The notes under the pieces: generated by a model
Seen by the model: only the letters and a program-made list of their open reading frames with translations
Told to the model about the DNA's origin: nothing
Databases searched by the model: none
Part shown: positions 1 to 64,000 of the stretch, in pieces
Position numbering within the stretch: position 1 is the stretch's first letter
Layout of the letters: each line of letters opens with the position of its first letter
Assembly: GCA_018883265.1 (NCBI GenBank)
Contig: VEQK01000002.1
Coordinates: 29,752 to 93,751 of the forward strand
Direction: 5' to 3'
DNA length: 64,000 bases
Source: Rhodocyclaceae bacterium
GTDB taxonomy: Bacteria; Pseudomonadota; Gammaproteobacteria; Burkholderiales; Rhodocyclaceae
Program-made: the position numbers and the translations under genes

Positions 1-681
1 ATTTCCCCGACTGCCAAGATCGGTCGCAATGCGGTTATTCATGCCGGTGTCGTCATCGGTGACGGGGTCGTTATCGGAGACGATGCTCGGATCTATCCGA
101 ACGTCACGATCTATCACGATTGCCATATTGGCGACCGTGTCGTGTTACACGCTGGCGTGGTCATTGGCGCGGACGGCTTTGGTAATGCTAAAGATGGCGA
201 TGCCTGGGTCAAGATCCCCCAGGTTGGCCGCGTTGTGATGGGTGATGATGTCGAGGTTGGCGCCAATACCTGTATTGATCGGGGTGCGCTTGAAGATACT
301 GTCATCGGTAATGGCGTAAAGATCGACGATCAGATCATGATCGGCCATAACTGCCGCATCGGTGACCACACGGCGATCGCAGCCTGTGCAGGTATCGCAG
401 GCAGCACGATTATTGGAAAACGCTGCCTCGTCGGTGGTGCGGCCATGTTCTCAGGCCACATTGAAATCTGTGATGATGTTCAGATCTCGGGTGGCAGCGC
501 CATCATCAAAAGCATTCGCAAGCCGGGCCAGTACACAGGTGTTTTTCCAAGTTTGCCGCATGCAGATTGGTTGCACATCGCAGCCAATGTACGTCAGCTC
601 GACGGACTCGCCAAAAGAGTGCAGCAACTCGAAGCCCAGATTCAATCATTGACTGCAGCAAAAACCGGAGAACCGTCATGA
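1..681 (+). CDS. lpxD: UDP-3-O-acylglucosamine N-acyltransferase LpxD (5' end missing)
   Basis: C-terminal 226 residues of LpxD, which adds the second (N-linked) 3-hydroxyacyl chain to UDP-3-O-acyl-glucosamine in lipid A synthesis. The frame is open from base 1, so the track start at 142 (an internal GTG) is not the real one; the N-terminal uridine-binding domain and first hexapeptide coils lie outside the window. Left-handed beta-helix hexapeptide repeats run through the visible part, for example VVIGADGFG and MIGHNCRIG, followed by a C-terminal helix with LAKRVQQLE. The stop overlaps the fabZ start by 4 bp (ATGA), so it is translationally linked to the lpx/fab operon. Identification is firm. 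Confidence 0.96.
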
Positions 682-1136
682 AGCTTAATGTTCAACAGAT
701 CCGCAAGATTCTTCCGCACCGTTATCCATTCCTGCTGGTCGACCGCGTTGAAGAGATCGAATTTGGTGAGCGTATTCATGCCATCAAGAATGTGACTGTG
801 AACGAGCCTTTTTTTCCCGGGCATTTTCCGGAATACCCGGTATTCCCCGGTGTGCTGATCATGGAAGCGCTGGCGCAGGCTGCCGCCATTCTGACTTTTG
901 CTTCGGCGTCTGAAGAGGAGACACTGCAGGCCGCCGATGATCTCTACCTGTTTGCGGGTATCGATAACGCCCGATTCAAGCGTCCGGTGATGCCGGGTGA
1001 TCGCTTGGACCTCTATGCTGAAATGACGGCGAACAAACGTGGTATCTATAAGTACAAAGCAGTGGCCAGGGTCGATGGTCAGGTTGTGGCCGAAGCCGAA
1101 CTGATGTGCGCACACCGCAAAATGGGTGATGCCTGA
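678..1136 (+). CDS. fabZ: 3-hydroxyacyl-ACP dehydratase FabZ
   Basis: 152-residue hot-dog-fold dehydratase that removes water from 3-hydroxyacyl-ACP in fatty acid elongation. Visible motifs are the N-terminal [10 protein letters not shown] and the active-site stretch [14 protein letters not shown] followed by EALAQ, which holds the catalytic His and Glu. The start at 678 ([17 protein letters not shown]) is chosen because it overlaps the lpxD stop and matches the family N-terminus; the ORF-track start at 567 is too far upstream. It sits between lpxD and lpxA, where it competes with LpxA for 3-hydroxyacyl-ACP. Confidence 0.97.
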
Positions 1137-1137
1137 T

Positions 1138-1914
1138 ATGGTCGCGATTCATCCCAGCGCACTTGTCCATCCGAAAGCTCAGTTGGGCATTGGTGTGTCG
1201 GTTGGTGCGTTTACCATCATTGGTGAACACGTCAGCATCGGTGACGGTACCAGTATCGGTTCACATTGCGTGCTCGAAGGGCATACCCGTATCGGCAGCG
1301 ATAACAGGATTCATCACTACGCAGCGCTTGGTGGTGTGCCTCAGGATAAAAAATATAATGGCGAGCCAACCCGACTGGAAATCGGCGACCGTAATACCAT
1401 TCGAGAGTTCGTCAGCTTCCATGTGGGCACCGCCCAGGACAAAGGTGTCACAGCGATCGGTTCTGATAACTGGGTCATGGGGTACGTGCATGTTGCGCAT
1501 GATTGCCAGATCGGTAATCAGGTTATTCTGGCCAGCAACGCACAGCTGGCCGGGCACTGCGAGGTCGGCGACTGGGCAATCCTGGGTGGCCACACCGGTT
1601 ATCATCAGTTTGTGCGCATCGGGGCTCACGCCATGACGGGCGGCGGTTCTATCGTGATCCAGGACGTTCCGCCTTATGTCATGGCACAAGGTTACCCGGC
1701 GATACCCCGCGGAATTAATGCCGAAGGACTTAAACGTCGCGGTTTCACGGCTGAAGCCATTAATGCCATCAAACAGGCCTACCGTAATATCTACAAGGCT
1801 GGCCTGAGTCTGGAAGAAGCACGCGTCAAACTTGACGATCTACAAAAGGCACATCCGGAAGTCGCCACACTCAATGAGTTTCTGGCTTCTTCACAGCGCG
1901 GCATCATCCGCTAA
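1138..1914 (+). CDS. lpxA: UDP-N-acetylglucosamine acyltransferase LpxA
   Basis: 258-residue LpxA, the first committed step of lipid A synthesis (O-acylation of UDP-GlcNAc from 3-hydroxyacyl-ACP). It has the hexapeptide beta-helix, the [10 protein letters not shown] stretch with the catalytic His, and the helical C-terminal domain ([11 protein letters not shown]). The family usually begins close to IHP, so ATG 1138 ([12 protein letters not shown]) is preferred; GTG 1126 and ATG 1129 are in frame and would overlap the fabZ stop. It is immediately downstream of fabZ in the operon. Confidence 0.96.
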
Positions 1915-1925
1915 ACCGCGTGACG

Positions 1926-3098
1926 ATGGCGCAAGGATTGCACAATCAGCCGGATCGCCCGCTGCGTATTGCGCTCATCGCCGGTGAAGCGTCAGGTGAT
2001 GTGCTCGGTGCCAGCCTGATTCAGGCAATTGCAGAGCGGCGGCCCGATGCCGAGTTTTTCGGCATTGGTGGTCCCAAGATGATTGCTGCAGGGTTGACTA
2101 GTGCCTATGAACAGGAAAAGCTGGCGGTACGTGGCGCCATCGAAGTATTGAAGCACCTGCCTGAAATTCTTAGTATTCGAAGAGGCATTATTGCCCAGCT
2201 TGATGCCTGGCAGCCCGATGTCCTGATCGGGATTGATGCACCGGATTTCAACCTGCCCATCGAACGGCGCTTCAAGCGCAAGGGTACGCCGACCGTGCAC
2301 TATGTCAGTCCGACGGTATGGGCCTGGCGTCGTGGGCGCGCCAAAAAAATCGTGGCGTCCGTTAACCAGCTCCTGTGCCTCTTTCCTTTTGAGCCGGCGT
2401 GTTACAAAGGCGAGGCTATCGAGCCGGTTTTTATTGGTCATCCACTCGCCGATGAGATTAGCCCCGAGATTGATCGTCTCCAGCAGCGCGCAGCGCTCAA
2501 CTTGCCAGAGGCGGCACCGCTGATCACCCTGATGCCGGGCAGTCGTCGTTCAGAACTCGATTATCATGCGCCACTCTTCGTTCAGACGGCGAATCGGGTC
2601 GTCAGGGAGCTGCCAGAGGCCCTTTTCTTGGTCCCTCTGGCGACGCAAGTAACCCGGGATCGTTTCGAGACGGCTCTGAAAGAATTTGGCGATAAGAATT
2701 TACGCGTCCGCATTCTTTTCGGTCATGCACGCGAGGCATTGGCGGCAAGCGATCTTGCGCTTGTCTGTAGTGGTACGGCAACGCTTGAGGCCGCCCTGGT
2801 TCGTTGTCCCATGATCATTACCTATCGATTCTCGGCTTCGTCCGCCTGGATCTACAAGCGGATGCGCTATCTGCCCTGGGTTGGGTTGCCCAATATTCTG
2901 ACTGGGCGCTTACTCGTGCCAGAGCTGCTGCAGGATGACGCAACACCAGACAGGCTATCAGCTGCCATGATTGACCTCTGGCGCTCACCGGCGCGTCGTG
3001 CGGACATGGAGCAGGAATTCGGCGTGATTCATCAGAAGCTACGCCAGGATTCGGCGTCTCGTGCGGCAGATGCTGTGTTGTCCTGTATCCGTCCATAA
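1926..3098 (+). CDS. lpxB: Lipid-A-disaccharide synthase LpxB
   Basis: 390-residue GT-B glycosyltransferase of family GT19 that joins UDP-2,3-diacylglucosamine to lipid X to form the lipid A disaccharide at the inner face of the membrane. N-terminal [15 protein letters not shown] and the central MPGSRRSE and [11 protein letters not shown] motifs are characteristic. ATG 1926 is taken over the GTG at 1920. It lies 11 bp after lpxA and its stop is directly followed by rnhB, as in many proteobacteria. Confidence 0.96.
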
Positions 3099-3099
3099 A

Positions 3100-3684
3100 A
3101 TGTCGGCGATGTTGATTTGTGGCGTGGACGAAGCAGGGCGGGGCCCACTCGCCGGTTCGGTAATTGCGGCTGCGGTGATACTTGATCCCGCAAAACCGAT
3201 TGCCGGCCTCGCCGATTCAAAAAAATTAAGTGCCTCGGCACGGGAACGTCTGGCGCCGCAAATTCGTGAAAGCGCCCTTGCTTGGGCTATCGGTGAAGCG
3301 ACCGCCAGGGAAATCGATCAGATCAACATTCTTCAGGCGACATTTCTGGCCATGTGTCGTGCAGTCGCCGGACTCGCTATCACTCCGGGGCATGCCTTGA
3401 TTGATGGTAATCGAGTTCCTGCCGGATTGCCGTGTAGTGCCGAGGCGATCGTCAAGGGAGATGCCAAAGAGCCGGTCATTTCCGCCGCGTCGATCCTGGC
3501 TAAAACCTTCCGTGATGCCCAGTTGCTCGAACTCGATCAGATCTATCCGCAATATGGCTTTGCACGCCATATGGGTTACCCGACAGCAGCTCACCTACAA
3601 GCACTTCGCGAGCACGGGCCCTCGCCGGTGCATCGCCGTAGTTTCGGCCCCGTTGCTCAGACCCTTTTGCCGGGATTGATCTGA
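3100..3684 (+). CDS. rnhB: Ribonuclease HII
   Basis: 194-residue type 2 RNase H that incises RNA-DNA junctions and removes misincorporated ribonucleotides. The signature [12 protein letters not shown] near the N-terminus carries the first catalytic acidic pair, and ALIDGN and [17 protein letters not shown] supply the rest of the active site. ATG 3100 is 1 bp after the lpxB stop; the track start at 3061 would overlap lpxB for no reason. A second ATG at 3109 is possible. Confidence 0.96.
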
Positions 3685-4473
3685 ATGAGTCTCGAGTACA
3701 TTGCTTCGCGTCAGAATAGCCTCGTCAAGGAGCTTAAAAAGCTGGCCGGGAGTAAACGTGCGCGCTCAGAAACCGGACTGGTATTGTCTGAAGGCACGCA
3801 TTTGTTGCAAACCATGCTCGATGCCGGTGTGCGACCTTGCGTTGTGGCGGTCACTGAGCGTCTTTCATCAGACCCGACGACACTAAGTCTGTTGCTTGCC
3901 TGTGAGGGTGCACGCTCTGTCTCTATTGCCGATGCGGTCTTTGACCAGATTGCTCCGGCCGATTCGCCAGTGGGCCTCCTGGCGCTAAGTCCCCTGAAAA
4001 GTTCGTTTATGCCGCCGGATACAGAGATCGATACACTCGTGCTCGAATCGATCCAGGACCCGGGCAATGTCGGCAGCCTAATTCGCACGGCCGTTGCCGC
4101 GGGGATCAGCCAGATCGTTTTGTCCCCGGGGTGTGCCGATGTCTGGTCACCACGTTGCCTACGTTCTGCCCAGGGAGCGCAATGGTTGGCAAGGGTATAC
4201 ACAGATGTGCCGCTGCCCGTTTTCCTCCAGAGCTACCAGGGCGAGGTTACGGCGACCGTACTAGAAAACGGGCAGAGCCTCTACCGGCAAAACTTGATCC
4301 AACCGGTGGCCTGGCTATTCGGAAACGAAGGGCAAGGGTTGACCGAAGAAATCATGACCTTTGCCAGACGTCGTATCACCATACCGATGCCGGGCGCCAT
4401 GGAGTCGCTCAACGTGAATGCCGCCGCCGCCGTTTGTCTCTTCGAGCAGGTGCGCCAACGTCAGTTGGCCTAA
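3685..4473 (+). CDS. TrmH/SpoU-family RNA methyltransferase
   Basis: 262-residue SPOUT-class 2'-O-methyltransferase. The N-terminal substrate-binding domain begins with SRQNSLVKELKKLAGSK, and the C-terminal knotted SAM-binding domain shows all three SpoU motifs: NVGSLIRTAVAAG, WLFGNEGQGL and IPMPGAMESLNVNAAAAV. The family modifies ribose in rRNA or tRNA; the exact target cannot be read from sequence. It starts with no gap after the rnhB stop, so it is the last gene of the lpx-rnhB run. It converges on ppsR. Confidence 0.9.
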   Translation: MSLEYIASRQNSLVKELKKLAGSKRARSETGLVLSEGTHLLQTMLDAGVRPCVVAVTERLSSDPTTLSLLLACEGARSVSIADAVFDQIAPADSPVGLLALSPLKSSFMPPDTEIDTLVLESIQDPGNVGSLIRTAVAAGISQIVLSPGCADVWSPRCLRSAQGAQWLARVYTDVPLPVFLQSYQGEVTATVLENGQSLYRQNLIQPVAWLFGNEGQGLTEEIMTFARRRITIPMPGAMESLNVNAAAAVCLFEQVRQRQLA

Positions 4474-4488
4474 AGCTTCGCAACCCGT

Positions 4489-5313
4489 TTAGAACGATGC
4501 CCGGCCATCAAGCCGGATTTCCTGGAGTACGGTCGTTGATATTTCCTCAATACTCTTCGACGATGAATCCAGCCAGTGAATGCCTTCCCGTCGCATCATT
4601 TTTTCTGCATCGCTGACCTCCTGCCGACAATTGGCCAATGATGCATACTTGCTATTTGGGCGGCGCTCTTCGCGAATCTGCGCCAGCCGCTCCGGTTGAA
4701 TCGTCAGACCGAAAAGTTTTTCTTTGTGCTCCTTGAGCGTCCCGGGAAGTGTGCCGCGATCAAAGTCTTCAGGAATGAGCGGAAAATTGGCAGCTTTGAT
4801 ACCGAATTGCATGGCCAGATATAGCGATGTCGGTGTTTTGCCGCAACGGGACACGCCCACCAGAATGACGTCGGCAGTACTCAGGTCACGGTCCGTAATA
4901 CCGTCATCATGGGCCAGCGTGTAGTTGATGGCTTCGATACGGTTTTTGTAATCCGAGCTGTCTGTACGGCCATGGGTTCGGCCCACCGTATGTGTCGATT
5001 TGATATTGATCTCGGCTTCAATCGGCGCGAGAAAGGTTTTAAAGAAGTTGAGGCATAGCACCGGCGCCTGTTCCAGAAGGGACGAAATCTCATCGTCCAC
5101 GAGCGTCGTGAAAACGATGGGGCAGGTGCCATCGCGTTCGGCCACCGCTTCGATGCGTTGAACGGCCTCAAGCGCCTTTTCGCGGGTGTTGATGAAGGGT
5201 AGGCGGTGCTGAACCCACTCAACGCCTTCAAATTGGCTGAGGAGGCTGTGACCCAAGGACTCGGCAGTAATACCGGTACCGTCGGAAACGAAGAAAACCG
5301 TACGTTTTGTCAT
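4489..5313 (-). CDS. ppsR: PEP synthase regulatory protein (bifunctional kinase/pyrophosphorylase)
   Basis: 274-residue DUF299-family protein that inactivates PEP synthase by ADP-dependent phosphorylation and reactivates it by Pi-dependent dephosphorylation. The N-terminus [18 protein letters not shown] and the P-loop-like [15 protein letters not shown] are diagnostic. The start at 5313 ([12 protein letters not shown]) is chosen over the track start at 5337 because the family begins near this point. It is transcribed divergently from the GntR regulator-ppsA operon, so the control enzyme and its target share one intergenic region. Confidence 0.95.
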
Positions 5314-5356
5314 AGTGATGGCATTGTAACCAAACATTTGATCTCTATGTGGTCAA

Positions 5357-5369
5357 TTGGTAATACCAA
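5357..5369. promoter_or_regulatory. Operator-like palindrome 1 (TTGGTAATACCAA)
   Basis: Perfect inverted repeat TTGGT-3-ACCAA between ppsR and the GntR-family gene, 44 bp upstream of the ppsR start. It matches the TTGGTnnnACCAA shape known for PdhR-type FCD regulators and is the reverse complement of the second copy at 5464. Likely a binding site for the adjacent regulator; binding itself is inferred. Confidence 0.7.
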
Positions 5370-5436
5370 AAAAAGACGATGTTTTGAAAATATTTCATGG
5401 ATATTACGCTGTTTTTTAGGATGTACTGTGATAGAT

Positions 5437-5465
5437 TTGCACGTATTAATTTTCAGACGAATATT
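5437..5465 (+). promoter_or_regulatory. Candidate sigma-70 promoter for the gntR-ppsA operon
   Basis: TTGCAC at 5437-5442, a 17-bp spacer, then AATATT at 5460-5465, in an AT-rich stretch unlike the flanking genes. The -10 element and the predicted start region run into operator 2 (5464-5476), which would suit repression by steric block. The hexamers are imperfect, so this is a weak prediction. Confidence 0.4.
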
Positions 5466-5476
5466 GGTATTACCAA
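5464..5476. promoter_or_regulatory. Operator-like palindrome 2 (TTGGTATTACCAA)
   Basis: Second perfect TTGGT-3-ACCAA palindrome, 12 bp before the GntR-family start. Its centre is 107 bp from that of operator 1, close to a whole number of helical turns, so a repression loop is conceivable. Same half-sites as operator 1 with the spacer inverted. Confidence 0.7.
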
Positions 5477-5488
5477 TTAGTATTGTTA

Positions 5489-6256
5489 ATGATGGCTCAG
5501 ACAGCAAAGATCACGCATCGTTTGTCCGACACGGTTGCCCGACAACTGGAACAGCGCATTCTCGAAGGTGCGCTCAAGTCGGGGGATCGCTTGCCGGCTG
5601 AACGCGAACTCGCATTGGAGTTGGGCGTTTCTCGCCCCTGTTTGCGTGAAGCCATTCAGAAACTGGCTTCCAGGGGTCTGCTCTACAGTCGTCAGGGTGG
5701 GGGAACCTATATTGCCGATGAGCTGACCGACTCGCTGGCCGCACCCTGGGCACAAATGCTTCAGGCGCACCCCGCATTGGGGGATGATTTACTTGAATTC
5801 CGCGCAGTTCTGCAAGCACAGACCGCTGAGTGGGCTGCAACGCGTGCCATGAGCGCCGATTTGTCCCGGCTTGACGATGCCTTGAAAGAGGCCGTGGCAG
5901 CGATTGCTTCATTGAGTGCCGAAGCGGTTGCAACAGCCGATCGTGATTTTCATCAGGCATTGGCCGATGCTGCCCATAATGCATTTAGCGCACACATGAT
6001 GACGGTTGTGCAGAGGCTTCTACAAAAAGAGATTCTGTTTAATCTTGGCGAGCTTATCAGCATGCCCGTGGCCAGCCGGATGCTCATTGACCAGTGGACA
6101 GCCATCGTCAATGCAGTGCGCCAAACGGATGCCGCTGCCGCACGACAGGCTGCGACGACGCATGCGGGTTTTTTTCGTGAAACCTTCAATCAGGCGCAGC
6201 GTGCCCAGGCGCGTCGCGAAACTGCAGAGCGACGACTCGCCGCATCCATTTCCTAG
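5489..6256 (+). CDS. GntR-family transcriptional regulator (FadR subfamily, FCD domain; PdhR/LldR-like)
   Basis: 255-residue regulator. The N-terminal winged HTH has the GntR signature ([18 protein letters not shown], then [20 protein letters not shown]), and the all-helical C-terminal FCD domain binds a small carboxylate in related proteins such as PdhR (pyruvate) and LldR (lactate). The track start is a TTG at 5483; ATG 5489 or 5492 is more likely. The gene is 35 bp upstream of ppsA on the same strand, and two TTGGTnnnACCAA palindromes lie just upstream, so it probably controls itself, ppsA and perhaps ppsR. The effector is not visible; a C3 acid is the natural guess from family and context. 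Confidence 0.88.
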
Positions 6257-6291
6257 ACCTTTATTTTTTAACTTCATTACCGGGGATCTTT

Positions 6292-8661
6292 ATGAACGCC
6301 TTTGTTAAAAACTTCAAAGAACTGCGCATGACCGACGTTGAAGAGGTCGGTGGCAAGAACGCCTCGCTGGGCGAAATGATCAGTCAGTTATCTACGGCCG
6401 GTGTACGGGTGCCGGGTGGTTTTGCGACGACTGCCGAAGCCTATCGTGCCTTCCTTGCCCACAATGGCCTGGCCGATAAGATCAATGCCCGTCTGTCATC
6501 GCTGAACGTGGATGATGTTGATGCGCTGTTGAAGACCGGCGCCGAGATCCGCCAATGGGTCGTAGAAACGCCGTTTCCGGAACAGCTGGAAAAAGAGATT
6601 GCGGTGCACTACGCGGCACTCATTGCCGAGAGCGGCCCCGAAGCCTCGTTTGCCGTACGCTCATCGGCTACAGCCGAAGATCTGCCCGATGCCTCGTTCG
6701 CCGGCCAGCAGGAAACCTTCCTCAACATCAGTGGGCTTGACAACATCCTGCACGCCATCAAGGAAGTCTTCGCCTCGCTCTACAACGACCGTGCGATTTC
6801 CTACCGCGTACACAAGGGTTTTGCGCACGCTGACGTTGCATTGTCGGCCGGTATCCAGCGCATGGTGCGTTCCGATAAGGGTGCTGCTGGCGTGATGTTC
6901 ACACTCGATACCGAGTCCGGTTTCCGTGATGCGATCTTCGTCACCTCGTCTTATGGCCTCGGCGAAACCGTGGTGCAGGGCGCTGTGAACCCGGATGAGT
7001 TCTATGTGCACAAGCCGATGCTGCGCCAAGGTCGTCCGGCAGTGATTCGTCGCAACCTGGGCTCGAAGCTGCTCAAGATGGTCTTTTCGACCGACAAGGT
7101 GGCTGGCAAATCGACGCACACCGTCGACGTGGCAGAAGCCGAGCGTCACCAGTTTTCGATTCGTGATGAAGAAGTGCTCGAACTGGCCCGCTTTGCCGAT
7201 ATTATCGAAAAGCACTACGAGCGTCCGATGGACATCGAATGGGGGCGTGATGGTACCGATGGTCGCCTCTACATTCTGCAAGCTCGTCCTGAAACCGTGA
7301 AGTCGCAGGAATCGAAGGACAAGGTCGAGAAGTTCGCGCTCAAATCCTATGGCAAGGTACTGGCTACGGGTCGCGCCATCGGCCAGAAGATCGGTGTGGG
7401 GCCCGTGCGCGTCGTCAATGATCCGGCTGAAATGAATAGTGTGAAGCCGGGCGATGTGCTGGTGGCCGATATGACCGACCCGAACTGGGAGCCGGTGATG
7501 AAGCGGGCGTCAGCGATTGTGACTAATCGCGGTGGCCGTACCTGCCACGCTGCCATCATCGCGCGTGAACTCGGTATTCCAGCCATCGTTGGTTGTGGTG
7601 ATGCAACGGATACACTGACTGAAGGCGAAACCGTTACGGTGTCGTGCGCCGAGGGTGATACTGGCCATGTCTACCGTGGTGCACAGGAATATGAAGTCAC
7701 GACGCGTGATCTGGGTGAGCTGCCGCCGATTCCGGTCAAGATCATGATGAACGTGGGTAATCCCGAGCTGGCCTTTGATTTTGCGCAACTGCCTAACGAA
7801 GGCGTGGGCCTGGCGCGCGTTGAATTTATCATCAACAACATCATCGGCATCCACCCGAAGGCGATTCTGGAAATCGACCGGTTGCCAGCCAGCAAGCGCG
7901 AAGAGATTCAACGTCGTGCCCGTGGTTATGCCGACCCGGTCAGCTTCTTTACCGACAAACTGGTGGAGGGGGTGGCGACGATTGCCGCCGCTTTCTGGCC
8001 GAAGCCGGTGATCGTTCGTCTGTCGGATTTCAAGTCGAACGAATACCGCAAGCTGTTGGGTGGTGACCTGTACGAACCAGAAGAAGAGAACCCGATGCTG
8101 GGCTTCCGGGGTGCTTCGCGATACATCGCGCAAACTTTCCAGGATTGTTTTGCGATGGAATGCAAGGCCATGCGCACTGTTCGCGAAATTCTCGGTTACA
8201 CCAACGTGCAACTGATGGTGCCGTTTGTGCGTACGCTGGGCGAAGCGGCTGACGTCGAGAAGCTGCTGGCCAGCCATGGTCTGCGTCGTGGCGAGCATGA
8301 TCTCAAGCTCATCATGATGTGCGAGATTCCTTCGAACGCGCTGCTGGCGGATCAATTCCTCGAGTATTTCGACGGTATGTCGATCGGCTCGAATGACCTG
8401 ACACAGCTGACGCTGGGGCTGGATCGTGATTCGGGTCTGGTGGCCTCGCTCTTCGACGAACGTGATCCGGCCGTGAAGATGCTGCTGGAGCGTGCCATCG
8501 AATCGTGCAACAAGGCGGGTAAATACATCGGTATCTGTGGCCAGGGGCCGTCGGACCACCCGGATCTGGCCGAGTGGCTGACCGAGAAGGGCATCACGTC
8601 TCTCTCGCTCAACCCGGATACGGTGGTGGATACCTGGCAGCAAATTGCTAAACGCAAATAA
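6292..8661 (+). CDS. ppsA: Phosphoenolpyruvate synthase
   Basis: 789-residue pyruvate, water dikinase that makes PEP from pyruvate and ATP for gluconeogenesis. Domains in order: N-terminal ATP-grasp nucleotide-binding domain ([31 protein letters not shown]), the swivelling phosphohistidine domain ([18 protein letters not shown], with the catalytic His), and the C-terminal TIM-barrel PEP/pyruvate domain ending near [11 protein letters not shown], which holds the catalytic Cys. Length is normal for the family. GGGGA about 7 bp upstream is a good ribosome binding site. It follows the GntR regulator by 35 bp and ends in a clear terminator; activity should be controlled post-translationally by PpsR. 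Confidence 0.97.
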
Positions 8662-8680
8662 TCCACTCGTAACTTAAATG

Positions 8681-8710
8681 AGAGGCATTCATTCGGATGC
8701 CTCTTTTTTA
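8681..8710 (+). terminator. Rho-independent terminator after ppsA
   Basis: Perfect 8-bp stem AGAGGCAT / ATGCCTCT with an 8-nt loop followed by a run of six T. It begins 19 bp after the ppsA stop and its end overlaps the stop of the convergent TRIC channel gene. Confidence 0.85.
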
Positions 8711-9349
8711 TGGGCGTTGGTGAAAGCGCGGCAGTGTCACTTTCCAGCGGATCGCGATCAAACGCGCAGCGATGCAGAAAACAATGCCGACCCAGGCAGC
8801 CAATGTGGCATGCACGCCAAGCGCATCAAGAATGATGACGGTCATAGACCCGAACCAGGCGGCAGTGGCGTATAACTCGCTAGAAAAGACCAGTGGGACT
8901 TCGTTAATCATCACGTCGCGTAACAGGCCGCCGAAAACGGCGGTGACCACACCGAGCAGGCTTGCGATGAGCCAGGGCATATTCCAATCTAGGGCGACCT
9001 GGGTACCGACAATCGCGAACAGTGCAAGGCCGATGGCATCGGGAATCAAAAACAGATTCTCGGGCAAGTGACGAACACGGGTCACGAAGAAAGTCAGCAC
9101 GGCCGTCACCACGGTGACCCACAGATAGGTTTCGTCAGCCATCCAGAACACCTGACGTCCCAACAGTAGATCGCGAACGGTACCGCCGCCCAACGACGTG
9201 GCGATGCCGGCCATCAGCGCGCCAAATAAATCAACGCCCTTGTCGCGTGCGACCAGAACGCCGGTGAGCGCACAGGTAAATGAAGCGGCCAGACCCAGGC
9301 CGTAGATCAAAGCGTCATTGGCCTGCGCCAAATGCTCGGGAATCAGCAT
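8708..9349 (-). CDS. Trimeric intracellular cation (TRIC) channel family protein (UPF0126/YadS-like)
   Basis: 213-residue integral membrane protein with about seven hydrophobic helices. It has two copies of the TRIC/UPF0126 repeat with glycine-rich signatures, visible as GIATSLGGGTVRDLLLG in the first half and VVTAVFGGLLRDVMINEVP in the second. Bacterial members are potassium-permeable trimeric channels of the inner membrane; the physiological role here is unknown. It follows smpB on the same strand with an 11-bp gap and converges on ppsA. Confidence 0.88.
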   Translation of the reverse strand: MLIPEHLAQANDALIYGLGLAASFTCALTGVLVARDKGVDLFGALMAGIATSLGGGTVRDLLLGRQVFWMADETYLWVTVVTAVLTFFVTRVRHLPENLFLIPDAIGLALFAIVGTQVALDWNMPWLIASLLGVVTAVFGGLLRDVMINEVPLVFSSELYATAAWFGSMTVIILDALGVHATLAAWVGIVFCIAARLIAIRWKVTLPRFHQRP

Positions 9350-9360
9350 AATCTGTCCTT

Positions 9361-9810
9361 TTAACGCACCTGGGTCTTGAGCAGGCGACCCTGTTCGCGC
9401 TTCCAGTCTTTCTCTTTCTCGCTGTCGCGCTTGTCGTGCAGTTTCTTGCCTTTGGCCAGACCGATCTGTGCTTTGATCCGCCCCTTGCTGTAATGCAGAT
9501 CGATCGGCACCAGTGCATAGCCTGCACGTTCGACTTTGCCGATCAGCGTATCGATCTGACGCCGGTGCAGGAGTAGTTTTCTTGTCCGTGTAGCATCCGG
9601 TTTAACGTGAGTCGAAGCAGAAATCAGCGGCGTGATGTGCATGCCGAGTATGTAAAGCTCGCCTTCGAGCACTACGACATAGGCTTCCTTGATCTGCACC
9701 CGACCGGCACGAATCGCCTTGCATTCCCAGCCCTCCAGCGACACGCCGGCCTCGAACTGTTCTTCGATGAAGTATTCGTGGAAGGCTTTTTTGTTGGAAA
9801 CGATGCTCAT
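9361..9810 (-). CDS. smpB: SsrA (tmRNA)-binding protein SmpB
   Basis: 149-residue SmpB, the partner of tmRNA in trans-translation rescue of stalled ribosomes. It has the OB-fold core ([42 protein letters not shown]) and the basic C-terminal tail ([20 protein letters not shown]) that inserts in the mRNA channel. It is divergent from ratA with an 87-bp intergenic region, a very common betaproteobacterial arrangement. The ssrA gene itself is not in the window. Confidence 0.97.
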
Positions 9811-9852
9811 GCTGTCAGTAGGGAGTGGGGCTAGGGCGTTCGGGTGCTTTTC

Positions 9853-9875
9853 GCTAGAATATACTGCATTCTAGC
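9853..9875. repeat. Inverted repeat in the smpB/ratA divergent region
   Basis: GCTAGAAT at 9853-9860 and ATTCTAGC at 9868-9875 form a perfect 8-bp inverted repeat with a 7-nt spacer. TATACT inside it resembles a -10 element for ratA. It could be an operator or simply overlapping promoter elements; there is no T tract. Confidence 0.4.
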
Positions 9876-9897
9876 AATCTCCCTTCCTAATGCTGCT

Positions 9898-10332
9898 ATG
9901 GCGCTCGTCGAGAAAACCGTCCTCATTGAACATACGCCAGCGCAAATGTACGCGCTGGTTGATGATGTCGAGCGGTACACAGATTTTTTGCCCTGGTGTG
10001 CCAAAGCGGAACTGAAGTTCCGTGATGCTGATAAAACGGTTGCAACGCTGTTTATCGATTTTCTCAGCGTCAAATCCCATTTCACCACCGAGAATAACAA
10101 GGTTTTTCCGACGGAAATGACCATGAAACTGGTCGATGGCCCTTTTCGCCGTTTTGATGGGACCTGGCATTTCATAGCCCTGGGTGATAAGGCCTGCAAG
10201 ATCGAATTCCGGTTGAGCTACGAGTTTTCCAGTAAGCTTTTTGAAAAAATCATCGGTCCCGTCTTCAGCCGGATTGCCAATACCTTCATCGAGGCTTTTG
10301 TGCAGCGGGCAGCACAGGTTTACGGTTCATGA
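9898..10332 (+). CDS. ratA: RatA-type SRPBCC protein (ubiquinone-binding Coq10-like)
   Basis: 144-residue START/SRPBCC fold protein. MALVEKTVLIEHTPAQMYALVDDVERYTDFLPWC is the typical N-terminus of the RatA/Coq10 family, and the C-terminus ends with the long helix FSRIANTFIEAFVQRAAQVYG. E. coli RatA was described as an inhibitor of 70S assembly; Coq10 homologues bind quinone, so the role is not settled. The start at 9898 is chosen because the upstream in-frame extension is promoter-like DNA. It overlaps rnfH by 4 bp (ATGA). Confidence 0.9.
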   Translation: MALVEKTVLIEHTPAQMYALVDDVERYTDFLPWCAKAELKFRDADKTVATLFIDFLSVKSHFTTENNKVFPTEMTMKLVDGPFRRFDGTWHFIALGDKACKIEFRLSYEFSSKLFEKIIGPVFSRIANTFIEAFVQRAAQVYGS

Positions 10333-10655
10333 AAATCGAAGTCATCTACGCACTACCTGACCGCCAGGAGCTTGTCACACTGGACTTGCCGGACGGCAGT
10401 ACTGCCCAGCAGGCGGTTGAAGCCTCCGGGCTATTGCAGAAATATCCGGATATCGAACCGGGCGGGCGCAACAAGCTCGGCGTCTTTTCCAAGCTGGTAA
10501 AAGCAGATGCCCTTCTGCGTGATCGTGACCGCGTCGAGATCTATCGCCCGCTGATCGCCGACCCCAAAGAAGTACGGCGTCAGAAAGCCGCGGAAGGCAA
10601 AGTCATGAAGCGTGGCGCGGCTGAACTCAATGCCGGCGAATCTCCAGATGCCTAA
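10329..10655 (+). CDS. rnfH: RnfH family ubiquitin-like protein
   Basis: 108-residue protein of the RnfH/YfjF family with a beta-grasp fold. MKIEVIYALPDRQELVTLDLPDGSTAQQAVEASG and VEIYRPLIADPKEVRRQKA are characteristic. Its function is unknown in most bacteria. It is translationally coupled to ratA, the usual ratA-rnfH pair. Its 3' end overlaps the convergent hypothetical gene by 4 bp. Confidence 0.93.
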   Translation: MKIEVIYALPDRQELVTLDLPDGSTAQQAVEASGLLQKYPDIEPGGRNKLGVFSKLVKADALLRDRDRVEIYRPLIADPKEVRRQKAAEGKVMKRGAAELNAGESPDA

Positions 10656-11182
10656 AGCGGATGCTGAGGGGTCTTCGGGCAAAGCTCTTTCAGGCGTTCT
10701 AGCGATGCCAGATTTTGCCGGATTGTGATCAGCCCAGAGTCGGGAATCAGCAACTTACCGCTGGCTTTATCGCGTTCGATGTTGGCCAGATTCACCCGGG
10801 TTTCTTCATAACGTTTATCAATACTCCGACAGGTGGCCGACTCCTCGGCAGTCATGCGTTGGTGGGTCACAGGTGATCGATCCGGGGGTAGGGCCGACCG
10901 CCCAGCAGTGCCGGATGCCTGGATCTCGGGCGTTAGACTCATGACCTGATCCAGTTCCAGTGGCGCAGGCTGCACCCCTGTCGGTAGGCCCTGATCGCTG
11001 AGCCAGAGCGAGCCAGCAACATCGCGCCCAGTCTGCAATTGTGCCTCAGCTCTGGCCGAGAAAGTCAGTAAAAACAACGCACCAAGCAGGACCGCCAGAG
11101 GCGCGCGCTGATTATGTGAGAAGCACTTGAACCCGGCGTGAAGGCAAGGCGGCAGGGGAGTCCATCCGAGTGTTAGGAACAT
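10652..11182 (-). CDS. Hypothetical exported protein
   Basis: 176 residues, family not recognised. An N-terminal hydrophobic segment (LAVLLGALFLLTF followed by SARAEAQ) looks like a signal peptide with an AxA-type cleavage site, although it is preceded by about 28 residues, so the true start could be internal. The mature part is polar with a C-terminal helical region (RYEETRVNLANIERDKASG, TIRQNLASLERLKELC) and two cysteines. In many betaproteobacteria a small exported gene sits at this spot between rnfH and guaB, so it may be part of the core order. Confidence 0.6.
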   Translation of the reverse strand: MFLTLGWTPLPPCLHAGFKCFSHNQRAPLAVLLGALFLLTFSARAEAQLQTGRDVAGSLWLSDQGLPTGVQPAPLELDQVMSLTPEIQASGTAGRSALPPDRSPVTHQRMTAEESATCRSIDKRYEETRVNLANIERDKASGKLLIPDSGLITIRQNLASLERLKELCPKTPQHPL

Positions 11183-11453
11183 GTGGAGAGGAAATCATCC
11201 AAGTATCACTTGCTGGCATCATGTTGTGACGAGCACGACATCAATGTCAGGATTTGTCAGGATTCTGGTTTGCTTTCTATGAGAGTATAAAGGTGTTTTG
11301 AACAAATCAGATTTGTATGGTGAATGAACCGTTTCAAAAAATGCCAATCTGGATTCGTTGTAGTCAAACTTAGCCACTCAGATTGCACTGGGTATATTCA
11401 GTACCTTGTGAAAATGAACTGAATCTAAAAAATCAAATATTGGGGATTTATAG
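11183..11453 (+). promoter_or_regulatory. Upstream region of the Gly-rich lipoprotein gene, with a 10-bp tandem repeat
   Basis: AT-rich intergenic DNA of 271 bp. A perfect tandem direct repeat of TGTCAGGATT lies at 11245-11254 and 11255-11264, one helical turn apart. It is followed 22 bp later by TATAAA (11286-11291), a possible -10, with a poor -35 (TTCTGG) overlapping the repeat. This layout would fit a response-regulator or activator site. GGGGAT shortly before 11454 serves as ribosome binding site. No ORF is supported in this stretch. Confidence 0.4.
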
Positions 11454-12896
11454 ATGTCACACGAAAAAATCATTCTTACTGGAGCGGCAGCACTGGTGTT
11501 GGCGGCGTGTGGCAGCGGTGGTGGTAATGACAACTCCCCGCCGAGCAACACTGTGAATCTGACCGGAGGGATGCGTTTGGTGGGAGCCACGGGTATGGCG
11601 GGTGCAGATGCCGCAAATCCGGGTGGCGATGGGGGTAATGGCGGTGCAGGTGCCGCACTTTATGATCTGACGTCCGTCGGTGTTACTCACTTGAACATCA
11701 GTTCAACAGGAGCCAGTCCAAATGCTTTAATTGGTGGCTGGGGTGGTAATGGCGGTAACGGCGGCAATGCAGTCAGTTCAGGTGGTAATGGCGGTGTCGG
11801 CGGCAATGGTGGCAACGGGATGATCCCAATTTCTAATAATCCGGGTCTGAATGTTTCGATTACAGGAGATCAAGCACTCACGATCGCATGCGGTAACGGC
11901 GGCAATGGGGGCGTGGGCGGGAATGCCGGCATTTTTGGTAATGGTGGAAATGGCGGTGTTGGCGGTAATGGTGGTGTAGGCGGCAATGGCGGAAATGGTG
12001 GTCAGGGTGCTAACGGTGGCAATGGTGGAGCGGGGGGTAGTGGACCCACAGGTGGCAACGGTGGTAACGGAGGTTCAGGGATTAGCGGCATAGGTGGCAA
12101 TGGAGGAGCAGGCGGCACTGCAGGTGGTAATGGTGGTGGTGCAGGCGGCACTGCAGGTGGTAATGGTGGTGCAGGTGCTAACGGTGGTGCAGGCGCAAAC
12201 GGAGGCGCTGGCAGTGTCTGGATAGGTGGTAATGGAGGTGCAGGCGGCACTGCAGGTGGTAATGGTGGCGCAGCGCTCGTTGGTATCGGTGGAAATGGAG
12301 GTTCAGCGAGTGTCGCGGGTCAGACTTCAACTGTTGCGATGCCGTGCATAAACGGTTTTAGTGCCTTAGTTAACATTGACGCTAATGCTTTCGCAGCGCC
12401 GCTTGATGTCGCGGGCTCTAAGGATGCAGACAGGATTATTGGGGGCAGAAGCGACGATAGAATTGCGACGGGAGGAGGCCTAGATAGCCTATACGGTGGC
12501 GAAGGTAGGAATACCTTCATAATCGGCGGTGCCGCTGTAACTGACGCAACTAATCAAATTGTCATTTATGACTGGAAAACCGGAGACGTTCTGGAAATTG
12601 CTTCCCAAGTCGGGACGAGCGGCTCACCCCTCAATGGTACGCCTGTTTTTAATGAGGTTCCTGTCGATGTTAGTGGCGCGGCATCACTTGTCGATGCGCT
12701 TAGCTTGGCTGCTCAAAGTCAGACTGCCAGCGTCAATTCTGTCATTCGTTGGTTTAACTACGGGGGAAATACCTACGTCGTGGTTGACAACTCAGATACT
12801 ACAGGTCTTCAACCGGAGGACGGCGTCATTAAGCTTATTGGCACGCACGTAATTCCGCGGGCTGGGATTATCTTTGCAGCTAATGACGTTCGATAG
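11454..12896 (+). CDS. Gly/Asn-rich repeat lipoprotein with RTX-like C-terminal region
   Basis: 480 residues. The N-terminus [19 protein letters not shown] is a lipoprotein signal with a good lipobox (LAAC, Cys19). Residues about 55-300 are a low-complexity GGNGGNGG / GGAGGTAGG repeat like mycobacterial PE_PGRS or polyglycine-II collagens. Residues about 325-360 ([36 protein letters not shown]) resemble degenerate RTX calcium-binding nonapeptides. The C-terminus has a beta-rich module with [15 protein letters not shown], seen in type I-secreted surface proteins. The combination of a lipobox with an RTX end is unusual. The coding DNA is built of repeated GGT/GGC/AAT triplets. The likely place is the outer membrane surface; function unknown. 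A methyltransferase follows 31 bp later. Confidence 0.8.
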
Positions 12897-12927
12897 GGAA
12901 ATATAGACGCTACAGTGAAGACGTAAT

Positions 12928-14151
12928 GTGATAAAACCAGTTCAAAATCAATATGATAATTGGGCTTATCCTTTGCCCATACATGACATGGCAGATGCCA
13001 TGTCATCTGGTTTCTATTGGGAAATTGGTGACCCCATGCTGTACTGGCCACTCTTCTGGCCACAACGACGCAACACAGATGGTCTGCGAATCCTTGTGGC
13101 TGGATGTGGAACGGTTCAGGCTGCATACTACGCACTAAGAAACCCAACGTGGACAGTGGTCGGTATTGATTTCTCTGAATCGAGCCTCAAGCACCAGGCT
13201 GTTTTGAAGAAGCGCCACCATCTTGAAAATCTGGAACTGCATAAGCTTGATCTCGAAGATGTAGCTACGCTCGGGAAAGAATTTGACTTTATTACGTGCA
13301 CCGGCGTGTTGCACCATCTACCAAATCCGGAATCCGGTTTAATAGCATTAAGGAATGTGCTCTCGCCCGAAGGCGTTATCAATTTGATGGTTTATGGGTC
13401 ATCCTTGCGAGTAGGCGTTTATATGCTCCAGGAGGCATTCAGAGAGCTACAGTTCAGACAAACGCCGGTCGATGTTGAAATAGTGCGATCAGTTATTCAA
13501 ACACTGCCAGAAGACCATGCGGCTCAGAAGTACATACAGGCTGTCAACGATCTTAGTTACGACTCGGGGCTGGTCGATACATTTTTACATCCGCAAGACG
13601 CGTCCTTTGATGTCAAGGGAGTCTATAGCCTCACACGAAATTGTGGGCTGGAATTCATTTCATGGTGCGATCCAATTAATTACAGTCTGCGGCATCACAT
13701 CCCCCAGGAACACCCTCTCTGGACGAAATTGAATGACATCAGCGACGAGAGCGCGGCGCATGTTTGCGATCTTCTGCTGCAAAGGCAAGGTACCCATAGG
13801 TGGTTGGTCGGGCATCCCGATTATGTCAATAAGATAAAAATCGAGTTTTCAGGAAATAATTTTTTGAGTTTCACGATCATTCCGCATAGGAACCTTGTAA
13901 TCCATCAACAAAGTGATCCTATTGCGAACACACCTGCAGAATGCACAAGGGATGGTTATGCATTTCAGATCAGCGCCGGTCTTGCGAGATTGATGGCTTT
14001 ACTCAGCGGTGACAATAATATTTCGAGTGTGCTTGGAAAGGGGGGGCTCGATGACATACTCAGATCAACATCTCTTGATGCGCTAAAAGAAGAGATCAAG
14101 TCACTGTGGGAGATGGGGCACGTTTACGTCCTGTTGCCAGAAATTCGCTAA
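12928..14151 (+). CDS. Class I SAM-dependent methyltransferase
   Basis: 407 residues with a GTG start (IKPVQNQYDNWAYPLP). The Rossmann methyltransferase core spans about residues 50-170: motif I ILVAGCGTVQ, acidic motif VVGIDFSESSLKHQ, and DFITCTGVLHHLPNPESGL. The last glycine of the usual GxGxG is a valine here. The C-terminal ~220 residues carry no motif I recognise. The core resembles large methyltransferases with a QY..YP N-terminus; the substrate is unknown. It is co-directional with the Gly-rich lipoprotein (31 bp gap), so the lipoprotein or a surface glycan is a candidate substrate, as inference only. Base composition is more AT-rich than the flanking guaB. Confidence 0.8.
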   Translation: MIKPVQNQYDNWAYPLPIHDMADAMSSGFYWEIGDPMLYWPLFWPQRRNTDGLRILVAGCGTVQAAYYALRNPTWTVVGIDFSESSLKHQAVLKKRHHLENLELHKLDLEDVATLGKEFDFITCTGVLHHLPNPESGLIALRNVLSPEGVINLMVYGSSLRVGVYMLQEAFRELQFRQTPVDVEIVRSVIQTLPEDHAAQKYIQAVNDLSYDSGLVDTFLHPQDASFDVKGVYSLTRNCGLEFISWCDPINYSLRHHIPQEHPLWTKLNDISDESAAHVCDLLLQRQGTHRWLVGHPDYVNKIKIEFSGNNFLSFTIIPHRNLVIHQQSDPIANTPAECTRDGYAFQISAGLARLMALLSGDNNISSVLGKGGLDDILRSTSLDALKEEIKSLWEMGHVYVLLPEIR

Positions 14152-14263
14152 GTTCAGAATTCGAATCGTGCGCCATCTGAGTAATTCGTGGGGTGGCTTG
14201 TGCTGTAACTCTTTGTTTTAATTGCCCCATATCCCGGCGGCTTTCGCCCCGTCATCATTTCCG

Positions 14264-14269
14264 TATAAT
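14264..14269 (+). promoter_or_regulatory. Consensus -10 element upstream of guaB
   Basis: A perfect TATAAT lies 29 bp before the guaB start in a 146-bp gap. The -35 region at the right distance (CTTTCG) is poor. Likely the guaBA promoter. Confidence 0.5.
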
Positions 14270-14297
14270 ATCGTTTTGTGGCTTGGGGCAAGAGACC

Positions 14298-15761
14298 ATG
14301 CAGTTAATTCAGAAAGCGCTGACCTTTGACGACGTTCTGCTCGTTCCGGCGCACTCCGCAATTCTTCCGCGCGATGTTTCCCTGCAAACCCGTCTAACGC
14401 GCGATATTACCCTCAACATGCCGCTGCTCTCGGCCGCTATGGATACGGTGACTGAAGGTCGTCTGGCCATTGCCCTGGCACAAGAAGGTGGCATCGGCAT
14501 CATTCACAAGAACCTTACGCCGGCGCAACAGGCCGCTGAAGTGGCCAAGGTTAAGCGTTATGAATCGGGTGTGCTCAAAGACCCGATCACCATCAATCCG
14601 GGCATGCTGGTCCGCGATGTGCTCGAACTGACGCAGCGTCATCGTATTTCGGGTTTGCCGGTAGTCGACAAGAGCGGTAAGGTTGTGGGTATTGTCACCA
14701 ACCGTGATCTGCGTTTTGAAACCAACCTCGATCAGGCTGTGCGCCAGATCATGACCCCCAAGAAAAAGCTGGTCACCGTGCGTGAAGGCGGCAGTGTCGA
14801 AGACGCCAAGGCATTGATGCACCAGCACCGCATCGAGCGCGTGCTAGTCGTTAACGATGAATTTGAACTCTGCGGTCTCATTACCGTCAAAGACATTCTC
14901 AAAGCCACCGAACATCCGAATGCTGCCAAAGACGCCGCAGGCCGTTTGCGCGCTGGCGCCGCCGTCGGTGTCGGGGCCGGCACGGAAGAGCGTGTCGAAC
15001 TACTGGTAGAAGCGGGCGTCGATCTGGTCGTCGTCGACACGGCTCACGGTCACTCGCAAGGTGTGCTGGATCGCGTGCAGTGGGTCAAGAAGAATTACCC
15101 GCAAGTGCAGGTGATCGGCGGCAACATCGCCACGGCCGATGCCGCGCGAGCACTGGTCGATCATGGCGCCGACGGCGTCAAGGTGGGTATCGGCCCGGGT
15201 TCGATCTGTACCACCCGAATCGTTGCAGGTGTCGGCGTGCCGCAGATTACCGCCATTGCCAACGTCGCCAAAGCATTGGAAGGCACTGGTGTGCCGTTAG
15301 TTGCCGATGGCGGCATCCGCTTCTCGGGCGATATCGCTAAAGCCATTGCGGCCGGCGCCAACTGTGTCATGCTGGGTGGCCTATTTGCCGGTACTGAAGA
15401 AGCGCCGGGGGAAGTCGAACTATTCCAGGGTCGTTCGTACAAAAGTTATCGTGGCATGGGCTCGCTGGGCGCCATGCAGGCCGGTTCCAGTGACCGCTAC
15501 TTCCAGGACAACACTGCCAATGTCGATAAATTCGTCCCGGAAGGGATCGAAGGACGCGTACCGTACAAAGGCTCAGTGCTGGCTGTCATCCACCAGCTGA
15601 TGGGTGGTCTGCGTTCTTCCATGGGTTATCTGGGTTGCGCCACGATCGCTGACATGCACAAACGTGCCCAGTTCGTCGAAATCACCTCGGCCGGTGTTCG
15701 CGAATCGCATGTGCATGATGTCCAGATCACCAAAGAAGCCCCGAACTACCACGTTGATTAA
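14298..15761 (+). CDS. guaB: Inosine-5'-monophosphate dehydrogenase
   Basis: 487-residue IMPDH, the NAD-dependent conversion of IMP to XMP. Start [20 protein letters not shown] at 14298 fits the family; the track start at 14193 adds a spurious 35 residues. The TIM barrel is interrupted by two CBS domains (about residues 95-205: [31 protein letters not shown]). The catalytic loop [20 protein letters not shown] includes the active-site Cys. guaA follows 17 bp later, giving the guaBA operon for GMP synthesis. Confidence 0.98.
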
Positions 15762-15778
15762 TTAGTTTTGAACCGCCT

Positions 15779-17350
15779 ATGTCCCGCTCGCACCAGAAGA
15801 TCCTCATCCTTGATTTCGGTTCGCAACTGACGCAGCTCATCGCGCGTCGCGTCCGTGAACAGCAGGTCTATTGCGAGTTGCATCCCTTTGATGTGAGCGA
15901 TGATTTTGTCCGTGACTTCAGGCCGCAAGGCATCATTCTCTCGGGCGGCCCTAACTCGGTGTACGAAGCGACTGACTGGAAAGCCCCGCAGGCCGTCTTC
16001 GAACTGGGTGTGCCTGTGCTGGGCATCTGTTACGGCATGCAGACCATGGCCGAGCAACTGGGTGGTAAGGTAGAAAGTTCGAACCAGCGTGAATTCGGCT
16101 ATGCCGAAATGCGCGCGAGGGGTCATTCGAAGCTGTTCGAAGGTCTGCAAGACCGGGGGAATGAACAAGGCCATGGCTTACTTGATGTCTGGATGAGCCA
16201 CGGTGACAAGGTCACCCAGCTACCGCCGGGATTCAAGGTCATTGGTGATAACGAATCAACCCCCGTTGCCGCCATGGCGGATGAAGCGCGTCGTTTCTAT
16301 GCCGTGCAGTTCCACCCGGAAGTCACGCATACGCTCAAGGGCAAGGAGATGTTTGCCCGCTTCGTTCACGACATCTGCGGTTGCGGTCGCGACTGGACCA
16401 TGCCGAATTATGTGGACGAGGCTGTCGAAAAAATCCGCGCTCAGGTCGGCGACGAAGAAGTGATACTCGGTCTGTCGGGGGGGGTGGATTCATCGGTTGC
16501 TGCCGCACTGATCCATCGTGCAATTGGCGATCAATTGACCTGTGTGTTCGTCGACAATGGTCTGCTGCGCTTAAATGAAGCAGAGCAGGTCATGGAGACC
16601 TTTGCCCGGGGTCTGGGCGTCAAGGTCGTACATGTCGATGCCTCGGCACAGTTCCTGGGTCACCTCATGGGCGTGAGCGACCCGGAGCAGAAGCGTAAGA
16701 TCATCGGTCGCGAATTCGTTGAAGTTTTTGACGCCGAATCCAAGAAACTGGTCAACGCCAAGTGGCTGGCCCAGGGCACGATTTACCCGGATGTGATCGA
16801 ATCGGCCGGCGCCAAAACCGGCAAAGCGCATACCATCAAGTCACACCACAATGTGGGTGGTTTGCCCGAGCACATGAAGCTCAAGCTGCTCGAACCGCTG
16901 CGCGAGCTCTTCAAGGACGAAGTACGCGAACTCGGCGTGGCGCTGGGTTTGCCGCACGACATGGTGTATCGGCACCCCTTCCCGGGCCCCGGTCTGGGCG
17001 TGCGCATCCTCGGCGAAGTCAACAAGGAATTTGCTAATCTGCTGCGCCGGGCCGATGCCATTTTTATCGATGAGCTGCGTGCTGCCGGTTGGTACGATAA
17101 AACCTCACAGGCGTTCGCCGTCTTCCTGCCCGTCAAGAGTGTGGGCGTCATGGGCGATGGCCGTACCTACGAATACGTCGTTGCGCTACGCGCTGTTGAA
17201 ACGCAAGATTTCATGACAGCACACTGGGCAGAGCTTCCGCATAGCCTGCTGGGTAAGGTCAGTAACCGCATTATCAACGAGGTGCGTGGCATCAACCGCG
17301 TAGTCTACGATATCTCCGGCAAGCCGCCGGCAACGATTGAGTGGGAGTGA
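15779..17350 (+). CDS. guaA: GMP synthase (glutamine-hydrolysing)
   Basis: 523 residues. The N-terminal class I glutamine amidotransferase shows [18 protein letters not shown], the nucleophile motif GICYGMQ and FHPEVTHT. The ATP-pyrophosphatase domain has the P-loop [14 protein letters not shown], and the C-terminal dimerisation domain ends [18 protein letters not shown], the canonical GuaA end. It converts XMP to GMP. It is directly downstream of guaB. Confidence 0.98.
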
Positions 17351-17358
17351 GTGTTGTA

Positions 17359-18372
17359 ATGCATCGAGAGTTGCCCTGGTGTGTCTGCGGCGTTCGATGG
17401 GTCTCGACAGGCTTTTTAACTCTCTGGGTGACTGCTGTGTTTGCGCAGGATCCTATTCTTGTGGTGGGTCACAAAAACCCGGACACGGATGCAATCATCA
17501 GTGCCATTGCGGCCGCGGCACTCAAGAGTGCACTGGGCGACCCCGCCCAGGCCCGAAGTCAGGGTGACGCGAATCCAGAGACTCGGTTTATTCTCAAGCG
17601 CTTCGGTTATGAAACACCCCCTGTGCAGGCAACATACGCAAAGAACCGCGTGATTCTGGTCGACCATTCAGATAGGGCGCAGGCGCCGGATGATTTGGAT
17701 AGGGCGCACTTGGTAGGTTTGTTTGACCACCACAAATTGGGTGATGTACAGAGTGCAGAGCCCATTGAGGTGATCGTCATGCCGGTAGGCAGCACGGCGA
17801 CCGTTTTGCAGGAGCTTTTTGCTCAACGTGGCGTAGCGATTGACCCACCACTTGCCGGACTCATGCTTGGCGCGATCCTCTCCGATACACGGAGTTTCCG
17901 GTCACCTACTACAACTCAGCGCGACCGGGTTGCCGCGCAGACGCTTGCAGACCGTTCCGGGGTGCTCCGCATGGAAGAGTTCGGACGAGAACTCCTGCTC
18001 GCATACAATGAACAGATGAAAACGATGAATGACGAGACCTTGATTGGACTTGACCTGAAGGTTTTTGAGATGGGGAGGGCAAAGGTCGGAATCAGTCAGA
18101 TCGAGGCATTTGACATCGGATTCTTGAGGGAGCGACTCACGGGCTTGCGCAAGGCCATGGATGACCAAGTCAGACGAAGTAATCTTCAGGCCATGGTTCT
18201 TGCCATCACGGATATCGAACGCGAGGGTTCCCTGTTGCTGGTTGCGGGGCCCCGTGCCAACCAGGCGGGGAAAGCCCTGGATATCAGCGATCTCGACGGT
18301 ACCTGGCGGTCTGGCGTCATGAGCCGCAAGAAACAGCTGGTGCCGCCTCTCGAGGATTCCTTTTCACGGTAA
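17359..18372 (+). CDS. Manganese-dependent inorganic pyrophosphatase (family II, DHH), possibly exported
   Basis: Family II PPase of the DHH phosphoesterase superfamily, hydrolysing PPi to two Pi with Mn/Co. All core motifs are present: GHKNPDTDA, DHH in LFDHHKLGD, LSDTRSFRSPTT, and the C-terminal SRKKQLVPPL of the DHHA2 domain. From ATG 17359 the N-terminus (CGVRWVSTGFLTLWVTAVFA then QD) looks like a signal peptide, giving 337 residues. An in-frame GTG at 17437 would give a cytosolic enzyme of 311 residues, the usual family length. Both starts are reasonable and the sequence alone does not decide. It begins 8 bp after guaA and may be co-transcribed with it. Confidence 0.85.
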   Translation: MHRELPWCVCGVRWVSTGFLTLWVTAVFAQDPILVVGHKNPDTDAIISAIAAAALKSALGDPAQARSQGDANPETRFILKRFGYETPPVQATYAKNRVILVDHSDRAQAPDDLDRAHLVGLFDHHKLGDVQSAEPIEVIVMPVGSTATVLQELFAQRGVAIDPPLAGLMLGAILSDTRSFRSPTTTQRDRVAAQTLADRSGVLRMEEFGRELLLAYNEQMKTMNDETLIGLDLKVFEMGRAKVGISQIEAFDIGFLRERLTGLRKAMDDQVRRSNLQAMVLAITDIEREGSLLLVAGPRANQAGKALDISDLDGTWRSGVMSRKKQLVPPLEDSFSR

Positions 18373-18501
18373 TGCGGTTTTCTGCCCGCTCCGATTGATC
18401 GGAAATCATTTTCCGGCATTCTGCTGACCGGTGCCTGATTCAGGATTACGCCATGATCCAGTGTGGCTTTATATTTGCGGGTTCACTTTAAGAAGTTTTT
18501 C

Positions 18502-20706
18502 ATGGAAATCAAGGTCAACTTTCTCGATAAGCTGCGTCTTGAGGCTAAATTTGATGACTTCACGGTTATAGCCGATCAGCCGATCCGCTATAAAGGCGAT
18601 GGTTCGGCGCCGGGCCCCTTTGATTATTTTCTGGCGTCGTCCGCGCTATGTGCCGCGTACTTTGTAAAGCTCTATTGCGATACACGCAATATATCCACTG
18701 AAAATATTCGCCTGTCGCAGAACAACATCGTTGATCCGGAGAACCGCTACCAGCAGACCTTCAAGATCCAGGTGGAGCTACCGCCGGATATTGCAGAAGT
18801 CGATCGCCGAGGCATTCTCAGTTCGATTGAGCGCTGTACCGTCAAGAAGGTGGTGCAGACCGGCCCCGAGTTTATGATTGAAGAAGTCGAGAACCTGGAT
18901 GCCGATGCGCAATCGCTGCTGACGGTTAAACCGGACACGGATGTCAGTACTTACATCACAGGCAAAGATCTGCCGCTAGAGCAAACGATCGCCAATATGT
19001 CGGCCTTGCTGGCTGACCTTGGTATCAAGATCGAAATCGCGTCCTGGCGGAACATTATTCCCAATGTCTGGTCATTGCATATCCGCGATGCACACTCACC
19101 GATGTGCTTCACCAACGGCAAAGGTGCCACAAAGGAAAGCGCCCTGGCCTCCGCCTTGGGGGAGTACATCGAACGCCTGAATAATAACCACTTCTACGCG
19201 GGGGCGTACTGGGGCGAAGAGATCGCCAATGCCCCGTTCGTGCATTATCCGGATGAGCGCTGGTTTAAACCCGGGCGGAAGGACGCGCTGCCAGCTGAGA
19301 TTCTGGATGACTACTGTCTCGAAATCTATGATCCTGAGGGGGAATTACACGCATCTCACCTGATCGATACCAACTCCGGTAATGCCGACCGTGGCATCTG
19401 TTGTTTGCCCTATGTGCGTCGATCCGACGGGGAGGTTGTTTATTTCCCATCGAACCTGGTTGAGAACCTGTTCGTCAGCAACGGCATGAGTGCCGGCAAT
19501 ACCCTGGCTGAAGCACAGGTTCAATGCCTGTCAGAAATCTTTGAACGCGCAGTGAAGCGTGAAATCCTGGAAGGTGAAATCGCCTTGCCGGATGTGCCGC
19601 AAGAGGTATTAGCTAAATACCCCGGCATTCTGGCAGGGATTCAGGGTTTGGAAGCGCAGGCATTTCCGGTGCTGGTGAAAGATGCCTCGCTGGGTGGCAA
19701 GTATCCCGTTATGTGCGTCACCCTGATGAATCCGCGCACCGGGGGTGTCTTTGCTTCATTTGGTGCGCACCCCAATTTTGAAGTCGCGTTGGAACGCAGC
19801 CTGACTGAGCTTCTGCAAGGACGCAGCTTTGAAGGTCTGAACGATTTGCCGCAGCCGACCTTTGAAAGCAACGCGGTGACTGAGCCTAACAACTTTGTCG
19901 AACACTTCATTGATTCAAGCGGCATTGTTTCGTGGCGATTTTTCAGCGCCAAGGCCGATTACGACTTCGTCGAATGGGATTTCTCTAGCCAAGGGGCCAA
20001 TGCCAACGCCAATCAAGCAGCAACGTTATTCGGTATCCTCGAAGACATGGGTAAAGAGGTGTACACAACCACTCATGACCAATTGGGCGCTGTGGCGTGT
20101 CGGATTCTGGTGCCCGGTTATTCCGAGGTGTACCCGGTAGAAGATCTGGTCTGGGATAACACCAACAAGGCCTTGCTGTTCCGCAATGACATCCTGAATC
20201 TGCATCGGCTCGATGATGAAAGCCTGGAAGCATTAATAGACAGGCTGAATAACAACGAGCTCGATGAGTATGCGGATATTGCTACCCTCATTGGTGTTCA
20301 GTTTGATGAAAACACCGTGTGGGGTCAACTCACGGTCATGGAATTAAAACTACTGATTCATCTGGCCTTGCAGCAGTTAGAAGAGGCGCATGATCTGGTG
20401 GGCGCCTTCCTGCAGTACAACGACAATACGCTGGAGCGTGGCTTGTTTTACCAGGCCCTCAATGTCGTGCTCGAGGTGATGCTGGATGACGATCTCGAGC
20501 TGGCAGATTACGAACTTAATTTCCGCCGGATGTTCGGTAATGAACGCATGGATGCGGTGCTGGGTTCCGTTGATGGCAGCATCCGCTTTTACGGGCTAAC
20601 GCCCACGAGCATGAGGCTTGAAGGCCTGGATCGACACCATCGACTCCTCGATAGCTACAGAAAGTTGCATAAGGCGCGGGCTAGAGCGGCAGGTAGCGTC
20701 CGCTAG
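18502..20706 (+). CDS. OsmC-YcaO fusion protein
   Basis: 734 residues from ATG 18502 (MEIKVNFLDKLRLEAKFD). Residues 1-140 form an OsmC/Ohr-like domain with the two cysteines in family positions (Cys50 in SSALCAAYF and Cys112 in SSIERCTVKK). Residues about 152-560 are very close to E. coli YcaO (CFTNGKGATKESALASALGEY, NGMSAGNTLAEAQVQ, FGAHPNFEVALERSLTELLQG), including the Glu/Gln residues that bind Mg-ATP. The C-terminal ~170 residues are helical, as in E. coli YcaO. YcaO enzymes phosphorylate amide backbones to make azolines or thioamides; E. coli YcaO has been linked to RimO-dependent methylthiolation of ribosomal protein S12, and rimO is in this window at 42.5 kb. A radical SAM gene follows 19 bp later. 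Confidence 0.9.
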   Translation: MEIKVNFLDKLRLEAKFDDFTVIADQPIRYKGDGSAPGPFDYFLASSALCAAYFVKLYCDTRNISTENIRLSQNNIVDPENRYQQTFKIQVELPPDIAEVDRRGILSSIERCTVKKVVQTGPEFMIEEVENLDADAQSLLTVKPDTDVSTYITGKDLPLEQTIANMSALLADLGIKIEIASWRNIIPNVWSLHIRDAHSPMCFTNGKGATKESALASALGEYIERLNNNHFYAGAYWGEEIANAPFVHYPDERWFKPGRKDALPAEILDDYCLEIYDPEGELHASHLIDTNSGNADRGICCLPYVRRSDGEVVYFPSNLVENLFVSNGMSAGNTLAEAQVQCLSEIFERAVKREILEGEIALPDVPQEVLAKYPGILAGIQGLEAQAFPVLVKDASLGGKYPVMCVTLMNPRTGGVFASFGAHPNFEVALERSLTELLQGRSFEGLNDLPQPTFESNAVTEPNNFVEHFIDSSGIVSWRFFSAKADYDFVEWDFSSQGANANANQAATLFGILEDMGKEVYTTTHDQLGAVACRILVPGYSEVYPVEDLVWDNTNKALLFRNDILNLHRLDDESLEALIDRLNNNELDEYADIATLIGVQFDENTVWGQLTVMELKLLIHLALQQLEEAHDLVGAFLQYNDNTLERGLFYQALNVVLEVMLDDDLELADYELNFRRMFGNERMDAVLGSVDGSIRFYGLTPTSMRLEGLDRHHRLLDSYRKLHKARARAAGSVR

Positions 20707-20725
20707 GCCATTAAGAGCATTCGCC

Positions 20726-22645
20726 ATGCCGGTCGTTAGAATCCTCAGCCTCATCCCACCGATGACGCAACTCAATACGCCGTATCCATCCACGGCATAT
20801 CTGACCGGCTTTCTGCGTTCTCAGGGGCTGGATGCAGTACAGGATGATCTGGCGCTCAAGCTGGTGTTGTCGCTGTTATCGGCGCAAGGATTAGCAGACA
20901 TTCGCGCTACTGCCTTGGCGCAGCCCGAAGAAGCGCGCAGCGCCAGCGTGAATGTTTTCCTCGATTATTTCGAGCGTTACCAACGAACCATTGAACCGAC
21001 CATGGCCTTTCTTCAGGGTCGGGATACCACGCTGTGTCATCGCATTGCCAGCCGGGGTTTTCTGCCGGAAGGGCCTCGCTTCAATGCGCTGGATGCCTAC
21101 GACGATGAGGCTGGTGACCCGCTCGGCTGGGCCTTCGGCGCCCTGGGTACACAGGATCGGGCGCGCCATTACGCCACGCTCTATCTCAATGATCTGGCCG
21201 ATGTGATCCGCGATGCGGTGGATGAGCGCTTCGAGTTCGTTCGTTATGCCGAATCGCTTGCAGCCAGCCAGCCGAGTTTTGAGCCGTTGGCACAGGCACT
21301 GGCGGCTGTACCCACCCTGGTGGATGCCACGCTGGATCAGCTCACCGTCGAGGCTGTTGAACAGGCACAGCCGGATCTCGTGCTGCTATCCGTGCCGTTC
21401 CCCGGCAGCGTTTATGCTGCGTTTCGTATTGCACAAACCATCCGGCGTGTCGCTCCGGCCGTTCGTATCGTTCTGGGCGGCGGCTTTGTCAATACCGAGC
21501 TGCGTCAGCTCACTGACCCCCGTGTCTTCGACTTTGTTGATTTCATCACGCTGGATGCCGGCGAACGTCCGGTGCTCGCCATCATCGAATACCTGGCAGG
21601 CAAACGTTCGGCAGATCGCTTGGTGCGCACCTTTGTTCGAAGCGAGGGAGGGCAGGTAACGATGATTAATTTGCCCGAGCCCGACATTTCCTTTGCCGAA
21701 GTCGGAACCCCCACGTGGGATGGTCTACCGCTAAAGCACTACCTGTCCCTGCTTGACATGCTTAACCCTATGCACCGCCTGTGGAGTGACGGGCGCTGGA
21801 ACAAGCTTACCATCGCACAGGGGTGCTACTGGAAGAAGTGCAGTTTCTGCGATATCAGTCTCGACTATATTTCCCGTTATGAAACCACGACCGCGGAACT
21901 ACTGGTGGATCGTATCGAACAGATTATTGCCGAGACCGGTGAAACGGGTTTTCATTTCGTCGACGAAGCAGCGCCGCCAAAGATGCTCAAAGCTCTAGCC
22001 GACGAACTCATTCGCCGTGATGTCCAGATATCCTGGTGGGGCAATATCCGCTTTGAAAAAACGTTCACGCCTGAACTAGCCGAACTACTGGCCAATAGCG
22101 GTTGCATCGCCGTGTCCGGTGGCCTGGAAGTGGCCTCGGATCGCCTGTTGAAACTCATGCAGAAGGGCGTTTCAGTCGAGCAGGTCGCGCAGGTCACCCG
22201 GGGTTTTGCCGATGCGGGAATTCTCGTGCACGCTTATCTGATGTATGGCTTCCCAACGCAAACCGTTCAAGACACGGTGGATTCGCTGGAATATGTGCGC
22301 CAGCTTTTTGAAAACGGCTGTATCCAGAGTGGTTTTTTCCACCGGTTTGTCTGCACCGTGCATTCGCCGGTGGGGATGAATCCACAAGACTATGGCGTTG
22401 AACTATCGCCGCTGCCGCCAACAACTTTCGCCCGTAATGACGTCGGCTTTATTGACCCCAAGGGTGTGGATCACGATCTGCTGGGACAGGGCCTGAAGAA
22501 AGCCATCTACAACTTTATGCACGGTATCGGATTGGAACAGGACGTACGCGACTGGTTCGATCTGCCTCCGGCGTTGCCAAAAAAGCAGGTGCCCAAAACA
22601 ACGGTGCCCAGGCAGAAGATTGCCCGAGCACTGGGTTTTGTCTGA
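20726..22645 (+). CDS. B12-binding-like radical SAM protein
   Basis: 639 residues from ATG 20726 (MPVVRILSLIPPMTQLNTPYP). The N-terminal ~330 residues include a cobalamin-binding-like Rossmann region (QPDLVLLSVPFPGSVYAAFR, IVLGGGFVNTE, FITLDAGERPVL) but lack the DxHxxG cobalt-ligand motif. The radical SAM core begins at GCYWKKCSFC: Cys367, Cys372 and Cys375 in a C-x4-C-x2-C spacing instead of the canonical C-x3-C-x2-C. HFVDEAAPPKMLKALADELI and SGGLEVASDRLLKLMQKG are the following barrel strands. The N-terminus resembles hopanoid/BchE-type B12 radical SAM enzymes. It forms an apparent two-gene operon with the OsmC-YcaO gene; the reaction is unknown. Confidence 0.85.
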   Translation: MPVVRILSLIPPMTQLNTPYPSTAYLTGFLRSQGLDAVQDDLALKLVLSLLSAQGLADIRATALAQPEEARSASVNVFLDYFERYQRTIEPTMAFLQGRDTTLCHRIASRGFLPEGPRFNALDAYDDEAGDPLGWAFGALGTQDRARHYATLYLNDLADVIRDAVDERFEFVRYAESLAASQPSFEPLAQALAAVPTLVDATLDQLTVEAVEQAQPDLVLLSVPFPGSVYAAFRIAQTIRRVAPAVRIVLGGGFVNTELRQLTDPRVFDFVDFITLDAGERPVLAIIEYLAGKRSADRLVRTFVRSEGGQVTMINLPEPDISFAEVGTPTWDGLPLKHYLSLLDMLNPMHRLWSDGRWNKLTIAQGCYWKKCSFCDISLDYISRYETTTAELLVDRIEQIIAETGETGFHFVDEAAPPKMLKALADELIRRDVQISWWGNIRFEKTFTPELAELLANSGCIAVSGGLEVASDRLLKLMQKGVSVEQVAQVTRGFADAGILVHAYLMYGFPTQTVQDTVDSLEYVRQLFENGCIQSGFFHRFVCTVHSPVGMNPQDYGVELSPLPPTTFARNDVGFIDPKGVDHDLLGQGLKKAIYNFMHGIGLEQDVRDWFDLPPALPKKQVPKTTVPRQKIARALGFV

Positions 22646-22653
22646 TATGACCA

Positions 22654-22998
22654 TTACAGCAGGGTCCTGGCGTAAATCTCCGGGTCAAAACCGACCAAGA
22701 CCTTTTTGCCAGTGTCGAGCACCGGGCGTTTGATGATGCTGGGATAGGTTTCCATCAGCATCTTTGCCTTGGCTTCATCGACATTCGCGCGTTCGGCATC
22801 AGCCAGCTTTTTCCACATCAGACCGCGGGTGTTAAGCAGCTTTTCCCAACCGGCCCGATTGATCCAGTCGGGCAGGTGTTCAGCGGCGACGCCGGCCTTT
22901 TTATAGTCGACGAAGGTGTATTCGATACCGTTGGCGTCGAGCCAGGCGAATGCCTTCTTCATGGTGTCGCAGTTTTTGATGCCGTAAACCGTGATCAT
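22654..22998 (-). CDS. ArsC/Spx-family reductase (YffB-like)
   Basis: 114-residue thioredoxin-fold protein of the ArsC/YffB family. MITVYGIKNCDTMKKAFAWLDANG holds the single N-terminal Cys in NCDT, and KRPVL followed by GKKVLVGFDPEIY is typical of the C-terminus. The family includes YffB, thought to act as a glutathione-dependent thiol reductase; a role in arsenate resistance is not implied. It follows tex by 9 bp on the same strand and converges on the radical SAM gene. Confidence 0.88.
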   Translation of the reverse strand: MITVYGIKNCDTMKKAFAWLDANGIEYTFVDYKKAGVAAEHLPDWINRAGWEKLLNTRGLMWKKLADAERANVDEAKAKMLMETYPSIIKRPVLDTGKKVLVGFDPEIYARTLL

Positions 22999-23007
22999 GG
23001 GTGGCCC

Positions 23008-25344
23008 TTATTTCTTCAGTTTGGCGAATGCGGCGGCCATGGCGTTGTTAGGCGGTGGTGCACTGGGTCGATTCGATTTGCCCGCATTGGGTTGACGCTG
23101 ATGCGATGCGCGGTTGCCGCTGGAACTGGAGTGATCATGACGCTCTCGCTTCGGCGCCGCTTCATCACTGAGACGCATGGTCAGCGCAATGCGTTTGCGT
23201 GGTAGATCGACTTCCAGCACTTTGACGCGGACGACTTGCCCGGCCTTAACTACGTCATGCGGATCCTTGACATAGGTATTAGACAGGGCAGAAATGTGAA
23301 CCAGGCCATCCTGATGCACACCGATGTCCACGAACGCACCAAAGGCGGCAACGTTGGTGACCACGCCTTCCAGCAACATGCCGGGTACGAGATCTTTCAC
23401 CTCATTCACGCCCTCGGCAAAGCTGGCTGTCCTGAATTCCGGGCGTGGGTCGCGCCCGGGTTTTTCAAGTTCCCTGAAGATGTCCTGGACGGTGGGCAGG
23501 CCGAAACGTTCATCGGTGTATTTGCTGGCGCTCAGAGAACGCAATACGCTGTTGTTGCCCATGACGTCCTTGATCGGCTGCTTGATGTCGGCCAGGATTT
23601 TTTCGACGACTGGATACGCTTCCGGGTGCACAGATGAGGCATCAAGTGGATTGTCACCATGGCGGATGCGCAGAAAGCCGGCAGCCTGTTCGAAGGTTTT
23701 GTCGCCCAGGCGCGGCACATTGAGGAGTTCCGATCGTGTTTTGAAGGCGCCATGGGTGTCACGGTAGCTGACAATGTTGCTGGCGAGGCCGGCATTGAGT
23801 CCGGAGATTCGGGTGAGCAGGGGGGCGGAAGCCGTATTGACATCGACACCGACGGCGTTGACGCAGTCTTCCACGACAGCATCCAGGCTTCGTGCCAGCT
23901 TGAGTTGTGACACATCGTGCTGGTACTGGCCAACGCCAATCGATTTGGGTTCGATCTTGACCAGTTCAGCCAGCGGATCCTGAAGGCGACGGGCAATGGA
24001 GACAGCACCACGTAGTGAAACATCAAGATCGGGGAATTCACGCGCCGCGAGCTCGGAGGCCGAATAGACCGAAGCACCGGCCTCGGATACAACAATCTTC
24101 GCCAGTTTCAGTTCCGGGAACTGCTTCATCGTGTCGACGACCAATTTGTCGGTTTCACGGCTCGCCGTGCCGTTGCCGATCGCCACCAGGGTGACGTTAA
24201 AGCGTTTGGCCAATGCGGCAATGGTGGTGATGCCGCCGGCCCAATCGCGCCGAGGCTCGTGCGGATAAATCGTTTCAGTCGCCAGCAGTTTGCCGGTGGC
24301 GTCAACCACGGCGATCTTGCAGCCGGTACGGATGCCCGGGTCGATCCCCATAGTCACGTGATGCCCGGCAGGAGCGGCGAGCAGCAGATCCTTGAGGTTC
24401 TTGCCAAAGATGCGGATAGCTTCCTCTTCGGCACGCTCACGGAGTTGGCCGACCAGATCAAGTTCCAGATGCAGCGCAAGTTTCACGCGCCAGGTCCAGC
24501 GAACGGTATCGTTCAGCCATTTGTCCGCAGCGCGGTTCAGTTGTTTGATCCCGAAGCGATTGGCGATCCGTTGTTCGCAGGGGTTCGGTGCGGAGGTGGG
24601 TGTTTCCTGGGCGAGCTCGCTATCAAGCATTAGGGAGACCTGCAGAAAACCTTCATTGCGACCACGCAACAGTGCTAGTGCCCGGTGCGAGGGCATCGCA
24701 TTGAGCGGTTCATGGAAATCGAACCAGTCACGGAATTTGGCACCCTCGGTTTCCTTGCCTTCGATGACTTTGGAACGCACCATGCCGTGTTCGTTGAGAT
24801 AGTCGCGCAATTGACCGACCAGTTCCGGATCCTCGGCGAAGCGTTCCATCAGAATCTGTCGCGCTCCATCCAGCACCGCTTTGCTGTCGGCAAAGCCCGC
24901 CTCGGTATTGAGGTACTTGATGGCTTCGGTTTCCGGGTTGAGCTCGGGGTTGTCGAGTAAGGCGCTTGCCAGCGGCTCGATACCGGCCTCACGGGCGATC
25001 TGCGCTTTAGTGCGGCGCTTCTGCTTGAACGGAAGATAGAGGTCTTCGAGGCGCTGCTTGGTTTCGGCGCCCTCGATGTCGGCCTTCAGTTCGGGCGTGA
25101 GTTTGCCCTGTTCTTCGATGGACGCGAGGATGCTCTGGCGGCGATCCTCAAGCTCCCGCAGATAGATCAGTCGTTCCTCAAGCGTCCGCAGCTGCGTATC
25201 GTCGAGACCACCGGTCACTTCTTTGCGGTAACGGGCGATGAAGGGAACGGTGGCTCCCTCGTCTAGCAGTTGAATGGCGGCTCTGACCTGTTCGGTTCTG
25301 ACCTGAAGTTCTGAAGCAATCTGTTCGTCGATAATCAGCGGCAT
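23008..25344 (-). CDS. tex: Tex family RNA-binding transcription accessory protein
   Basis: 778 residues from [13 protein letters not shown] (start 25344; the track start at 25380 adds 12 unlikely residues). Order of parts: N-terminal helical Tex domain ([21 protein letters not shown]), YqgF/RNase H-like domain ([19 protein letters not shown]), helix-hairpin-helix pair ([20 protein letters not shown]), and C-terminal S1 RNA-binding domain ([21 protein letters not shown]). The end is a low-complexity Ser/Pro/Asn tail. Tex binds nucleic acid and influences transcription; the mechanism is not fully known. It is in a minus-strand run with dnaQ upstream. Confidence 0.96.
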
Positions 25345-25410
25345 AAATTCAACAAGTGATGAAGCGCCATTGAATGGCACGGGTATGGTCTGAAAAGGGA
25401 AAGGTAACGC

Positions 25411-26118
25411 TTATTGCTGCGCAGATTGCGTGAGCCAGACGCATTTACCGCCCGATTCCTTCTGGATCTGTTCCAGAATCTTCTGGTGCGCCAGCAGATC
25501 GGCGTCGCTTGCCGTGATCCGGGTCAGGCGTCCAAGCCGCGCCGCATCACTTCCTGCTGCCAGGCTCTGGGCGGTTTCTTCAAACACCATGGCCAGGCCA
25601 TCCTGACCACGCGTCATCATGAGATAAACCTCGGCCAGCAGTTCCGCATCAAGCAGGGCGCCGTGCAGATTTCGGTGCGAGTTATCGATTTCCAGTCGTT
25701 CGCACAACGCATCGAGACTATTGCGTTTGCCCGGATAGTTATCGCGGGCCATCTTCAGCGTATCGGTCACCGAGGCGCAGAAATCGGTGACCGGCGACTT
25801 ACCGAGTAGCTCGAGCTCGCTGTTCAGGAATCCTACGTCAAACGGTGCGTTGTGAATGACCAGTTCGGCACCATCGATGAAATCGAGAAAGTTGTCGACG
25901 ATATCGCCGAAACGCGGTTTATCGGCGAGGAACTCGCGCGAGATACCGTGAACGGCCTGAGCGCCTTCGTCGATATCGCGATCCGGGTTGATGTAGTGGT
26001 GAAAGTGACGGTGAGTCAGACGCCGGTTGACGACCTCGACACCAGCGACCTCGATGATTCGGTGCCCCTGGCGCGGATCCAGGCCGGTAGTTTCGGTGTC
26101 GAGAATAATCTGGCGCAT
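25411..26118 (-). CDS. dnaQ: DNA polymerase III epsilon subunit
   Basis: 235-residue proofreading 3'-5' exonuclease. The three DEDDh motifs are visible: ILDTETTGLD (Exo I), HNAPFDVGFLN (Exo II) and HGALLDAELLAEVYL (Exo III). The C-terminal part after about residue 180 is the usual variable linker that docks on the alpha subunit. It lies 27 bp after rnhA; the dnaQ-rnhA pairing is widespread in proteobacteria, although often divergent rather than in tandem as here. Confidence 0.97.
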   Translation of the reverse strand: MRQIILDTETTGLDPRQGHRIIEVAGVEVVNRRLTHRHFHHYINPDRDIDEGAQAVHGISREFLADKPRFGDIVDNFLDFIDGAELVIHNAPFDVGFLNSELELLGKSPVTDFCASVTDTLKMARDNYPGKRNSLDALCERLEIDNSHRNLHGALLDAELLAEVYLMMTRGQDGLAMVFEETAQSLAAGSDAARLGRLTRITASDADLLAHQKILEQIQKESGGKCVWLTQSAQQ

Positions 26119-26145
26119 GTGCGGTGTCCGTTGGATAGAGTAATT

Positions 26146-26604
26146 TTACAGGCTTTGCAGCGCATCGATGCCCTGGTTTGCCAGGGCGTCCGCCCGTTCG
26201 TTTTCCGGGTGGCCGGCATGCCCTTTGACCCAGTGCCAGGTAATGGAAAATTGTTGCGCGAGCAGATCCAGTTGTTGCCAGAGGTCGGCATTCTTGACGG
26301 GTTTTCTGTCCGAAGTTTTCCAGCCATTTTTCTTCCAGCCGTGAATCCAGGACTGCATGCCCTGTTGCACGTACTTCGAATCAGTATGAATTTCCACCGG
26401 AACAGCGGTATCGCTTTTGAGAGTCTGCAGACCCGAGATGACCGCCATCAATTCCATTCGGTTGTTGGTCGTGTCAGGTGCGCCGCCATAGAGGGTTTTT
26501 TCGTGGTCCCGATAACGCAGCAGAACCCCCCAGCCCCCGGGCCCGGGGTTACCGCGACAGGCGCCATCAGTATAGATACGAATGGGGTGGGGGTGATGGC
26601 TCAT
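26146..26604 (-). CDS. rnhA: Ribonuclease HI
   Basis: 152-residue RNase H that cleaves the RNA strand of RNA-DNA hybrids. Active-site acids sit in [35 protein letters not shown] and [12 protein letters not shown]. Start [14 protein letters not shown] at 26604 is chosen: its ATG overlaps the stop of the upstream methyltransferase (4-bp overlap), and the longer track ORF has no family match. Next gene downstream is dnaQ. Confidence 0.97.
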
Positions 26605-27383
26605 GATGATTTCCGGCTCTGTTGTTCCGTGACCAGCGACGCCTTTGGCGCCAGTTTTTGTTCTTTGCCGAGCCAGTTGGGCGTGAGCAGTGTCAGCCCG
26701 GCAACCCGCTTGATGGCCATGACCGCGTAACAGGCGCCGGCGAATCCCCACCAACGGTCGCCGGCAAACTCCAGCCATTTCATGTGGGACAGGCTGCGTT
26801 CACTACGACAGGGCGGGGAGTAGCATCCGAAGCGGCCGCGCGCAACCTCGAAATCAAGCAGCTTGAGCCAGTCCTTGAGGCGGTGAATCGCCAGGTAATG
26901 ACCCGGCCAGGGGAATGCGACTTTGCCCGGGGCCCGGGCCTGGCTAAGGTTGTTTCGTAGTCCCCAGAGCGATAGGGGATTGAAGCCCAGTACCAGAAGA
27001 CGTCCTTCGGGGCGCAATACCCGTTGGGCTTCGCGTAACACCTGATGGGGTTGCGGATGGAATTCAAGAACGTAGGGCAATACAAGTAGATCGAGGCTGT
27101 CGGTACCAAACGGCAGCGCGGCTGCATCGGTGCTCAGTGCAAACGGGGTGTTCCCTTGCCGGACGAAGTCGTGATCGGGTCGCAGTGGACCACAGCGAAA
27201 ACGGTGCTGCGCCCGGTTGTGCGCCAGGAAATCCAGGGTTTCACAACCTATCTGGGCGGCCTGAAGACCAAATACGTCCAGCAATAACGCATCAGCTGTT
27301 TCCAGGGACCAATCGGCTATGTAACGACCAGCCGGTGTCAGGAACCAGTCGGGGGGAGGTGACGATGAAGGGGGGGTGTACAT
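26601..27383 (-). CDS. Class I SAM-dependent methyltransferase (YafS-like)
   Basis: 260-residue methyltransferase. Only the later motifs are clear: [24 protein letters not shown] and [27 protein letters not shown], which match a group of methyltransferases encoded next to gloB/rnhA in proteobacteria (E. coli YafS is a neighbour of gloB and rnhA). The SAM motif I region ([23 protein letters not shown]) is degenerate. Substrate unknown. It is divergent from gloB with about 130 bp between starts and translationally coupled to rnhA. Confidence 0.82.
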
Positions 27384-27512
27384 CCGTTGGGCAGGCTTCG
27401 TTTGATAGCACCGAGTTTGACAATGCTATTGGCTCGGGGAAAATCCGGATCATATTTTACTCTGTCAGTGTGCCCATCCATGATTGCCCCTCCCAGAGGC
27501 CAGTTGGCCTCA

Positions 27513-28337
27513 ATGTCTGCCAGCGCCACGCCTGACTTTTACGTCACCGGACTGCCGGCATTCAATGACAACTACATCTGGCTTATCCGGTCAGCGTCAC
27601 TGGAAGGTATCGTCGCCGTTGATCCGGGGGATGCTGCACCAGTGATAGAGGCCTGTCGGCGTTCGGGTCAACAATTGCAGCAGGTTTGGCTGACACATCA
27701 TCATGCGGACCATACGGGGGGTGTCTCCGAGCTGGCTGCCTGGGTAGCGACCCGGGGCGGTCAGCTAACGGTCTGTGGGCCGCAGCACGAACAGATTGCC
27801 GGGCTTACCCGACCCTTGCAGGGGGGTGAACACTGGGCGTTGAGTCCGCAGCTCAATGTCGATGTGCTTGCCGTGCCCGGTCATACCCGTGGCCATATTG
27901 CCTATGTATTGCGAGGTACAGACACCGTTCAACCGCCTGCTTTGTTTTGCGGCGATGTTCTGTTTGGCCTGGGTTGCGGCAGGTTGTTCGAAGGCACGGC
28001 AGATCAGATGTGGACATCGCTGGGCAGGATAAGGACGTTACCACCCGAGACACGCATCTACTGCGCTCATGAATACACGCTGCTGAATCTGCCGTTTGCA
28101 GAGTCTGTCGATCCCGGGAATTCGGCGCTGATGGCAAGAGGTCTGGAAATCCGGCGCCTGCGCCAGGCCGGAGAACCCACCGTGCCGCTGATACTGGCCG
28201 AGGAGTGTGCCACTAATCCGTTTTTGCGCAGTGATGAAGTGGCCTTGCGCAATGCCGTCATGCTGCCCGGTGACTCAGCCCCTGTTGAAGTCTTTACACG
28301 ATTGCGTCAGATGCGGGATTCCTTCAAAGCCAGCTAG
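27513..28337 (+). CDS. gloB: Hydroxyacylglutathione hydrolase (glyoxalase II)
   Basis: 274 residues from ATG 27513. Metallo-beta-lactamase fold with the binuclear metal site motif THHHADHTGG, then VPGHTRGHIAYV, FCGDVLFGLGCGRLFEG and YCAHEYTLLNLPFA; the C-terminal helical HAGH domain ends in a typical RQMRD. It hydrolyses S-lactoylglutathione in methylglyoxal detoxification. Upstream in-frame starts at 27480 and 27387 exist, but the family begins close to the GLPAFNDNYIWLI motif. Divergent from the methyltransferase gene. Confidence 0.94.
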   Translation: MSASATPDFYVTGLPAFNDNYIWLIRSASLEGIVAVDPGDAAPVIEACRRSGQQLQQVWLTHHHADHTGGVSELAAWVATRGGQLTVCGPQHEQIAGLTRPLQGGEHWALSPQLNVDVLAVPGHTRGHIAYVLRGTDTVQPPALFCGDVLFGLGCGRLFEGTADQMWTSLGRIRTLPPETRIYCAHEYTLLNLPFAESVDPGNSALMARGLEIRRLRQAGEPTVPLILAEECATNPFLRSDEVALRNAVMLPGDSAPVEVFTRLRQMRDSFKAS

Positions 28338-28363
28338 CAACCGGCAGGATCCGTAACAGCAAA

Positions 28364-29194
28364 CTAGTAGAGCTGGTACCAGGGTTTGCTGCGATGGATC
28401 CCTTCGGTGAGGAAGCGGCTGTTCGGATAGTTTTTGCGCAGAATACGATCGCTATCTGACTGGAGATCGGTCAATCCCAACTGACCATAGCTATAGGACA
28501 TCACGGCCAGGGCTTCTTCGACGGCCGGGGCATCCGGATAGAAACGCACCACGTTCTGGGCACGGTTGGCCGAGGCCAGCCAGGCGCCACGTCGCACGTA
28601 GAAGTTGGCAACGTGCAGTTCATGCGAGGCGAGAGCGTTGACCAGCCACAGCATCCGTTTGGCGGCATCATCGCGGTATTTGCTGTTCGGGAAGTTGTCG
28701 TAGAGATAACGGAATGCCAGGAACGACTCGCGCATACTCTTGGGGTCGCGCTCGGTAGGGTCCTGCTGCGTGACGTAACCGCCGTAACCCAGATCCTCAT
28801 TGAAGCCGATCATGCCCTTGAGGTAATAGACATAATCCAGGTTGGGATGATTCGGGTGCAGTTTGATGAAGCGGTCGGCTGCTGCATTTCCCTCGGCCGG
28901 CTCATTGGCTTTGTAATGCGCATAAGCCGTTTCGATCTGCGCCTGCTGGGCATAAGTGCCGTAGGGGTAGCGGGCTTCCAGTTTTTCGTAGAACTTGACG
29001 GCCTGCTCGTAGTTGCCTTCTTCCAGCGATTCCTTGGCGGTTGTATACAGCTTATTGGCGGACCAGCCCTTGGTCGGGTCGGTTTCATCCTGGAAGATGG
29101 CGCAGCCGTTCATGCCCAGAACAGCCAGGCTGACGATGAGGGCATAGCGGGGGGAATGTCGTGAGATGCGCTCGCGAAGAGTTCGGCCAGGCAT
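28364..29194 (-). CDS. bamD: Outer membrane protein assembly factor BamD
   Basis: 276-residue lipoprotein of the BAM complex. Start MPGRTLRERISRHSPRYALIV at 29194 precedes a hydrophobic segment and a lipobox ending in MNGC. The mature part consists of TPR repeats (SLEEGNYEQAVKFYEKLEARYPYG, EPAEGNAAADRFIKLHPNHPN, HELHVANFYVRRGAWLAS), the standard BamD array. It is divergent from rluD, the classic bamD-rluD-pgeF neighbourhood of proteobacteria. The track ORF begins 63 codons too early, inside the rluD promoter region. Confidence 0.95.
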   Translation of the reverse strand: MPGRTLRERISRHSPRYALIVSLAVLGMNGCAIFQDETDPTKGWSANKLYTTAKESLEEGNYEQAVKFYEKLEARYPYGTYAQQAQIETAYAHYKANEPAEGNAAADRFIKLHPNHPNLDYVYYLKGMIGFNEDLGYGGYVTQQDPTERDPKSMRESFLAFRYLYDNFPNSKYRDDAAKRMLWLVNALASHELHVANFYVRRGAWLASANRAQNVVRFYPDAPAVEEALAVMSYSYGQLGLTDLQSDSDRILRKNYPNSRFLTEGIHRSKPWYQLY

Positions 29195-29291
29195 GCAGTT
29201 CAGGGGTTGCGGTGAGAGGATTGAAACAGTTTGTTGGGGATTGTGATGCCAGAAATGGTCGATAGCGCCGATAACCGCTAGACTACGCCTC

Positions 29292-30311
29292 ATGAAAACG
29301 CAGTCCGGATCCGCCAAACCCATCAAAAACCTTTTGCCGGAGGCCCTGGAGGATCTGGAAGATAACATTTTAAATGATAGCACGCTGCATCGTGTGGCTG
29401 CCGACGGCGGCAGGCTCGATCAGGTATTGGCTGATTGCGTGCCGGAGCATTCCCGGAACCGTTTGCAGCAGTGGGTCAAGGCAGGCCGGGTCGATGTCGA
29501 CGGCAAAACGGTAACCGAGCCCAAGTACAAGATCTACGGGGGTGAATCTCTGGCGATCCGGGTCGATCAGGTTCTGACCGAAGCCGAAGCGGGTCAGTTT
29601 CAACCGGAAGTGATGGATCTGCCGATCGTCTACGAAGACGACCAGATTCTCGTGATTAATAAACCGCCAGGTCTGGTGGTTCATCCGGCCGCCGGTAACT
29701 GGCAGGGGACCTTGCTGAATGGGTTGTTGGCGCATGATCCGGTCTTTATGCATTTACCGCGGGCCGGCATCGTGCACCGCCTGGATAAAGACACCTCGGG
29801 GTTGATGGTGGTCGCCAGAACACTGGCGGCGCACACCCATCTGGTGCGCCAGCTGCAGGCGCGTTCGGTGAAGCGACTCTATCGCGCCGTAGTCTGCGGG
29901 GTTCCCAAGGTGGATGGCACGGTGAATGCGCCAATCGGCCGGGATCCGCGTCAGCGTATCCGTATGGCTGTCACTAGCCAGGGCAAGGAAGCCATCACGC
30001 ATTACCGGCTACTCGAAGTTTTTCCGGGTTGCAGTCTGGTTGAGTGTACCCTGGAGACCGGGCGTACGCATCAGATTCGTGTGCATATGGCGCACCTGGG
30101 GCATCCGCTCGTGGGCGACGAGACCTATCTGGGCGGTCGGCGGCATCCTTTGCCGGAACCTGCCGCACAATTCGGGCGGCAGGCACTACATGCACGTCAG
30201 CTTGGCCTGATTCATCCGGAAACCGGTGAGCCCATGCGCTGGACGGCGCAAGTCCCCGCCGATATGGGGCAATTGCTCGAAGACTTGCGTGATCTGGCCG
30301 GAGAAGCCTGA
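29292..30311 (+). CDS. rluD: 23S rRNA pseudouridine synthase RluD
   Basis: 339 residues. An S4 RNA-binding domain (GRLDQVLADCVPEHSRNRLQ) is followed by the RluA-family catalytic domain with the active-site Asp in IVHRLDKDTSGLMVVA and the C-terminal QALHARQLGLIHPETGE. RluD makes pseudouridines in helix 69 of 23S rRNA. The N-terminal ~40 residues before the S4 domain are somewhat longer than in E. coli. Co-directional with pgeF, 1 bp apart. Confidence 0.95.
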   Translation: MKTQSGSAKPIKNLLPEALEDLEDNILNDSTLHRVAADGGRLDQVLADCVPEHSRNRLQQWVKAGRVDVDGKTVTEPKYKIYGGESLAIRVDQVLTEAEAGQFQPEVMDLPIVYEDDQILVINKPPGLVVHPAAGNWQGTLLNGLLAHDPVFMHLPRAGIVHRLDKDTSGLMVVARTLAAHTHLVRQLQARSVKRLYRAVVCGVPKVDGTVNAPIGRDPRQRIRMAVTSQGKEAITHYRLLEVFPGCSLVECTLETGRTHQIRVHMAHLGHPLVGDETYLGGRRHPLPEPAAQFGRQALHARQLGLIHPETGEPMRWTAQVPADMGQLLEDLRDLAGEA

Positions 30312-30312
30312 A

Positions 30313-31068
30313 GTGAGTCCTGCAAGACTTCCGGGTTTCGTGCCCGAGTGGTCGCTGCCGGATGGCGTCCGGGCTTTGCAAACTGAATGCGGTGTGGGAA
30401 ACGAGCCCTATGGTGGCTTCAATCTTGGTGATCATGTGGGTGATGATCTGGTAATGGTCAACGCGAACCGGCAGCAGTTGGCCCTGCACATCGGTGCTGT
30501 CCCTGTCTGGTTAAGACAGGTGCATGGCGTTCGGGTGGTCGAACTGGATCAGGCTATTGGCCATCGAATACCCGGAGCGGATGCAGCGATGACACAACAC
30601 CGGGGTGTTGCCTGCGCCATCATGACCGCCGATTGCCTGCCGGTGCTCGTGGCAGATCGGCAGGCTCGTGTGGTAGGTGCCGCCCATGCCGGTTGGCGAG
30701 GCCTTGCGGCCGGAGTGATCGGGTCGCTGGTGAACGCGTTGACCCGGATACCCGGGGTTGCCCCCGGTGATCTTAGCGTCTGGCTGGGGCCGGCGATCGG
30801 CCCGGAGGCCTTTGAGGTCGGCCGGGACGTGCTCGACGCATTCACCGCGTTGGATACCGCTAACCAGGCATGCTTCACGCGGCATCCCGAGACTAGAGAC
30901 AAGTACCTTGCCGATCTGCCGGCTCTGGCGCGCAATTGCCTGCACAGACAGGGTGTCGAAGACGTGACGTCAAGCGGTCTGTGCACCGTTTCGCTAGCCG
31001 AACGATTCTATTCCTTCCGGCGACAGCCGGTGACCGGACGCATGGCCTCGCTAATCTGGCGTGTTTGA
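30313..31068 (+). CDS. pgeF: Peptidoglycan editing factor PgeF (YfiH family, DUF152)
   Basis: 251 residues from GTG 30313, which has GGAGAAG 6 bp upstream; the track start at 30226 lies inside rluD. Motifs of the zinc-binding multicopper-polyphenol-oxidase-like fold: GGFNLGDHVGDD, WLRQVHGVRVVEL, MTADCLPVLVADRQ (Cys ligand) and GAAHAGWRGLAAGV (His ligand). PgeF removes wrongly incorporated L-Ser from peptidoglycan precursors in E. coli; purine nucleoside activities are also reported for the family. Follows rluD as in most proteobacteria. Confidence 0.93.
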   Translation: MSPARLPGFVPEWSLPDGVRALQTECGVGNEPYGGFNLGDHVGDDLVMVNANRQQLALHIGAVPVWLRQVHGVRVVELDQAIGHRIPGADAAMTQHRGVACAIMTADCLPVLVADRQARVVGAAHAGWRGLAAGVIGSLVNALTRIPGVAPGDLSVWLGPAIGPEAFEVGRDVLDAFTALDTANQACFTRHPETRDKYLADLPALARNCLHRQGVEDVTSSGLCTVSLAERFYSFRRQPVTGRMASLIWRV

Positions 31069-31130
31069 AAACCCCGCGCGCCCTATAATGTCGGCCCCAG
31101 CCGTATTTTCTGTCGCGACGCCCTATTGTC

Positions 31131-31925
31131 ATGAGCTTCTTCCAGCTAACCCCGCTGACCTGGATCATCCTGATGTGCCTGGCCGGCTCCCTGGCCAGCA
31201 CCATGGTGTCGCTCGCCGTATCGCTGGCTGCGCATCCGCGCGTTGTTCCGGTCATGGTGTCGTATGCCATCGGGGCGATGCTGGGCGCCGTATTTCTCGA
31301 TCTGCTTCCCCATGCCCTCGAGCATGCCGGTCATATCGACAGCATACTCATGGTGGTTCTGGGTGGCATTCTGTTTTTCTTCCTGCTCGAGAAGCTGGTG
31401 CTCTGGCGGCATTGCCATGAGCATCATTGCGAAGCCCACGAGCACCCCGGGCACAGTCATGGTCAACACGCATCGGGCTGGCTGATTCTGCTCGGTGACA
31501 TCATTCACAACTTTGTGGATGGCATTCTGATTGCCGCTGCATTCATGGGCGGCGTCGAGATCGGTATCGTTACGGCTATCGCCATCATCGCGCACGAAAT
31601 TCCCCAGGAGACCGGCGATTTTGTCATCCTGCTTCACTCGGGTTTTTCCCGAATGAAGGCCATCTTGCTTAATCTGCTCGCTAGTGCGGCCACGCTGACT
31701 GGTGCCGTGCTTGCCTACCTGTTGTTCTCCGGGATGGAAGTATGGGTTCCGTTTCTACTGGCGTTGGCGGCATCGAGCCTACTTTATGTTTCCGTGGCTG
31801 ATCTTATTCCCGGTTTGCACAAGCGGGCAGAAATCAAGGCCACAATATTGCAGATGGGCATGATTCTGCTTGGCGTACTGTCCATTCAGTGTGTGCAATG
31901 GTTGATCGGAGGGAATCACGCATGA
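31131..31925 (+). CDS. ZIP family metal transporter
   Basis: 264 residues with about eight membrane helices. A His-rich cytoplasmic loop (HCHEHHCEAHEHPGHSHGQH) between TM3 and TM4 is typical, and the metal-site helices read GDIIHNFVDGILIAAAF (TM4) and AHEIPQETGDFVILL (TM5). The family imports Zn(II) and sometimes Fe(II) or Mn(II). The stop overlaps the phaC start by 4 bp, an odd pairing with PHB synthesis that may simply reflect compact gene packing. Confidence 0.92.
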   Translation: MSFFQLTPLTWIILMCLAGSLASTMVSLAVSLAAHPRVVPVMVSYAIGAMLGAVFLDLLPHALEHAGHIDSILMVVLGGILFFFLLEKLVLWRHCHEHHCEAHEHPGHSHGQHASGWLILLGDIIHNFVDGILIAAAFMGGVEIGIVTAIAIIAHEIPQETGDFVILLHSGFSRMKAILLNLLASAATLTGAVLAYLLFSGMEVWVPFLLALAASSLLYVSVADLIPGLHKRAEIKATILQMGMILLGVLSIQCVQWLIGGNHA

Positions 31926-33670
31926 TGAACTTTCAGACCCCTTTCTGGCCGGGTGCCCAGGGCATTCAGGATCTGCCGAAGCAGATCGAGCAACTGACAC
32001 AGAGTTTCGGTCGTTTTCTACAGGAACAGATGCCTGGCGATGGGATGGCAACGGGTCCGGCTGCAGCGCCGGTAGCGCGGTTGCCTCAATTGCAAAAGAT
32101 GCAGCCGCTGGTTACCGAGCTGATGTCGGCGCATAAGGCCTTGTGGGAGCAGATGCTCCAGCAGCGCGCGGGCGAGCCCGCTGAGCCGGTGGTCGCCGAG
32201 GTCAAGCGAGATCGTCGGTTTTCATCAGCCGCCTGGACATCAAGCCCCGTCTACGATTACCTGCGTCAGGCTTATGTACTGAACAGCCGGTTTATAAACG
32301 GGCTGGCCGCAGTATTGCCCGCTGAAAACGCCAAAGAAGCCGCGCGCCTGAAGTTTCTGACCAGCCAGTTTATCGATGCGCTATCGCCCAGTAACTTTGC
32401 CGCCACGAATCCCGAAGTGATCCAGAAAGCCCTGGCTACGGAGGGTCAATCCATTACCGAGGGCATTAACAATCTGATCAGGGATATGGCCAAAGGTCGT
32501 ATTAGCACCACGGACGAAAGCGCCTTCGAGGTCGGCAGGAACCTCGCCACCACCGAAGGGGCGGTTGTTTATGAAAACGATCTGATTCAGCTGATCCAGT
32601 ACAAGCCACTGACTGCCAGGGTCGGCAAACGTCCCTTGCTGATTACGCCGCCATGCATCAATCGGTTTTACATCATGGATCTGCAACCGGAGTCATCGCT
32701 GGTCCGTTTTGCCATTGAGTCCGGCCATACCGTATTCCTGATCTCATGGAAGAATCCCGGGCAGAGCGAGGCGAAGCGTACCTGGGATGAGTACATCGAT
32801 CTGGGCCCGTTGTCGGCGATCCCCGTCGTTCAGTCGATTACCGGCAGCAAGACGATGAACATGCTGGGCTTCTGTGTCGGCGGCACCCTCTTGTCGACCG
32901 CACTCGCCGTATTAGCCGCGCGCGGAGAAGAACCGGCGGCTTCGCTGACGCTGCTTACGACCATGCTGGACTTTGCCAATACCGGCGACATCGATCTGTT
33001 TATTGACGAACCCTCGGTGGCCGCCCGCGAGGCAGCCATCGGGCAGGGCGGCATCCTTGAAGGACGGGAGCTGGCGGGCATGTTTTCCTCACTGCGTCCT
33101 AACGATCTCGTGTGGCCTTACGTCTCGGGCAACTATCTGCTCGGCAATACGCCGCCGGCCTTCGATATTCTCTACTGGAATGCCGATTCCACCGGGCTGC
33201 CCGGCCCCATGGCCTGCTGGTATCTGAGAAACACCTATCTGGAGAACAGGTTGCGCATTCCGGGCGAACTCACGCTGTGTGGCGAATCGGTAGATCTAGG
33301 CCGTATCAGTGCGCCCACCTATCTTCTGGCAACGCGTGAGGATCACATCGTGCCATGGCAGACGGCCTATCTCGTGACCCGGCTCTTGTCCGGACCGCAC
33401 CGTTTTGTTCTGGGCGCCAGCGGTCACATTGCTGGCGTGATCAACCCCGCTAGCAAGAACAGGCGCAATTACTGGGTTGATGGCGACTTGAAAGGCGACG
33501 CCGAACAATGGCTGGCCAGTGCGACAGAAAAGCCCGGCAGCTGGTGGCACGATTGGGCAGCCTGGCTGGAGAAGCAAAAGGGCGGGGAAAAAGCCGCGCC
33601 CAAGGTGCTGGGTAACGAGGCCAACCCGGAAATCGAACCGGCCCCCGGCCGCTACGTCAAAGCCCGCTAA
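31922..33670 (+). CDS. phaC: Class I poly(R)-hydroxyalkanoate synthase
   Basis: 582-residue polymerase that makes PHB from (R)-3-hydroxybutyryl-CoA on granules. The alpha/beta-hydrolase core has the lipase-like box LGFCVGGTLL with catalytic Cys318, the Asp in ATREDHIVPWQTAYL and the His in LGASGHIAGVINP. Length and the N-terminal domain fit class I enzymes. The start is ATG 31922 overlapping the ZIP stop; ATG 31925 is also possible. phaB follows after a 235-bp gap with its own signals, then phaR; no beta-ketothiolase or phasin is seen here. Confidence 0.96.
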   Translation: MMNFQTPFWPGAQGIQDLPKQIEQLTQSFGRFLQEQMPGDGMATGPAAAPVARLPQLQKMQPLVTELMSAHKALWEQMLQQRAGEPAEPVVAEVKRDRRFSSAAWTSSPVYDYLRQAYVLNSRFINGLAAVLPAENAKEAARLKFLTSQFIDALSPSNFAATNPEVIQKALATEGQSITEGINNLIRDMAKGRISTTDESAFEVGRNLATTEGAVVYENDLIQLIQYKPLTARVGKRPLLITPPCINRFYIMDLQPESSLVRFAIESGHTVFLISWKNPGQSEAKRTWDEYIDLGPLSAIPVVQSITGSKTMNMLGFCVGGTLLSTALAVLAARGEEPAASLTLLTTMLDFANTGDIDLFIDEPSVAAREAAIGQGGILEGRELAGMFSSLRPNDLVWPYVSGNYLLGNTPPAFDILYWNADSTGLPGPMACWYLRNTYLENRLRIPGELTLCGESVDLGRISAPTYLLATREDHIVPWQTAYLVTRLLSGPHRFVLGASGHIAGVINPASKNRRNYWVDGDLKGDAEQWLASATEKPGSWWHDWAAWLEKQKGGEKAAPKVLGNEANPEIEPAPGRYVKAR

Positions 33671-33905
33671 GCGCAGTCGAGACAGCGGGACATTCGGAAA
33701 CACCCGATAAAACAGCGCGATGGCGACTAATTTTGCTGCTTTGCGCTAGCCTACCTCAAGCCGGCGACGGTGGCCGATGCTTTCTTACATCCAGAAACAA
33801 TTGTTGCGGTGCGGAATGAGTCGGGATACACTTCGGGTATCGCGATAATTATCGCGTCGTCAAGTTATCCGACTCTCCCAGGTTACTCCCCCGAAAGGAT
33901 TTTTC
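33671..33905 (+). promoter_or_regulatory. phaC-phaB intergenic region with a perfect 16-bp palindrome
   Basis: No ORF is supported. CGCGATAATTATCGCG at 33841-33856 is a perfect palindrome 50 bp before phaB and may be an operator or a short hairpin. Farther upstream, TTTTGCTGCTTTGC near 33730-33745 has the TGC repeats reported for PhaR-binding DNA. GAAAGGA lies 8 bp before the phaB ATG as ribosome binding site. This suggests phaB has its own regulated promoter. Confidence 0.5.
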
Positions 33906-34652
33906 ATGTCTCAGCACATCGCATTCGTGACCGGCGCCATGGGTGGCCTCGGTACCGCCTTCTGCCAAGCATTCGACAAGGCCGGTTACAAGGTTATCGC
34001 CGCTTATCATCCGGAATTTGACGACAAGGACGCCTGGCTGGCTGAGCAGAAGGCTGAAGGTTTCAACAACTTCCTCACGGTTGCCTGCGATGTGAGCAAC
34101 TATGATTCGTGCGTGCTGGCTGCCGCCGAAGCTGAAAAACTGGCTGGGGGTGTGGTTGATATTCTGATCAACAATGCCGGTATTACCCGCGACAAATTCT
34201 TTACCAAGATGGATGCAGCTCAGTGGGGCGCCGTCATCAATACCAACCTAAATAGTGTCTACAACGTGACCAACCCCTTCGCCGCTAAGATGGTCGAAAA
34301 GGGTTGGGGTCGCATTATCAATATTTCATCAGTCAACGGCGTCAAGGGTCAGGCCGGCCAGACCAACTACTCGGCTGCCAAGGCCGGCGTGATCGGTTTC
34401 ACCAAGGCACTGGCTGCCGAGCTGGCCGCCAAGGGCGTGACGGTCAACGCCATCGCTCCGGGCTATGTCGCCACCAAGATGGTTATGGCCATCCGTGAAG
34501 ACATCCTGCAGAGCATCGTTGATACCGTGCCCATGAAGCGCCTGGCCAAGCCGGAAGAAATTGCCGGTCTCGCCGTATATCTGTCATCGGACCTGGCCGC
34601 CTTCATTACAGGCGCCACAATGAACATCAACGGCGGTCTGTACTACCAGTAA
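33906..34652 (+). CDS. phaB: Acetoacetyl-CoA reductase
   Basis: 248-residue short-chain dehydrogenase that reduces acetoacetyl-CoA to (R)-3-hydroxybutyryl-CoA with NADPH. Cofactor motif TGAMGGLGTAFCQAF, NNAGITRD, catalytic Ser in ISSVNGVKGQAGQTNY and the YSAAK Tyr/Lys pair are present; C-terminal TGATMNINGGLYYQ is the PhaB ending. It lies between phaC and phaR and is followed by a strong terminator. Confidence 0.95.
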   Translation: MSQHIAFVTGAMGGLGTAFCQAFDKAGYKVIAAYHPEFDDKDAWLAEQKAEGFNNFLTVACDVSNYDSCVLAAAEAEKLAGGVVDILINNAGITRDKFFTKMDAAQWGAVINTNLNSVYNVTNPFAAKMVEKGWGRIINISSVNGVKGQAGQTNYSAAKAGVIGFTKALAAELAAKGVTVNAIAPGYVATKMVMAIREDILQSIVDTVPMKRLAKPEEIAGLAVYLSSDLAAFITGATMNINGGLYYQ

Positions 34653-34706
34653 TTGATCGGGGATCGTGCAGTCCGCAGAATATGCTATCTGCATCCCTTT
34701 GATTTG

Positions 34707-34746
34707 AAAGCCTTGCCGGGTTTTACTCGGCGAGGCTTTTGCTTTT
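34707..34746 (+). terminator. Terminator after phaB
   Basis: Twelve-bp stem AAAGCCTTGCCG / CGGCGAGGCTTT with one G-U pair and a 9-nt loop, followed by TTTTGCTTTT. It sits 55 bp after the phaB stop. The candidate phaR promoter overlaps its 3' half. Confidence 0.8.
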
Positions 34747-34760
34747 ATAATGCATTGCAA
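34722..34760 (+). promoter_or_regulatory. Candidate phaR promoter with TGCATTGCA-type site
   Basis: TTTACT at 34722-34727, 18-bp spacer, perfect TATAAT at 34746-34751. Directly overlapping and following the -10 is ATGCATTGCAA (34750-34760), a TGC/GCA sequence like those bound by PhaR repressors, so autorepression is plausible. The -35 lies inside the phaB terminator hairpin. Confidence 0.45.
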
Positions 34761-34833
34761 AACGGGTCATCAGATTCCGTAAAATCAGACAACGACAATA
34801 ACAATCGACAAGACACACTGGGGTGGTTACCGA

Positions 34834-35349
34834 ATGACTGAAACACAACGCTTGATCAAGAAGTATCCGAATCGCCGTCTATACGATACGCGTACGAGTG
34901 CTTACATCACTCTGGCCGATATCAAGGAACTGGTGTTGCAGCACGAAAATTTTACGGTCGTCGATGCCAAGACCGGTGATGATCTGACCCGTGCCATCCT
35001 GCTCCAAATTATTCTTGAAGAAGAAAGCGGCGGTGTACCGATTTTCAGCAGCGAAGTCCTCTCGCAGATGATCCGCTTCTACGGCAATGCGATGCAGTCG
35101 GTGCTGGGTCAGTATCTGGAAACCAACATGAAGGCCTTCGTCGATTTTCAGAAGAAGATGCAGGGCAACAGTAACAGCAGCGATCTGTGGTCGCAGTTCC
35201 TGAACTTCCAGGGCCCGGCGATGCAGACGCTCATGTCCACCTATATGGACCAGAGCCAGAAAATGGTGCAGAACATGCAGTCGCAGATCCAGACTCAGGC
35301 ACGCAGCATTTTTCAGGGTATGAACTTCCCGCAAGGCGGTAAGGGCTAA
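34834..35349 (+). CDS. phaR: Polyhydroxyalkanoate synthesis repressor PhaR
   Basis: 171 residues. The N-terminal PHB_acc_N DNA-binding domain (RLIKKYPNRRLYDTRTSAYITLADI) and the PHB_acc region (GGVPIFSSEVLSQMIRFYG) are both complete, followed by a Gln/Met-rich amphipathic C-terminus (MQNMQSQIQTQ type) thought to bind PHB granules. PhaR represses phasin genes and its own gene and is titrated off DNA by nascent granules. A TGC-rich site overlaps its predicted promoter. Confidence 0.95.
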   Translation: MTETQRLIKKYPNRRLYDTRTSAYITLADIKELVLQHENFTVVDAKTGDDLTRAILLQIILEEESGGVPIFSSEVLSQMIRFYGNAMQSVLGQYLETNMKAFVDFQKKMQGNSNSSDLWSQFLNFQGPAMQTLMSTYMDQSQKMVQNMQSQIQTQARSIFQGMNFPQGGKG

Positions 35350-35369
35350 CCCCGGCCTGATGAAACCGG

Positions 35370-35394
35370 TGGCCCTTCGGGGCCATTTTTATTT
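35370..35394 (+). terminator. Terminator after phaR
   Basis: Stem TGGCCC / GGGCCA capped by a TTCG tetraloop, followed by TTTTTATTT. It begins 20 bp after the phaR stop. Confidence 0.85.
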
Positions 35395-35424
35395 GGAAGT
35401 ACGCACGATGATTACTGGTCAGGA

Positions 35425-35952
35425 ATGATTCTGTCGGAATCCCGTTCAAATCTGGTGCTGCTCGGCTTGCCCGGTTCCGGTAAATCAACCATTGGCGCCC
35501 GGCTTGCCCAGTATTTCGATCGTCCATTTCTCGATACGGATCGGTTGATCGAGGGCTTTACGGGCAGATCGCTACAGCAGATTGTCGATACGGATGGTGC
35601 CTTGCAACTCAGGGCCATCGAAGCACAGATTGTTGCCGGCTTGATGGTGTTCGATACCGTCATTGCAACAGGCGGCAGTGTGATCTACAGCGATGTAACC
35701 ATGCGGCACCTCCAATCTCTGGGGCTGCTTGTCTATCTCCGGGCGCGAGAAGAAACGATTCTCGAACGGATTGGGGATTACAGCCAGCGTGGTATTGCCC
35801 GGTTGCCGGGGCAATCGATCGCCAGTGTTATCGAAGAGCGCTTACCGCTCTATGAGCGCTATGCCAATGTTGTCGTTGATGTCGATGGGTTGACGGAACC
35901 GCAGGTCATGGCGGCCTGCGTGGCCGTTGTCGAATCGCAAGGGCCTCGCTAG
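35425..35952 (+). CDS. Shikimate kinase-like P-loop kinase
   Basis: 175 residues of the AroK/shikimate-gluconate kinase fold. Seen: Walker A GLPGSGKST, DTD in PFLDTDRLIEGFTG, an Arg in LRAIEAQIVAG where AroK has FRxxE, and ERLPLYERYA. The GGG substrate loop of shikimate kinases is GGS (ATGGSVIYS) and the lid Arg region is poorly conserved, so it may act on another substrate or be a second copy of AroK. The usual aroK-aroB neighbourhood is absent; it is isolated between phaR and tetR. No gene symbol is given for this reason. Confidence 0.75.
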   Translation: MILSESRSNLVLLGLPGSGKSTIGARLAQYFDRPFLDTDRLIEGFTGRSLQQIVDTDGALQLRAIEAQIVAGLMVFDTVIATGGSVIYSDVTMRHLQSLGLLVYLRAREETILERIGDYSQRGIARLPGQSIASVIEERLPLYERYANVVVDVDGLTEPQVMAACVAVVESQGPR

Positions 35953-35962
35953 CAAGGGCGTA

Positions 35963-36571
35963 TCAGATCCTGCGCAGCGCCATATGCGCCGAGATAATGG
36001 CTGAAATATGCTCCCGGTAAATGTCGGTTTGCTGGCCCGACAGAATGGCGCGTAAGGTGCCACGGGCAAACGCCAGGGTGTCGAGCGCCATCAGTAGTGG
36101 ATCGAGTCCGGCTTTGAGTTCCTTGCGCTCGGCCGCCGAGCGATACAGCCGTTCAAAGGACAACAGAATATCCGTGCAGGGTTCGGTAATGACCTGGAGC
36201 GCTTCGTGGAATTCCTCGACGTATTCACAACGCAGCAAAATGATCTCGAAGGTTTCTCGCGCTGCCACATTGCCGAGCAGGGCAGAGAAGAGACTTTGCA
36301 GATAACGGCCAATTGCGTCCAGTGGCGGTTCGCGGGCGACTAATAATTCCTGTAGCCGGTCGAATTCGCTGGTGTAGGTCTGTTTGACGGCAAGAAAGAG
36401 CTCTGCCTTGTTGGTAAAGTGCCAGTAGACTGCACCACGCGTGACGCCGGCCGCTTTGGCGACTTTGTCGAGCGTGGAGCGGTTGACGCCTTCCGCATGA
36501 AACACGCGCCGGGCCGCATCAATAATCCGGGCTCGGGTAGCAAGGGCGTCTTCTTTGGTTTTGCGGGCCAT
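35963..36571 (-). CDS. TetR/AcrR-family repressor of the adjacent efflux operon
   Basis: 202 residues. N-terminal TetR HTH (ARRVFHAEGVNRSTLDKVAK, GVTRGAVYWHFTNKAELF) is of the AcrR/TtgR type (GVTRGAIYWHF). The C-terminal helical ligand-binding domain is of the usual length. It is divergent from the RND adaptor gene, with an AcrR-like operator between the two starts, so it very likely represses both. The ligand is unknown; relatives sense hydrophobic antibiotics, solvents or bile salts. Confidence 0.92.
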   Translation of the reverse strand: MARKTKEDALATRARIIDAARRVFHAEGVNRSTLDKVAKAAGVTRGAVYWHFTNKAELFLAVKQTYTSEFDRLQELLVAREPPLDAIGRYLQSLFSALLGNVAARETFEIILLRCEYVEEFHEALQVITEPCTDILLSFERLYRSAAERKELKAGLDPLLMALDTLAFARGTLRAILSGQQTDIYREHISAIISAHMALRRI

Positions 36572-36634
36572 GGCTGATTCGGCGTTTCTGGTCGAAAGTG
36601 GCTAGGTCAGGAATGGGCGGATTATAGATCAATA

Positions 36635-36658
36635 TACATACATCCGGAAATGTATATA
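36635..36658. promoter_or_regulatory. AcrR/TtgR-like operator between tetR and the RND operon
   Basis: Half-sites TACATACATC and AATGTATATA separated by CGGA. The reverse complement of the right half matches the left at 8 of 10 positions, and both closely resemble the half-sites of the E. coli AcrR operator (TACATACATT / AATGTATGTA). A TATAAT at 36655-36660 for the efflux operon overlaps the right half, and a TATAAT on the minus strand (36621-36626) serves tetR, so one bound repressor could block both. Confidence 0.75.
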
Positions 36659-36698
36659 ATGATCGGCTCTGCTCAATTCGCAAAATACTGTACAAGCC

Positions 36699-37961
36699 AT
36701 GCCAGTGAATTCGCCCAATCAAGCGCCGCCCCGTATCAGAGTCTGGTTGAATCAACGTCTGCAGGCACTGGCACCGCACTGCAGGAAGCTGGCTGATCAG
36801 CCGGCCTGCCAGAAATTGATCGGCGTGTGGCAGTGTCAGTGGCAGGAACATCGGCGCCGCACCTGGGTGGTGGGTAGTCTCATCGTGCTGGCGATTGTGC
36901 TCTGGAACGGCTGGAGTTACTGGCAGAAGATGCCCAAGGCGCCGCCGCCGATTCCAGTGACGCTTCTGGTTGCGGAACCGACAACGGTACCGAATGTGAT
37001 TGAAGTGATGGCGCAGGCCGAAGGTGCCAAGGAAACCGAAGTACGTGCGCGCGTGGGCGGTATTCTGGTCAAGCGTCTGTATGAAGAAGGGCAACGTGTT
37101 GAAGCCGGCCAGCCGCTGTTCCAGATCGATCCGGATCAGTACCGGATCAAACTGGAAGAGGCCCAGGCGCGTGCCACACAGACCACCCGAGAAGCGGCGC
37201 GTCTGAAAAAACTCTATGCCCAGCAGGCGGTGAGCCGTAAGGAAATGGATGATGCCGTTTCGGCCGATGAAATGGCGCAGGCCAGTCTGAAGGCGGCTCG
37301 ACTTAATCTGGAGTGGAGCACCGTGACCGCCCCGGTGGCGGGCATTGCCGGCCGCGCACAACGTTCCGAAGGGAACCTGATGACCACCAGCAGTGATGGC
37401 AGTCTGCTTACTGTGATTCATCAGGTGAACCCGATCTGGGTGCGTTTCGGTTTGTCGGATACGGATACTGCCGGCTTGCCGGGCGGGCGTCTGGATCCCG
37501 CGGTTGAGACATCGGTTGAAGTGATTCTGGCCGACGGCACCGTCTATCCGGAAACGGGAATGATTAATTTCCAGGCCTCTTTCATTGACCCCAGGCTGGG
37601 CACACAGCAGCTGCGAGCCACTTTTGCCAATCCGGAAGGCCAGCTGTTGCCAGGTCAGTTTTTGCGTGCCCGTATCAGCACCGGCAAACTCGAAAACGTT
37701 TATCGTGTGCCACAGGCAGCCGTGGTGCAATCGGAAAAGGGCCACATGGTCTGGATCATGGGTGAGGGCGGCAAAGTTGTCCCCACGCCGGTAACGCCCG
37801 GTTTCTGGATAGACAAGGACTGGATCATTCTCGGTGGCCTGCAGCCGGGGATGCAGATCGTGACCGATAACATCATCAAGATCCGTCCTGGCGTAATGGT
37901 CATGCCGGCGCCGGCAAATCCACCGGTAGCGGCTGCACCTGCGGCCCGGTCAGGCAAATAA
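36699..37961 (+). CDS. RND efflux periplasmic adaptor (membrane fusion protein, AcrA/MexA family)
   Basis: 420 residues. The adaptor body has the lipoyl/barrel-sandwich motif RARVGGILVKRLYEEGQRVEAGQPLFQID, a coiled-coil hairpin (residues about 145-200) and beta-barrel/MP domains (SEGNLMTTSSDGSLLTVI). Unlike AcrA/MexA there is no lipobox; instead about 55 basic residues precede one membrane span (WVVGSLIVLAIVLWNGWSYW, residues 56-75), so the protein is anchored as a type II membrane protein. First gene of a three-gene tripartite pump operon; the RND gene follows 12 bp later. Confidence 0.93.
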   Translation: MPVNSPNQAPPRIRVWLNQRLQALAPHCRKLADQPACQKLIGVWQCQWQEHRRRTWVVGSLIVLAIVLWNGWSYWQKMPKAPPPIPVTLLVAEPTTVPNVIEVMAQAEGAKETEVRARVGGILVKRLYEEGQRVEAGQPLFQIDPDQYRIKLEEAQARATQTTREAARLKKLYAQQAVSRKEMDDAVSADEMAQASLKAARLNLEWSTVTAPVAGIAGRAQRSEGNLMTTSSDGSLLTVIHQVNPIWVRFGLSDTDTAGLPGGRLDPAVETSVEVILADGTVYPETGMINFQASFIDPRLGTQQLRATFANPEGQLLPGQFLRARISTGKLENVYRVPQAAVVQSEKGHMVWIMGEGGKVVPTPVTPGFWIDKDWIILGGLQPGMQIVTDNIIKIRPGVMVMPAPANPPVAAAPAARSGK

Positions 37962-37973
37962 GGAACGTCGATC

Positions 37974-40900
37974 GTGTTTTCGCGTTTCTTCATTCACCGG
38001 CCGATCTTCGCCACCGTCATCTCGATTGTGATCGTGCTGGCCGGTCTGGCGGCCGGCCGTGTGCTGCCAATTTCGCACTATCCGGATATCGCGCCGCCTA
38101 CGGTGATCGTGTCTGCCAACTACCCCGGTGCATCGACCGAGACCCTGATTCGTACCGTCGCCGGACCGATCGAAGAACAGCTATCCGGTGTGGAGAATCT
38201 GCTGTACTTCAGTTCTACGGCGGCCTCCAATGGTGCGCTCACCATTACAGCGACCTTTGAAGTCGGCACCAATGTCGATATGGCCACGGTCAACGTCAAC
38301 AACCGTGTCAAGATTGCCGAGCCCCGTCTTCCCGATGTCGTGCGGCAATTCGGGGTGACGGTACAGAAACGCTCGAATGACATCCTGCTCGTTTCCACCA
38401 TTACCTCGCCGGACAATAGTCGCTCGGCGCTGTATCTCTCCAACTACGTGCTCATCAATATTCTGGATGAACTCAAGCGCCTACCGGGGGTAGGCGATGC
38501 CCAGATTTTCGGCGCCAAAGACTACTCGATGCGGATCTGGCTCCGGCCGGACAGAATGGCGCAACTGGGTATAACTACCAGCGATATTGCAACGGCCATT
38601 AATGCCCAGAACAAGCAGAATGTGGCTGGCAAGATTGGTCAGGAACCGGCCCTCGAAGGCCAGCAACTGACCTATACCGTTACGGCCAAGGGCCGCCTGA
38701 CAACGCCAGAAGCCTTCGGGGATATCGTTATCCGTTCCCAGGGGCCGGCGGGTACACTGCGCCTCAAAGACGTGGCACGTATCGAGCTGGGCGCGGCGAA
38801 TTACGATGCCAACACACGTCTGTTGGGCAATCCGGTCGCGAGCGTGGGTATTTTTCTGCAATCCGGGGCCAATGCCCTGGAAACCGCGGATCGGGTGCGG
38901 GCTAAACTGGAAGAGCTGAAAAAACGTTTCCCCGATGGGGTGGATTACGTCATTCCTTTTGATACCACCCGTTTTGTGAATGCCTCGATCCGCGAGGTGG
39001 TGAAGACCCTATTCGAAGCCATGCTGCTGGTGGCGATCGTTGTTTTCGTATTCCTGCAGAACTGGCGTGCCACACTGATTCCGCTGCTGGCCGTGCCCGT
39101 GTCGCTGATCGGGACTTTTGCCGGTCTGTGGGTCTTCGGCTTCTCGATCAATACACTGACGCTCTTTGCCATGGTGCTGGCCATCGGTATCGTGGTCGAT
39201 GACGCCATCGTGGTGCTTGAGAACGTCGAGCGCCTGATGCACGAACGCCGTTTGCCGCCCAAGCAGGCGGCCGTCGAAGCCATGAAAGAGGTTTCCGGTG
39301 CGGTTGTGGCCATCGTGCTGGTGCTTAGTGCGGTGTTTGTGCCGGTAGCATTCCTGGGTGGTATTGCGGGCAAGCTGTATCAGCAGTTTGCCGTGACGGT
39401 GGCCATTGCTGTGGCGCTCTCGGGTCTGGTGGCGCTGACGCTGACGCCGGCGTTATGCGGTGTGCTTCTCAAAACCAAGCATGAGGACCCGCCCGAGTTT
39501 TTCAGGCCCTTTAATGAAGGCTTCCAGACGTTCACGCAGCGCTATCTCGATCTCGTGCGTAAAACACTGGACCACAAACGTATTGGTGTGGCGGTTTTTG
39601 GTGCCGTTATCGTGGCCTGTCTGTTCCTCTACCGCATGGTGCCGGGTGGCTTTGTGCCGCCCGAAGATCAGGGCTATCTGATCAGCGCGCTCATGTTGCC
39701 GGATGGCGCCAGCCTGCAGCGGACCGAACAGGCGGGCCAGAAATTCCAGGAGGCCGTGGTTAAAAATGCGGCCGTCGATAAGGTTTTTGTGATTGCCGGT
39801 AACGATATCGTGGGCGGCGGTATGCGCGCCAATGCCGGCACCGTCTTTATTCCTCTCAAGGACTGGTCCGTCCGGGAAACCGATGCCAATACACTGGCCA
39901 AAATGTTTACCGGTCTGGGCATGACGCTGCGTGATGGCATGGCGCTCGTTTTTAACCCGCCGGCGATTCGCGGCATCGGTTCAGCGGGTGGCTTTGAATT
40001 TTATGTACAGGCCCGAAACAATCCCTCGGTCGTCGATCTGGCCAAGGTGTCCGGTGGCTTGATTGAAGCGTTGAAGCAGCGGCCAGAACTGACGGGGATC
40101 AATACCTTCTTCCGACCCACGTCCCCCCAGCTTTATGTCGAAGTCGACGAAGCCAAAGCCATATCACTGGGCATTACTGTTGCCGATGTCTACCAGAGTC
40201 TGCAGGCCACCATGGGCAGCCTCTACGTGAACGACTTCAACCTGAGTGGACGTACCTATCGGGTGCAGATGCAGGCAGATGCCCCGTATCGTGCGCGCCC
40301 CAATGATCTTGGCCAGATTTACGTGCGTGCCGATAACGGCGCCATGGTGCCGGTCTCAGCGCTGATCAAAACGACGTCACTGGTCGGCCCGGAGCAGCTG
40401 GAACGTTTCAATGGCTATCTGTCGGCCAAGATCCTCGGTAACGGCCAACCCGGCGTCAGCTCCGGTGATGCCATCAACATCGTTAAAACCGTTGCGGAAG
40501 CCACATTGCCGCAGGGGTACGAACTCGCCTGGTCCGGACAGGCCTATCAGCAGATCCGTGCAGGCAACACCTCCGGCATTGCTTTTGTCTTTGGTATCGT
40601 CATGGTTTTCCTGATTCTGGCAGCGCAGTATGAGCGCTGGTCTTTGCCGCTGGCGGTGATTCTCGGTGTGCCGTTTGCGCTCTTTGGCGCATTGCTGGCG
40701 GTCTTTCTGCGCGGCATGCCCAACGACATCTATTTCCAGATTGGCCTGGTGGTTCTGGTGGGCTTGTCCGCCAAGAATGCGATTCTGATTGTGGAGTTCG
40801 CAGCGCAGAAACGTGCCGAAGGCTTCAGCGTCTACGATGCGGCCATGCAGGCCGCCCGTTTGCGTTTCCGACCCATCGTCATGACATCGCTGGCGTTCAT

Positions 40901-41105
40901 TCTCGGCGTGTTTCCGCTGGTCATTTCCAGTGGTGCCGGTTCGGCGGCCCGCCGCTCGATGGGAACCGGGGTCTTTGGCGGCATGCTGGCAGCCACCTTT
41001 ATTGCAACCATATTCATTCCGATGTTCTTCATGTGGCTTTCCGGGCGCCGGCGCAAGCGCGATCTTTTTCCAGGCGAAGCAATACAGGAGGTGAAGCATG
41101 ACTGA
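37974..41105 (+). CDS. RND multidrug efflux transporter (HAE-1 family, AcrB/MexB-like)
   Basis: 1043 residues from GTG 37974, the normal size. N-terminal MFSRFFIHRPIFATVISIVI, twelve transmembrane helices in two halves, two large periplasmic loops, and the proton-relay pair in TM4 (GIVVDDAIVVLENVERLM). PGGFVPPEDQGYL and VGLSAKNAILIVEFA are signature stretches. It exports hydrophobic compounds from the periplasm using proton motive force. It overlaps the outer membrane factor gene by 8 bp. Confidence 0.96.
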   Translation: MFSRFFIHRPIFATVISIVIVLAGLAAGRVLPISHYPDIAPPTVIVSANYPGASTETLIRTVAGPIEEQLSGVENLLYFSSTAASNGALTITATFEVGTNVDMATVNVNNRVKIAEPRLPDVVRQFGVTVQKRSNDILLVSTITSPDNSRSALYLSNYVLINILDELKRLPGVGDAQIFGAKDYSMRIWLRPDRMAQLGITTSDIATAINAQNKQNVAGKIGQEPALEGQQLTYTVTAKGRLTTPEAFGDIVIRSQGPAGTLRLKDVARIELGAANYDANTRLLGNPVASVGIFLQSGANALETADRVRAKLEELKKRFPDGVDYVIPFDTTRFVNASIREVVKTLFEAMLLVAIVVFVFLQNWRATLIPLLAVPVSLIGTFAGLWVFGFSINTLTLFAMVLAIGIVVDDAIVVLENVERLMHERRLPPKQAAVEAMKEVSGAVVAIVLVLSAVFVPVAFLGGIAGKLYQQFAVTVAIAVALSGLVALTLTPALCGVLLKTKHEDPPEFFRPFNEGFQTFTQRYLDLVRKTLDHKRIGVAVFGAVIVACLFLYRMVPGGFVPPEDQGYLISALMLPDGASLQRTEQAGQKFQEAVVKNAAVDKVFVIAGNDIVGGGMRANAGTVFIPLKDWSVRETDANTLAKMFTGLGMTLRDGMALVFNPPAIRGIGSAGGFEFYVQARNNPSVVDLAKVSGGLIEALKQRPELTGINTFFRPTSPQLYVEVDEAKAISLGITVADVYQSLQATMGSLYVNDFNLSGRTYRVQMQADAPYRARPNDLGQIYVRADNGAMVPVSALIKTTSLVGPEQLERFNGYLSAKILGNGQPGVSSGDAINIVKTVAEATLPQGYELAWSGQAYQQIRAGNTSGIAFVFGIVMVFLILAAQYERWSLPLAVILGVPFALFGALLAVFLRGMPNDIYFQIGLVVLVGLSAKNAILIVEFAAQKRAEGFSVYDAAMQAARLRFRPIVMTSLAFILGVFPLVISSGAGSAARRSMGTGVFGGMLAATFIATIFIPMFFMWLSGRRRKRDLFPGEAIQEVKHD

Positions 41106-42528
41106 GTCGGCATCCCCTATGGCCTTGCGTTTTACGCTGCTGGCGGCATTGGTGATTGCGGGCTGTACCGTGGGTCCGGATTACGAGCGCCCTAAAATGG
41201 ATCTGCCCGGCCAGTTCAACGCCGAGGTACCGCAATCAACCCCCGCCTCGCAAAAAGCTCCCGTCGAGATCCGCCAGGACTGGTGGACACTGTTTGATGA
41301 TCCGGAGCTGAATCGTCTCGAGTCTCTGGCGTTGGCCAATAACGCCGACCTGCAGATTGCCGTGGCCCGTATCGCTCAGGCGCAGGGATTGGCATTGCAG
41401 GCTGGTGCCGCCCAGTATCCGAGCCTGTCGCTCGAGGGCAGTGGCACACGCTCATCCCAGGGGGCGGCGGCATCGCCTAGTGGTATTGATTATCTCGATA
41501 GTAACTATCAGGGGTCTGCCGGATTCTCCTATGAGATCGATCTCTGGGGAAAGATCCGACGTTCCGTTGAGTCTGCCGATGCACAGCTCAAGGCCAGCGT
41601 CTTTGATCGCGATAGCGTGCGTCTGGTTATGGAGGGGAGTGTCGCCAAGGCGTATATCAACCTGCGCACACTGGATGCGCAGATCAAGGTGACAGAGAGC
41701 TCGATCCATACCCGTCGCGAAACGCTGCGTATCGCCCAGGCCAAACTGGCGGGCGGGCTGGTTTCCCCGCTCGACATCAATCAGGCCAGAGCCACGCTGG
41801 CCAGTCTGCAGGCCGCCCAGTCCGAGCTTGTGCGCCAGAGGGCGATTGTGCAGAACCAGCTGGCTGTTCTGACCGGTGTGCTGGATCTGAAGATCCCGGC
41901 CAGTGGACTGGGTGCGTTGCCGGTGCCGCCGATGCCACCCGCGGGTGTGCCCTCGGAATTGCTGGAAGGGCGCCCCGATATCCGCAAAGCCGAAGAGCAA
42001 CTGGTGTCGGCGAATGCACAGATTGGCGTTGCCAAAGCCAATTTCTTCCCATCGTTTTCGCTTACCGGCCTGTACGGTGCACAAAGTCTGGGCTTCAGCA
42101 ACTTTCTATCCGCTGGTGGTTCGGTCTGGGCCGCAACGCTGGGGGTGACGCAACCGCTGTTTACCGGCTGGCTGTTGACCGGTCAGCTCGACACGGCGAA
42201 GGGTAAACAGCAGGAGGCTCTGGGTAACTACATCCGGACCGTCCGTGTGGCCTTTGCCGAAGTGGGTGATGCCATGACCTCCGTGCAACAGACCCGGGAG
42301 AGCGAGTCGCACCTGGCAACGCAGGTTGAGGCATCGACCAGGGCGCAGCAGATTGCCATCCTGCGTTACGAGGCAGGTTATGTCGATTATCTGACGGTGT
42401 TGGAGGCGCAGCGCGTCGCGAACGAAGCGAGTCTGGCGTATGCGCGCAATCGCGGGGGCCGCCTGCAGGCCAGCGTCGATCTTTTCAGATCCCTCGGTGG
42501 CGGTTGGCAGCCGGAAATCAAAAAATAA
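41098..42528 (+). CDS. Outer membrane efflux lipoprotein (OprM/NodT family)
   Basis: 476 residues. Signal peptide LRFTLLAALVIAGC with lipobox IAGC and the family start TVGPDYERP. Two OEP domains of coiled-coil and beta-strand elements follow (DWWTLFDDPELNRLESLALANNADLQIAVARI, then GRPDIRKAEEQLVSANAQIGVAKANFFPSFSLTG). It forms the trimeric exit duct for the pump encoded upstream. Last gene of the efflux operon; rimO follows after 27 bp. Confidence 0.95.
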   Translation: MTESASPMALRFTLLAALVIAGCTVGPDYERPKMDLPGQFNAEVPQSTPASQKAPVEIRQDWWTLFDDPELNRLESLALANNADLQIAVARIAQAQGLALQAGAAQYPSLSLEGSGTRSSQGAAASPSGIDYLDSNYQGSAGFSYEIDLWGKIRRSVESADAQLKASVFDRDSVRLVMEGSVAKAYINLRTLDAQIKVTESSIHTRRETLRIAQAKLAGGLVSPLDINQARATLASLQAAQSELVRQRAIVQNQLAVLTGVLDLKIPASGLGALPVPPMPPAGVPSELLEGRPDIRKAEEQLVSANAQIGVAKANFFPSFSLTGLYGAQSLGFSNFLSAGGSVWAATLGVTQPLFTGWLLTGQLDTAKGKQQEALGNYIRTVRVAFAEVGDAMTSVQQTRESESHLATQVEASTRAQQIAILRYEAGYVDYLTVLEAQRVANEASLAYARNRGGRLQASVDLFRSLGGGWQPEIKK

Positions 42529-42555
42529 GTAACCGGGGTTGGTAAAATATGACCC

Positions 42556-43896
42556 ATGAAAAAGAAAATTGAAACACCCAGGGTTGGCATGGTCAGCCTG
42601 GGTTGCCCCAAAGCCACCGTCGACAGTGAAGGCATCCTCACACGCCTGCGTGCCGAAGGTTATCAGGTAGTCGGTGATTATGCCGGCGCCGATCTGGTCG
42701 TGGTGAATACCTGTGGTTTTATCGATTCAGCCGTCGAAGAATCACTCGATGCGATTGGTGAAGCGCTACGCGAAAACGGCAAGGTCATCGTCACGGGTTG
42801 TCTGGGAGCACGTGAAGGCGTAGTTGAAACGGCCCACCCCGATGTGCTCGCCGTCACGGGGCCGCACGCACTGGAAGAAGTCATGTCGGTGGTGCATTCC
42901 CATCTGCCGATGCCGCATGACCCGTATACCGATCTGGTGCCGCCGCAGGGCGTGCGGATTACGCCGAAGCACTATGCCTATCTCAAGATTTCCGAAGGCT
43001 GCAACCACCGTTGCACCTTCTGCATCATTCCGTCGTTGCGTGGCGACCTCGTGTCGCGCCCGATCGGTGATGTGCTTAAAGAAGCCGAAACCCTGGCCAA
43101 AGCGGGCGTCAAGGAAGTACTCGTCATTTCGCAGGACACCAGCGCCTATGGCGTTGACGTCAAATACCGTACGGGATTCTGGGAAGGCCGCCCCGTCAAA
43201 ACGCAGCTCAAAGCCTTGTGCGAGGCGCTCGGCGAATTCGGTATCTGGGTGCGTCTGCATTACGTCTATCCGTATCCGAGTGTGGATGAGATCATTCCGC
43301 TGATGGCTGAAGGCAAAATCCTGCCGTATCTGGATATTCCGTTCCAGCACGCCAGCCCGCGCATTCTCAAAGCTATGAAGCGCCCGGCGTCCAGCGAGAA
43401 CGTCCTCAAGCGCATTGAAGCCTGGCGCGCGATCTGTCCGGAGCTGGTCATTCGTTCCACCTTTATTACCGGTTTCCCCGGTGAAACCGAAGCGGACTTC
43501 CAGGAGCTGCTTGGTTTCCTCGAAGCGGCGCAACTCGATCGCGTCGGCGCCTTCGCTTATTCGCCCGTCGAGGGCGCCACAGCCAATGAATTGGCGGATC
43601 CGGTGCCGGAAGAGGAGCGCGAATCGCGCCGCATGCGCCTGATGCAGTTCCAGTCCGACATCTCGGCCGATAAACTGGCGCGACGCATCGGCGATGAAGA
43701 AGCTATTGTGATCGATGACGTCGATGAGGAGGGTGCGATTGGCCGGAGTTGGCGGGAGGCGCCGGACATTGATGGCGTCATCCAGGTCATGGGTTATACC
43801 GACTGTGCGCCAGGCGATCGTATTGCCGTCCGTATCGTCGATGCCGACGAACATGATCTCTATGCCGAACCGCTAACCGCTGCCTCAATCAACTGA
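42556..43896 (+). CDS. rimO: Ribosomal protein S12 methylthiotransferase RimO
   Basis: 446 residues. N-terminal UPF0004 domain with three cysteines for the auxiliary cluster ([33 protein letters not shown]), radical SAM core [16 protein letters not shown], and C-terminal TRAM domain ([21 protein letters not shown]). It methylthiolates Asp88 of ribosomal protein S12. In E. coli this needs or is stimulated by YcaO, and a YcaO fusion is encoded at 18.5 kb. A TATGACCCATG stretch leads into the start. The oxidase gene follows 1 bp later. Confidence 0.97.
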
Positions 43897-43897
43897 C

Positions 43898-45319
43898 ATG
43901 AGTCAGGCCCTGATCGCGCAATTGCTGGCGTGCCTCGGCGCCGATCAGGTTCTCACCGATCCGGCCGCGCAAGCCACGTATCTTAACGACTGGCGTGGCC
44001 GTTATCACGGCCGTGCGCTGGCCGTTGTGTTGCCACAAACAACCCAACAGGTCGCCGAGGTTGTTCGTCTATGCGTGTCAAACAACACGCCGATTGTTCC
44101 GCAAGGCGGCAATACGGGCTTATGTGGTGGTGCAACGCCAGACGATACGGGTCGTGCCGTCATTGTCGCCATGACCCGCATGAACCGCATACGCGATGTT
44201 GATGCCAGAAACTTCAGTATCACCGCAGAGGCTGGCGCGACACTGGATGACCTGAAAGCTGCGGCCGATCATGTCGATCGTCTGTATCCGCTCTCGCTGG
44301 GTGCGGGGCATCAGAGCACCTTGGGTGGGACGCTGGCCACCAATGCCGGTGGGTTGCAAGTGTTACGTTATGGCATGACGCGCGATCTCTGTCTGGGTCT
44401 GGAAGTCGTGCTGCCGGACGGCACGGTCTGGTCCCGGCTTGCCGGTTTGCGTAAGGACAACACAGGCTTCGATCTCAAGCAGTGGTTCATTGGCGCCGAA
44501 GGCACGCTGGGTCTGATCACAGCGGCCACCATGAAGCTCTATCCCCGACCTGCGGCGCGTGCGCTGATCTGGCTGGATCTGCCAGACGCGAAAAGTGCCG
44601 TATGCGCGCACGAGCGAGCGCAAAGTGTATTCGCCGGAGCCCAGACAGCATCGGAATTGATTTCGGCGCCAACACTGACGCTCGTCCGGCAACATCTGCC
44701 GGAAGTGCAGCTCCCCGGAACCGCATCGTGGCCCGAACACTGGGCGTTAATGATGGAAGTCTCGGCGCACGATCAGATATTTCTGGAGGCGCTGCTGGAT
44801 GGCTGGCGTCGTGCTTGTGCACGGGATGGTCAATCGCCCGGGCTCGTGGCGACCAGCGTTGCCGACCAGCAGGCATTGTGGGCTATACGTAAGGGGCTTG
44901 CCGAAGCACAGAAGCGCGAAGGCCTCTCGATCAAACACGATATCGGCTTACCCATTTCGGGAATTCCGGTGTTTCTGAAAGAAGCCTCCGCAGCCCTCGA
45001 ACAAACGTTCCCGGGTATCCGCATTGTCGCCTTTGGTCATATCGGCGACGGCAATCTGCATTACAACCTGTCCTATGCCGAGCCGGTAGCCAATGACAGC
45101 CTCATGGCGCGCAGTCATGACGCCAATCAGATTGTTTATGACGTGGTGACGCGTCTGGGCGGCAGTATCGCTGCTGAACACGGCATTGGACAGCTCAAGT
45201 CCGGTTGGCTGGAAGCGCATGCACCGGCCGGCAGTATCGATCTGATGCGTAAACTCAAAGACGCACTGGATCCCAAAGGGCTCATGAATCCCGGCAAGGT
45301 GCTCAACGCACGGCGTTGA
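43898..45319 (+). CDS. FAD-linked oxidase (GlcD / D-2-hydroxyacid dehydrogenase type)
   Basis: 473 residues. PCMH-type FAD-binding N-terminal half (VVPQGGNTGLCGGATP, NFSITAEAGATLDDLKAAAD, YPLSLGAGHQSTLGGTLATNAGG) and the FAD-linked oxidase C-terminal domain with FGHIGDGNLHYN and a terminal AAEHGIGQLKSGWLEA motif holding metal-binding His residues. The family includes D-lactate, glycolate and D-2-hydroxyglutarate dehydrogenases; the GHIGDGNLH group fits D-2-hydroxyglutarate dehydrogenase best, but the substrate is not certain. Translationally close to rimO. Confidence 0.88.
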   Translation: MSQALIAQLLACLGADQVLTDPAAQATYLNDWRGRYHGRALAVVLPQTTQQVAEVVRLCVSNNTPIVPQGGNTGLCGGATPDDTGRAVIVAMTRMNRIRDVDARNFSITAEAGATLDDLKAAADHVDRLYPLSLGAGHQSTLGGTLATNAGGLQVLRYGMTRDLCLGLEVVLPDGTVWSRLAGLRKDNTGFDLKQWFIGAEGTLGLITAATMKLYPRPAARALIWLDLPDAKSAVCAHERAQSVFAGAQTASELISAPTLTLVRQHLPEVQLPGTASWPEHWALMMEVSAHDQIFLEALLDGWRRACARDGQSPGLVATSVADQQALWAIRKGLAEAQKREGLSIKHDIGLPISGIPVFLKEASAALEQTFPGIRIVAFGHIGDGNLHYNLSYAEPVANDSLMARSHDANQIVYDVVTRLGGSIAAEHGIGQLKSGWLEAHAPAGSIDLMRKLKDALDPKGLMNPGKVLNARR

Positions 45320-45331
45320 GTCCGACAGCGC

Positions 45332-46258
45332 CTAGTGCAGTGTCTGGCTCTGGCGCGGCTCTGAATCTGAGGGTCGATGATCCGAGAAAAGCGCCAGCGC
45401 TTCTTCCGGGCTAAACCGGTATTCCTGATTGCTCAGTTCGTCGTGAATCACGACGGCGCCATGCTCGCGCAGAATGGCATCGATTTCGTTCTTGCCCAGG
45501 CTGCGCACCATGTTTCTCACTTTATCCCAATTCCGCTCGCCGGCATGATGCAGTGCCTGGCCCGGTGCCAGGCTGATCAGTTCCTCGGGGAATAATGTCG
45601 TGACCAACTGCGCAGGATCCAGTTGCAGGAGCTCGCGATCAGTCAGCGTGCCGAACAGATGGGTCAGGCGATTCCAGCCATCGGCATCGGCCTCGTCGGC
45701 ACTCGGCATCTTCTGCAGGAACAGAGCGGCAGCCTGCGTGTCATTTGCAGCAAGATAGAGCAGGGTGGGTTGTTGCTCGGATTGTTCGAGATAGTGACTG
45801 AAAGCCTCGGCTAATGACTGACCCACCAGAGGTACGAAGCTCTGCCATGGCGTGCTGAATTGCTGTGCGTCCAGTGTCATCATCAGGCGGCTGGCGCTAT
45901 CTTCGGCAGAACCCTCCCGGGTATTCAGGCACTGGAAATCGGGGTTTTGCAGTTGCGTCGTCAATGCCGGATCCCATTGCGCGGTGCCACGCAATCCCAG
46001 CTTGTCGGTGCAGTCCATGACCAGCAGCTTGATCGGTCCCGGGTCGCGCATCTGGAAGGTGAGCCGACCGGGGTGTTTGAGCTGGCCCGCCATCAGCGCC
46101 GTGACACTAGCCATTTCGCCAAGCATCCGGTTAACGGCCACCGGGTAGTTTCTGCCGGCAGTCAGTGCGCGATAGGTTTCGTCCAGGTGCACCCAGGCGC
46201 CACGAATAGCGAGTTCCGGAAAATGGAAGCGGACAAAGCGGTCGGTTTCGCGCAGCAT
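45332..46258 (-). CDS. hslO: Hsp33-family chaperone lacking the zinc-binding cysteines
   Basis: 308 residues of the Hsp33 fold. The N-terminal core is recognisable (FHFPELAIRGAWVHLDETY, GEMASVTALMAGQLKHPGRL, MDCTDKLGLRGTAQ). In normal Hsp33 the C-terminal domain has CxC and CxxC binding Zn as a redox switch. Here the first pair region reads SLAPGQALHHAGERNW and the second HDELSNQEYRF, so all four cysteines are gone while the flanking sequence (VRNMVRSLGKNEIDAILREHG) is kept. Only two cysteines remain, both in the N-terminal core. It follows the gamma-carbonic-anhydrase-like gene by 78 bp and converges on the oxidase. Confidence 0.92.
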   Translation of the reverse strand: MLRETDRFVRFHFPELAIRGAWVHLDETYRALTAGRNYPVAVNRMLGEMASVTALMAGQLKHPGRLTFQMRDPGPIKLLVMDCTDKLGLRGTAQWDPALTTQLQNPDFQCLNTREGSAEDSASRLMMTLDAQQFSTPWQSFVPLVGQSLAEAFSHYLEQSEQQPTLLYLAANDTQAAALFLQKMPSADEADADGWNRLTHLFGTLTDRELLQLDPAQLVTTLFPEELISLAPGQALHHAGERNWDKVRNMVRSLGKNEIDAILREHGAVVIHDELSNQEYRFSPEEALALFSDHRPSDSEPRQSQTLH

Positions 46259-46336
46259 GAGATCTTTCAGTAGGGTCGGATCATTACGTTATGGGTCGCT
46301 ATCGCCAAACTTCAAGATGGCGGTCGCAGAGAGCCA

Positions 46337-46861
46337 TCAATCAATGGCTTTGAGATGTGTCCGGTAACGCTCGGCGTTCTGCACATAGCGGGCGGCGCTG
46401 TTTATCAGTCGCGCCACTTCCTCGTCGGTCAGCTCACGGACGACTTTACCCGGCGCACCCATGATCAGGGAGCGGGGCGGGTACACTTTCCGCTCGGGAA
46501 TCAGTGTCCCGGCGCCGACCAGACTGTGTGCGCCGATCACGGCATGATTCAGAATCGTCGTGCCGATGCCGATCAGGCTGCCCTGGCCGATCTGGCAGCC
46601 GTGCAGCATGACCTTGTGACCAATCGTGACATCCGCCTCCAGAATCAGCGGTGCGCCCGGGTCGGTGTGGAAAATGCAGCCATCCTGCACATTGCTGCGC
46701 GGGCCAATCACGATCGGCTCGTTATCGCCGCGCAGGACGGCGTTCCACCAGATTGATGCATGCTCGGCGCATTCGACACGACCGATCAGCACCGCATTGG
46801 GGGCGACCCAGGCGTTCGGGTCAATTCGGGGAATCCGGTCTTCCAGCTGATAGATACTCAT
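46337..46861 (-). CDS. Gamma carbonic anhydrase family protein (YrdA-like)
   Basis: 174 residues from MSIYQLEDRIPRIDPNAWVAPNA. Left-handed beta-helix of hexapeptide repeats with metal-ligand histidines in IFHTDPGAPLILEADVTIGHKVMLHGCQIG, the arrangement of gamma-class carbonic anhydrases, then a C-terminal helix (ELTDEEVARLINSAARYVQNAERY). Many YrdA-type members show no carbonic anhydrase activity, so the function is open. Divergent from rnm; probably co-transcribed with hslO downstream. Confidence 0.9.
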   Translation of the reverse strand: MSIYQLEDRIPRIDPNAWVAPNAVLIGRVECAEHASIWWNAVLRGDNEPIVIGPRSNVQDGCIFHTDPGAPLILEADVTIGHKVMLHGCQIGQGSLIGIGTTILNHAVIGAHSLVGAGTLIPERKVYPPRSLIMGAPGKVVRELTDEEVARLINSAARYVQNAERYRTHLKAID

Positions 46862-46951
46862 GCGGTGGAGCCAATCCAGTAAAATAGACGATTGCACATT
46901 TTATGCCGATCTCTCAGGCACATAAAGTCAACACAATCACGTACCGATTTC

Positions 46952-47812
46952 ATGACATTCGCCGCCAGCAGACCCCCGGGTTTGCAAAAATACGACCTGC
47001 ATTGCCATTCCACGGCCTCCGATGGCATGTTGCCGCCGGCCGACGTGGTGGCGCGCGCGCATGCCAATGGCGTGACAACGCTGGCCCTGACCGACCACGA
47101 TGGGCTATCCGGCTTGCCGGAAGCCCAGGCGGCCGCCGATGCGCTGGGGGTGAGCCTGGTGCCGGGAACCGAAATATCTGTCGAATGGAACGATTACTCG
47201 GTTCATATCGTCGGTCTGCGGATCGATCCGAAAAATCCGGCGATTGTGGCGGGGCTTGATGGCATCCGGATTGGGCGCGCTACGCGTGCCGAACGAATTG
47301 CCGCCGAGCTGGAAAAGGTCGGTTTCAAAGGCATTCTGGCCAGAACGATGACCTACGTTGGCAACCCCGAGCTGGTTTCGCGGGCCCACTTTGCCCGGGC
47401 GCTGGTCGACATGGGCGCCTGCCGTGAAGTCAAACAGGTTTTTGATCGTTACCTGACCCCGGGAAAACCGGGTTTCGTCGCCCATCCGTGGCCGTCGTTG
47501 GCCGAGGCGCTGGGCTGGATCCGGGCGGCGGGTGGCGTTGCGGTGATTGCCCACCCCGGCCGTTACCGGATGTCCAACAGGGAGCTTGGCAAGCTCTTTG
47601 AGGCCTTCCGCGAGCTGGGCGGCGAGGCTATTGAGGTCGCCTCGGGAAGTCATACCCCGGAACAGGTCGCGCATTTTGGTCGTCAGGCGCGCCACTATGC
47701 CTTCATGGGGTCGCAGGGCTCGGACTTCCACGCTCCCGGTGAAAGTTACGTCGATCTTGGTGGCGGCCTGCCTTTGCCGGAAGGGGTTGTTCCAGTCTGG
47801 AATAATTGGTAA
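46952..47812 (+). CDS. rnm: PHP-domain phosphoesterase Rnm (YciV; 5'-3' exoribonuclease / nucleotide 3',5'-bisphosphate phosphatase)
   Basis: 286 residues from ATG 46952. PHP metal site motifs are YDLHCHSTASDGMLPP, ALTDHDGLSGL, VPGTEISVEW and, near the C-terminus, GSQGSDFHAPGE. The E. coli homologue RNase AM (YciV) trims 5' ends of small RNAs and rRNA and hydrolyses pAp-type bisphosphates. As in E. coli it stands next to yciO. The track start at 46892 lies in the intergenic region and is not preferred. Confidence 0.9.
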   Translation: MTFAASRPPGLQKYDLHCHSTASDGMLPPADVVARAHANGVTTLALTDHDGLSGLPEAQAAADALGVSLVPGTEISVEWNDYSVHIVGLRIDPKNPAIVAGLDGIRIGRATRAERIAAELEKVGFKGILARTMTYVGNPELVSRAHFARALVDMGACREVKQVFDRYLTPGKPGFVAHPWPSLAEALGWIRAAGGVAVIAHPGRYRMSNRELGKLFEAFRELGGEAIEVASGSHTPEQVAHFGRQARHYAFMGSQGSDFHAPGESYVDLGGGLPLPEGVVPVWNNW

Positions 47813-47834
47813 TACATAGCATTACGGAACATAC

Positions 47835-48461
47835 GTGACACAGTACTTTAATATTCACCCCGACAATCCGCAGTCACGATTGCTCGAGCAGGCCGCCGAA
47901 ATGCTCCGCAAAGGCGCCGTTGTCGCCTTGCCCACGGACTCCTGCTATTCGCTGGCCTGTCATTTGGGCGATGCGGCCGCACTGGACAAAATTCGCAAGA
48001 TCCGCGGCATCGATGATCATCACCTCATGACGCTGATGTGCCGGGATCTGTCCGACATCGGCCAGTACGCCCGCGTCGATAACGCCCAGTACCGGCTGCT
48101 CAAACTGGCGACGCCCGGCGCCTATACCTTTGTGCTGGAAGGCACCAAAGAGCTGCCGCGCCGGATTCTGCATCCCAAGCGTAAGACGCTGGGGCTGCGT
48201 ATCCCGGATAACCGCATCATGCTCGGTGTGCTGGAAGTGCTCGGCGAGCCGCTGCTCACCACCACGCTCATGCTGCCAGGCGACGACGAACCCCTTAGCG
48301 ACGGTTGGTCGATCAAAGAACGCCTTCAGCCGCAACTGGATCTGGTCGTTGAGGGGGGCTGGTGCGGCACAGAGCCCACCACCGTCATCGATCTCTGTGA
48401 AATGCCGCCCACCGTCCTGCGGCGCGGGCACGGCCCATTGGCGCCGCTGGGCCTTCAATAA
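47835..48461 (+). CDS. yciO: Sua5/YciO/YrdC family protein YciO
   Basis: 208 residues from GTG 47835. YrdC-like fold with GAVVALPTDSCYSLACHLGDAAAL, the nucleotide/RNA-binding KIRKIRG, SDIGQYARVDN, GAYTFVLEGTKELPR and LGLRIPDNRIM. Paralogue of the threonylcarbamoyl-AMP synthase TsaC/Sua5; YciO itself has weak or no such activity in E. coli. It lies 22 bp after rnm and before the M50 peptidase. Confidence 0.91.
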   Translation: MTQYFNIHPDNPQSRLLEQAAEMLRKGAVVALPTDSCYSLACHLGDAAALDKIRKIRGIDDHHLMTLMCRDLSDIGQYARVDNAQYRLLKLATPGAYTFVLEGTKELPRRILHPKRKTLGLRIPDNRIMLGVLEVLGEPLLTTTLMLPGDDEPLSDGWSIKERLQPQLDLVVEGGWCGTEPTTVIDLCEMPPTVLRRGHGPLAPLGLQ

Positions 48462-48554
48462 GACGGCATAAACCGGAAATACGGCCGAATACGCGCCGGT
48501 AATCCGGGGTTGAGGCCGTTGCCCTCTGCTAGAATCGCTGCCTACGGATTCCCT

Positions 48555-49193
48555 ATGAATATCGACATCGCCTACCTGGCCATTGCGGCCATTCCCGTTA
48601 TTTTCGCCATCACACTGCATGAGGCGGCGCATGGTTATGTGGCGCGCTATTTCGGAGACCCGACAGCCTACCAGCTGGGGCGCATCAGCCTGAACCCGAT
48701 TCGCCACATTGATCTGGTCGGCACCATCCTTGTGCCGGCGCTGACCTTGTTGTTTGGCGGCATCCTTTTTGGCTGGGCGAAACCGGTGCCGGTCGATTAC
48801 AGCCGCCTGCGCCATCCGCGCACCGATATGCGCTGGGTTGCGCTGGCCGGTCCGGGTATCAACCTGCTCATGGCCTTCGGTTGGGCGCTCCTGCTCAAGT
48901 TGGGGTTGTCGACGGATAACTACTACAGCGTCCCGCTGGAAGAAATGTCACGTATTGGCGTGTCGATCAACCTGATGCTGATGGCGCTGAACCTCTTGCC
49001 CATTCTGCCGCTTGATGGTGGTCGTGTGCTGTTCAGCCTGCTGCCGCCTGCTGCGGCACATTCCTACGGCCGTACCGAGCCCTATGGTCTGCCGATCCTG
49101 CTGCTGTTGCTGGTCACGGGCCTGCTCGGCGTCTTTGTCATGCCGCTGATTCAAGCTGCGGCTTCCCTGATTTCCACCGTATTTTTTATCTGA
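48555..49193 (+). CDS. Site-2 protease-type M50 peptidase (YwhC-like)
   Basis: 212 residues, about six membrane helices. Zinc motif TLHEAAHGYVARYFGD near the N-terminus and LLPILPLDGGRVLFSLLP as the third ligand region are complete. No PDZ or CBS domain, so it is of the short YwhC group rather than RseP; substrate unknown. Start MNIDIAYLAIAA at 48555 is chosen. It lies 9 bp before trpS, a conserved pairing in betaproteobacteria. Confidence 0.9.
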   Translation: MNIDIAYLAIAAIPVIFAITLHEAAHGYVARYFGDPTAYQLGRISLNPIRHIDLVGTILVPALTLLFGGILFGWAKPVPVDYSRLRHPRTDMRWVALAGPGINLLMAFGWALLLKLGLSTDNYYSVPLEEMSRIGVSINLMLMALNLLPILPLDGGRVLFSLLPPAAAHSYGRTEPYGLPILLLLLVTGLLGVFVMPLIQAAASLISTVFFI

Positions 49194-49202
49194 GTTTTCC
49201 TG

Positions 49203-50402
49203 ATGTCTGCAGAACGCGTACTTTCCGGCATGCGCCCTACGGGTAGCCTGCATCTGGGTCACTTTCACGGCGTGCTCGAAAACTGGGTCCGTCTGCAGAA
49301 CGATTACGAATGTCTGTTTTTTGTCGCCGACTGGCATGCCCTGACCACCAATTACGATGCGCCACAGAGCATCGCCCAGGCCAGTCGTGACATGGTTGTC
49401 GATTGGCTGGCCGCCGGTCTCGATCCGGAAAAATCGATCATCTTCCAGCAGTCGCAAGTGCTGCAACACGCCGAACTGCATCTGCTGCTGTCGATGATGA
49501 CCCCGCTCGGCTGGCTCGAACGTGTGCCCACCTATAAGGACCAGCAGGAAAAGTTGTCGCACAAGGACCTGTCGACCTATGGCTTCCTCGGTTACCCGTT
49601 GCTGCAATCGGCCGACATCCTTGTCTACGACGCGCGCCATGTACCTGTTGGCGAAGACCAGGTGCCGCATATCGAACTGACGCGTGAAGTCGCCCGTCGC
49701 TTCAATCATCTTTATGGCCGCACACCCGAGTTCGAACAGGAAGTCATTGCGGCACTGAAGAAACTAGGTCCGACGGCCAAGCCATACAAGGAGCTGCGCC
49801 AGCGTTACCAGCAGGATGGTGACCGCGAAGTGCTGGTGCAGGCGGAAGCTTTTCTGGCCGGCGCCGATAGTCTGAACACCAGCGACAGGGAATCCCTCTG
49901 GGGCTGGCTGGTGGGCTCCGGTAAGGCCATCCTGGTCGAGCCGGCCGCACTGTTGACCAAAGCCTCCAAGATGCCGGGGCTGGATGGTCAAAAAATGTCC
50001 AAGTCGTACAACAACACCATCAGCCTGCGCGAAAAGCCGGAGGATGTGATGAAGAAACTCAAGGCCATGCCTACCGACCCGGCGCGTGTGCGTCGCACCG
50101 ATGTTGGCAACCCCAAAAACTGCCCGGTCTGGCAACTGCACGAGGTCTACAGCGACGACGAAAAGAAACAATGGGTCACCGAAGGCTGCACTACGGCCGG
50201 CATTGGCTGCATTGATTGCAAGAACGCCGTGGCCGAAGGTATCGAAGTGGTGCTCGCCCCGATGCGCGCCCGCGCCGAAGCGCTCGATGCGCAACCGGAA
50301 AAAATTTATTGCATTCTGCGCGAGGGCGCTGAGCGCGCCCGTGCTCTGGCGGATCAGACCATGAGCCGCGTCCGCAGCGTCATGGGCCTGACGGGTGCCT
50401 GA
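49203..50402 (+). CDS. trpS: Tryptophanyl-tRNA synthetase
   Basis: 399-residue class Ic synthetase. HIGH-type motif PTGSLHLGHFHGVLENW and KMSKS motif GQKMSKSYNN are intact, with SADILVYDARHVPVGEDQVPHIELTREVARRFN between them. At 399 residues it is longer than the ~330-residue E. coli type because of an insertion after the Rossmann core, a form common in betaproteobacteria. It is followed by scpA 22 bp later. Confidence 0.97.
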   Translation: MSAERVLSGMRPTGSLHLGHFHGVLENWVRLQNDYECLFFVADWHALTTNYDAPQSIAQASRDMVVDWLAAGLDPEKSIIFQQSQVLQHAELHLLLSMMTPLGWLERVPTYKDQQEKLSHKDLSTYGFLGYPLLQSADILVYDARHVPVGEDQVPHIELTREVARRFNHLYGRTPEFEQEVIAALKKLGPTAKPYKELRQRYQQDGDREVLVQAEAFLAGADSLNTSDRESLWGWLVGSGKAILVEPAALLTKASKMPGLDGQKMSKSYNNTISLREKPEDVMKKLKAMPTDPARVRRTDVGNPKNCPVWQLHEVYSDDEKKQWVTEGCTTAGIGCIDCKNAVAEGIEVVLAPMRARAEALDAQPEKIYCILREGAERARALADQTMSRVRSVMGLTGA

Positions 50403-50424
50403 TTGTTGCCTGAGTAAAAAGGTC

Positions 50425-51408
50425 ATGAGCATCGTAGAACATAATCCCGAACAGCAACCGATTCCGCCGTGTATCATGGAAGAGGCTGTCGGCCAACCGG
50501 TGGCCGCCGAAGATATGGCGGAAGCTGTTCCTTACGAACAGGCGATTGCGGTCACCGTCGAATCCGGCGAACCGCGCGTCATGCTCTACGGACAGCCGAT
50601 CATCGATCTACCTCAGGATCTGTATATCCCGCCCGACGCGCTGTCGGTCATGCTCGACGCCTTTGAGGGCCCGCTGGACCTGTTGCTCTATCTGATCCGC
50701 AAGGCCAACGTTGATATCCTCGATATCCCGATGGCGCCGCTGACCATTCAATATCTCGACTATGTCGAGGCTATGCGTGCGCAGAATCTGGAACTGGCTG
50801 CCGAGTACCTGGTGATGGCGGCCATGCTGATCGAAATCAAGTCGCGGATGTTGTTGCCGCGTCCCAAAGCGCAGTTCGAAGAAGAGGTCGAGGATCCGCG
50901 CGCCGAGCTGGTGCGTCGTCTGATCGAATACGAGCAGATGAAACTTGCCGCGCGCGAAATCGACGAGCTGCCCAAAGCCGAAATCGATTTCCAGTGGCTC
51001 AACGTCTGGGTTGATCGGCAAGCCGTCGTGCGACACCCGGATGTATCGCCCGAAGACCTGCACGACGCCTGGCGTGCCGTGATCCGTCAGGCCAAGCTGC
51101 ATACCCACCACAAGATCCATCGCGAAGAACTCTCGGTGCGCGAGCACATGGGGCTGATCCTGCGCCGTCTTCGCAACAGTGAAGGTTACCTGGAGTTTTC
51201 TGAGCTGTTCGACGTCACCGGTGGTGTGGCTATGGTCGTGGTGAACTTTATCGCGCTGCTGGAGCTCTGCAAGGAGCAGTTGATGGAGATGACGCAGACA
51301 GCAGCCTTTGCCCCCATCTATGTACGTCTGCCCAGTAACGCCCCTGAACAATCGATGTTTGAAGTGCCCGAGGCCGATGATCTGCCCGAGGAGAATGACC
51401 GTGTCTGA
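50425..51408 (+). CDS. scpA: Segregation and condensation protein A
   Basis: 327 residues from MSIVEHNPEQQP (50425). The kleisin core has the typical AFEGPLDLLLYLIRKANVDILDIPMAPLT, EYLVMAAMLIEIKSRMLLP and C-terminal winged-helix FSELFDVTGG. The N-terminal ~80 residues before the kleisin domain are longer than usual. ScpA bridges SMC heads with ScpB in chromosome condensation. No smc gene is in the window. Overlaps scpB by 14 bp. Confidence 0.95.
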   Translation: MSIVEHNPEQQPIPPCIMEEAVGQPVAAEDMAEAVPYEQAIAVTVESGEPRVMLYGQPIIDLPQDLYIPPDALSVMLDAFEGPLDLLLYLIRKANVDILDIPMAPLTIQYLDYVEAMRAQNLELAAEYLVMAAMLIEIKSRMLLPRPKAQFEEEVEDPRAELVRRLIEYEQMKLAAREIDELPKAEIDFQWLNVWVDRQAVVRHPDVSPEDLHDAWRAVIRQAKLHTHHKIHREELSVREHMGLILRRLRNSEGYLEFSELFDVTGGVAMVVVNFIALLELCKEQLMEMTQTAAFAPIYVRLPSNAPEQSMFEVPEADDLPEENDRV

Positions 51409-52015
51409 AGAACAACGTTCACTGACCGAGCTGGTTGAAAACACCGAGGGCGAGGTTGCCATCGGGCCCGTTATCGATGTCGCCGAACTGGCCTGTATCG
51501 TTGAAGCGGCATTACTGGCTACGACAGCGCCGCTCGACATGGTGCATCTGCGCCGCCTCTTTGACGATACCGTTGCTGCGGACGAAATCCGCCAGGCGAT
51601 TGGCCATTTGCAGGAGCGCTGGCAGAACCGGGGTTGCGAGCTCATCGAATTGGCTGACGGCTGGCGCTTCCGGACGCATGCCAAGATCCAGCCGCATCTG
51701 GATCGTCTGAACCCCGAAAAGCCGCCGCGTTATTCGCGTGCCGTCATGGAAACGCTGGCGATCATTGCCTATCGTCAGCCGGTCACGCGCGGTGACATCG
51801 AGGATATCCGCGGCGTGACCGTTGCCACCCAGGTCATCCGTACGCTCGAAGAGCGCGGCTGGATCGACACCGTTGGTCACCGCGAGACGCCGGGTCGTCC
51901 AGCGCTCTATGCAACAACGCGTCAGTTCCTCGACGATCTGGGGCTGCGCAGCCTGACCGAGTTGCCGCCGCTTGAAACCATGCAAGGGGCGCTTGAGGGC
52001 GTACCCGAAGCCTAA
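51395..52015 (+). CDS. scpB: Segregation and condensation protein B
   Basis: 206 residues from ATG 51395; GTG 51401 is an alternative with the better-spaced GAGGAG ribosome binding site 7 bp upstream. Two winged-helix domains with the family motifs ELADGWRFRTHAKIQPHLDRL and YSRAVMETLAIIAYRQPVTRGDIEDIRGV. Partner of ScpA and SMC. The start inside scpA means the two are translationally coupled. Confidence 0.95.
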   Translation: MTVSEEQRSLTELVENTEGEVAIGPVIDVAELACIVEAALLATTAPLDMVHLRRLFDDTVAADEIRQAIGHLQERWQNRGCELIELADGWRFRTHAKIQPHLDRLNPEKPPRYSRAVMETLAIIAYRQPVTRGDIEDIRGVTVATQVIRTLEERGWIDTVGHRETPGRPALYATTRQFLDDLGLRSLTELPPLETMQGALEGVPEA

Positions 52016-52035
52016 CCCGAACTCTGTTCTCGCCA

Positions 52036-53118
52036 ATGCCCAAAAAGAATACCCCCTTCCGGTCGCCTCAGGCCGCAAAGAAACCGGCAGCGCCGCGTCG
52101 TGCGGGCTTGGCGCCGGTTGAAGCACTTGATGACCTTGAAGCGTTAGATAGCCCGGATGACCAAGTAGACGGGGCGCCGCAACGCAAGGCGCCCGCTGCG
52201 GCTGGCGAACGTCTGCAGAAACTTCTGGCGCAGTCTGGCCTGGGCGGGCGCCGCGAAATGGAAGACTGGATTGAGCAAGGGCGTGTTCAGGTTAACGGCC
52301 AACCGGCGACACTCGGACAACGTGTGCTGCCCGGTGACCGCGTCAAGGTCAATGGCCGACTGGTCAACCTGCACGGTGCGACCCGTGCGCCACAGGTACT
52401 GCTTTATCACAAGCCCGAAGGCGAAATCGTCTCGCGCAGCGATCCGGCCGGTCGTCCCAACGTCTTTGCCAATCTGCCGCGACTTCGGGGCGGTAAGTGG
52501 ATCGCCGTAGGCCGTCTGGATTTCAACACCAGCGGTCTGTTGCTGTTCACGACCTCCGGGGCGCTTGCCAACGCGCTGATGCACCCGCGTAACGAGATGA
52601 TCCGCGAATACGCGGTACGCGTGCTCGGCCCGCTCGACGACGAAGCCAAGGATCAGCTCAAGAAGGGCGTCGAACTCGAAGATGGCCCAGCAGCACTCAG
52701 GAGTATTGAAGATGCGGGCGGTGAAGGGGCCAATCAGTGGTATCGCGTCACTATTTCCGAAGGCCGCAACCGCGAAGTCCGTCGTCTGTTCGAGGCTGTT
52801 GGTCGCACGGTGAGCCGGCTGATCCGCGTGCGCTACGGTCCGTTCCTGTTGCCACCCCGTTTGAAACGGGGCCAGAGTCTGCAGGTCGACGAAAAAGACG
52901 TGGAAAAACTGGTTAAATCTCTGGGCGCCGAGGCCGAAGGCCCGACGCGCAACGTCGGACAGAAGGTCCGTGGCGGGCGACCCGGGGGCAAAGCTGCGCC
53001 CCGTAGTCGTGGTCAGGCCCGCTCCCAGGGGCAGGGCGCGGCGCCCCGACGGAGTAGTGGGGCCACGGGTGGTGCTGGAGCCGGAAAAACTCGACCAAAG
53101 GCGAAAAAACCCTTATAA
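52036..53118 (+). CDS. rluB: 23S rRNA pseudouridine synthase RluB
   Basis: 360 residues. S4 domain (ERLQKLLAQSGLGGRREMEDWI) then the RsuA-family catalytic domain with active-site Asp in AVGRLDFNTSGLLLFT and SEGRNREVRRLFEAVG. RluB makes pseudouridine 2605 of 23S rRNA. An Ala/Pro-rich leader of ~55 residues and a Gly/Arg/Ala/Lys-rich tail of ~75 residues (GQKVRGGRPGGKAAPRSRG) flank the enzyme and are probably disordered RNA-contacting extensions. Last gene of the scpA-scpB-rluB run, 20 bp after scpB. Confidence 0.94.
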   Translation: MPKKNTPFRSPQAAKKPAAPRRAGLAPVEALDDLEALDSPDDQVDGAPQRKAPAAAGERLQKLLAQSGLGGRREMEDWIEQGRVQVNGQPATLGQRVLPGDRVKVNGRLVNLHGATRAPQVLLYHKPEGEIVSRSDPAGRPNVFANLPRLRGGKWIAVGRLDFNTSGLLLFTTSGALANALMHPRNEMIREYAVRVLGPLDDEAKDQLKKGVELEDGPAALRSIEDAGGEGANQWYRVTISEGRNREVRRLFEAVGRTVSRLIRVRYGPFLLPPRLKRGQSLQVDEKDVEKLVKSLGAEAEGPTRNVGQKVRGGRPGGKAAPRSRGQARSQGQGAAPRRSSGATGGAGAGKTRPKAKKPL

Positions 53119-53257
53119 TTGAAAAGTTTTGACATTCACGTGCCATCAGGCAGGGTCTTCAGATCCGATCAGATGGCACAGCCGGTTTTTTCGGCGTGAT
53201 GGGCTTTATGCCCATTTTTTATTTGTATTTCGGGTTTTAACCATTGGCTTTGAGCGC
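53119..53257 (+). terminator. rluB-rimP gap with two hairpins, the second terminator-like
   Basis: 139 bp without a gene. A short hairpin GCCG/CGGC with a T-rich loop (53181-53195) is followed by a stem ATGGGC / GCCCAT with a 5-nt loop (53199-53215) and a run of six T, which looks like a rho-independent terminator for rluB or an attenuator ahead of rimP-nusA-infB. No initiator tRNA gene (metY), which precedes rimP in E. coli, is seen. Confidence 0.6.
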
Positions 53258-53695
53258 ATGAATCTGCAGGAACTGATTGAAACGACGGTCACCGGACTGG
53301 GCTACGAGCTCGTCATGGTGGAGCTGTCACCGCGCAGTCGGCTGGTCCGGGTCTTCATTGATGCCCCGGAAAAGCCGCGTGGCGTCGACGTCGAGGACTG
53401 CGCAACGGTCAGCAATCAGCTAACGCACGTATTTCAGGTCGAGAACATCGATTACGACCGCCTGGAAGTTTCGTCGCCCGGCCTTGACCGTCCGCTGGTC
53501 AAACCCGCCGATTACACGCGCTTCGCCGGTTCGCAGGTGCAGGTCAAGTTACGCATGCCGATCGGCGATCGTCGCCAGTTCAACGGCACGCTGATCGGAC
53601 TTGAAAATGACCAGGTTCAGCTCGACCTGGGCGGCAACGCCGTGAGTTTCCCGCTATCCAACATCGACAAGGCGCGCCTTGTTCCCAAGTTTTAA
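53258..53695 (+). CDS. rimP: Ribosome maturation factor RimP
   Basis: 145 residues from [23 protein letters not shown] at 53258; the longer track ORF includes the upstream hairpins. The body has [43 protein letters not shown] and the SH3-like C-terminal domain ([18 protein letters not shown]). Needed for 30S subunit maturation. First gene of the rimP-nusA-infB-rbfA-truB operon. Confidence 0.95.
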
Positions 53696-53719
53696 GGTTT
53701 CCAGAGAAAGGACAATCAA

Positions 53720-55210
53720 ATGACCCGTGAGATTCTGCTGCTGGCCGATGCGCTGGCTCGTGAAAAGAACGTCAGCAAGGAAATTGTCTTTTCCTCACTG
53801 GAGCTCGCGCTGGCCCAGGCGACGCGCAAGAAAATGAATCTGGAAGCCGATATCCGCGTCGTGATTGACCGTGAAACCGGTGAACACGAATCCTTCCGTC
53901 GCTGGGAAGTCGTCGAGGATGCCGATCTCGAAAACGAAGACGCCCAGCTCGCCATCAGCGAAGCCAGCAAGGATCATGCGGATATCGCCGTCGGTGATGT
54001 CGTTGAAGAAGAACTGGAGCCCATCGACTTCGGTCGTATCGGTGCGCAGGCCGCCAAGCAGGTCATCCTGCAGAAGATCCGCGATGCCGAGCGCGAAGCC
54101 CTGCTGCAAAGTTTCCTTGAGCGTGACGAACATCTCGTCACCGGCACCATCAAGCGCATGGAGCGTGGTAATGCCATCGTCGAAGTCGGCAAAATCGAAG
54201 CCGCACTGCCGCGTGACCAGATGATCCAGCGTGAAAACCTGCGCCCGGGCGATCGCGTCAAGGCCTACCTGCTGCGTGTTGATCGCGCCGCACGTGGCCC
54301 GCAGCTGATTCTGTCGCGTACTGCGCCGGAATTCATCAGCCATCTGTTTGAACTGGAAGTGCCGGAAATCGAAGACGGCCTGATGGAAATCAAAGCCGCC
54401 GCCCGTGACCCGGGTATGCGCGCCAAAATCGCCGTCCTCAGCAAAGACCCCCGTATCGATCCGATCGGCACCTGTGTCGGTCTGCGCGGGATGCGCGTTA
54501 CCGCCGTTCGTAACGAACTTGGCGGCGAAAACGTCGACATCATCATCTGGTCCGAAGACCCTGCCCAGTTCGTGATCAACGCATTGGCCCCGGCTGAAGT
54601 CACCTCGATCGTGGTCGATGAAGAGCGTCACGCCATGGATGTCGTCGTGGACGATGCCAACCTTGCCATTGCCATCGGTCGTGGTGGTCAGAACGTGCGT
54701 CTCGCCTCCGAGCTGACGGGCTGGACCATCAACCTGATGACGCCGGAAGAATCGCAGCGCAAGAACGAAGCTGAAACCGCGACCACCCGTCTGCTGTTCA
54801 TCGAGAAGCTGGATATCGACGAAGAGCTGGCTGATCTGCTGATCAATGAAGGGTTCTCGACACTGGAAGAAGTCGCCTACGTGCCGCTGGCCGAAATGCT
54901 GGAAATCGAAGGACTCGAGGAAGAGCTCGTCAACGAACTGCGCACGCGTGCCCGTAACGCATTGCTCACCGAAGCGATTGCCACCGAAGAGAAACTTGAA
55001 GACGTCGCCGAAGACCTCCTCAACCTGCCGGGCATGGAAAAAGCCCTGGCCGTCAAACTGGCTGAAGCCGGTATCAAGACGCGCGACGATCTGGCCGATC
55101 TGGCCACCGATGAGCTCGTCGAAATTACCAGCATGACACAAGCCGATGCTGTGGCGCTCATTACCGAAGCACGTAAGCACTGGTTTGCTGACGATGAAGC
55201 CGCTAACTGA
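53720..55210 (+). CDS. nusA: Transcription termination/antitermination protein NusA
   Basis: 496 residues, full length for the long proteobacterial type. Order: N-terminal RNA polymerase-binding domain ([19 protein letters not shown]), S1 domain ([19 protein letters not shown]), KH1/KH2 ([39 protein letters not shown]) and two C-terminal acidic AR repeats ([20 protein letters not shown] and [20 protein letters not shown]). It controls pausing, termination and antitermination. AGAAAGGA is a good ribosome binding site. Confidence 0.97.
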
Positions 55211-55221
55211 TCGGAGGACAT

Positions 55222-57951
55222 ATGAAGAAAACCACGGTCCTCGAGTTCGCCGAAGAACTCAAAATGCCGGCAGAAGTTTTGCTGGAGCAACTTAATAAAG
55301 CGGGCGTCAATAAAGCCTCTGCCGAAGATACGCTGAGCGCTGCCGACAAGAACGGTTTGCTGGAATTCCTGCGTGCTTCGCATGGCGAAGCGAAGCCCAG
55401 CAGTAATCGCGTCACGCTGACCCGCAAGTCCACCTCGGCGCTCAAGGCACAGGACGCGACAGGTAAAACGCGTACGGTTCAGGTCGAAGTCCGCAAGAAG
55501 CGTGTGCTCGTCAAGCGCGACACCCCGGAAGCGATTGAAGCGCCTGTTGAAGAAATCGAAGTTGCGAAGCCAGTCGAAGTTGTTGCGCCGGTTGAAGCGC
55601 CAACACCTGTCGTTGAAACCCCGGTTGTAGAAGCCGTGGTGGAAGTCGTCGTTGAACCCGCGATTGAAGTAGTGCCTGAGGTGGTGATTGAAACGCCTGT
55701 GGTCGAAGCGCCGCCGGCTGTGGTCGAAGAGCCCGCCAAACCGAAGAAGGCCACCGTCAAAACCAAAGCCAATTTCCTCGACGAAAAGGAACTGGCGGCG
55801 CGTCAGGCCGAACAGGATCGTTATGCGCAGCTGCGTGCACGTCAGGAACAGGATCGTCTTGACCGTGAAAACCGCGAGAAAGAACTGCAACGTCTGCGTG
55901 AAGAAGCCGCTGCCAAGCAGGCTGCCCTGAAGGTTGCTGAAGAATCGCGCAAGGCGGCCAGTACCGCCGCCAGCACAGCGACCGAAGAGCGTCGTGACGG
56001 TGGTCGTGAGCAGCGTGACAACAAGGATGACCGCGATGGTCGTCGCGGCAAGACGGCCGGCGCGCCGGGCCGTGGTGCGCCCATGGGCCGTGGTGGCAAC
56101 AACTGGAAGATGGGCGGCAAGAAGGGCGACAAGCGCCACCAGGCTGCTGCCGGAGACGAAGCGCACGCATTCAACGCCCCGACCGAACCGGTCGTGCGCG
56201 AAGTGCATGTGCCCGAAACCATTTCGGTCGCTGATCTGGCCCACAAGATGTCGGTCAAGGCCACCGAAGTGATCAAGGCCCTGATGAAGATGGGTTCGAT
56301 GGTTACCATCAACCAGGTGCTCGACCAGGACACGGCCATGATTGTGGTGGAAGAAATGGGTCACCAGGCCGTCGCTGCCAAACTCGATGATCCCGATGCC
56401 TTCCTCGACGATGTGACCGAGCACGTCGATGCCGAAGCGAAGCCGCGTGCGCCGGTTGTAACCGTGATGGGTCACGTTGATCACGGTAAGACCTCGCTGC
56501 TCGACTACATCCGTCGCAGCCGGGTGGCCAGCGGCGAAGCCGGCGGCATTACCCAGCACATCGGTGCGTACCACGTCGAAACACCGCGCGGCATGATCAC
56601 CTTCCTCGATACGCCGGGTCATGAAGCCTTTACGGCGATGCGTGCACGTGGCGCCAAGGCCACCGACATTGTTATTCTGGTCTGTGCGGCCGATGACGGC
56701 GTGATGCCGCAGACGCGTGAAGCCATTCACCACGCCAAGGCGGCCGGGGTACCGATCGTCGTGGCGATTACCAAGATTGATAAACCCGAAGCGAACCCGG
56801 ACAAGGTCAAGCAGGAGCTGGTTTCTGAAGAGGTTGTCCCGGAAGAATACGGTGGTGATTCGCCGTTCGTTCCGGTGTCGGCCAAGTCGGGCCAGGGCAT
56901 CGACGATCTGCTCGAGCAGGTGCTGCTGCAGGCCGAAGTGCTTGAACTCAACGCGCCGGTCGAAAGCCCGGCCAAGGGTCTGATTATCGAAGCCCGCCTC
57001 GACAAGGGTCGCGGTGTGGTCGCCACCATGCTGGTGCAGCAGGGTACGCTCAACAAAGGTGATGTTGTGCTGGCCGGTTCGGTGTTCGGTCGCGTTCGCG
57101 CCATGCTGGATGAAAACGGCAAGGGCATCGACAGCGCCGGCCCATCGATTCCGGTCGAAATCCTCGGTCTGTCGGAAGTCCCGGCAGCCGGTGAAGATGC
57201 CATGGTGCTGGCCGACGAACGTAAGGCGCGTGAAATCGCGCTCTTCCGTCAGGGCAAGTTCCGCGAAGTGAAGCTGGCACGTCAGCAGGCCAACAAGCTG
57301 GAATCGATGATGGAGCAGATGACCGCCGAAGGCGAAGTCAAAACGCTGCCGCTCATCATCAAGGCAGACGTACAGGGTTCGCAGGAAGCACTGGTGCAAT
57401 CGCTGCAGAAACTTTCGACCAGCGAAGTCCGTGTCAACGTTATTCACGCGGCTGTCGGTGGCATCACCGAGAGCGACGTCAACCTGGCATCCGCTTCGAA
57501 GGCCGTAATCATCGGCTTCAACGTCCGGGCCGACGCCAACACCCGCAAGATCGCCGAAGGCATGGATGTCGATATCCGTTACTACAACGTGATCTACGAC
57601 GCCGTCGACGAAGTGAAGGCTGCGCTGTCAGGCATGCTGTCGCCGGAGCGCAAGGAAGAAACCCTGGGTCTGGTCGAGATCCGCGAAATCTTCCGTGTGC
57701 CGAAGATCGGCGCCGTGGCCGGTTGTATGGTGCTGGAAGGCATTGTCAAGCGTAACTGCCGTGTCCGTCTCCTGCGCGACAACATCGTACTGCACGAAGG
57801 CGAACTCGATTCGCTGCGTCGCTTCAAGGACGACGTCAAGGAAGTGCGCGAAGGGTTCGAGTGTGGTCTGTCGCTCAAGAACTTCAACGACATCCAGGTG
57901 GGCGATAAGCTGGAAGCGTTCGAAATTCTGGAAGTCGCCCGGACGCTGTAA
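55222..57951 (+). CDS. infB: Translation initiation factor IF-2
   Basis: 909 residues. N-terminal IF2_N module ([23 protein letters not shown]), a long Val/Pro/Glu-rich linker (about residues 105-180, [16 protein letters not shown] type) and a charged coiled coil, a second IF2_N ([20 protein letters not shown]), then the GTPase domain with [20 protein letters not shown] and TKID. The C-terminal C1/C2 domains bind initiator fMet-tRNA. The repetitive linker is the expected variable part. Confidence 0.97.
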
Positions 57952-57953
57952 TC

Positions 57954-58364
57954 ATGGCGCGCGGACAACAACGGGGTTTTGCCCGGACGGATCGGGTGGC
58001 GGAGCAGATCCGCCGTGATCTGTCCGAGCTGATCCGCGCTGAAATCCGCGATCCGCGCGTACAGCAGGTCTCCATTACCGCCGTTGAAGTGACGCCGGAC
58101 TACTCGCACGCCAAGATCTTCTACACCGCCCTGGTCGCCGAGAGCGAACGAGATGCGCTGGCACAGGGTTTAAAGCGCGCTTCAGGTTTTCTGCGGCACG
58201 AACTGTCGCGTCAGCTGATGCTGCGCACCGTGCCCGAACTGCACTTCGTGTACGACACCTCGGTCGAACGCGGGATCAGCCTCTCGTCGCTGATCGATAG
58301 CGCTGTTGCCCGTTCGGCCGATGACGCCGAAACTGATGCCGACACCGGAAGCAACGCAGGTTAA
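57954..58364 (+). CDS. rbfA: Ribosome-binding factor A
   Basis: 136-residue KH-type cold-shock ribosome assembly factor. RVAEQIRRDLSELIRAEIRDPRV and the VTPDYSHAKIFYTAL strand, then LRTVPELHFVYDTSVERG, are typical. The C-terminus has an extra acidic tail (DDAETDADTGSNAG). It lies 2 bp after infB; truB overlaps its 3' end or starts just beyond, depending on the truB start. Confidence 0.95.
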   Translation: MARGQQRGFARTDRVAEQIRRDLSELIRAEIRDPRVQQVSITAVEVTPDYSHAKIFYTALVAESERDALAQGLKRASGFLRHELSRQLMLRTVPELHFVYDTSVERGISLSSLIDSAVARSADDAETDADTGSNAG

Positions 58365-59385
58365 CTGCTTGTCCAATCGCAGCGTTGATCGTGTATTGCC
58401 CGACCTGCCGCGTCACAGCGGCTGGCGCAGCATCGATGGCGTGATCCTGCTCGACAAGCCTGTAGGTGTAACGTCGAACAACGCGCTGCAATGGGTGCGT
58501 CGTCTGCTTGCTGCCGACAAGGGTGGCCATACCGGCACCCTCGATCCCTTCGCCACTGGTGTCCTGCCGCTCTGCCTGGGTGAGGCCACCAAGTTTTCGG
58601 CTGACCTGCTCAACGCGGATAAAACCTACGAAGCCACGCTTCGCTTCGGCCAAAAAACTGATACCGCCGATCTGACCGGCGCCGTCATTGAAGAAACGTC
58701 TGTGCTGCCTACGGTTGCGCAGCTCGGAGCGATCCGCCCGCAATTCCTCGGCGAGATCAGCCAGATTCCGCCGATGTACTCCGCGCTCAAGCGCGACGGC
58801 CAGCCGCTCTACAAGCTGGCACGCGAGGGTATTGAGGTCGAGCGTGCGCCCCGGCAAGTGATCATTCACGAACTCGAATGGCTGTCATTCGCTCGGAACG
58901 AAGCAGGGCTGGTGCGTGAAGCCGATTGCCGTGTCCGTTGCAGCAAGGGTACCTATATTCGTACCCTGGCCGAAGATCTGGCGCTTGCCGCTGGTAGTCT
59001 GGCGCACCTGATCGCCTTGCGCCGTACCCGGGTTGGCGGCGTCACGCTTGCCGGCTGCGTCACCCCTGAAGCGCTACATCATGGCGTCAACGACATCCTC
59101 GCCAGCAGCCAGCCGATTTTGGGCGAAAGCCTGCAGGCGGCAGCGCTCATGCAACCCGTCGATTTTCTGGTGCAGGAACTGCCGGTTGTGCAGCTCACAG
59201 AAGCCCAGGCGGTCCGCTGCAGCCATGGCAATCCCTGTGACGCCGCCCCCGATCAGCTGATTCAGCCGGATACGCAGGTACGGCTTTACAGGGAAGGGCA
59301 TTTCATCGGGGTTGCCAGTGTGAGCGCCGGGCAAAAAACCCTGAAAATTCAGCCGATTCGTTTGGTTTCTGCACAGAAATCCTGA
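58336..59385 (+). CDS. truB: tRNA pseudouridine(55) synthase TruB
   Basis: TruB of about 340-350 residues that makes pseudouridine 55 in the tRNA T-loop. Motifs: IDGVILLDKPVGVTSNNALQ, active-site Asp in GGHTGTLDPFATGVLPLCLGEATK, CSKGTYIRTLAEDLA, and a C-terminal PUA-like region (AVRCSHGNP). The start is uncertain: ATG 58336 overlaps rbfA by 29 bp, TTG 58369 begins just after the rbfA stop, and the family usually starts only ~10 residues before IDGV. The end carries the candidate rpsO promoter. Confidence 0.94.
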   Translation: MPTPEATQVNCLSNRSVDRVLPDLPRHSGWRSIDGVILLDKPVGVTSNNALQWVRRLLAADKGGHTGTLDPFATGVLPLCLGEATKFSADLLNADKTYEATLRFGQKTDTADLTGAVIEETSVLPTVAQLGAIRPQFLGEISQIPPMYSALKRDGQPLYKLAREGIEVERAPRQVIIHELEWLSFARNEAGLVREADCRVRCSKGTYIRTLAEDLALAAGSLAHLIALRRTRVGGVTLAGCVTPEALHHGVNDILASSQPILGESLQAAALMQPVDFLVQELPVVQLTEAQAVRCSHGNPCDAAPDQLIQPDTQVRLYREGHFIGVASVSAGQKTLKIQPIRLVSAQKS

Positions 59386-59391
59386 TACAAT
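59362..59391 (+). promoter_or_regulatory. Candidate rpsO promoter inside the end of truB
   Basis: TTGGTT at 59362-59367, 18-bp spacer, TACAAT at 59386-59391, ending just after the truB stop. It would transcribe rpsO with a structured leader of about 105 nt. Confidence 0.5.
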
Positions 59392-59503
59392 TCTGCCTTC
59401 GCTCGCAACCGGTTCCGGTTGCGAATCCACCCCCAGACAAGGGGAAACCTGGATGTAGCTCTCTCAAACTGGGGCGCATCTGTCACTTTAAGGATAGTTT
59501 GAT
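59386..59503 (+). promoter_or_regulatory. Structured rpsO leader
   Basis: No ORF. A perfect 10-bp stem TCGCAACCGG / CCGGTTGCGA (59403-59412 and 59415-59424, TT loop) is followed by CCCC/GGGG (59431-59434 and 59441-59444). There is no T tract, so it is not a terminator. S15 autoregulates rpsO through its leader in several bacteria, and this may be such an element; that link is inference. Confidence 0.5.
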
Positions 59504-59773
59504 ATGACGCTTAATGCTCAAAGCAAGGCCGCTATTGTTGCCGATTTCCAGCACGGCCAGGGCGACACCGGTTCGTCCGAAGTTCAGATTGCGCTGCTAA
59601 CTGCACGTATTAACGATCTGACCCCGCACTTCAAAGAACACTCGAAGGATCATCACTCGCGTCGCGGTCTGCTGCGCATGGTGAGCCGTCGTCGTAAGCT
59701 GCTCGACTATCTGAAGCGCACCAACCTCGATAGCTACCGTGCGCTGATCGCTCGTCTGGGTCTGCGTAAATAA
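59504..59773 (+). CDS. rpsO: 30S ribosomal protein S15
   Basis: 89 residues, the standard length. [26 protein letters not shown] and the universally conserved [24 protein letters not shown] are complete. S15 nucleates the central domain of 16S rRNA assembly. AGGATAG precedes the start. pnp follows after a terminator, the universal rpsO-pnp order. Confidence 0.98.
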
Positions 59774-59797
59774 TTTCGTGTCGGCTTAGTAATACTC

Positions 59798-59836
59798 AAC
59801 GGGCGCTCTCCACGGAGGACGCCCGTTTTGTTTTTC
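59798..59836 (+). terminator. rpsO-pnp intergenic terminator
   Basis: Stem AACGGGCG / CGCCCGTT with an inner CTCC/GGAG hairpin, followed by TTGTTTTT. It likely ends rpsO transcripts and lets some read-through into pnp. Confidence 0.8.
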
Positions 59837-59911
59837 TGTTGTTGTGTTGTTACGTTGTTCTATTGTCGAGTTGTAGTTGATTGTTGTTATTGTTGAGAGG
59901 AAGAGAAAACA
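59837..59911 (+). promoter_or_regulatory. U/G-rich pnp leader
   Basis: About 65 bp composed largely of GTT/TTG words (TTGTTGTGTTGTTACG type) between the terminator and the GAGAGGAAG ribosome binding site of pnp. Almost no C and few A on the plus strand. No promoter hexamers are obvious. In E. coli the pnp leader is the site of PNPase autoregulation after RNase III cleavage; this leader has no comparable long stem. Confidence 0.4.
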
Positions 59912-62020
59912 ATGAGTCTGTTTGAAATTGCACGTGAAAGTATTCAGTACGGCGCCCACACCCTGACCCTGGAAACCGGCCATGTGGCCCGCCAGGCCAG
60001 CGGCTCGGTCATGGTCACCTATGATGACACCGTCGTTCTGGTCACCGTGGTTGGCGCCAAGAAGGCCAAGCCGGGCCAGGACTTTTTCCCGCTGACCGTG
60101 GATTATGTTGAAAAGACCTACGCCGCCGGCAAGATCCCCGGTGGCTTTTTCAAGCGCGAAGGCCGTCCTTCGGAAAAAGAAACGCTGACCTCGCGACTGA
60201 TCGATCGTCCGCTGCGCCCGCTGTTCCCGGAAGGCTTCTACAACGAAGTCCAGATCGTTGCTACCGTGATGTCGATCAACCCGGAAGTGGATTCCGACAT
60301 CCCCGCCCTCATCGGCGCCTCGGCTGCGCTGGCGCTGTCGGGTATTCCGTTCAACGGCCCGGTCGGCGCTGCACGCGTTGGTTACATCGATGGCCAGTAC
60401 GTCATCAACCCGACCGCGTCGCAGATGAAGACCTCGCAAATGGATCTGATCGTATCGGGTACCGAAGCCGCCGTGCTGATGGTGGAATCCGAAGCCCAGA
60501 TGCTGCCGGAAGACGTGATGCTGGGTGGTGTGGTGTTCGGCCACGAGCAACAGCAGGCCGTGATCCAGATGATCAACCGTCTGGTCGATGCCGCCGGCAA
60601 GCCGGAGTGGGATTGGCAGCCGGCGCCGAAGGACGAGGCCCTGATCGATATGGTCACTACCTTCGCCAAGGCACGCCTGGAATCTGCCTACAACGAAACC
60701 AGCAAGCAGGTTCGTAGCCAGGCCCTGAAGAGCATCTACGCAGATGCCGAAAAGGAATTCGTCAAGGACGACGGCAGTGTTGATGGCAACGCCGTCGGCA
60801 ACATCCTGTTTGATCTTGAAGCTGCCATCGTGCGTGGCCGCATCCTGTCGGGTGCGCCGCGTATCGACGGTCGCGACACCCGCACTGTGCGCCCAATCGA
60901 AATCAGCAACGGCGTTCTGCCGCGCACCCACGGTTCGGCACTGTTCACCCGTGGCGAAACCCAGGCACTGGTCGTGGCCACACTGGGTACCGGCCGCGAC
61001 GAGCAGATCATCGATGCGCTGATGGGCGAGTACAAAGACCGCTTCCTGTTCCACTACAACATGCCTCCGTACGCCACCGGCGAATGCGGCCGCATGGGCG
61101 GCACCAAGCGTCGTGAACTGGGTCACGGCCGTCTGGCCAAGCGTGCCCTGGTACCGGTGCTGCCGTCGCCGGAAGAGTTCAGCTACACCATGCGTGTCGT
61201 TTCGGAAATTACCGAATCGAACGGTTCGTCGTCGATGGCCTCCGTCTGTGGCGGCTGTCTGGCCATGATGGACGCCGGTGTGCCGCTGAAAGATCATGTC
61301 GCCGGTATCGCCATGGGCCTGATCAAGGACGGCGGCCGTTTTGCCGTGCTGACCGACATCCTGGGTGATGAAGATCACCTCGGCGATATGGACTTCAAGG
61401 TGGCCGGTACCGAAAACGGCATCACCGCCCTGCAGATGGACATCAAGATCCAGGGCATCACCAAGGAAATCATGCAGGTCGCACTGGCGCAGGCCCGTGA
61501 AGCCCGTCTGCACATCCTCGGCCTGATGAAGGGCGCCATGGGCGAAGCCCGTACCGAAGTGTCGACCTTCGCACCGCGCCTGTACACCATGAAGATCAAC
61601 CCGGAGAAGATCCGTGACGTGATCGGTAAGGGCGGCGCTGTGATTCGCGCGCTGACCGAAGAAACCGGCACCACGATCGACATCCAGGACGACGGCACCA
61701 TCACCATCGCCTCGACCAGCGGCGAAGCCGCCGAACTGGCGCGTGCCCGCATCCAGGCTATTACGGCCGAAGCCGAAGTCGGCGCCATCTACGAAGGCAC
61801 CGTACTTAAGCTGCTGGACTTTGGCGCCATCGTCAACGTGCTGCCGGGTAAGGATGGTCTGCTGCATATCTCGCAAATCGCCAACGAGCGTGTCGAGAAG
61901 GTCAGCGACTACCTGCAGGAAGGCCAGAAGGTTCGCGTCAAGGTTCTGGAGACCGACGACCGCGGCCGCATCAAGCTGTCGATGAAGGCATTGCTCGACG
62001 CCGCACCGCCGGCTGCCTAA
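59912..62020 (+). CDS. pnp: Polyribonucleotide nucleotidyltransferase (PNPase)
   Basis: 702 residues. Two RNase PH-like core domains ([21 protein letters not shown], and [20 protein letters not shown] with the phosphate site), then KH domain ([17 protein letters not shown]) and S1 domain ([29 protein letters not shown]). It degrades RNA 3' to 5' by phosphorolysis and is a partner of RNase E. The 756-residue ORF on the opposite strand is a shadow. Confidence 0.98.
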
Positions 62021-62061
62021 GGCAACACAGGGAAGGGCTGTTAACAAACCGCCCACCCAGC

Positions 62062-62089
62062 AAAAAGCCCGTCCTAGGACGGGCTTTTT
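62062..62089. terminator. Bidirectional terminator between pnp and dksA
   Basis: Thirteen-bp perfect stem AAAAAGCCCGTCC / GGACGGGCTTTTT with only TA between the arms. The A tract and T tract make it usable from both strands, as expected between two convergent genes. Confidence 0.9.
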
Positions 62090-62110
62090 GTTGTCTGCGG
62101 TGAGCGTGGA

Positions 62111-62890
62111 TTACTTGGCGACCTGCTTCTCGCGAAGCTCTTCCAGCGTCTTGCAGTCGATGCACAGTGTTGCCGTCGGACGGGCTTCCAGGCGCTGGAC
62201 CCCGATCTCGATACCGCATTTATCGCAGTAACCATAATCATCGGCGCGGATACGTCCCAGCGTTTCTTCGATCTTCTTGATCAGCTTGCGCTCCCGATCC
62301 CGGTTGCGCAGTTCCAGCGCCATATCGGTTTCCTGGCTGGCCCGGTCATTGGGGTCAGCAAACACGGTTTGTTCGTCCTGCATGGTGTGCACCGTGCGCT
62401 CGATATCGGCCAGCAGTTCGTCTTTCAGACGGGTCAGAATTTCGGCAAAGTGAGCAAGTTGTTCCTTGCTCATATAGATCTCGCCCTTCTTCGGGACGTA
62501 GGGTTTGAAATTGGCGGCGTTGGGTGCGGTAGTTTTAACGGATGCTGACTTCACGGGTGCTTTGCTTGTTTGAGAGATTGATGCAGACGCCTTTGCCGGA
62601 GCAGCCTTGGCTGTGGGCTTGGCAGCGGGTATCCTGACAGGTGCAGCGCTCTTTTTGGGATCGGCAACCTTCGCTGGCGACTTGGCCGGCGCCTTCGCCG
62701 GTTTCTTCGCGGCCGCTACTTTAACAGGGGTTTTGGCCGTTGTCTTGGCGACGACGGGTTTTTTTGCAGGGGGTTTTGCAGTGGGCTTGGCAACCACTTT
62801 GGCCGGCGCTTTAGTCGGGACTTTTGCCTTCGCCTTGGCAGGCGTTGATGCAGTCTTAGGAGCGGACTTCTTCGGTTTGGTCGTTGCCAT
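62111..62890 (-). CDS. dksA: DksA with histone-H1-like Lys/Ala/Pro-rich N-terminal extension
   Basis: 259 residues from MATTKPKKSAPKTAS. Residues ~2-115 are a KPAKAPAKSPAK-type repeat like bacterial AlgP/H1-like proteins. The last ~121 residues are a full DksA: YMSKEQLAHFAEILTRLKDEL coiled coil, the acidic tip DPNDRASQETD, LELRNRDRERKLIKKIEETL and a four-Cys zinc finger (YCDKCGIEIG, LCIDCKTLEELREKQ). DksA binds the RNA polymerase secondary channel and works with ppGpp. E. coli DksA has only ~30 residues before this core, so the basic tail adds about 110. It converges on pnp. Confidence 0.95.
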   Translation of the reverse strand: MATTKPKKSAPKTASTPAKAKAKVPTKAPAKVVAKPTAKPPAKKPVVAKTTAKTPVKVAAAKKPAKAPAKSPAKVADPKKSAAPVRIPAAKPTAKAAPAKASASISQTSKAPVKSASVKTTAPNAANFKPYVPKKGEIYMSKEQLAHFAEILTRLKDELLADIERTVHTMQDEQTVFADPNDRASQETDMALELRNRDRERKLIKKIEETLGRIRADDYGYCDKCGIEIGVQRLEARPTATLCIDCKTLEELREKQVAK

Positions 62891-63053
62891 GGATTCTTTC
62901 TTTGAAAGAGAGCCTTTAAAGCCCATGATCCTAACACAGCCAATCGTCGATTTTGTTTCCCGAACGACGATGAAATTCATATCATGGCGTTGTCATTTTG
63001 CGTTGCAACACAATGATTTAGCCTATGATGCGTAAATTACTTTGGAGAACAAC

Positions 63054-63311
63054 ATGAGCAAAAAACTGCGCGTTAACATCGAGCTGGACATGACCGTTCC
63101 TGACGACTGGCAGATTGCGGAAACGGACGATGGTATCGGCGTGCTCAAGCTGAGCGATGGCCGCTTTCTGGACCTGACCTTCGAACCCATGGTTGCCGCC
63201 GATCTGGGCGGCGCCTGGTCCAACGACGTCAGCGAGGAGTTCATGAACGATCTGCTCGATATGGTCGACGCCGAGTCGGTCTCTTACGAACTCAAGCAGG
63301 TGCTAAATTAA
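63054..63311 (+). CDS. Small acidic hypothetical protein
   Basis: 85 residues, not recognised. MSKKLRVNIELDMTVPDDWQIAETDDGIGVLKL has strand-like, evenly spaced hydrophobics, and the C-terminus is acidic and helical (EEFMNDLLDMVDAESVSYELK). No membrane segment, Cys or known motif. GGAGAACAAC precedes the ATG as a good ribosome binding site, so it is probably expressed. It is divergent from dksA and 28 bp upstream of selO. Confidence 0.65.
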   Translation: MSKKLRVNIELDMTVPDDWQIAETDDGIGVLKLSDGRFLDLTFEPMVAADLGGAWSNDVSEEFMNDLLDMVDAESVSYELKQVLN

Positions 63312-63339
63312 ACGTTTCAAGGCTTGTTGACCGGTCGTG

Positions 63340-64000
63340 ATGAACCTGGGGTGCACGTACGCGGGCCTGCCCGACAGCCTGCATAAGGCGGTTGTGCCCG
63401 ATGCCCGCTGGTCGGCGCGCCTGCAATGGCTTAATCGCCCGCTGGCGCAGCAGCTGGGCCTGGACACGGATCAGCTCGCGTCACCGGCCGGGCTGCAGCT
63501 GCTGGCGGCTTGCCGGGCCGCCCCGGGGCATCAACCCATCGCACAGGCCTATGCCGGCCACCAGTTTGGCCACTTTGCCATTCTGGGCGATGGCCGGGCC
63601 TTGCTGCTGGGCGAACATCAAACGCCCGGTGGCAGGCTCGTCGATATCCAGCTCAAGGGCTCGGGGCAGACCCCGTTTTCCCGCAGGGGAGATGGCCTGG
63701 CTGCCCTGGGCCCCATGCTGCGCGAAGCCCTCATCAGCGAGGCCATGCACGCGCTCGGGGTGCCTACCACGCGGAGCCTGGCCGTGGTGTCGACCGATGA
63801 AATCGTCTACCGAGATCGGCCATTGCCCGGCGCCGTTCTCACCCGTGTGGCTGCCAGCCATATCCGCGTGGGAACCTTTCAATACGCGGCCATGCAGGGC
63901 AACAACACCCTCAAGGCGCTCGCCGACTACACCATTGCCCGGCACGACCCGGATCTGCAGAGTACACCCAACCCTTACCTAGGCCTGCTCAATCGCGTCA
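63340..64000 (+). CDS. selO: Protein adenylyltransferase SelO / YdiU family (3' end missing)
   Basis: The frame from ATG 63340 ([20 protein letters not shown]) is open to the end of the window; it is absent from the ORF track, which lists only shadows here. Visible motifs: [57 protein letters not shown] and [15 protein letters not shown], all from the pseudokinase-fold AMPylase SelO. The family AMPylates proteins and is linked to redox stress. The C-terminal half, including the usual Cys, is outside the window. Confidence 0.9.

Follow-up and report, generated by a model that had tools for sequence, protein, structure and literature searches.

Hsp33 is the textbook example of a redox-switched chaperone. 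In the Escherichia coli protein, oxidation leads to the release of zinc and to the unfolding of both the switch domain and the linker, and linker unfolding is regarded as both a requirement and a sufficient trigger for activation (PMC4735815). The four cysteines of the family have been called absolutely conserved (PMC4735815) or fully conserved, with fewer than 10 out of 1579 sequences lacking the second of them (PMC7423844). The window considered here, i.e. the whole analysed stretch of 64,000 nucleotides from a Rhodocyclaceae bacterium (contig VEQK01000002.1), carries an hslO gene whose product features none of these cysteines at the expected positions. This raises the question of whether the protein is a genuine Hsp33, how widespread its peculiarity is, and by which means such a chaperone could be controlled.

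The gene is located at 45332..46258 on the minus strand, where an open reading frame with an ATG start and 308 codons for amino acids has exactly these bounds. Its product matches the Pfam profile HSP33 (PF01430, cut-off 21.4 bits) with 185.1 bits (E 2.4e-54) over the complete profile (1-273 of 273), and its match in the PDB is E. coli Hsp33 (1i7f, E 2.8e-25). By contrast, it reaches only 143.7 bits against the NCBIfam HslO equivalog NF001033 and stays below the cut-off of 244, as do a two-cysteine relative (209.2) and another cysteine-less relative (184.8), whereas a canonical control passes with 277.1. The N-terminal client-binding domain (about residues 3-178; 45725..46252, minus strand) was delimited by alignment to Hsp33 of known structure, and its residues S140, V142, S160 and Q162 are invariant across Rhodocyclaceae Hsp33. 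It is followed by the linker (about residues 179-232; 45563..45724, minus strand), assigned by its invariant residues and low distance; since Q182, D193, W195, R197 and F223 are invariant among 111 Rhodocyclaceae sequences, the linker is regarded as present. The C-terminal part corresponds to the former zinc/redox-switch domain (about residues 233-292; 45383..45562, minus strand), an assignment that draws on the replaced cysteines, the constraint on the domain and a structural model. In summary, domain order, full Pfam match, N-terminal domain and linker are common to this protein and to canonical Hsp33 such as E. coli HslO and Bacillus subtilis Hsp33, and so may be the C-terminal fold as predicted by the model; the canonical proteins differ in possessing four zinc-binding cysteines and in the equivalog score. 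A gene for a hexapeptide-repeat (gamma-carbonic-anhydrase-like) protein, recognised by Pfam Hexapep, lies upstream on the same strand (46337..46897, minus strand), and this gene order is conserved in the genus (L032-L034, L036-L038).

In a multi-sequence alignment comprising the window protein, 110 further Rhodocyclaceae sequences and 70 sequences from other families of the order, E. coli C232, C234, C265 and C268 correspond to G240, R242, D273 and S276. The former CxC motif reads G240-E-R242 (45533..45541, minus strand) and the former CxxC motif D273-E-L-S276 (45431..45442, minus strand), so that the zinc cysteines which define a redox-regulated Hsp33 are missing from both. The only cysteines of the entire protein, C83 and C110, reside outside the switch domain, which would be zinc-free. 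A preliminary description of the locus had already pointed to the replacement of all four cysteines with the neighbouring residues kept in frame, and the two segments it named, QALHHAGERN and HDELSNQEYRF, are indeed found in the translation of the reading frame. It had also named a sequencing error in the C-terminal codons and a second, normal hslO as findings that would overturn this observation, and neither was encountered. The G-R-D-S state recurs in independent assemblies (L032/L038, L033/L036, L034 and L037), i.e. in four other sequences from the genus of the window or its closest kin, and the hslO sequence of L032 is identical to that of the congener G128. The genome of the window (96% complete) yields a single HSP33 match and no second hslO, as likewise observed for the congener G082 (2 contigs, 99% complete).

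Absence of the full cysteine set is a property of the whole family. Hsp33 is present in 135 of the 151 Rhodocyclaceae genomes searched, and among the 111 sequences read, not one retains four cysteines: 54 possess exactly C232 and C268, six possess C232 only and 51 possess none, while C268 never occurs without C232. The position of C265 is occupied by Asp in 110 of these sequences and by Glu in the remaining one. Outside Rhodocyclaceae but within the order, 65 of the 70 sequences are canonical and five are of the two-cysteine type (L148, L149, L154, L156, L158). The canonical motif was further found in 96 of 99 sequences from wider class and phylum samples, which took in low-scoring matches on purpose and are not strictly random; about 95% of the Hsp33 sampled in the phylum outside Rhodocyclaceae are canonical. 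The loss, whose clade-wide extent the preliminary description proposed to check by alignment with betaproteobacterial HslO, applies to the family as a whole but not to its mostly canonical neighbours. A loss confined to the window is contradicted by the 111-sequence family alignment, and a loss throughout the Betaproteobacteria by the canonical sequences of the other families. The earlier proposal that this Hsp33 operates without the classical zinc/thiol switch and requires another control gains support and extends to all Rhodocyclaceae, since a family devoid of the full cysteine set must regulate Hsp33 in some other way.

Several observations accompany this distribution. Sixteen of the 151 family genomes, several of them nearly complete, are devoid of Hsp33, so that some members of the family can do without the gene. 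Two of the three non-canonical sequences in the class and phylum samples, L218 and L219 from other families of the class, feature two cysteines with Asn at the C265 position and are closest to the zinc-less clade or to one another, as might result from horizontal transfer or from an older subfamily. In L220, the first motif is a CxxC (NCVGC) in place of CxC, while the second CxxC is normal.

The two-cysteine form (C232, C268 and D265; e.g. L002, L154 and L158) shares clade, Asp and flanking pattern with the window protein, from which it differs in that one cysteine is left per motif, so that a disulfide or a partial metal site is still possible. In a tree inferred from the N-terminal domain and linker, with the C-terminal domain left out, the two-cysteine and cysteine-less sequences split together from canonical Hsp33 (support 100/96), and hslO of the window is best explained as a genuine Hsp33 that was inherited vertically in the betaproteobacterial lineage. 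A single origin of the cysteine-less state was rejected (monophyly, p-AU 1e-5). Bootstrap trees place five to six changes to this state, of which the starred branches alone force two, the exact number being uncertain. Alignment and tree show a stepwise loss of the zinc centre: in the simplest account, C234 and C265 disappeared once, with C265 giving way to Asp and C232 and C268 remaining, and the latter two subsequently went on several occasions, almost always as a pair, the genus of the window representing one such lineage. The paired loss suggests a joint role of C232 and C268 in the two-cysteine form, where they may act together as a disulfide or as shared ligands.

Despite the missing cysteines, the domain that once held zinc shows no decay; its constraint equals that of canonical Hsp33. 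Within the genus, dN amounts to 0.02-0.20 as compared to dS values of 0.5-2.2. The C/N divergence ratio, computed with the four cysteine sites excluded from the switch domain and at matched N-terminal distance, is 1.06-1.34 in cysteine-less and 1.02-1.21 in canonical sequences. D273, Y280, G255 and F291 are near-invariant in the former switch domain, and Asp at 273 remains fixed after loss of the remaining two cysteines. Position 238 holds Phe in 98% of four-cysteine sequences, Tyr, Trp or His in two-cysteine sequences and His in 86% of cysteine-less ones; together with D273, which is found in 98% of cysteine-less Hsp33, H238 is characteristic of this form, although its association with cysteine loss is not significant, the phylogenetic pairs being too few. 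Moreover, linker conservation in this clade exceeds that of canonical Hsp33 (mean distance 0.38 versus 0.55).

A model of the C-terminal part likewise predicts that the switch domain still folds. A full-length model was too poor to use (pLDDT 50), and a fragment of 72 residues (225-296), built from four similar sequences, reached a pLDDT of about 69-81 over its residues 21-70, the former CxC loop being of low confidence. In a structural comparison, this fragment matched Hsp33 switch domains best, namely those of 1vzy, B. subtilis Hsp33 (probability 1.00), 1xjh, the E. coli redox-switch domain, and 1vq0 (both 0.99), with E values of 0.026-0.16; for 1vzy and 1xjh, E was 0.026-0.13 and the TM score 0.57 by query length.

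The reading which we tentatively place first, at slightly less than even chances, is that the window protein is an Hsp33 that functions without zinc or thiols and is brought into its holdase state by stress that unfolds it, heat for example. Instead of zinc, normal packing together with hydrogen bonding, with Asp273 in a central and His238 in a customary role, would hold the switch domain, and heat or unfolding oxidants like HOCl would unfold this domain and the linker directly without any thiol-disulfide step. The resulting holdase would sense unfolding stress and not peroxide. This proposal is an analogy with two known cases. One is the algal Hsp33 of Chlamydomonas, a chloroplast protein. 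PMC7423844, with reference to Segal & Shapira 2015, describes it as having lost one cysteine together with zinc binding and as opening in response to mild heat or oxidation. Its zinc centre is broken too, but it differs in being eukaryotic and in the loss of one cysteine only, whereas two to four are lost in the bacterial Rhodocyclaceae clade with its fixed Asp. The other case is E. coli Hsp33 itself, which a single linker-destabilising mutation renders constitutively active (PMC4735815). As a counterpoint to a stress-opened holdase, the linker is more conserved in the clade and not looser, so that the protein could be stably closed.

Such a closed protein leads to the strongest rival, a permanently 'reduced-like' Hsp33, whose switch domain would remain folded even under oxidation and which would be specialised in binding and unfolding EF-Tu for degradation in place of serving as an oxidative holdase. 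EF-Tu unfoldase activity is a property of reduced E. coli Hsp33 and requires a folded redox-switch domain (PMC8614738), and the conservation of the domain, its predicted folding without zinc and the strongly conserved linker would all agree with this role. Nevertheless, the activity is known only from the zinc-bound E. coli protein, and we consider this explanation rather unlikely, at about one half of the weight given to the stress-opened holdase. Less likely still is a constitutively active holdase, in which zinc loss would leave switch domain and linker loose and the client surfaces always exposed. The E. coli linker mutant and the lack of every stabilising zinc ligand are in line with this idea, but a domain relieved of switching should decay, and the observed canonical level of constraint with its near-invariant residues renders permanent activity improbable.

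The remaining explanations carry even less weight. The preliminary description had read the two adjacent histidines in the first cysteine site as a hint at altered metal binding; however, H237 and H238 sit three and two residues upstream of the first cysteine position and do not occupy a ligand position. H237 is variable, being Tyr in one congener, while H238 is retained across the five genus sequences, and no conserved set of His, Asp or Glu replaces the four cysteines in the clade, which leaves this hint weak. A replacement metal site formed by His238, Asp273 and neighbouring residues could draw on the shift from Phe to His at position 238, the frequency of D273 and the presence of H278 in 76% of cysteine-less sequences, but H278 is replaced by Gln or Leu in the genus of the window and H272 by Asn in congeners. 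Since four conserved ligands are absent, D273 is fixed with or without remaining cysteines and the link between H238 and cysteine loss lacks significance, such a site is quite improbable. A relocated thiol switch is slightly more doubtful again. The codons of C110 (45929-45931) and the widely kept C83 (46010-46012), both on the minus strand, encode a possible new thiol pair, which would form an N-terminal redox pair in the genus of the window, where both residues occur in five of five sequences and C110 is otherwise found in one unrelated sequence of the family. Such a switch could not operate in the other cysteine-less lineages: C110 is absent from most of them, and three are devoid of cysteine altogether. 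Least credible is a decaying, functionless gene, as could be suspected from the long stem that leads to the genus in the Hsp33 phylogeny and from a Pfam score near the bottom of the family range; the low dN/dS largely refutes it, and reading frame and synteny are intact in all members of the genus.

With regard to the literature, no paper pairing Hsp33 with Rhodocyclaceae or Azoarcus was found in a search largely covering papers outside subscription journals, so an earlier notice is possible, and titles and abstracts of papers on Hsp33 and betaproteobacteria gave no pointer to a cysteine-less subfamily.

Taken together, a subfamily of Hsp33 in the whole of the Rhodocyclaceae and in parts of neighbouring families has probably abandoned both zinc and the sensing of redox state and would use its switch domain as a metal-free module, be it as a pure sensor of heat and unfolding or as a redox-immune EF-Tu unfoldase, with the two-cysteine intermediates and the repeated paired loss recording the steps. 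The lack of any full cysteine set, the intermediates and the several independent complete losses constitute a natural experiment. Rhodocyclaceae Hsp33 makes it testable whether the thiol switch, zinc or the mere unfolding of a domain is what counts for function, and also whether EF-Tu activity of the reduced state alone can maintain selection on hslO.
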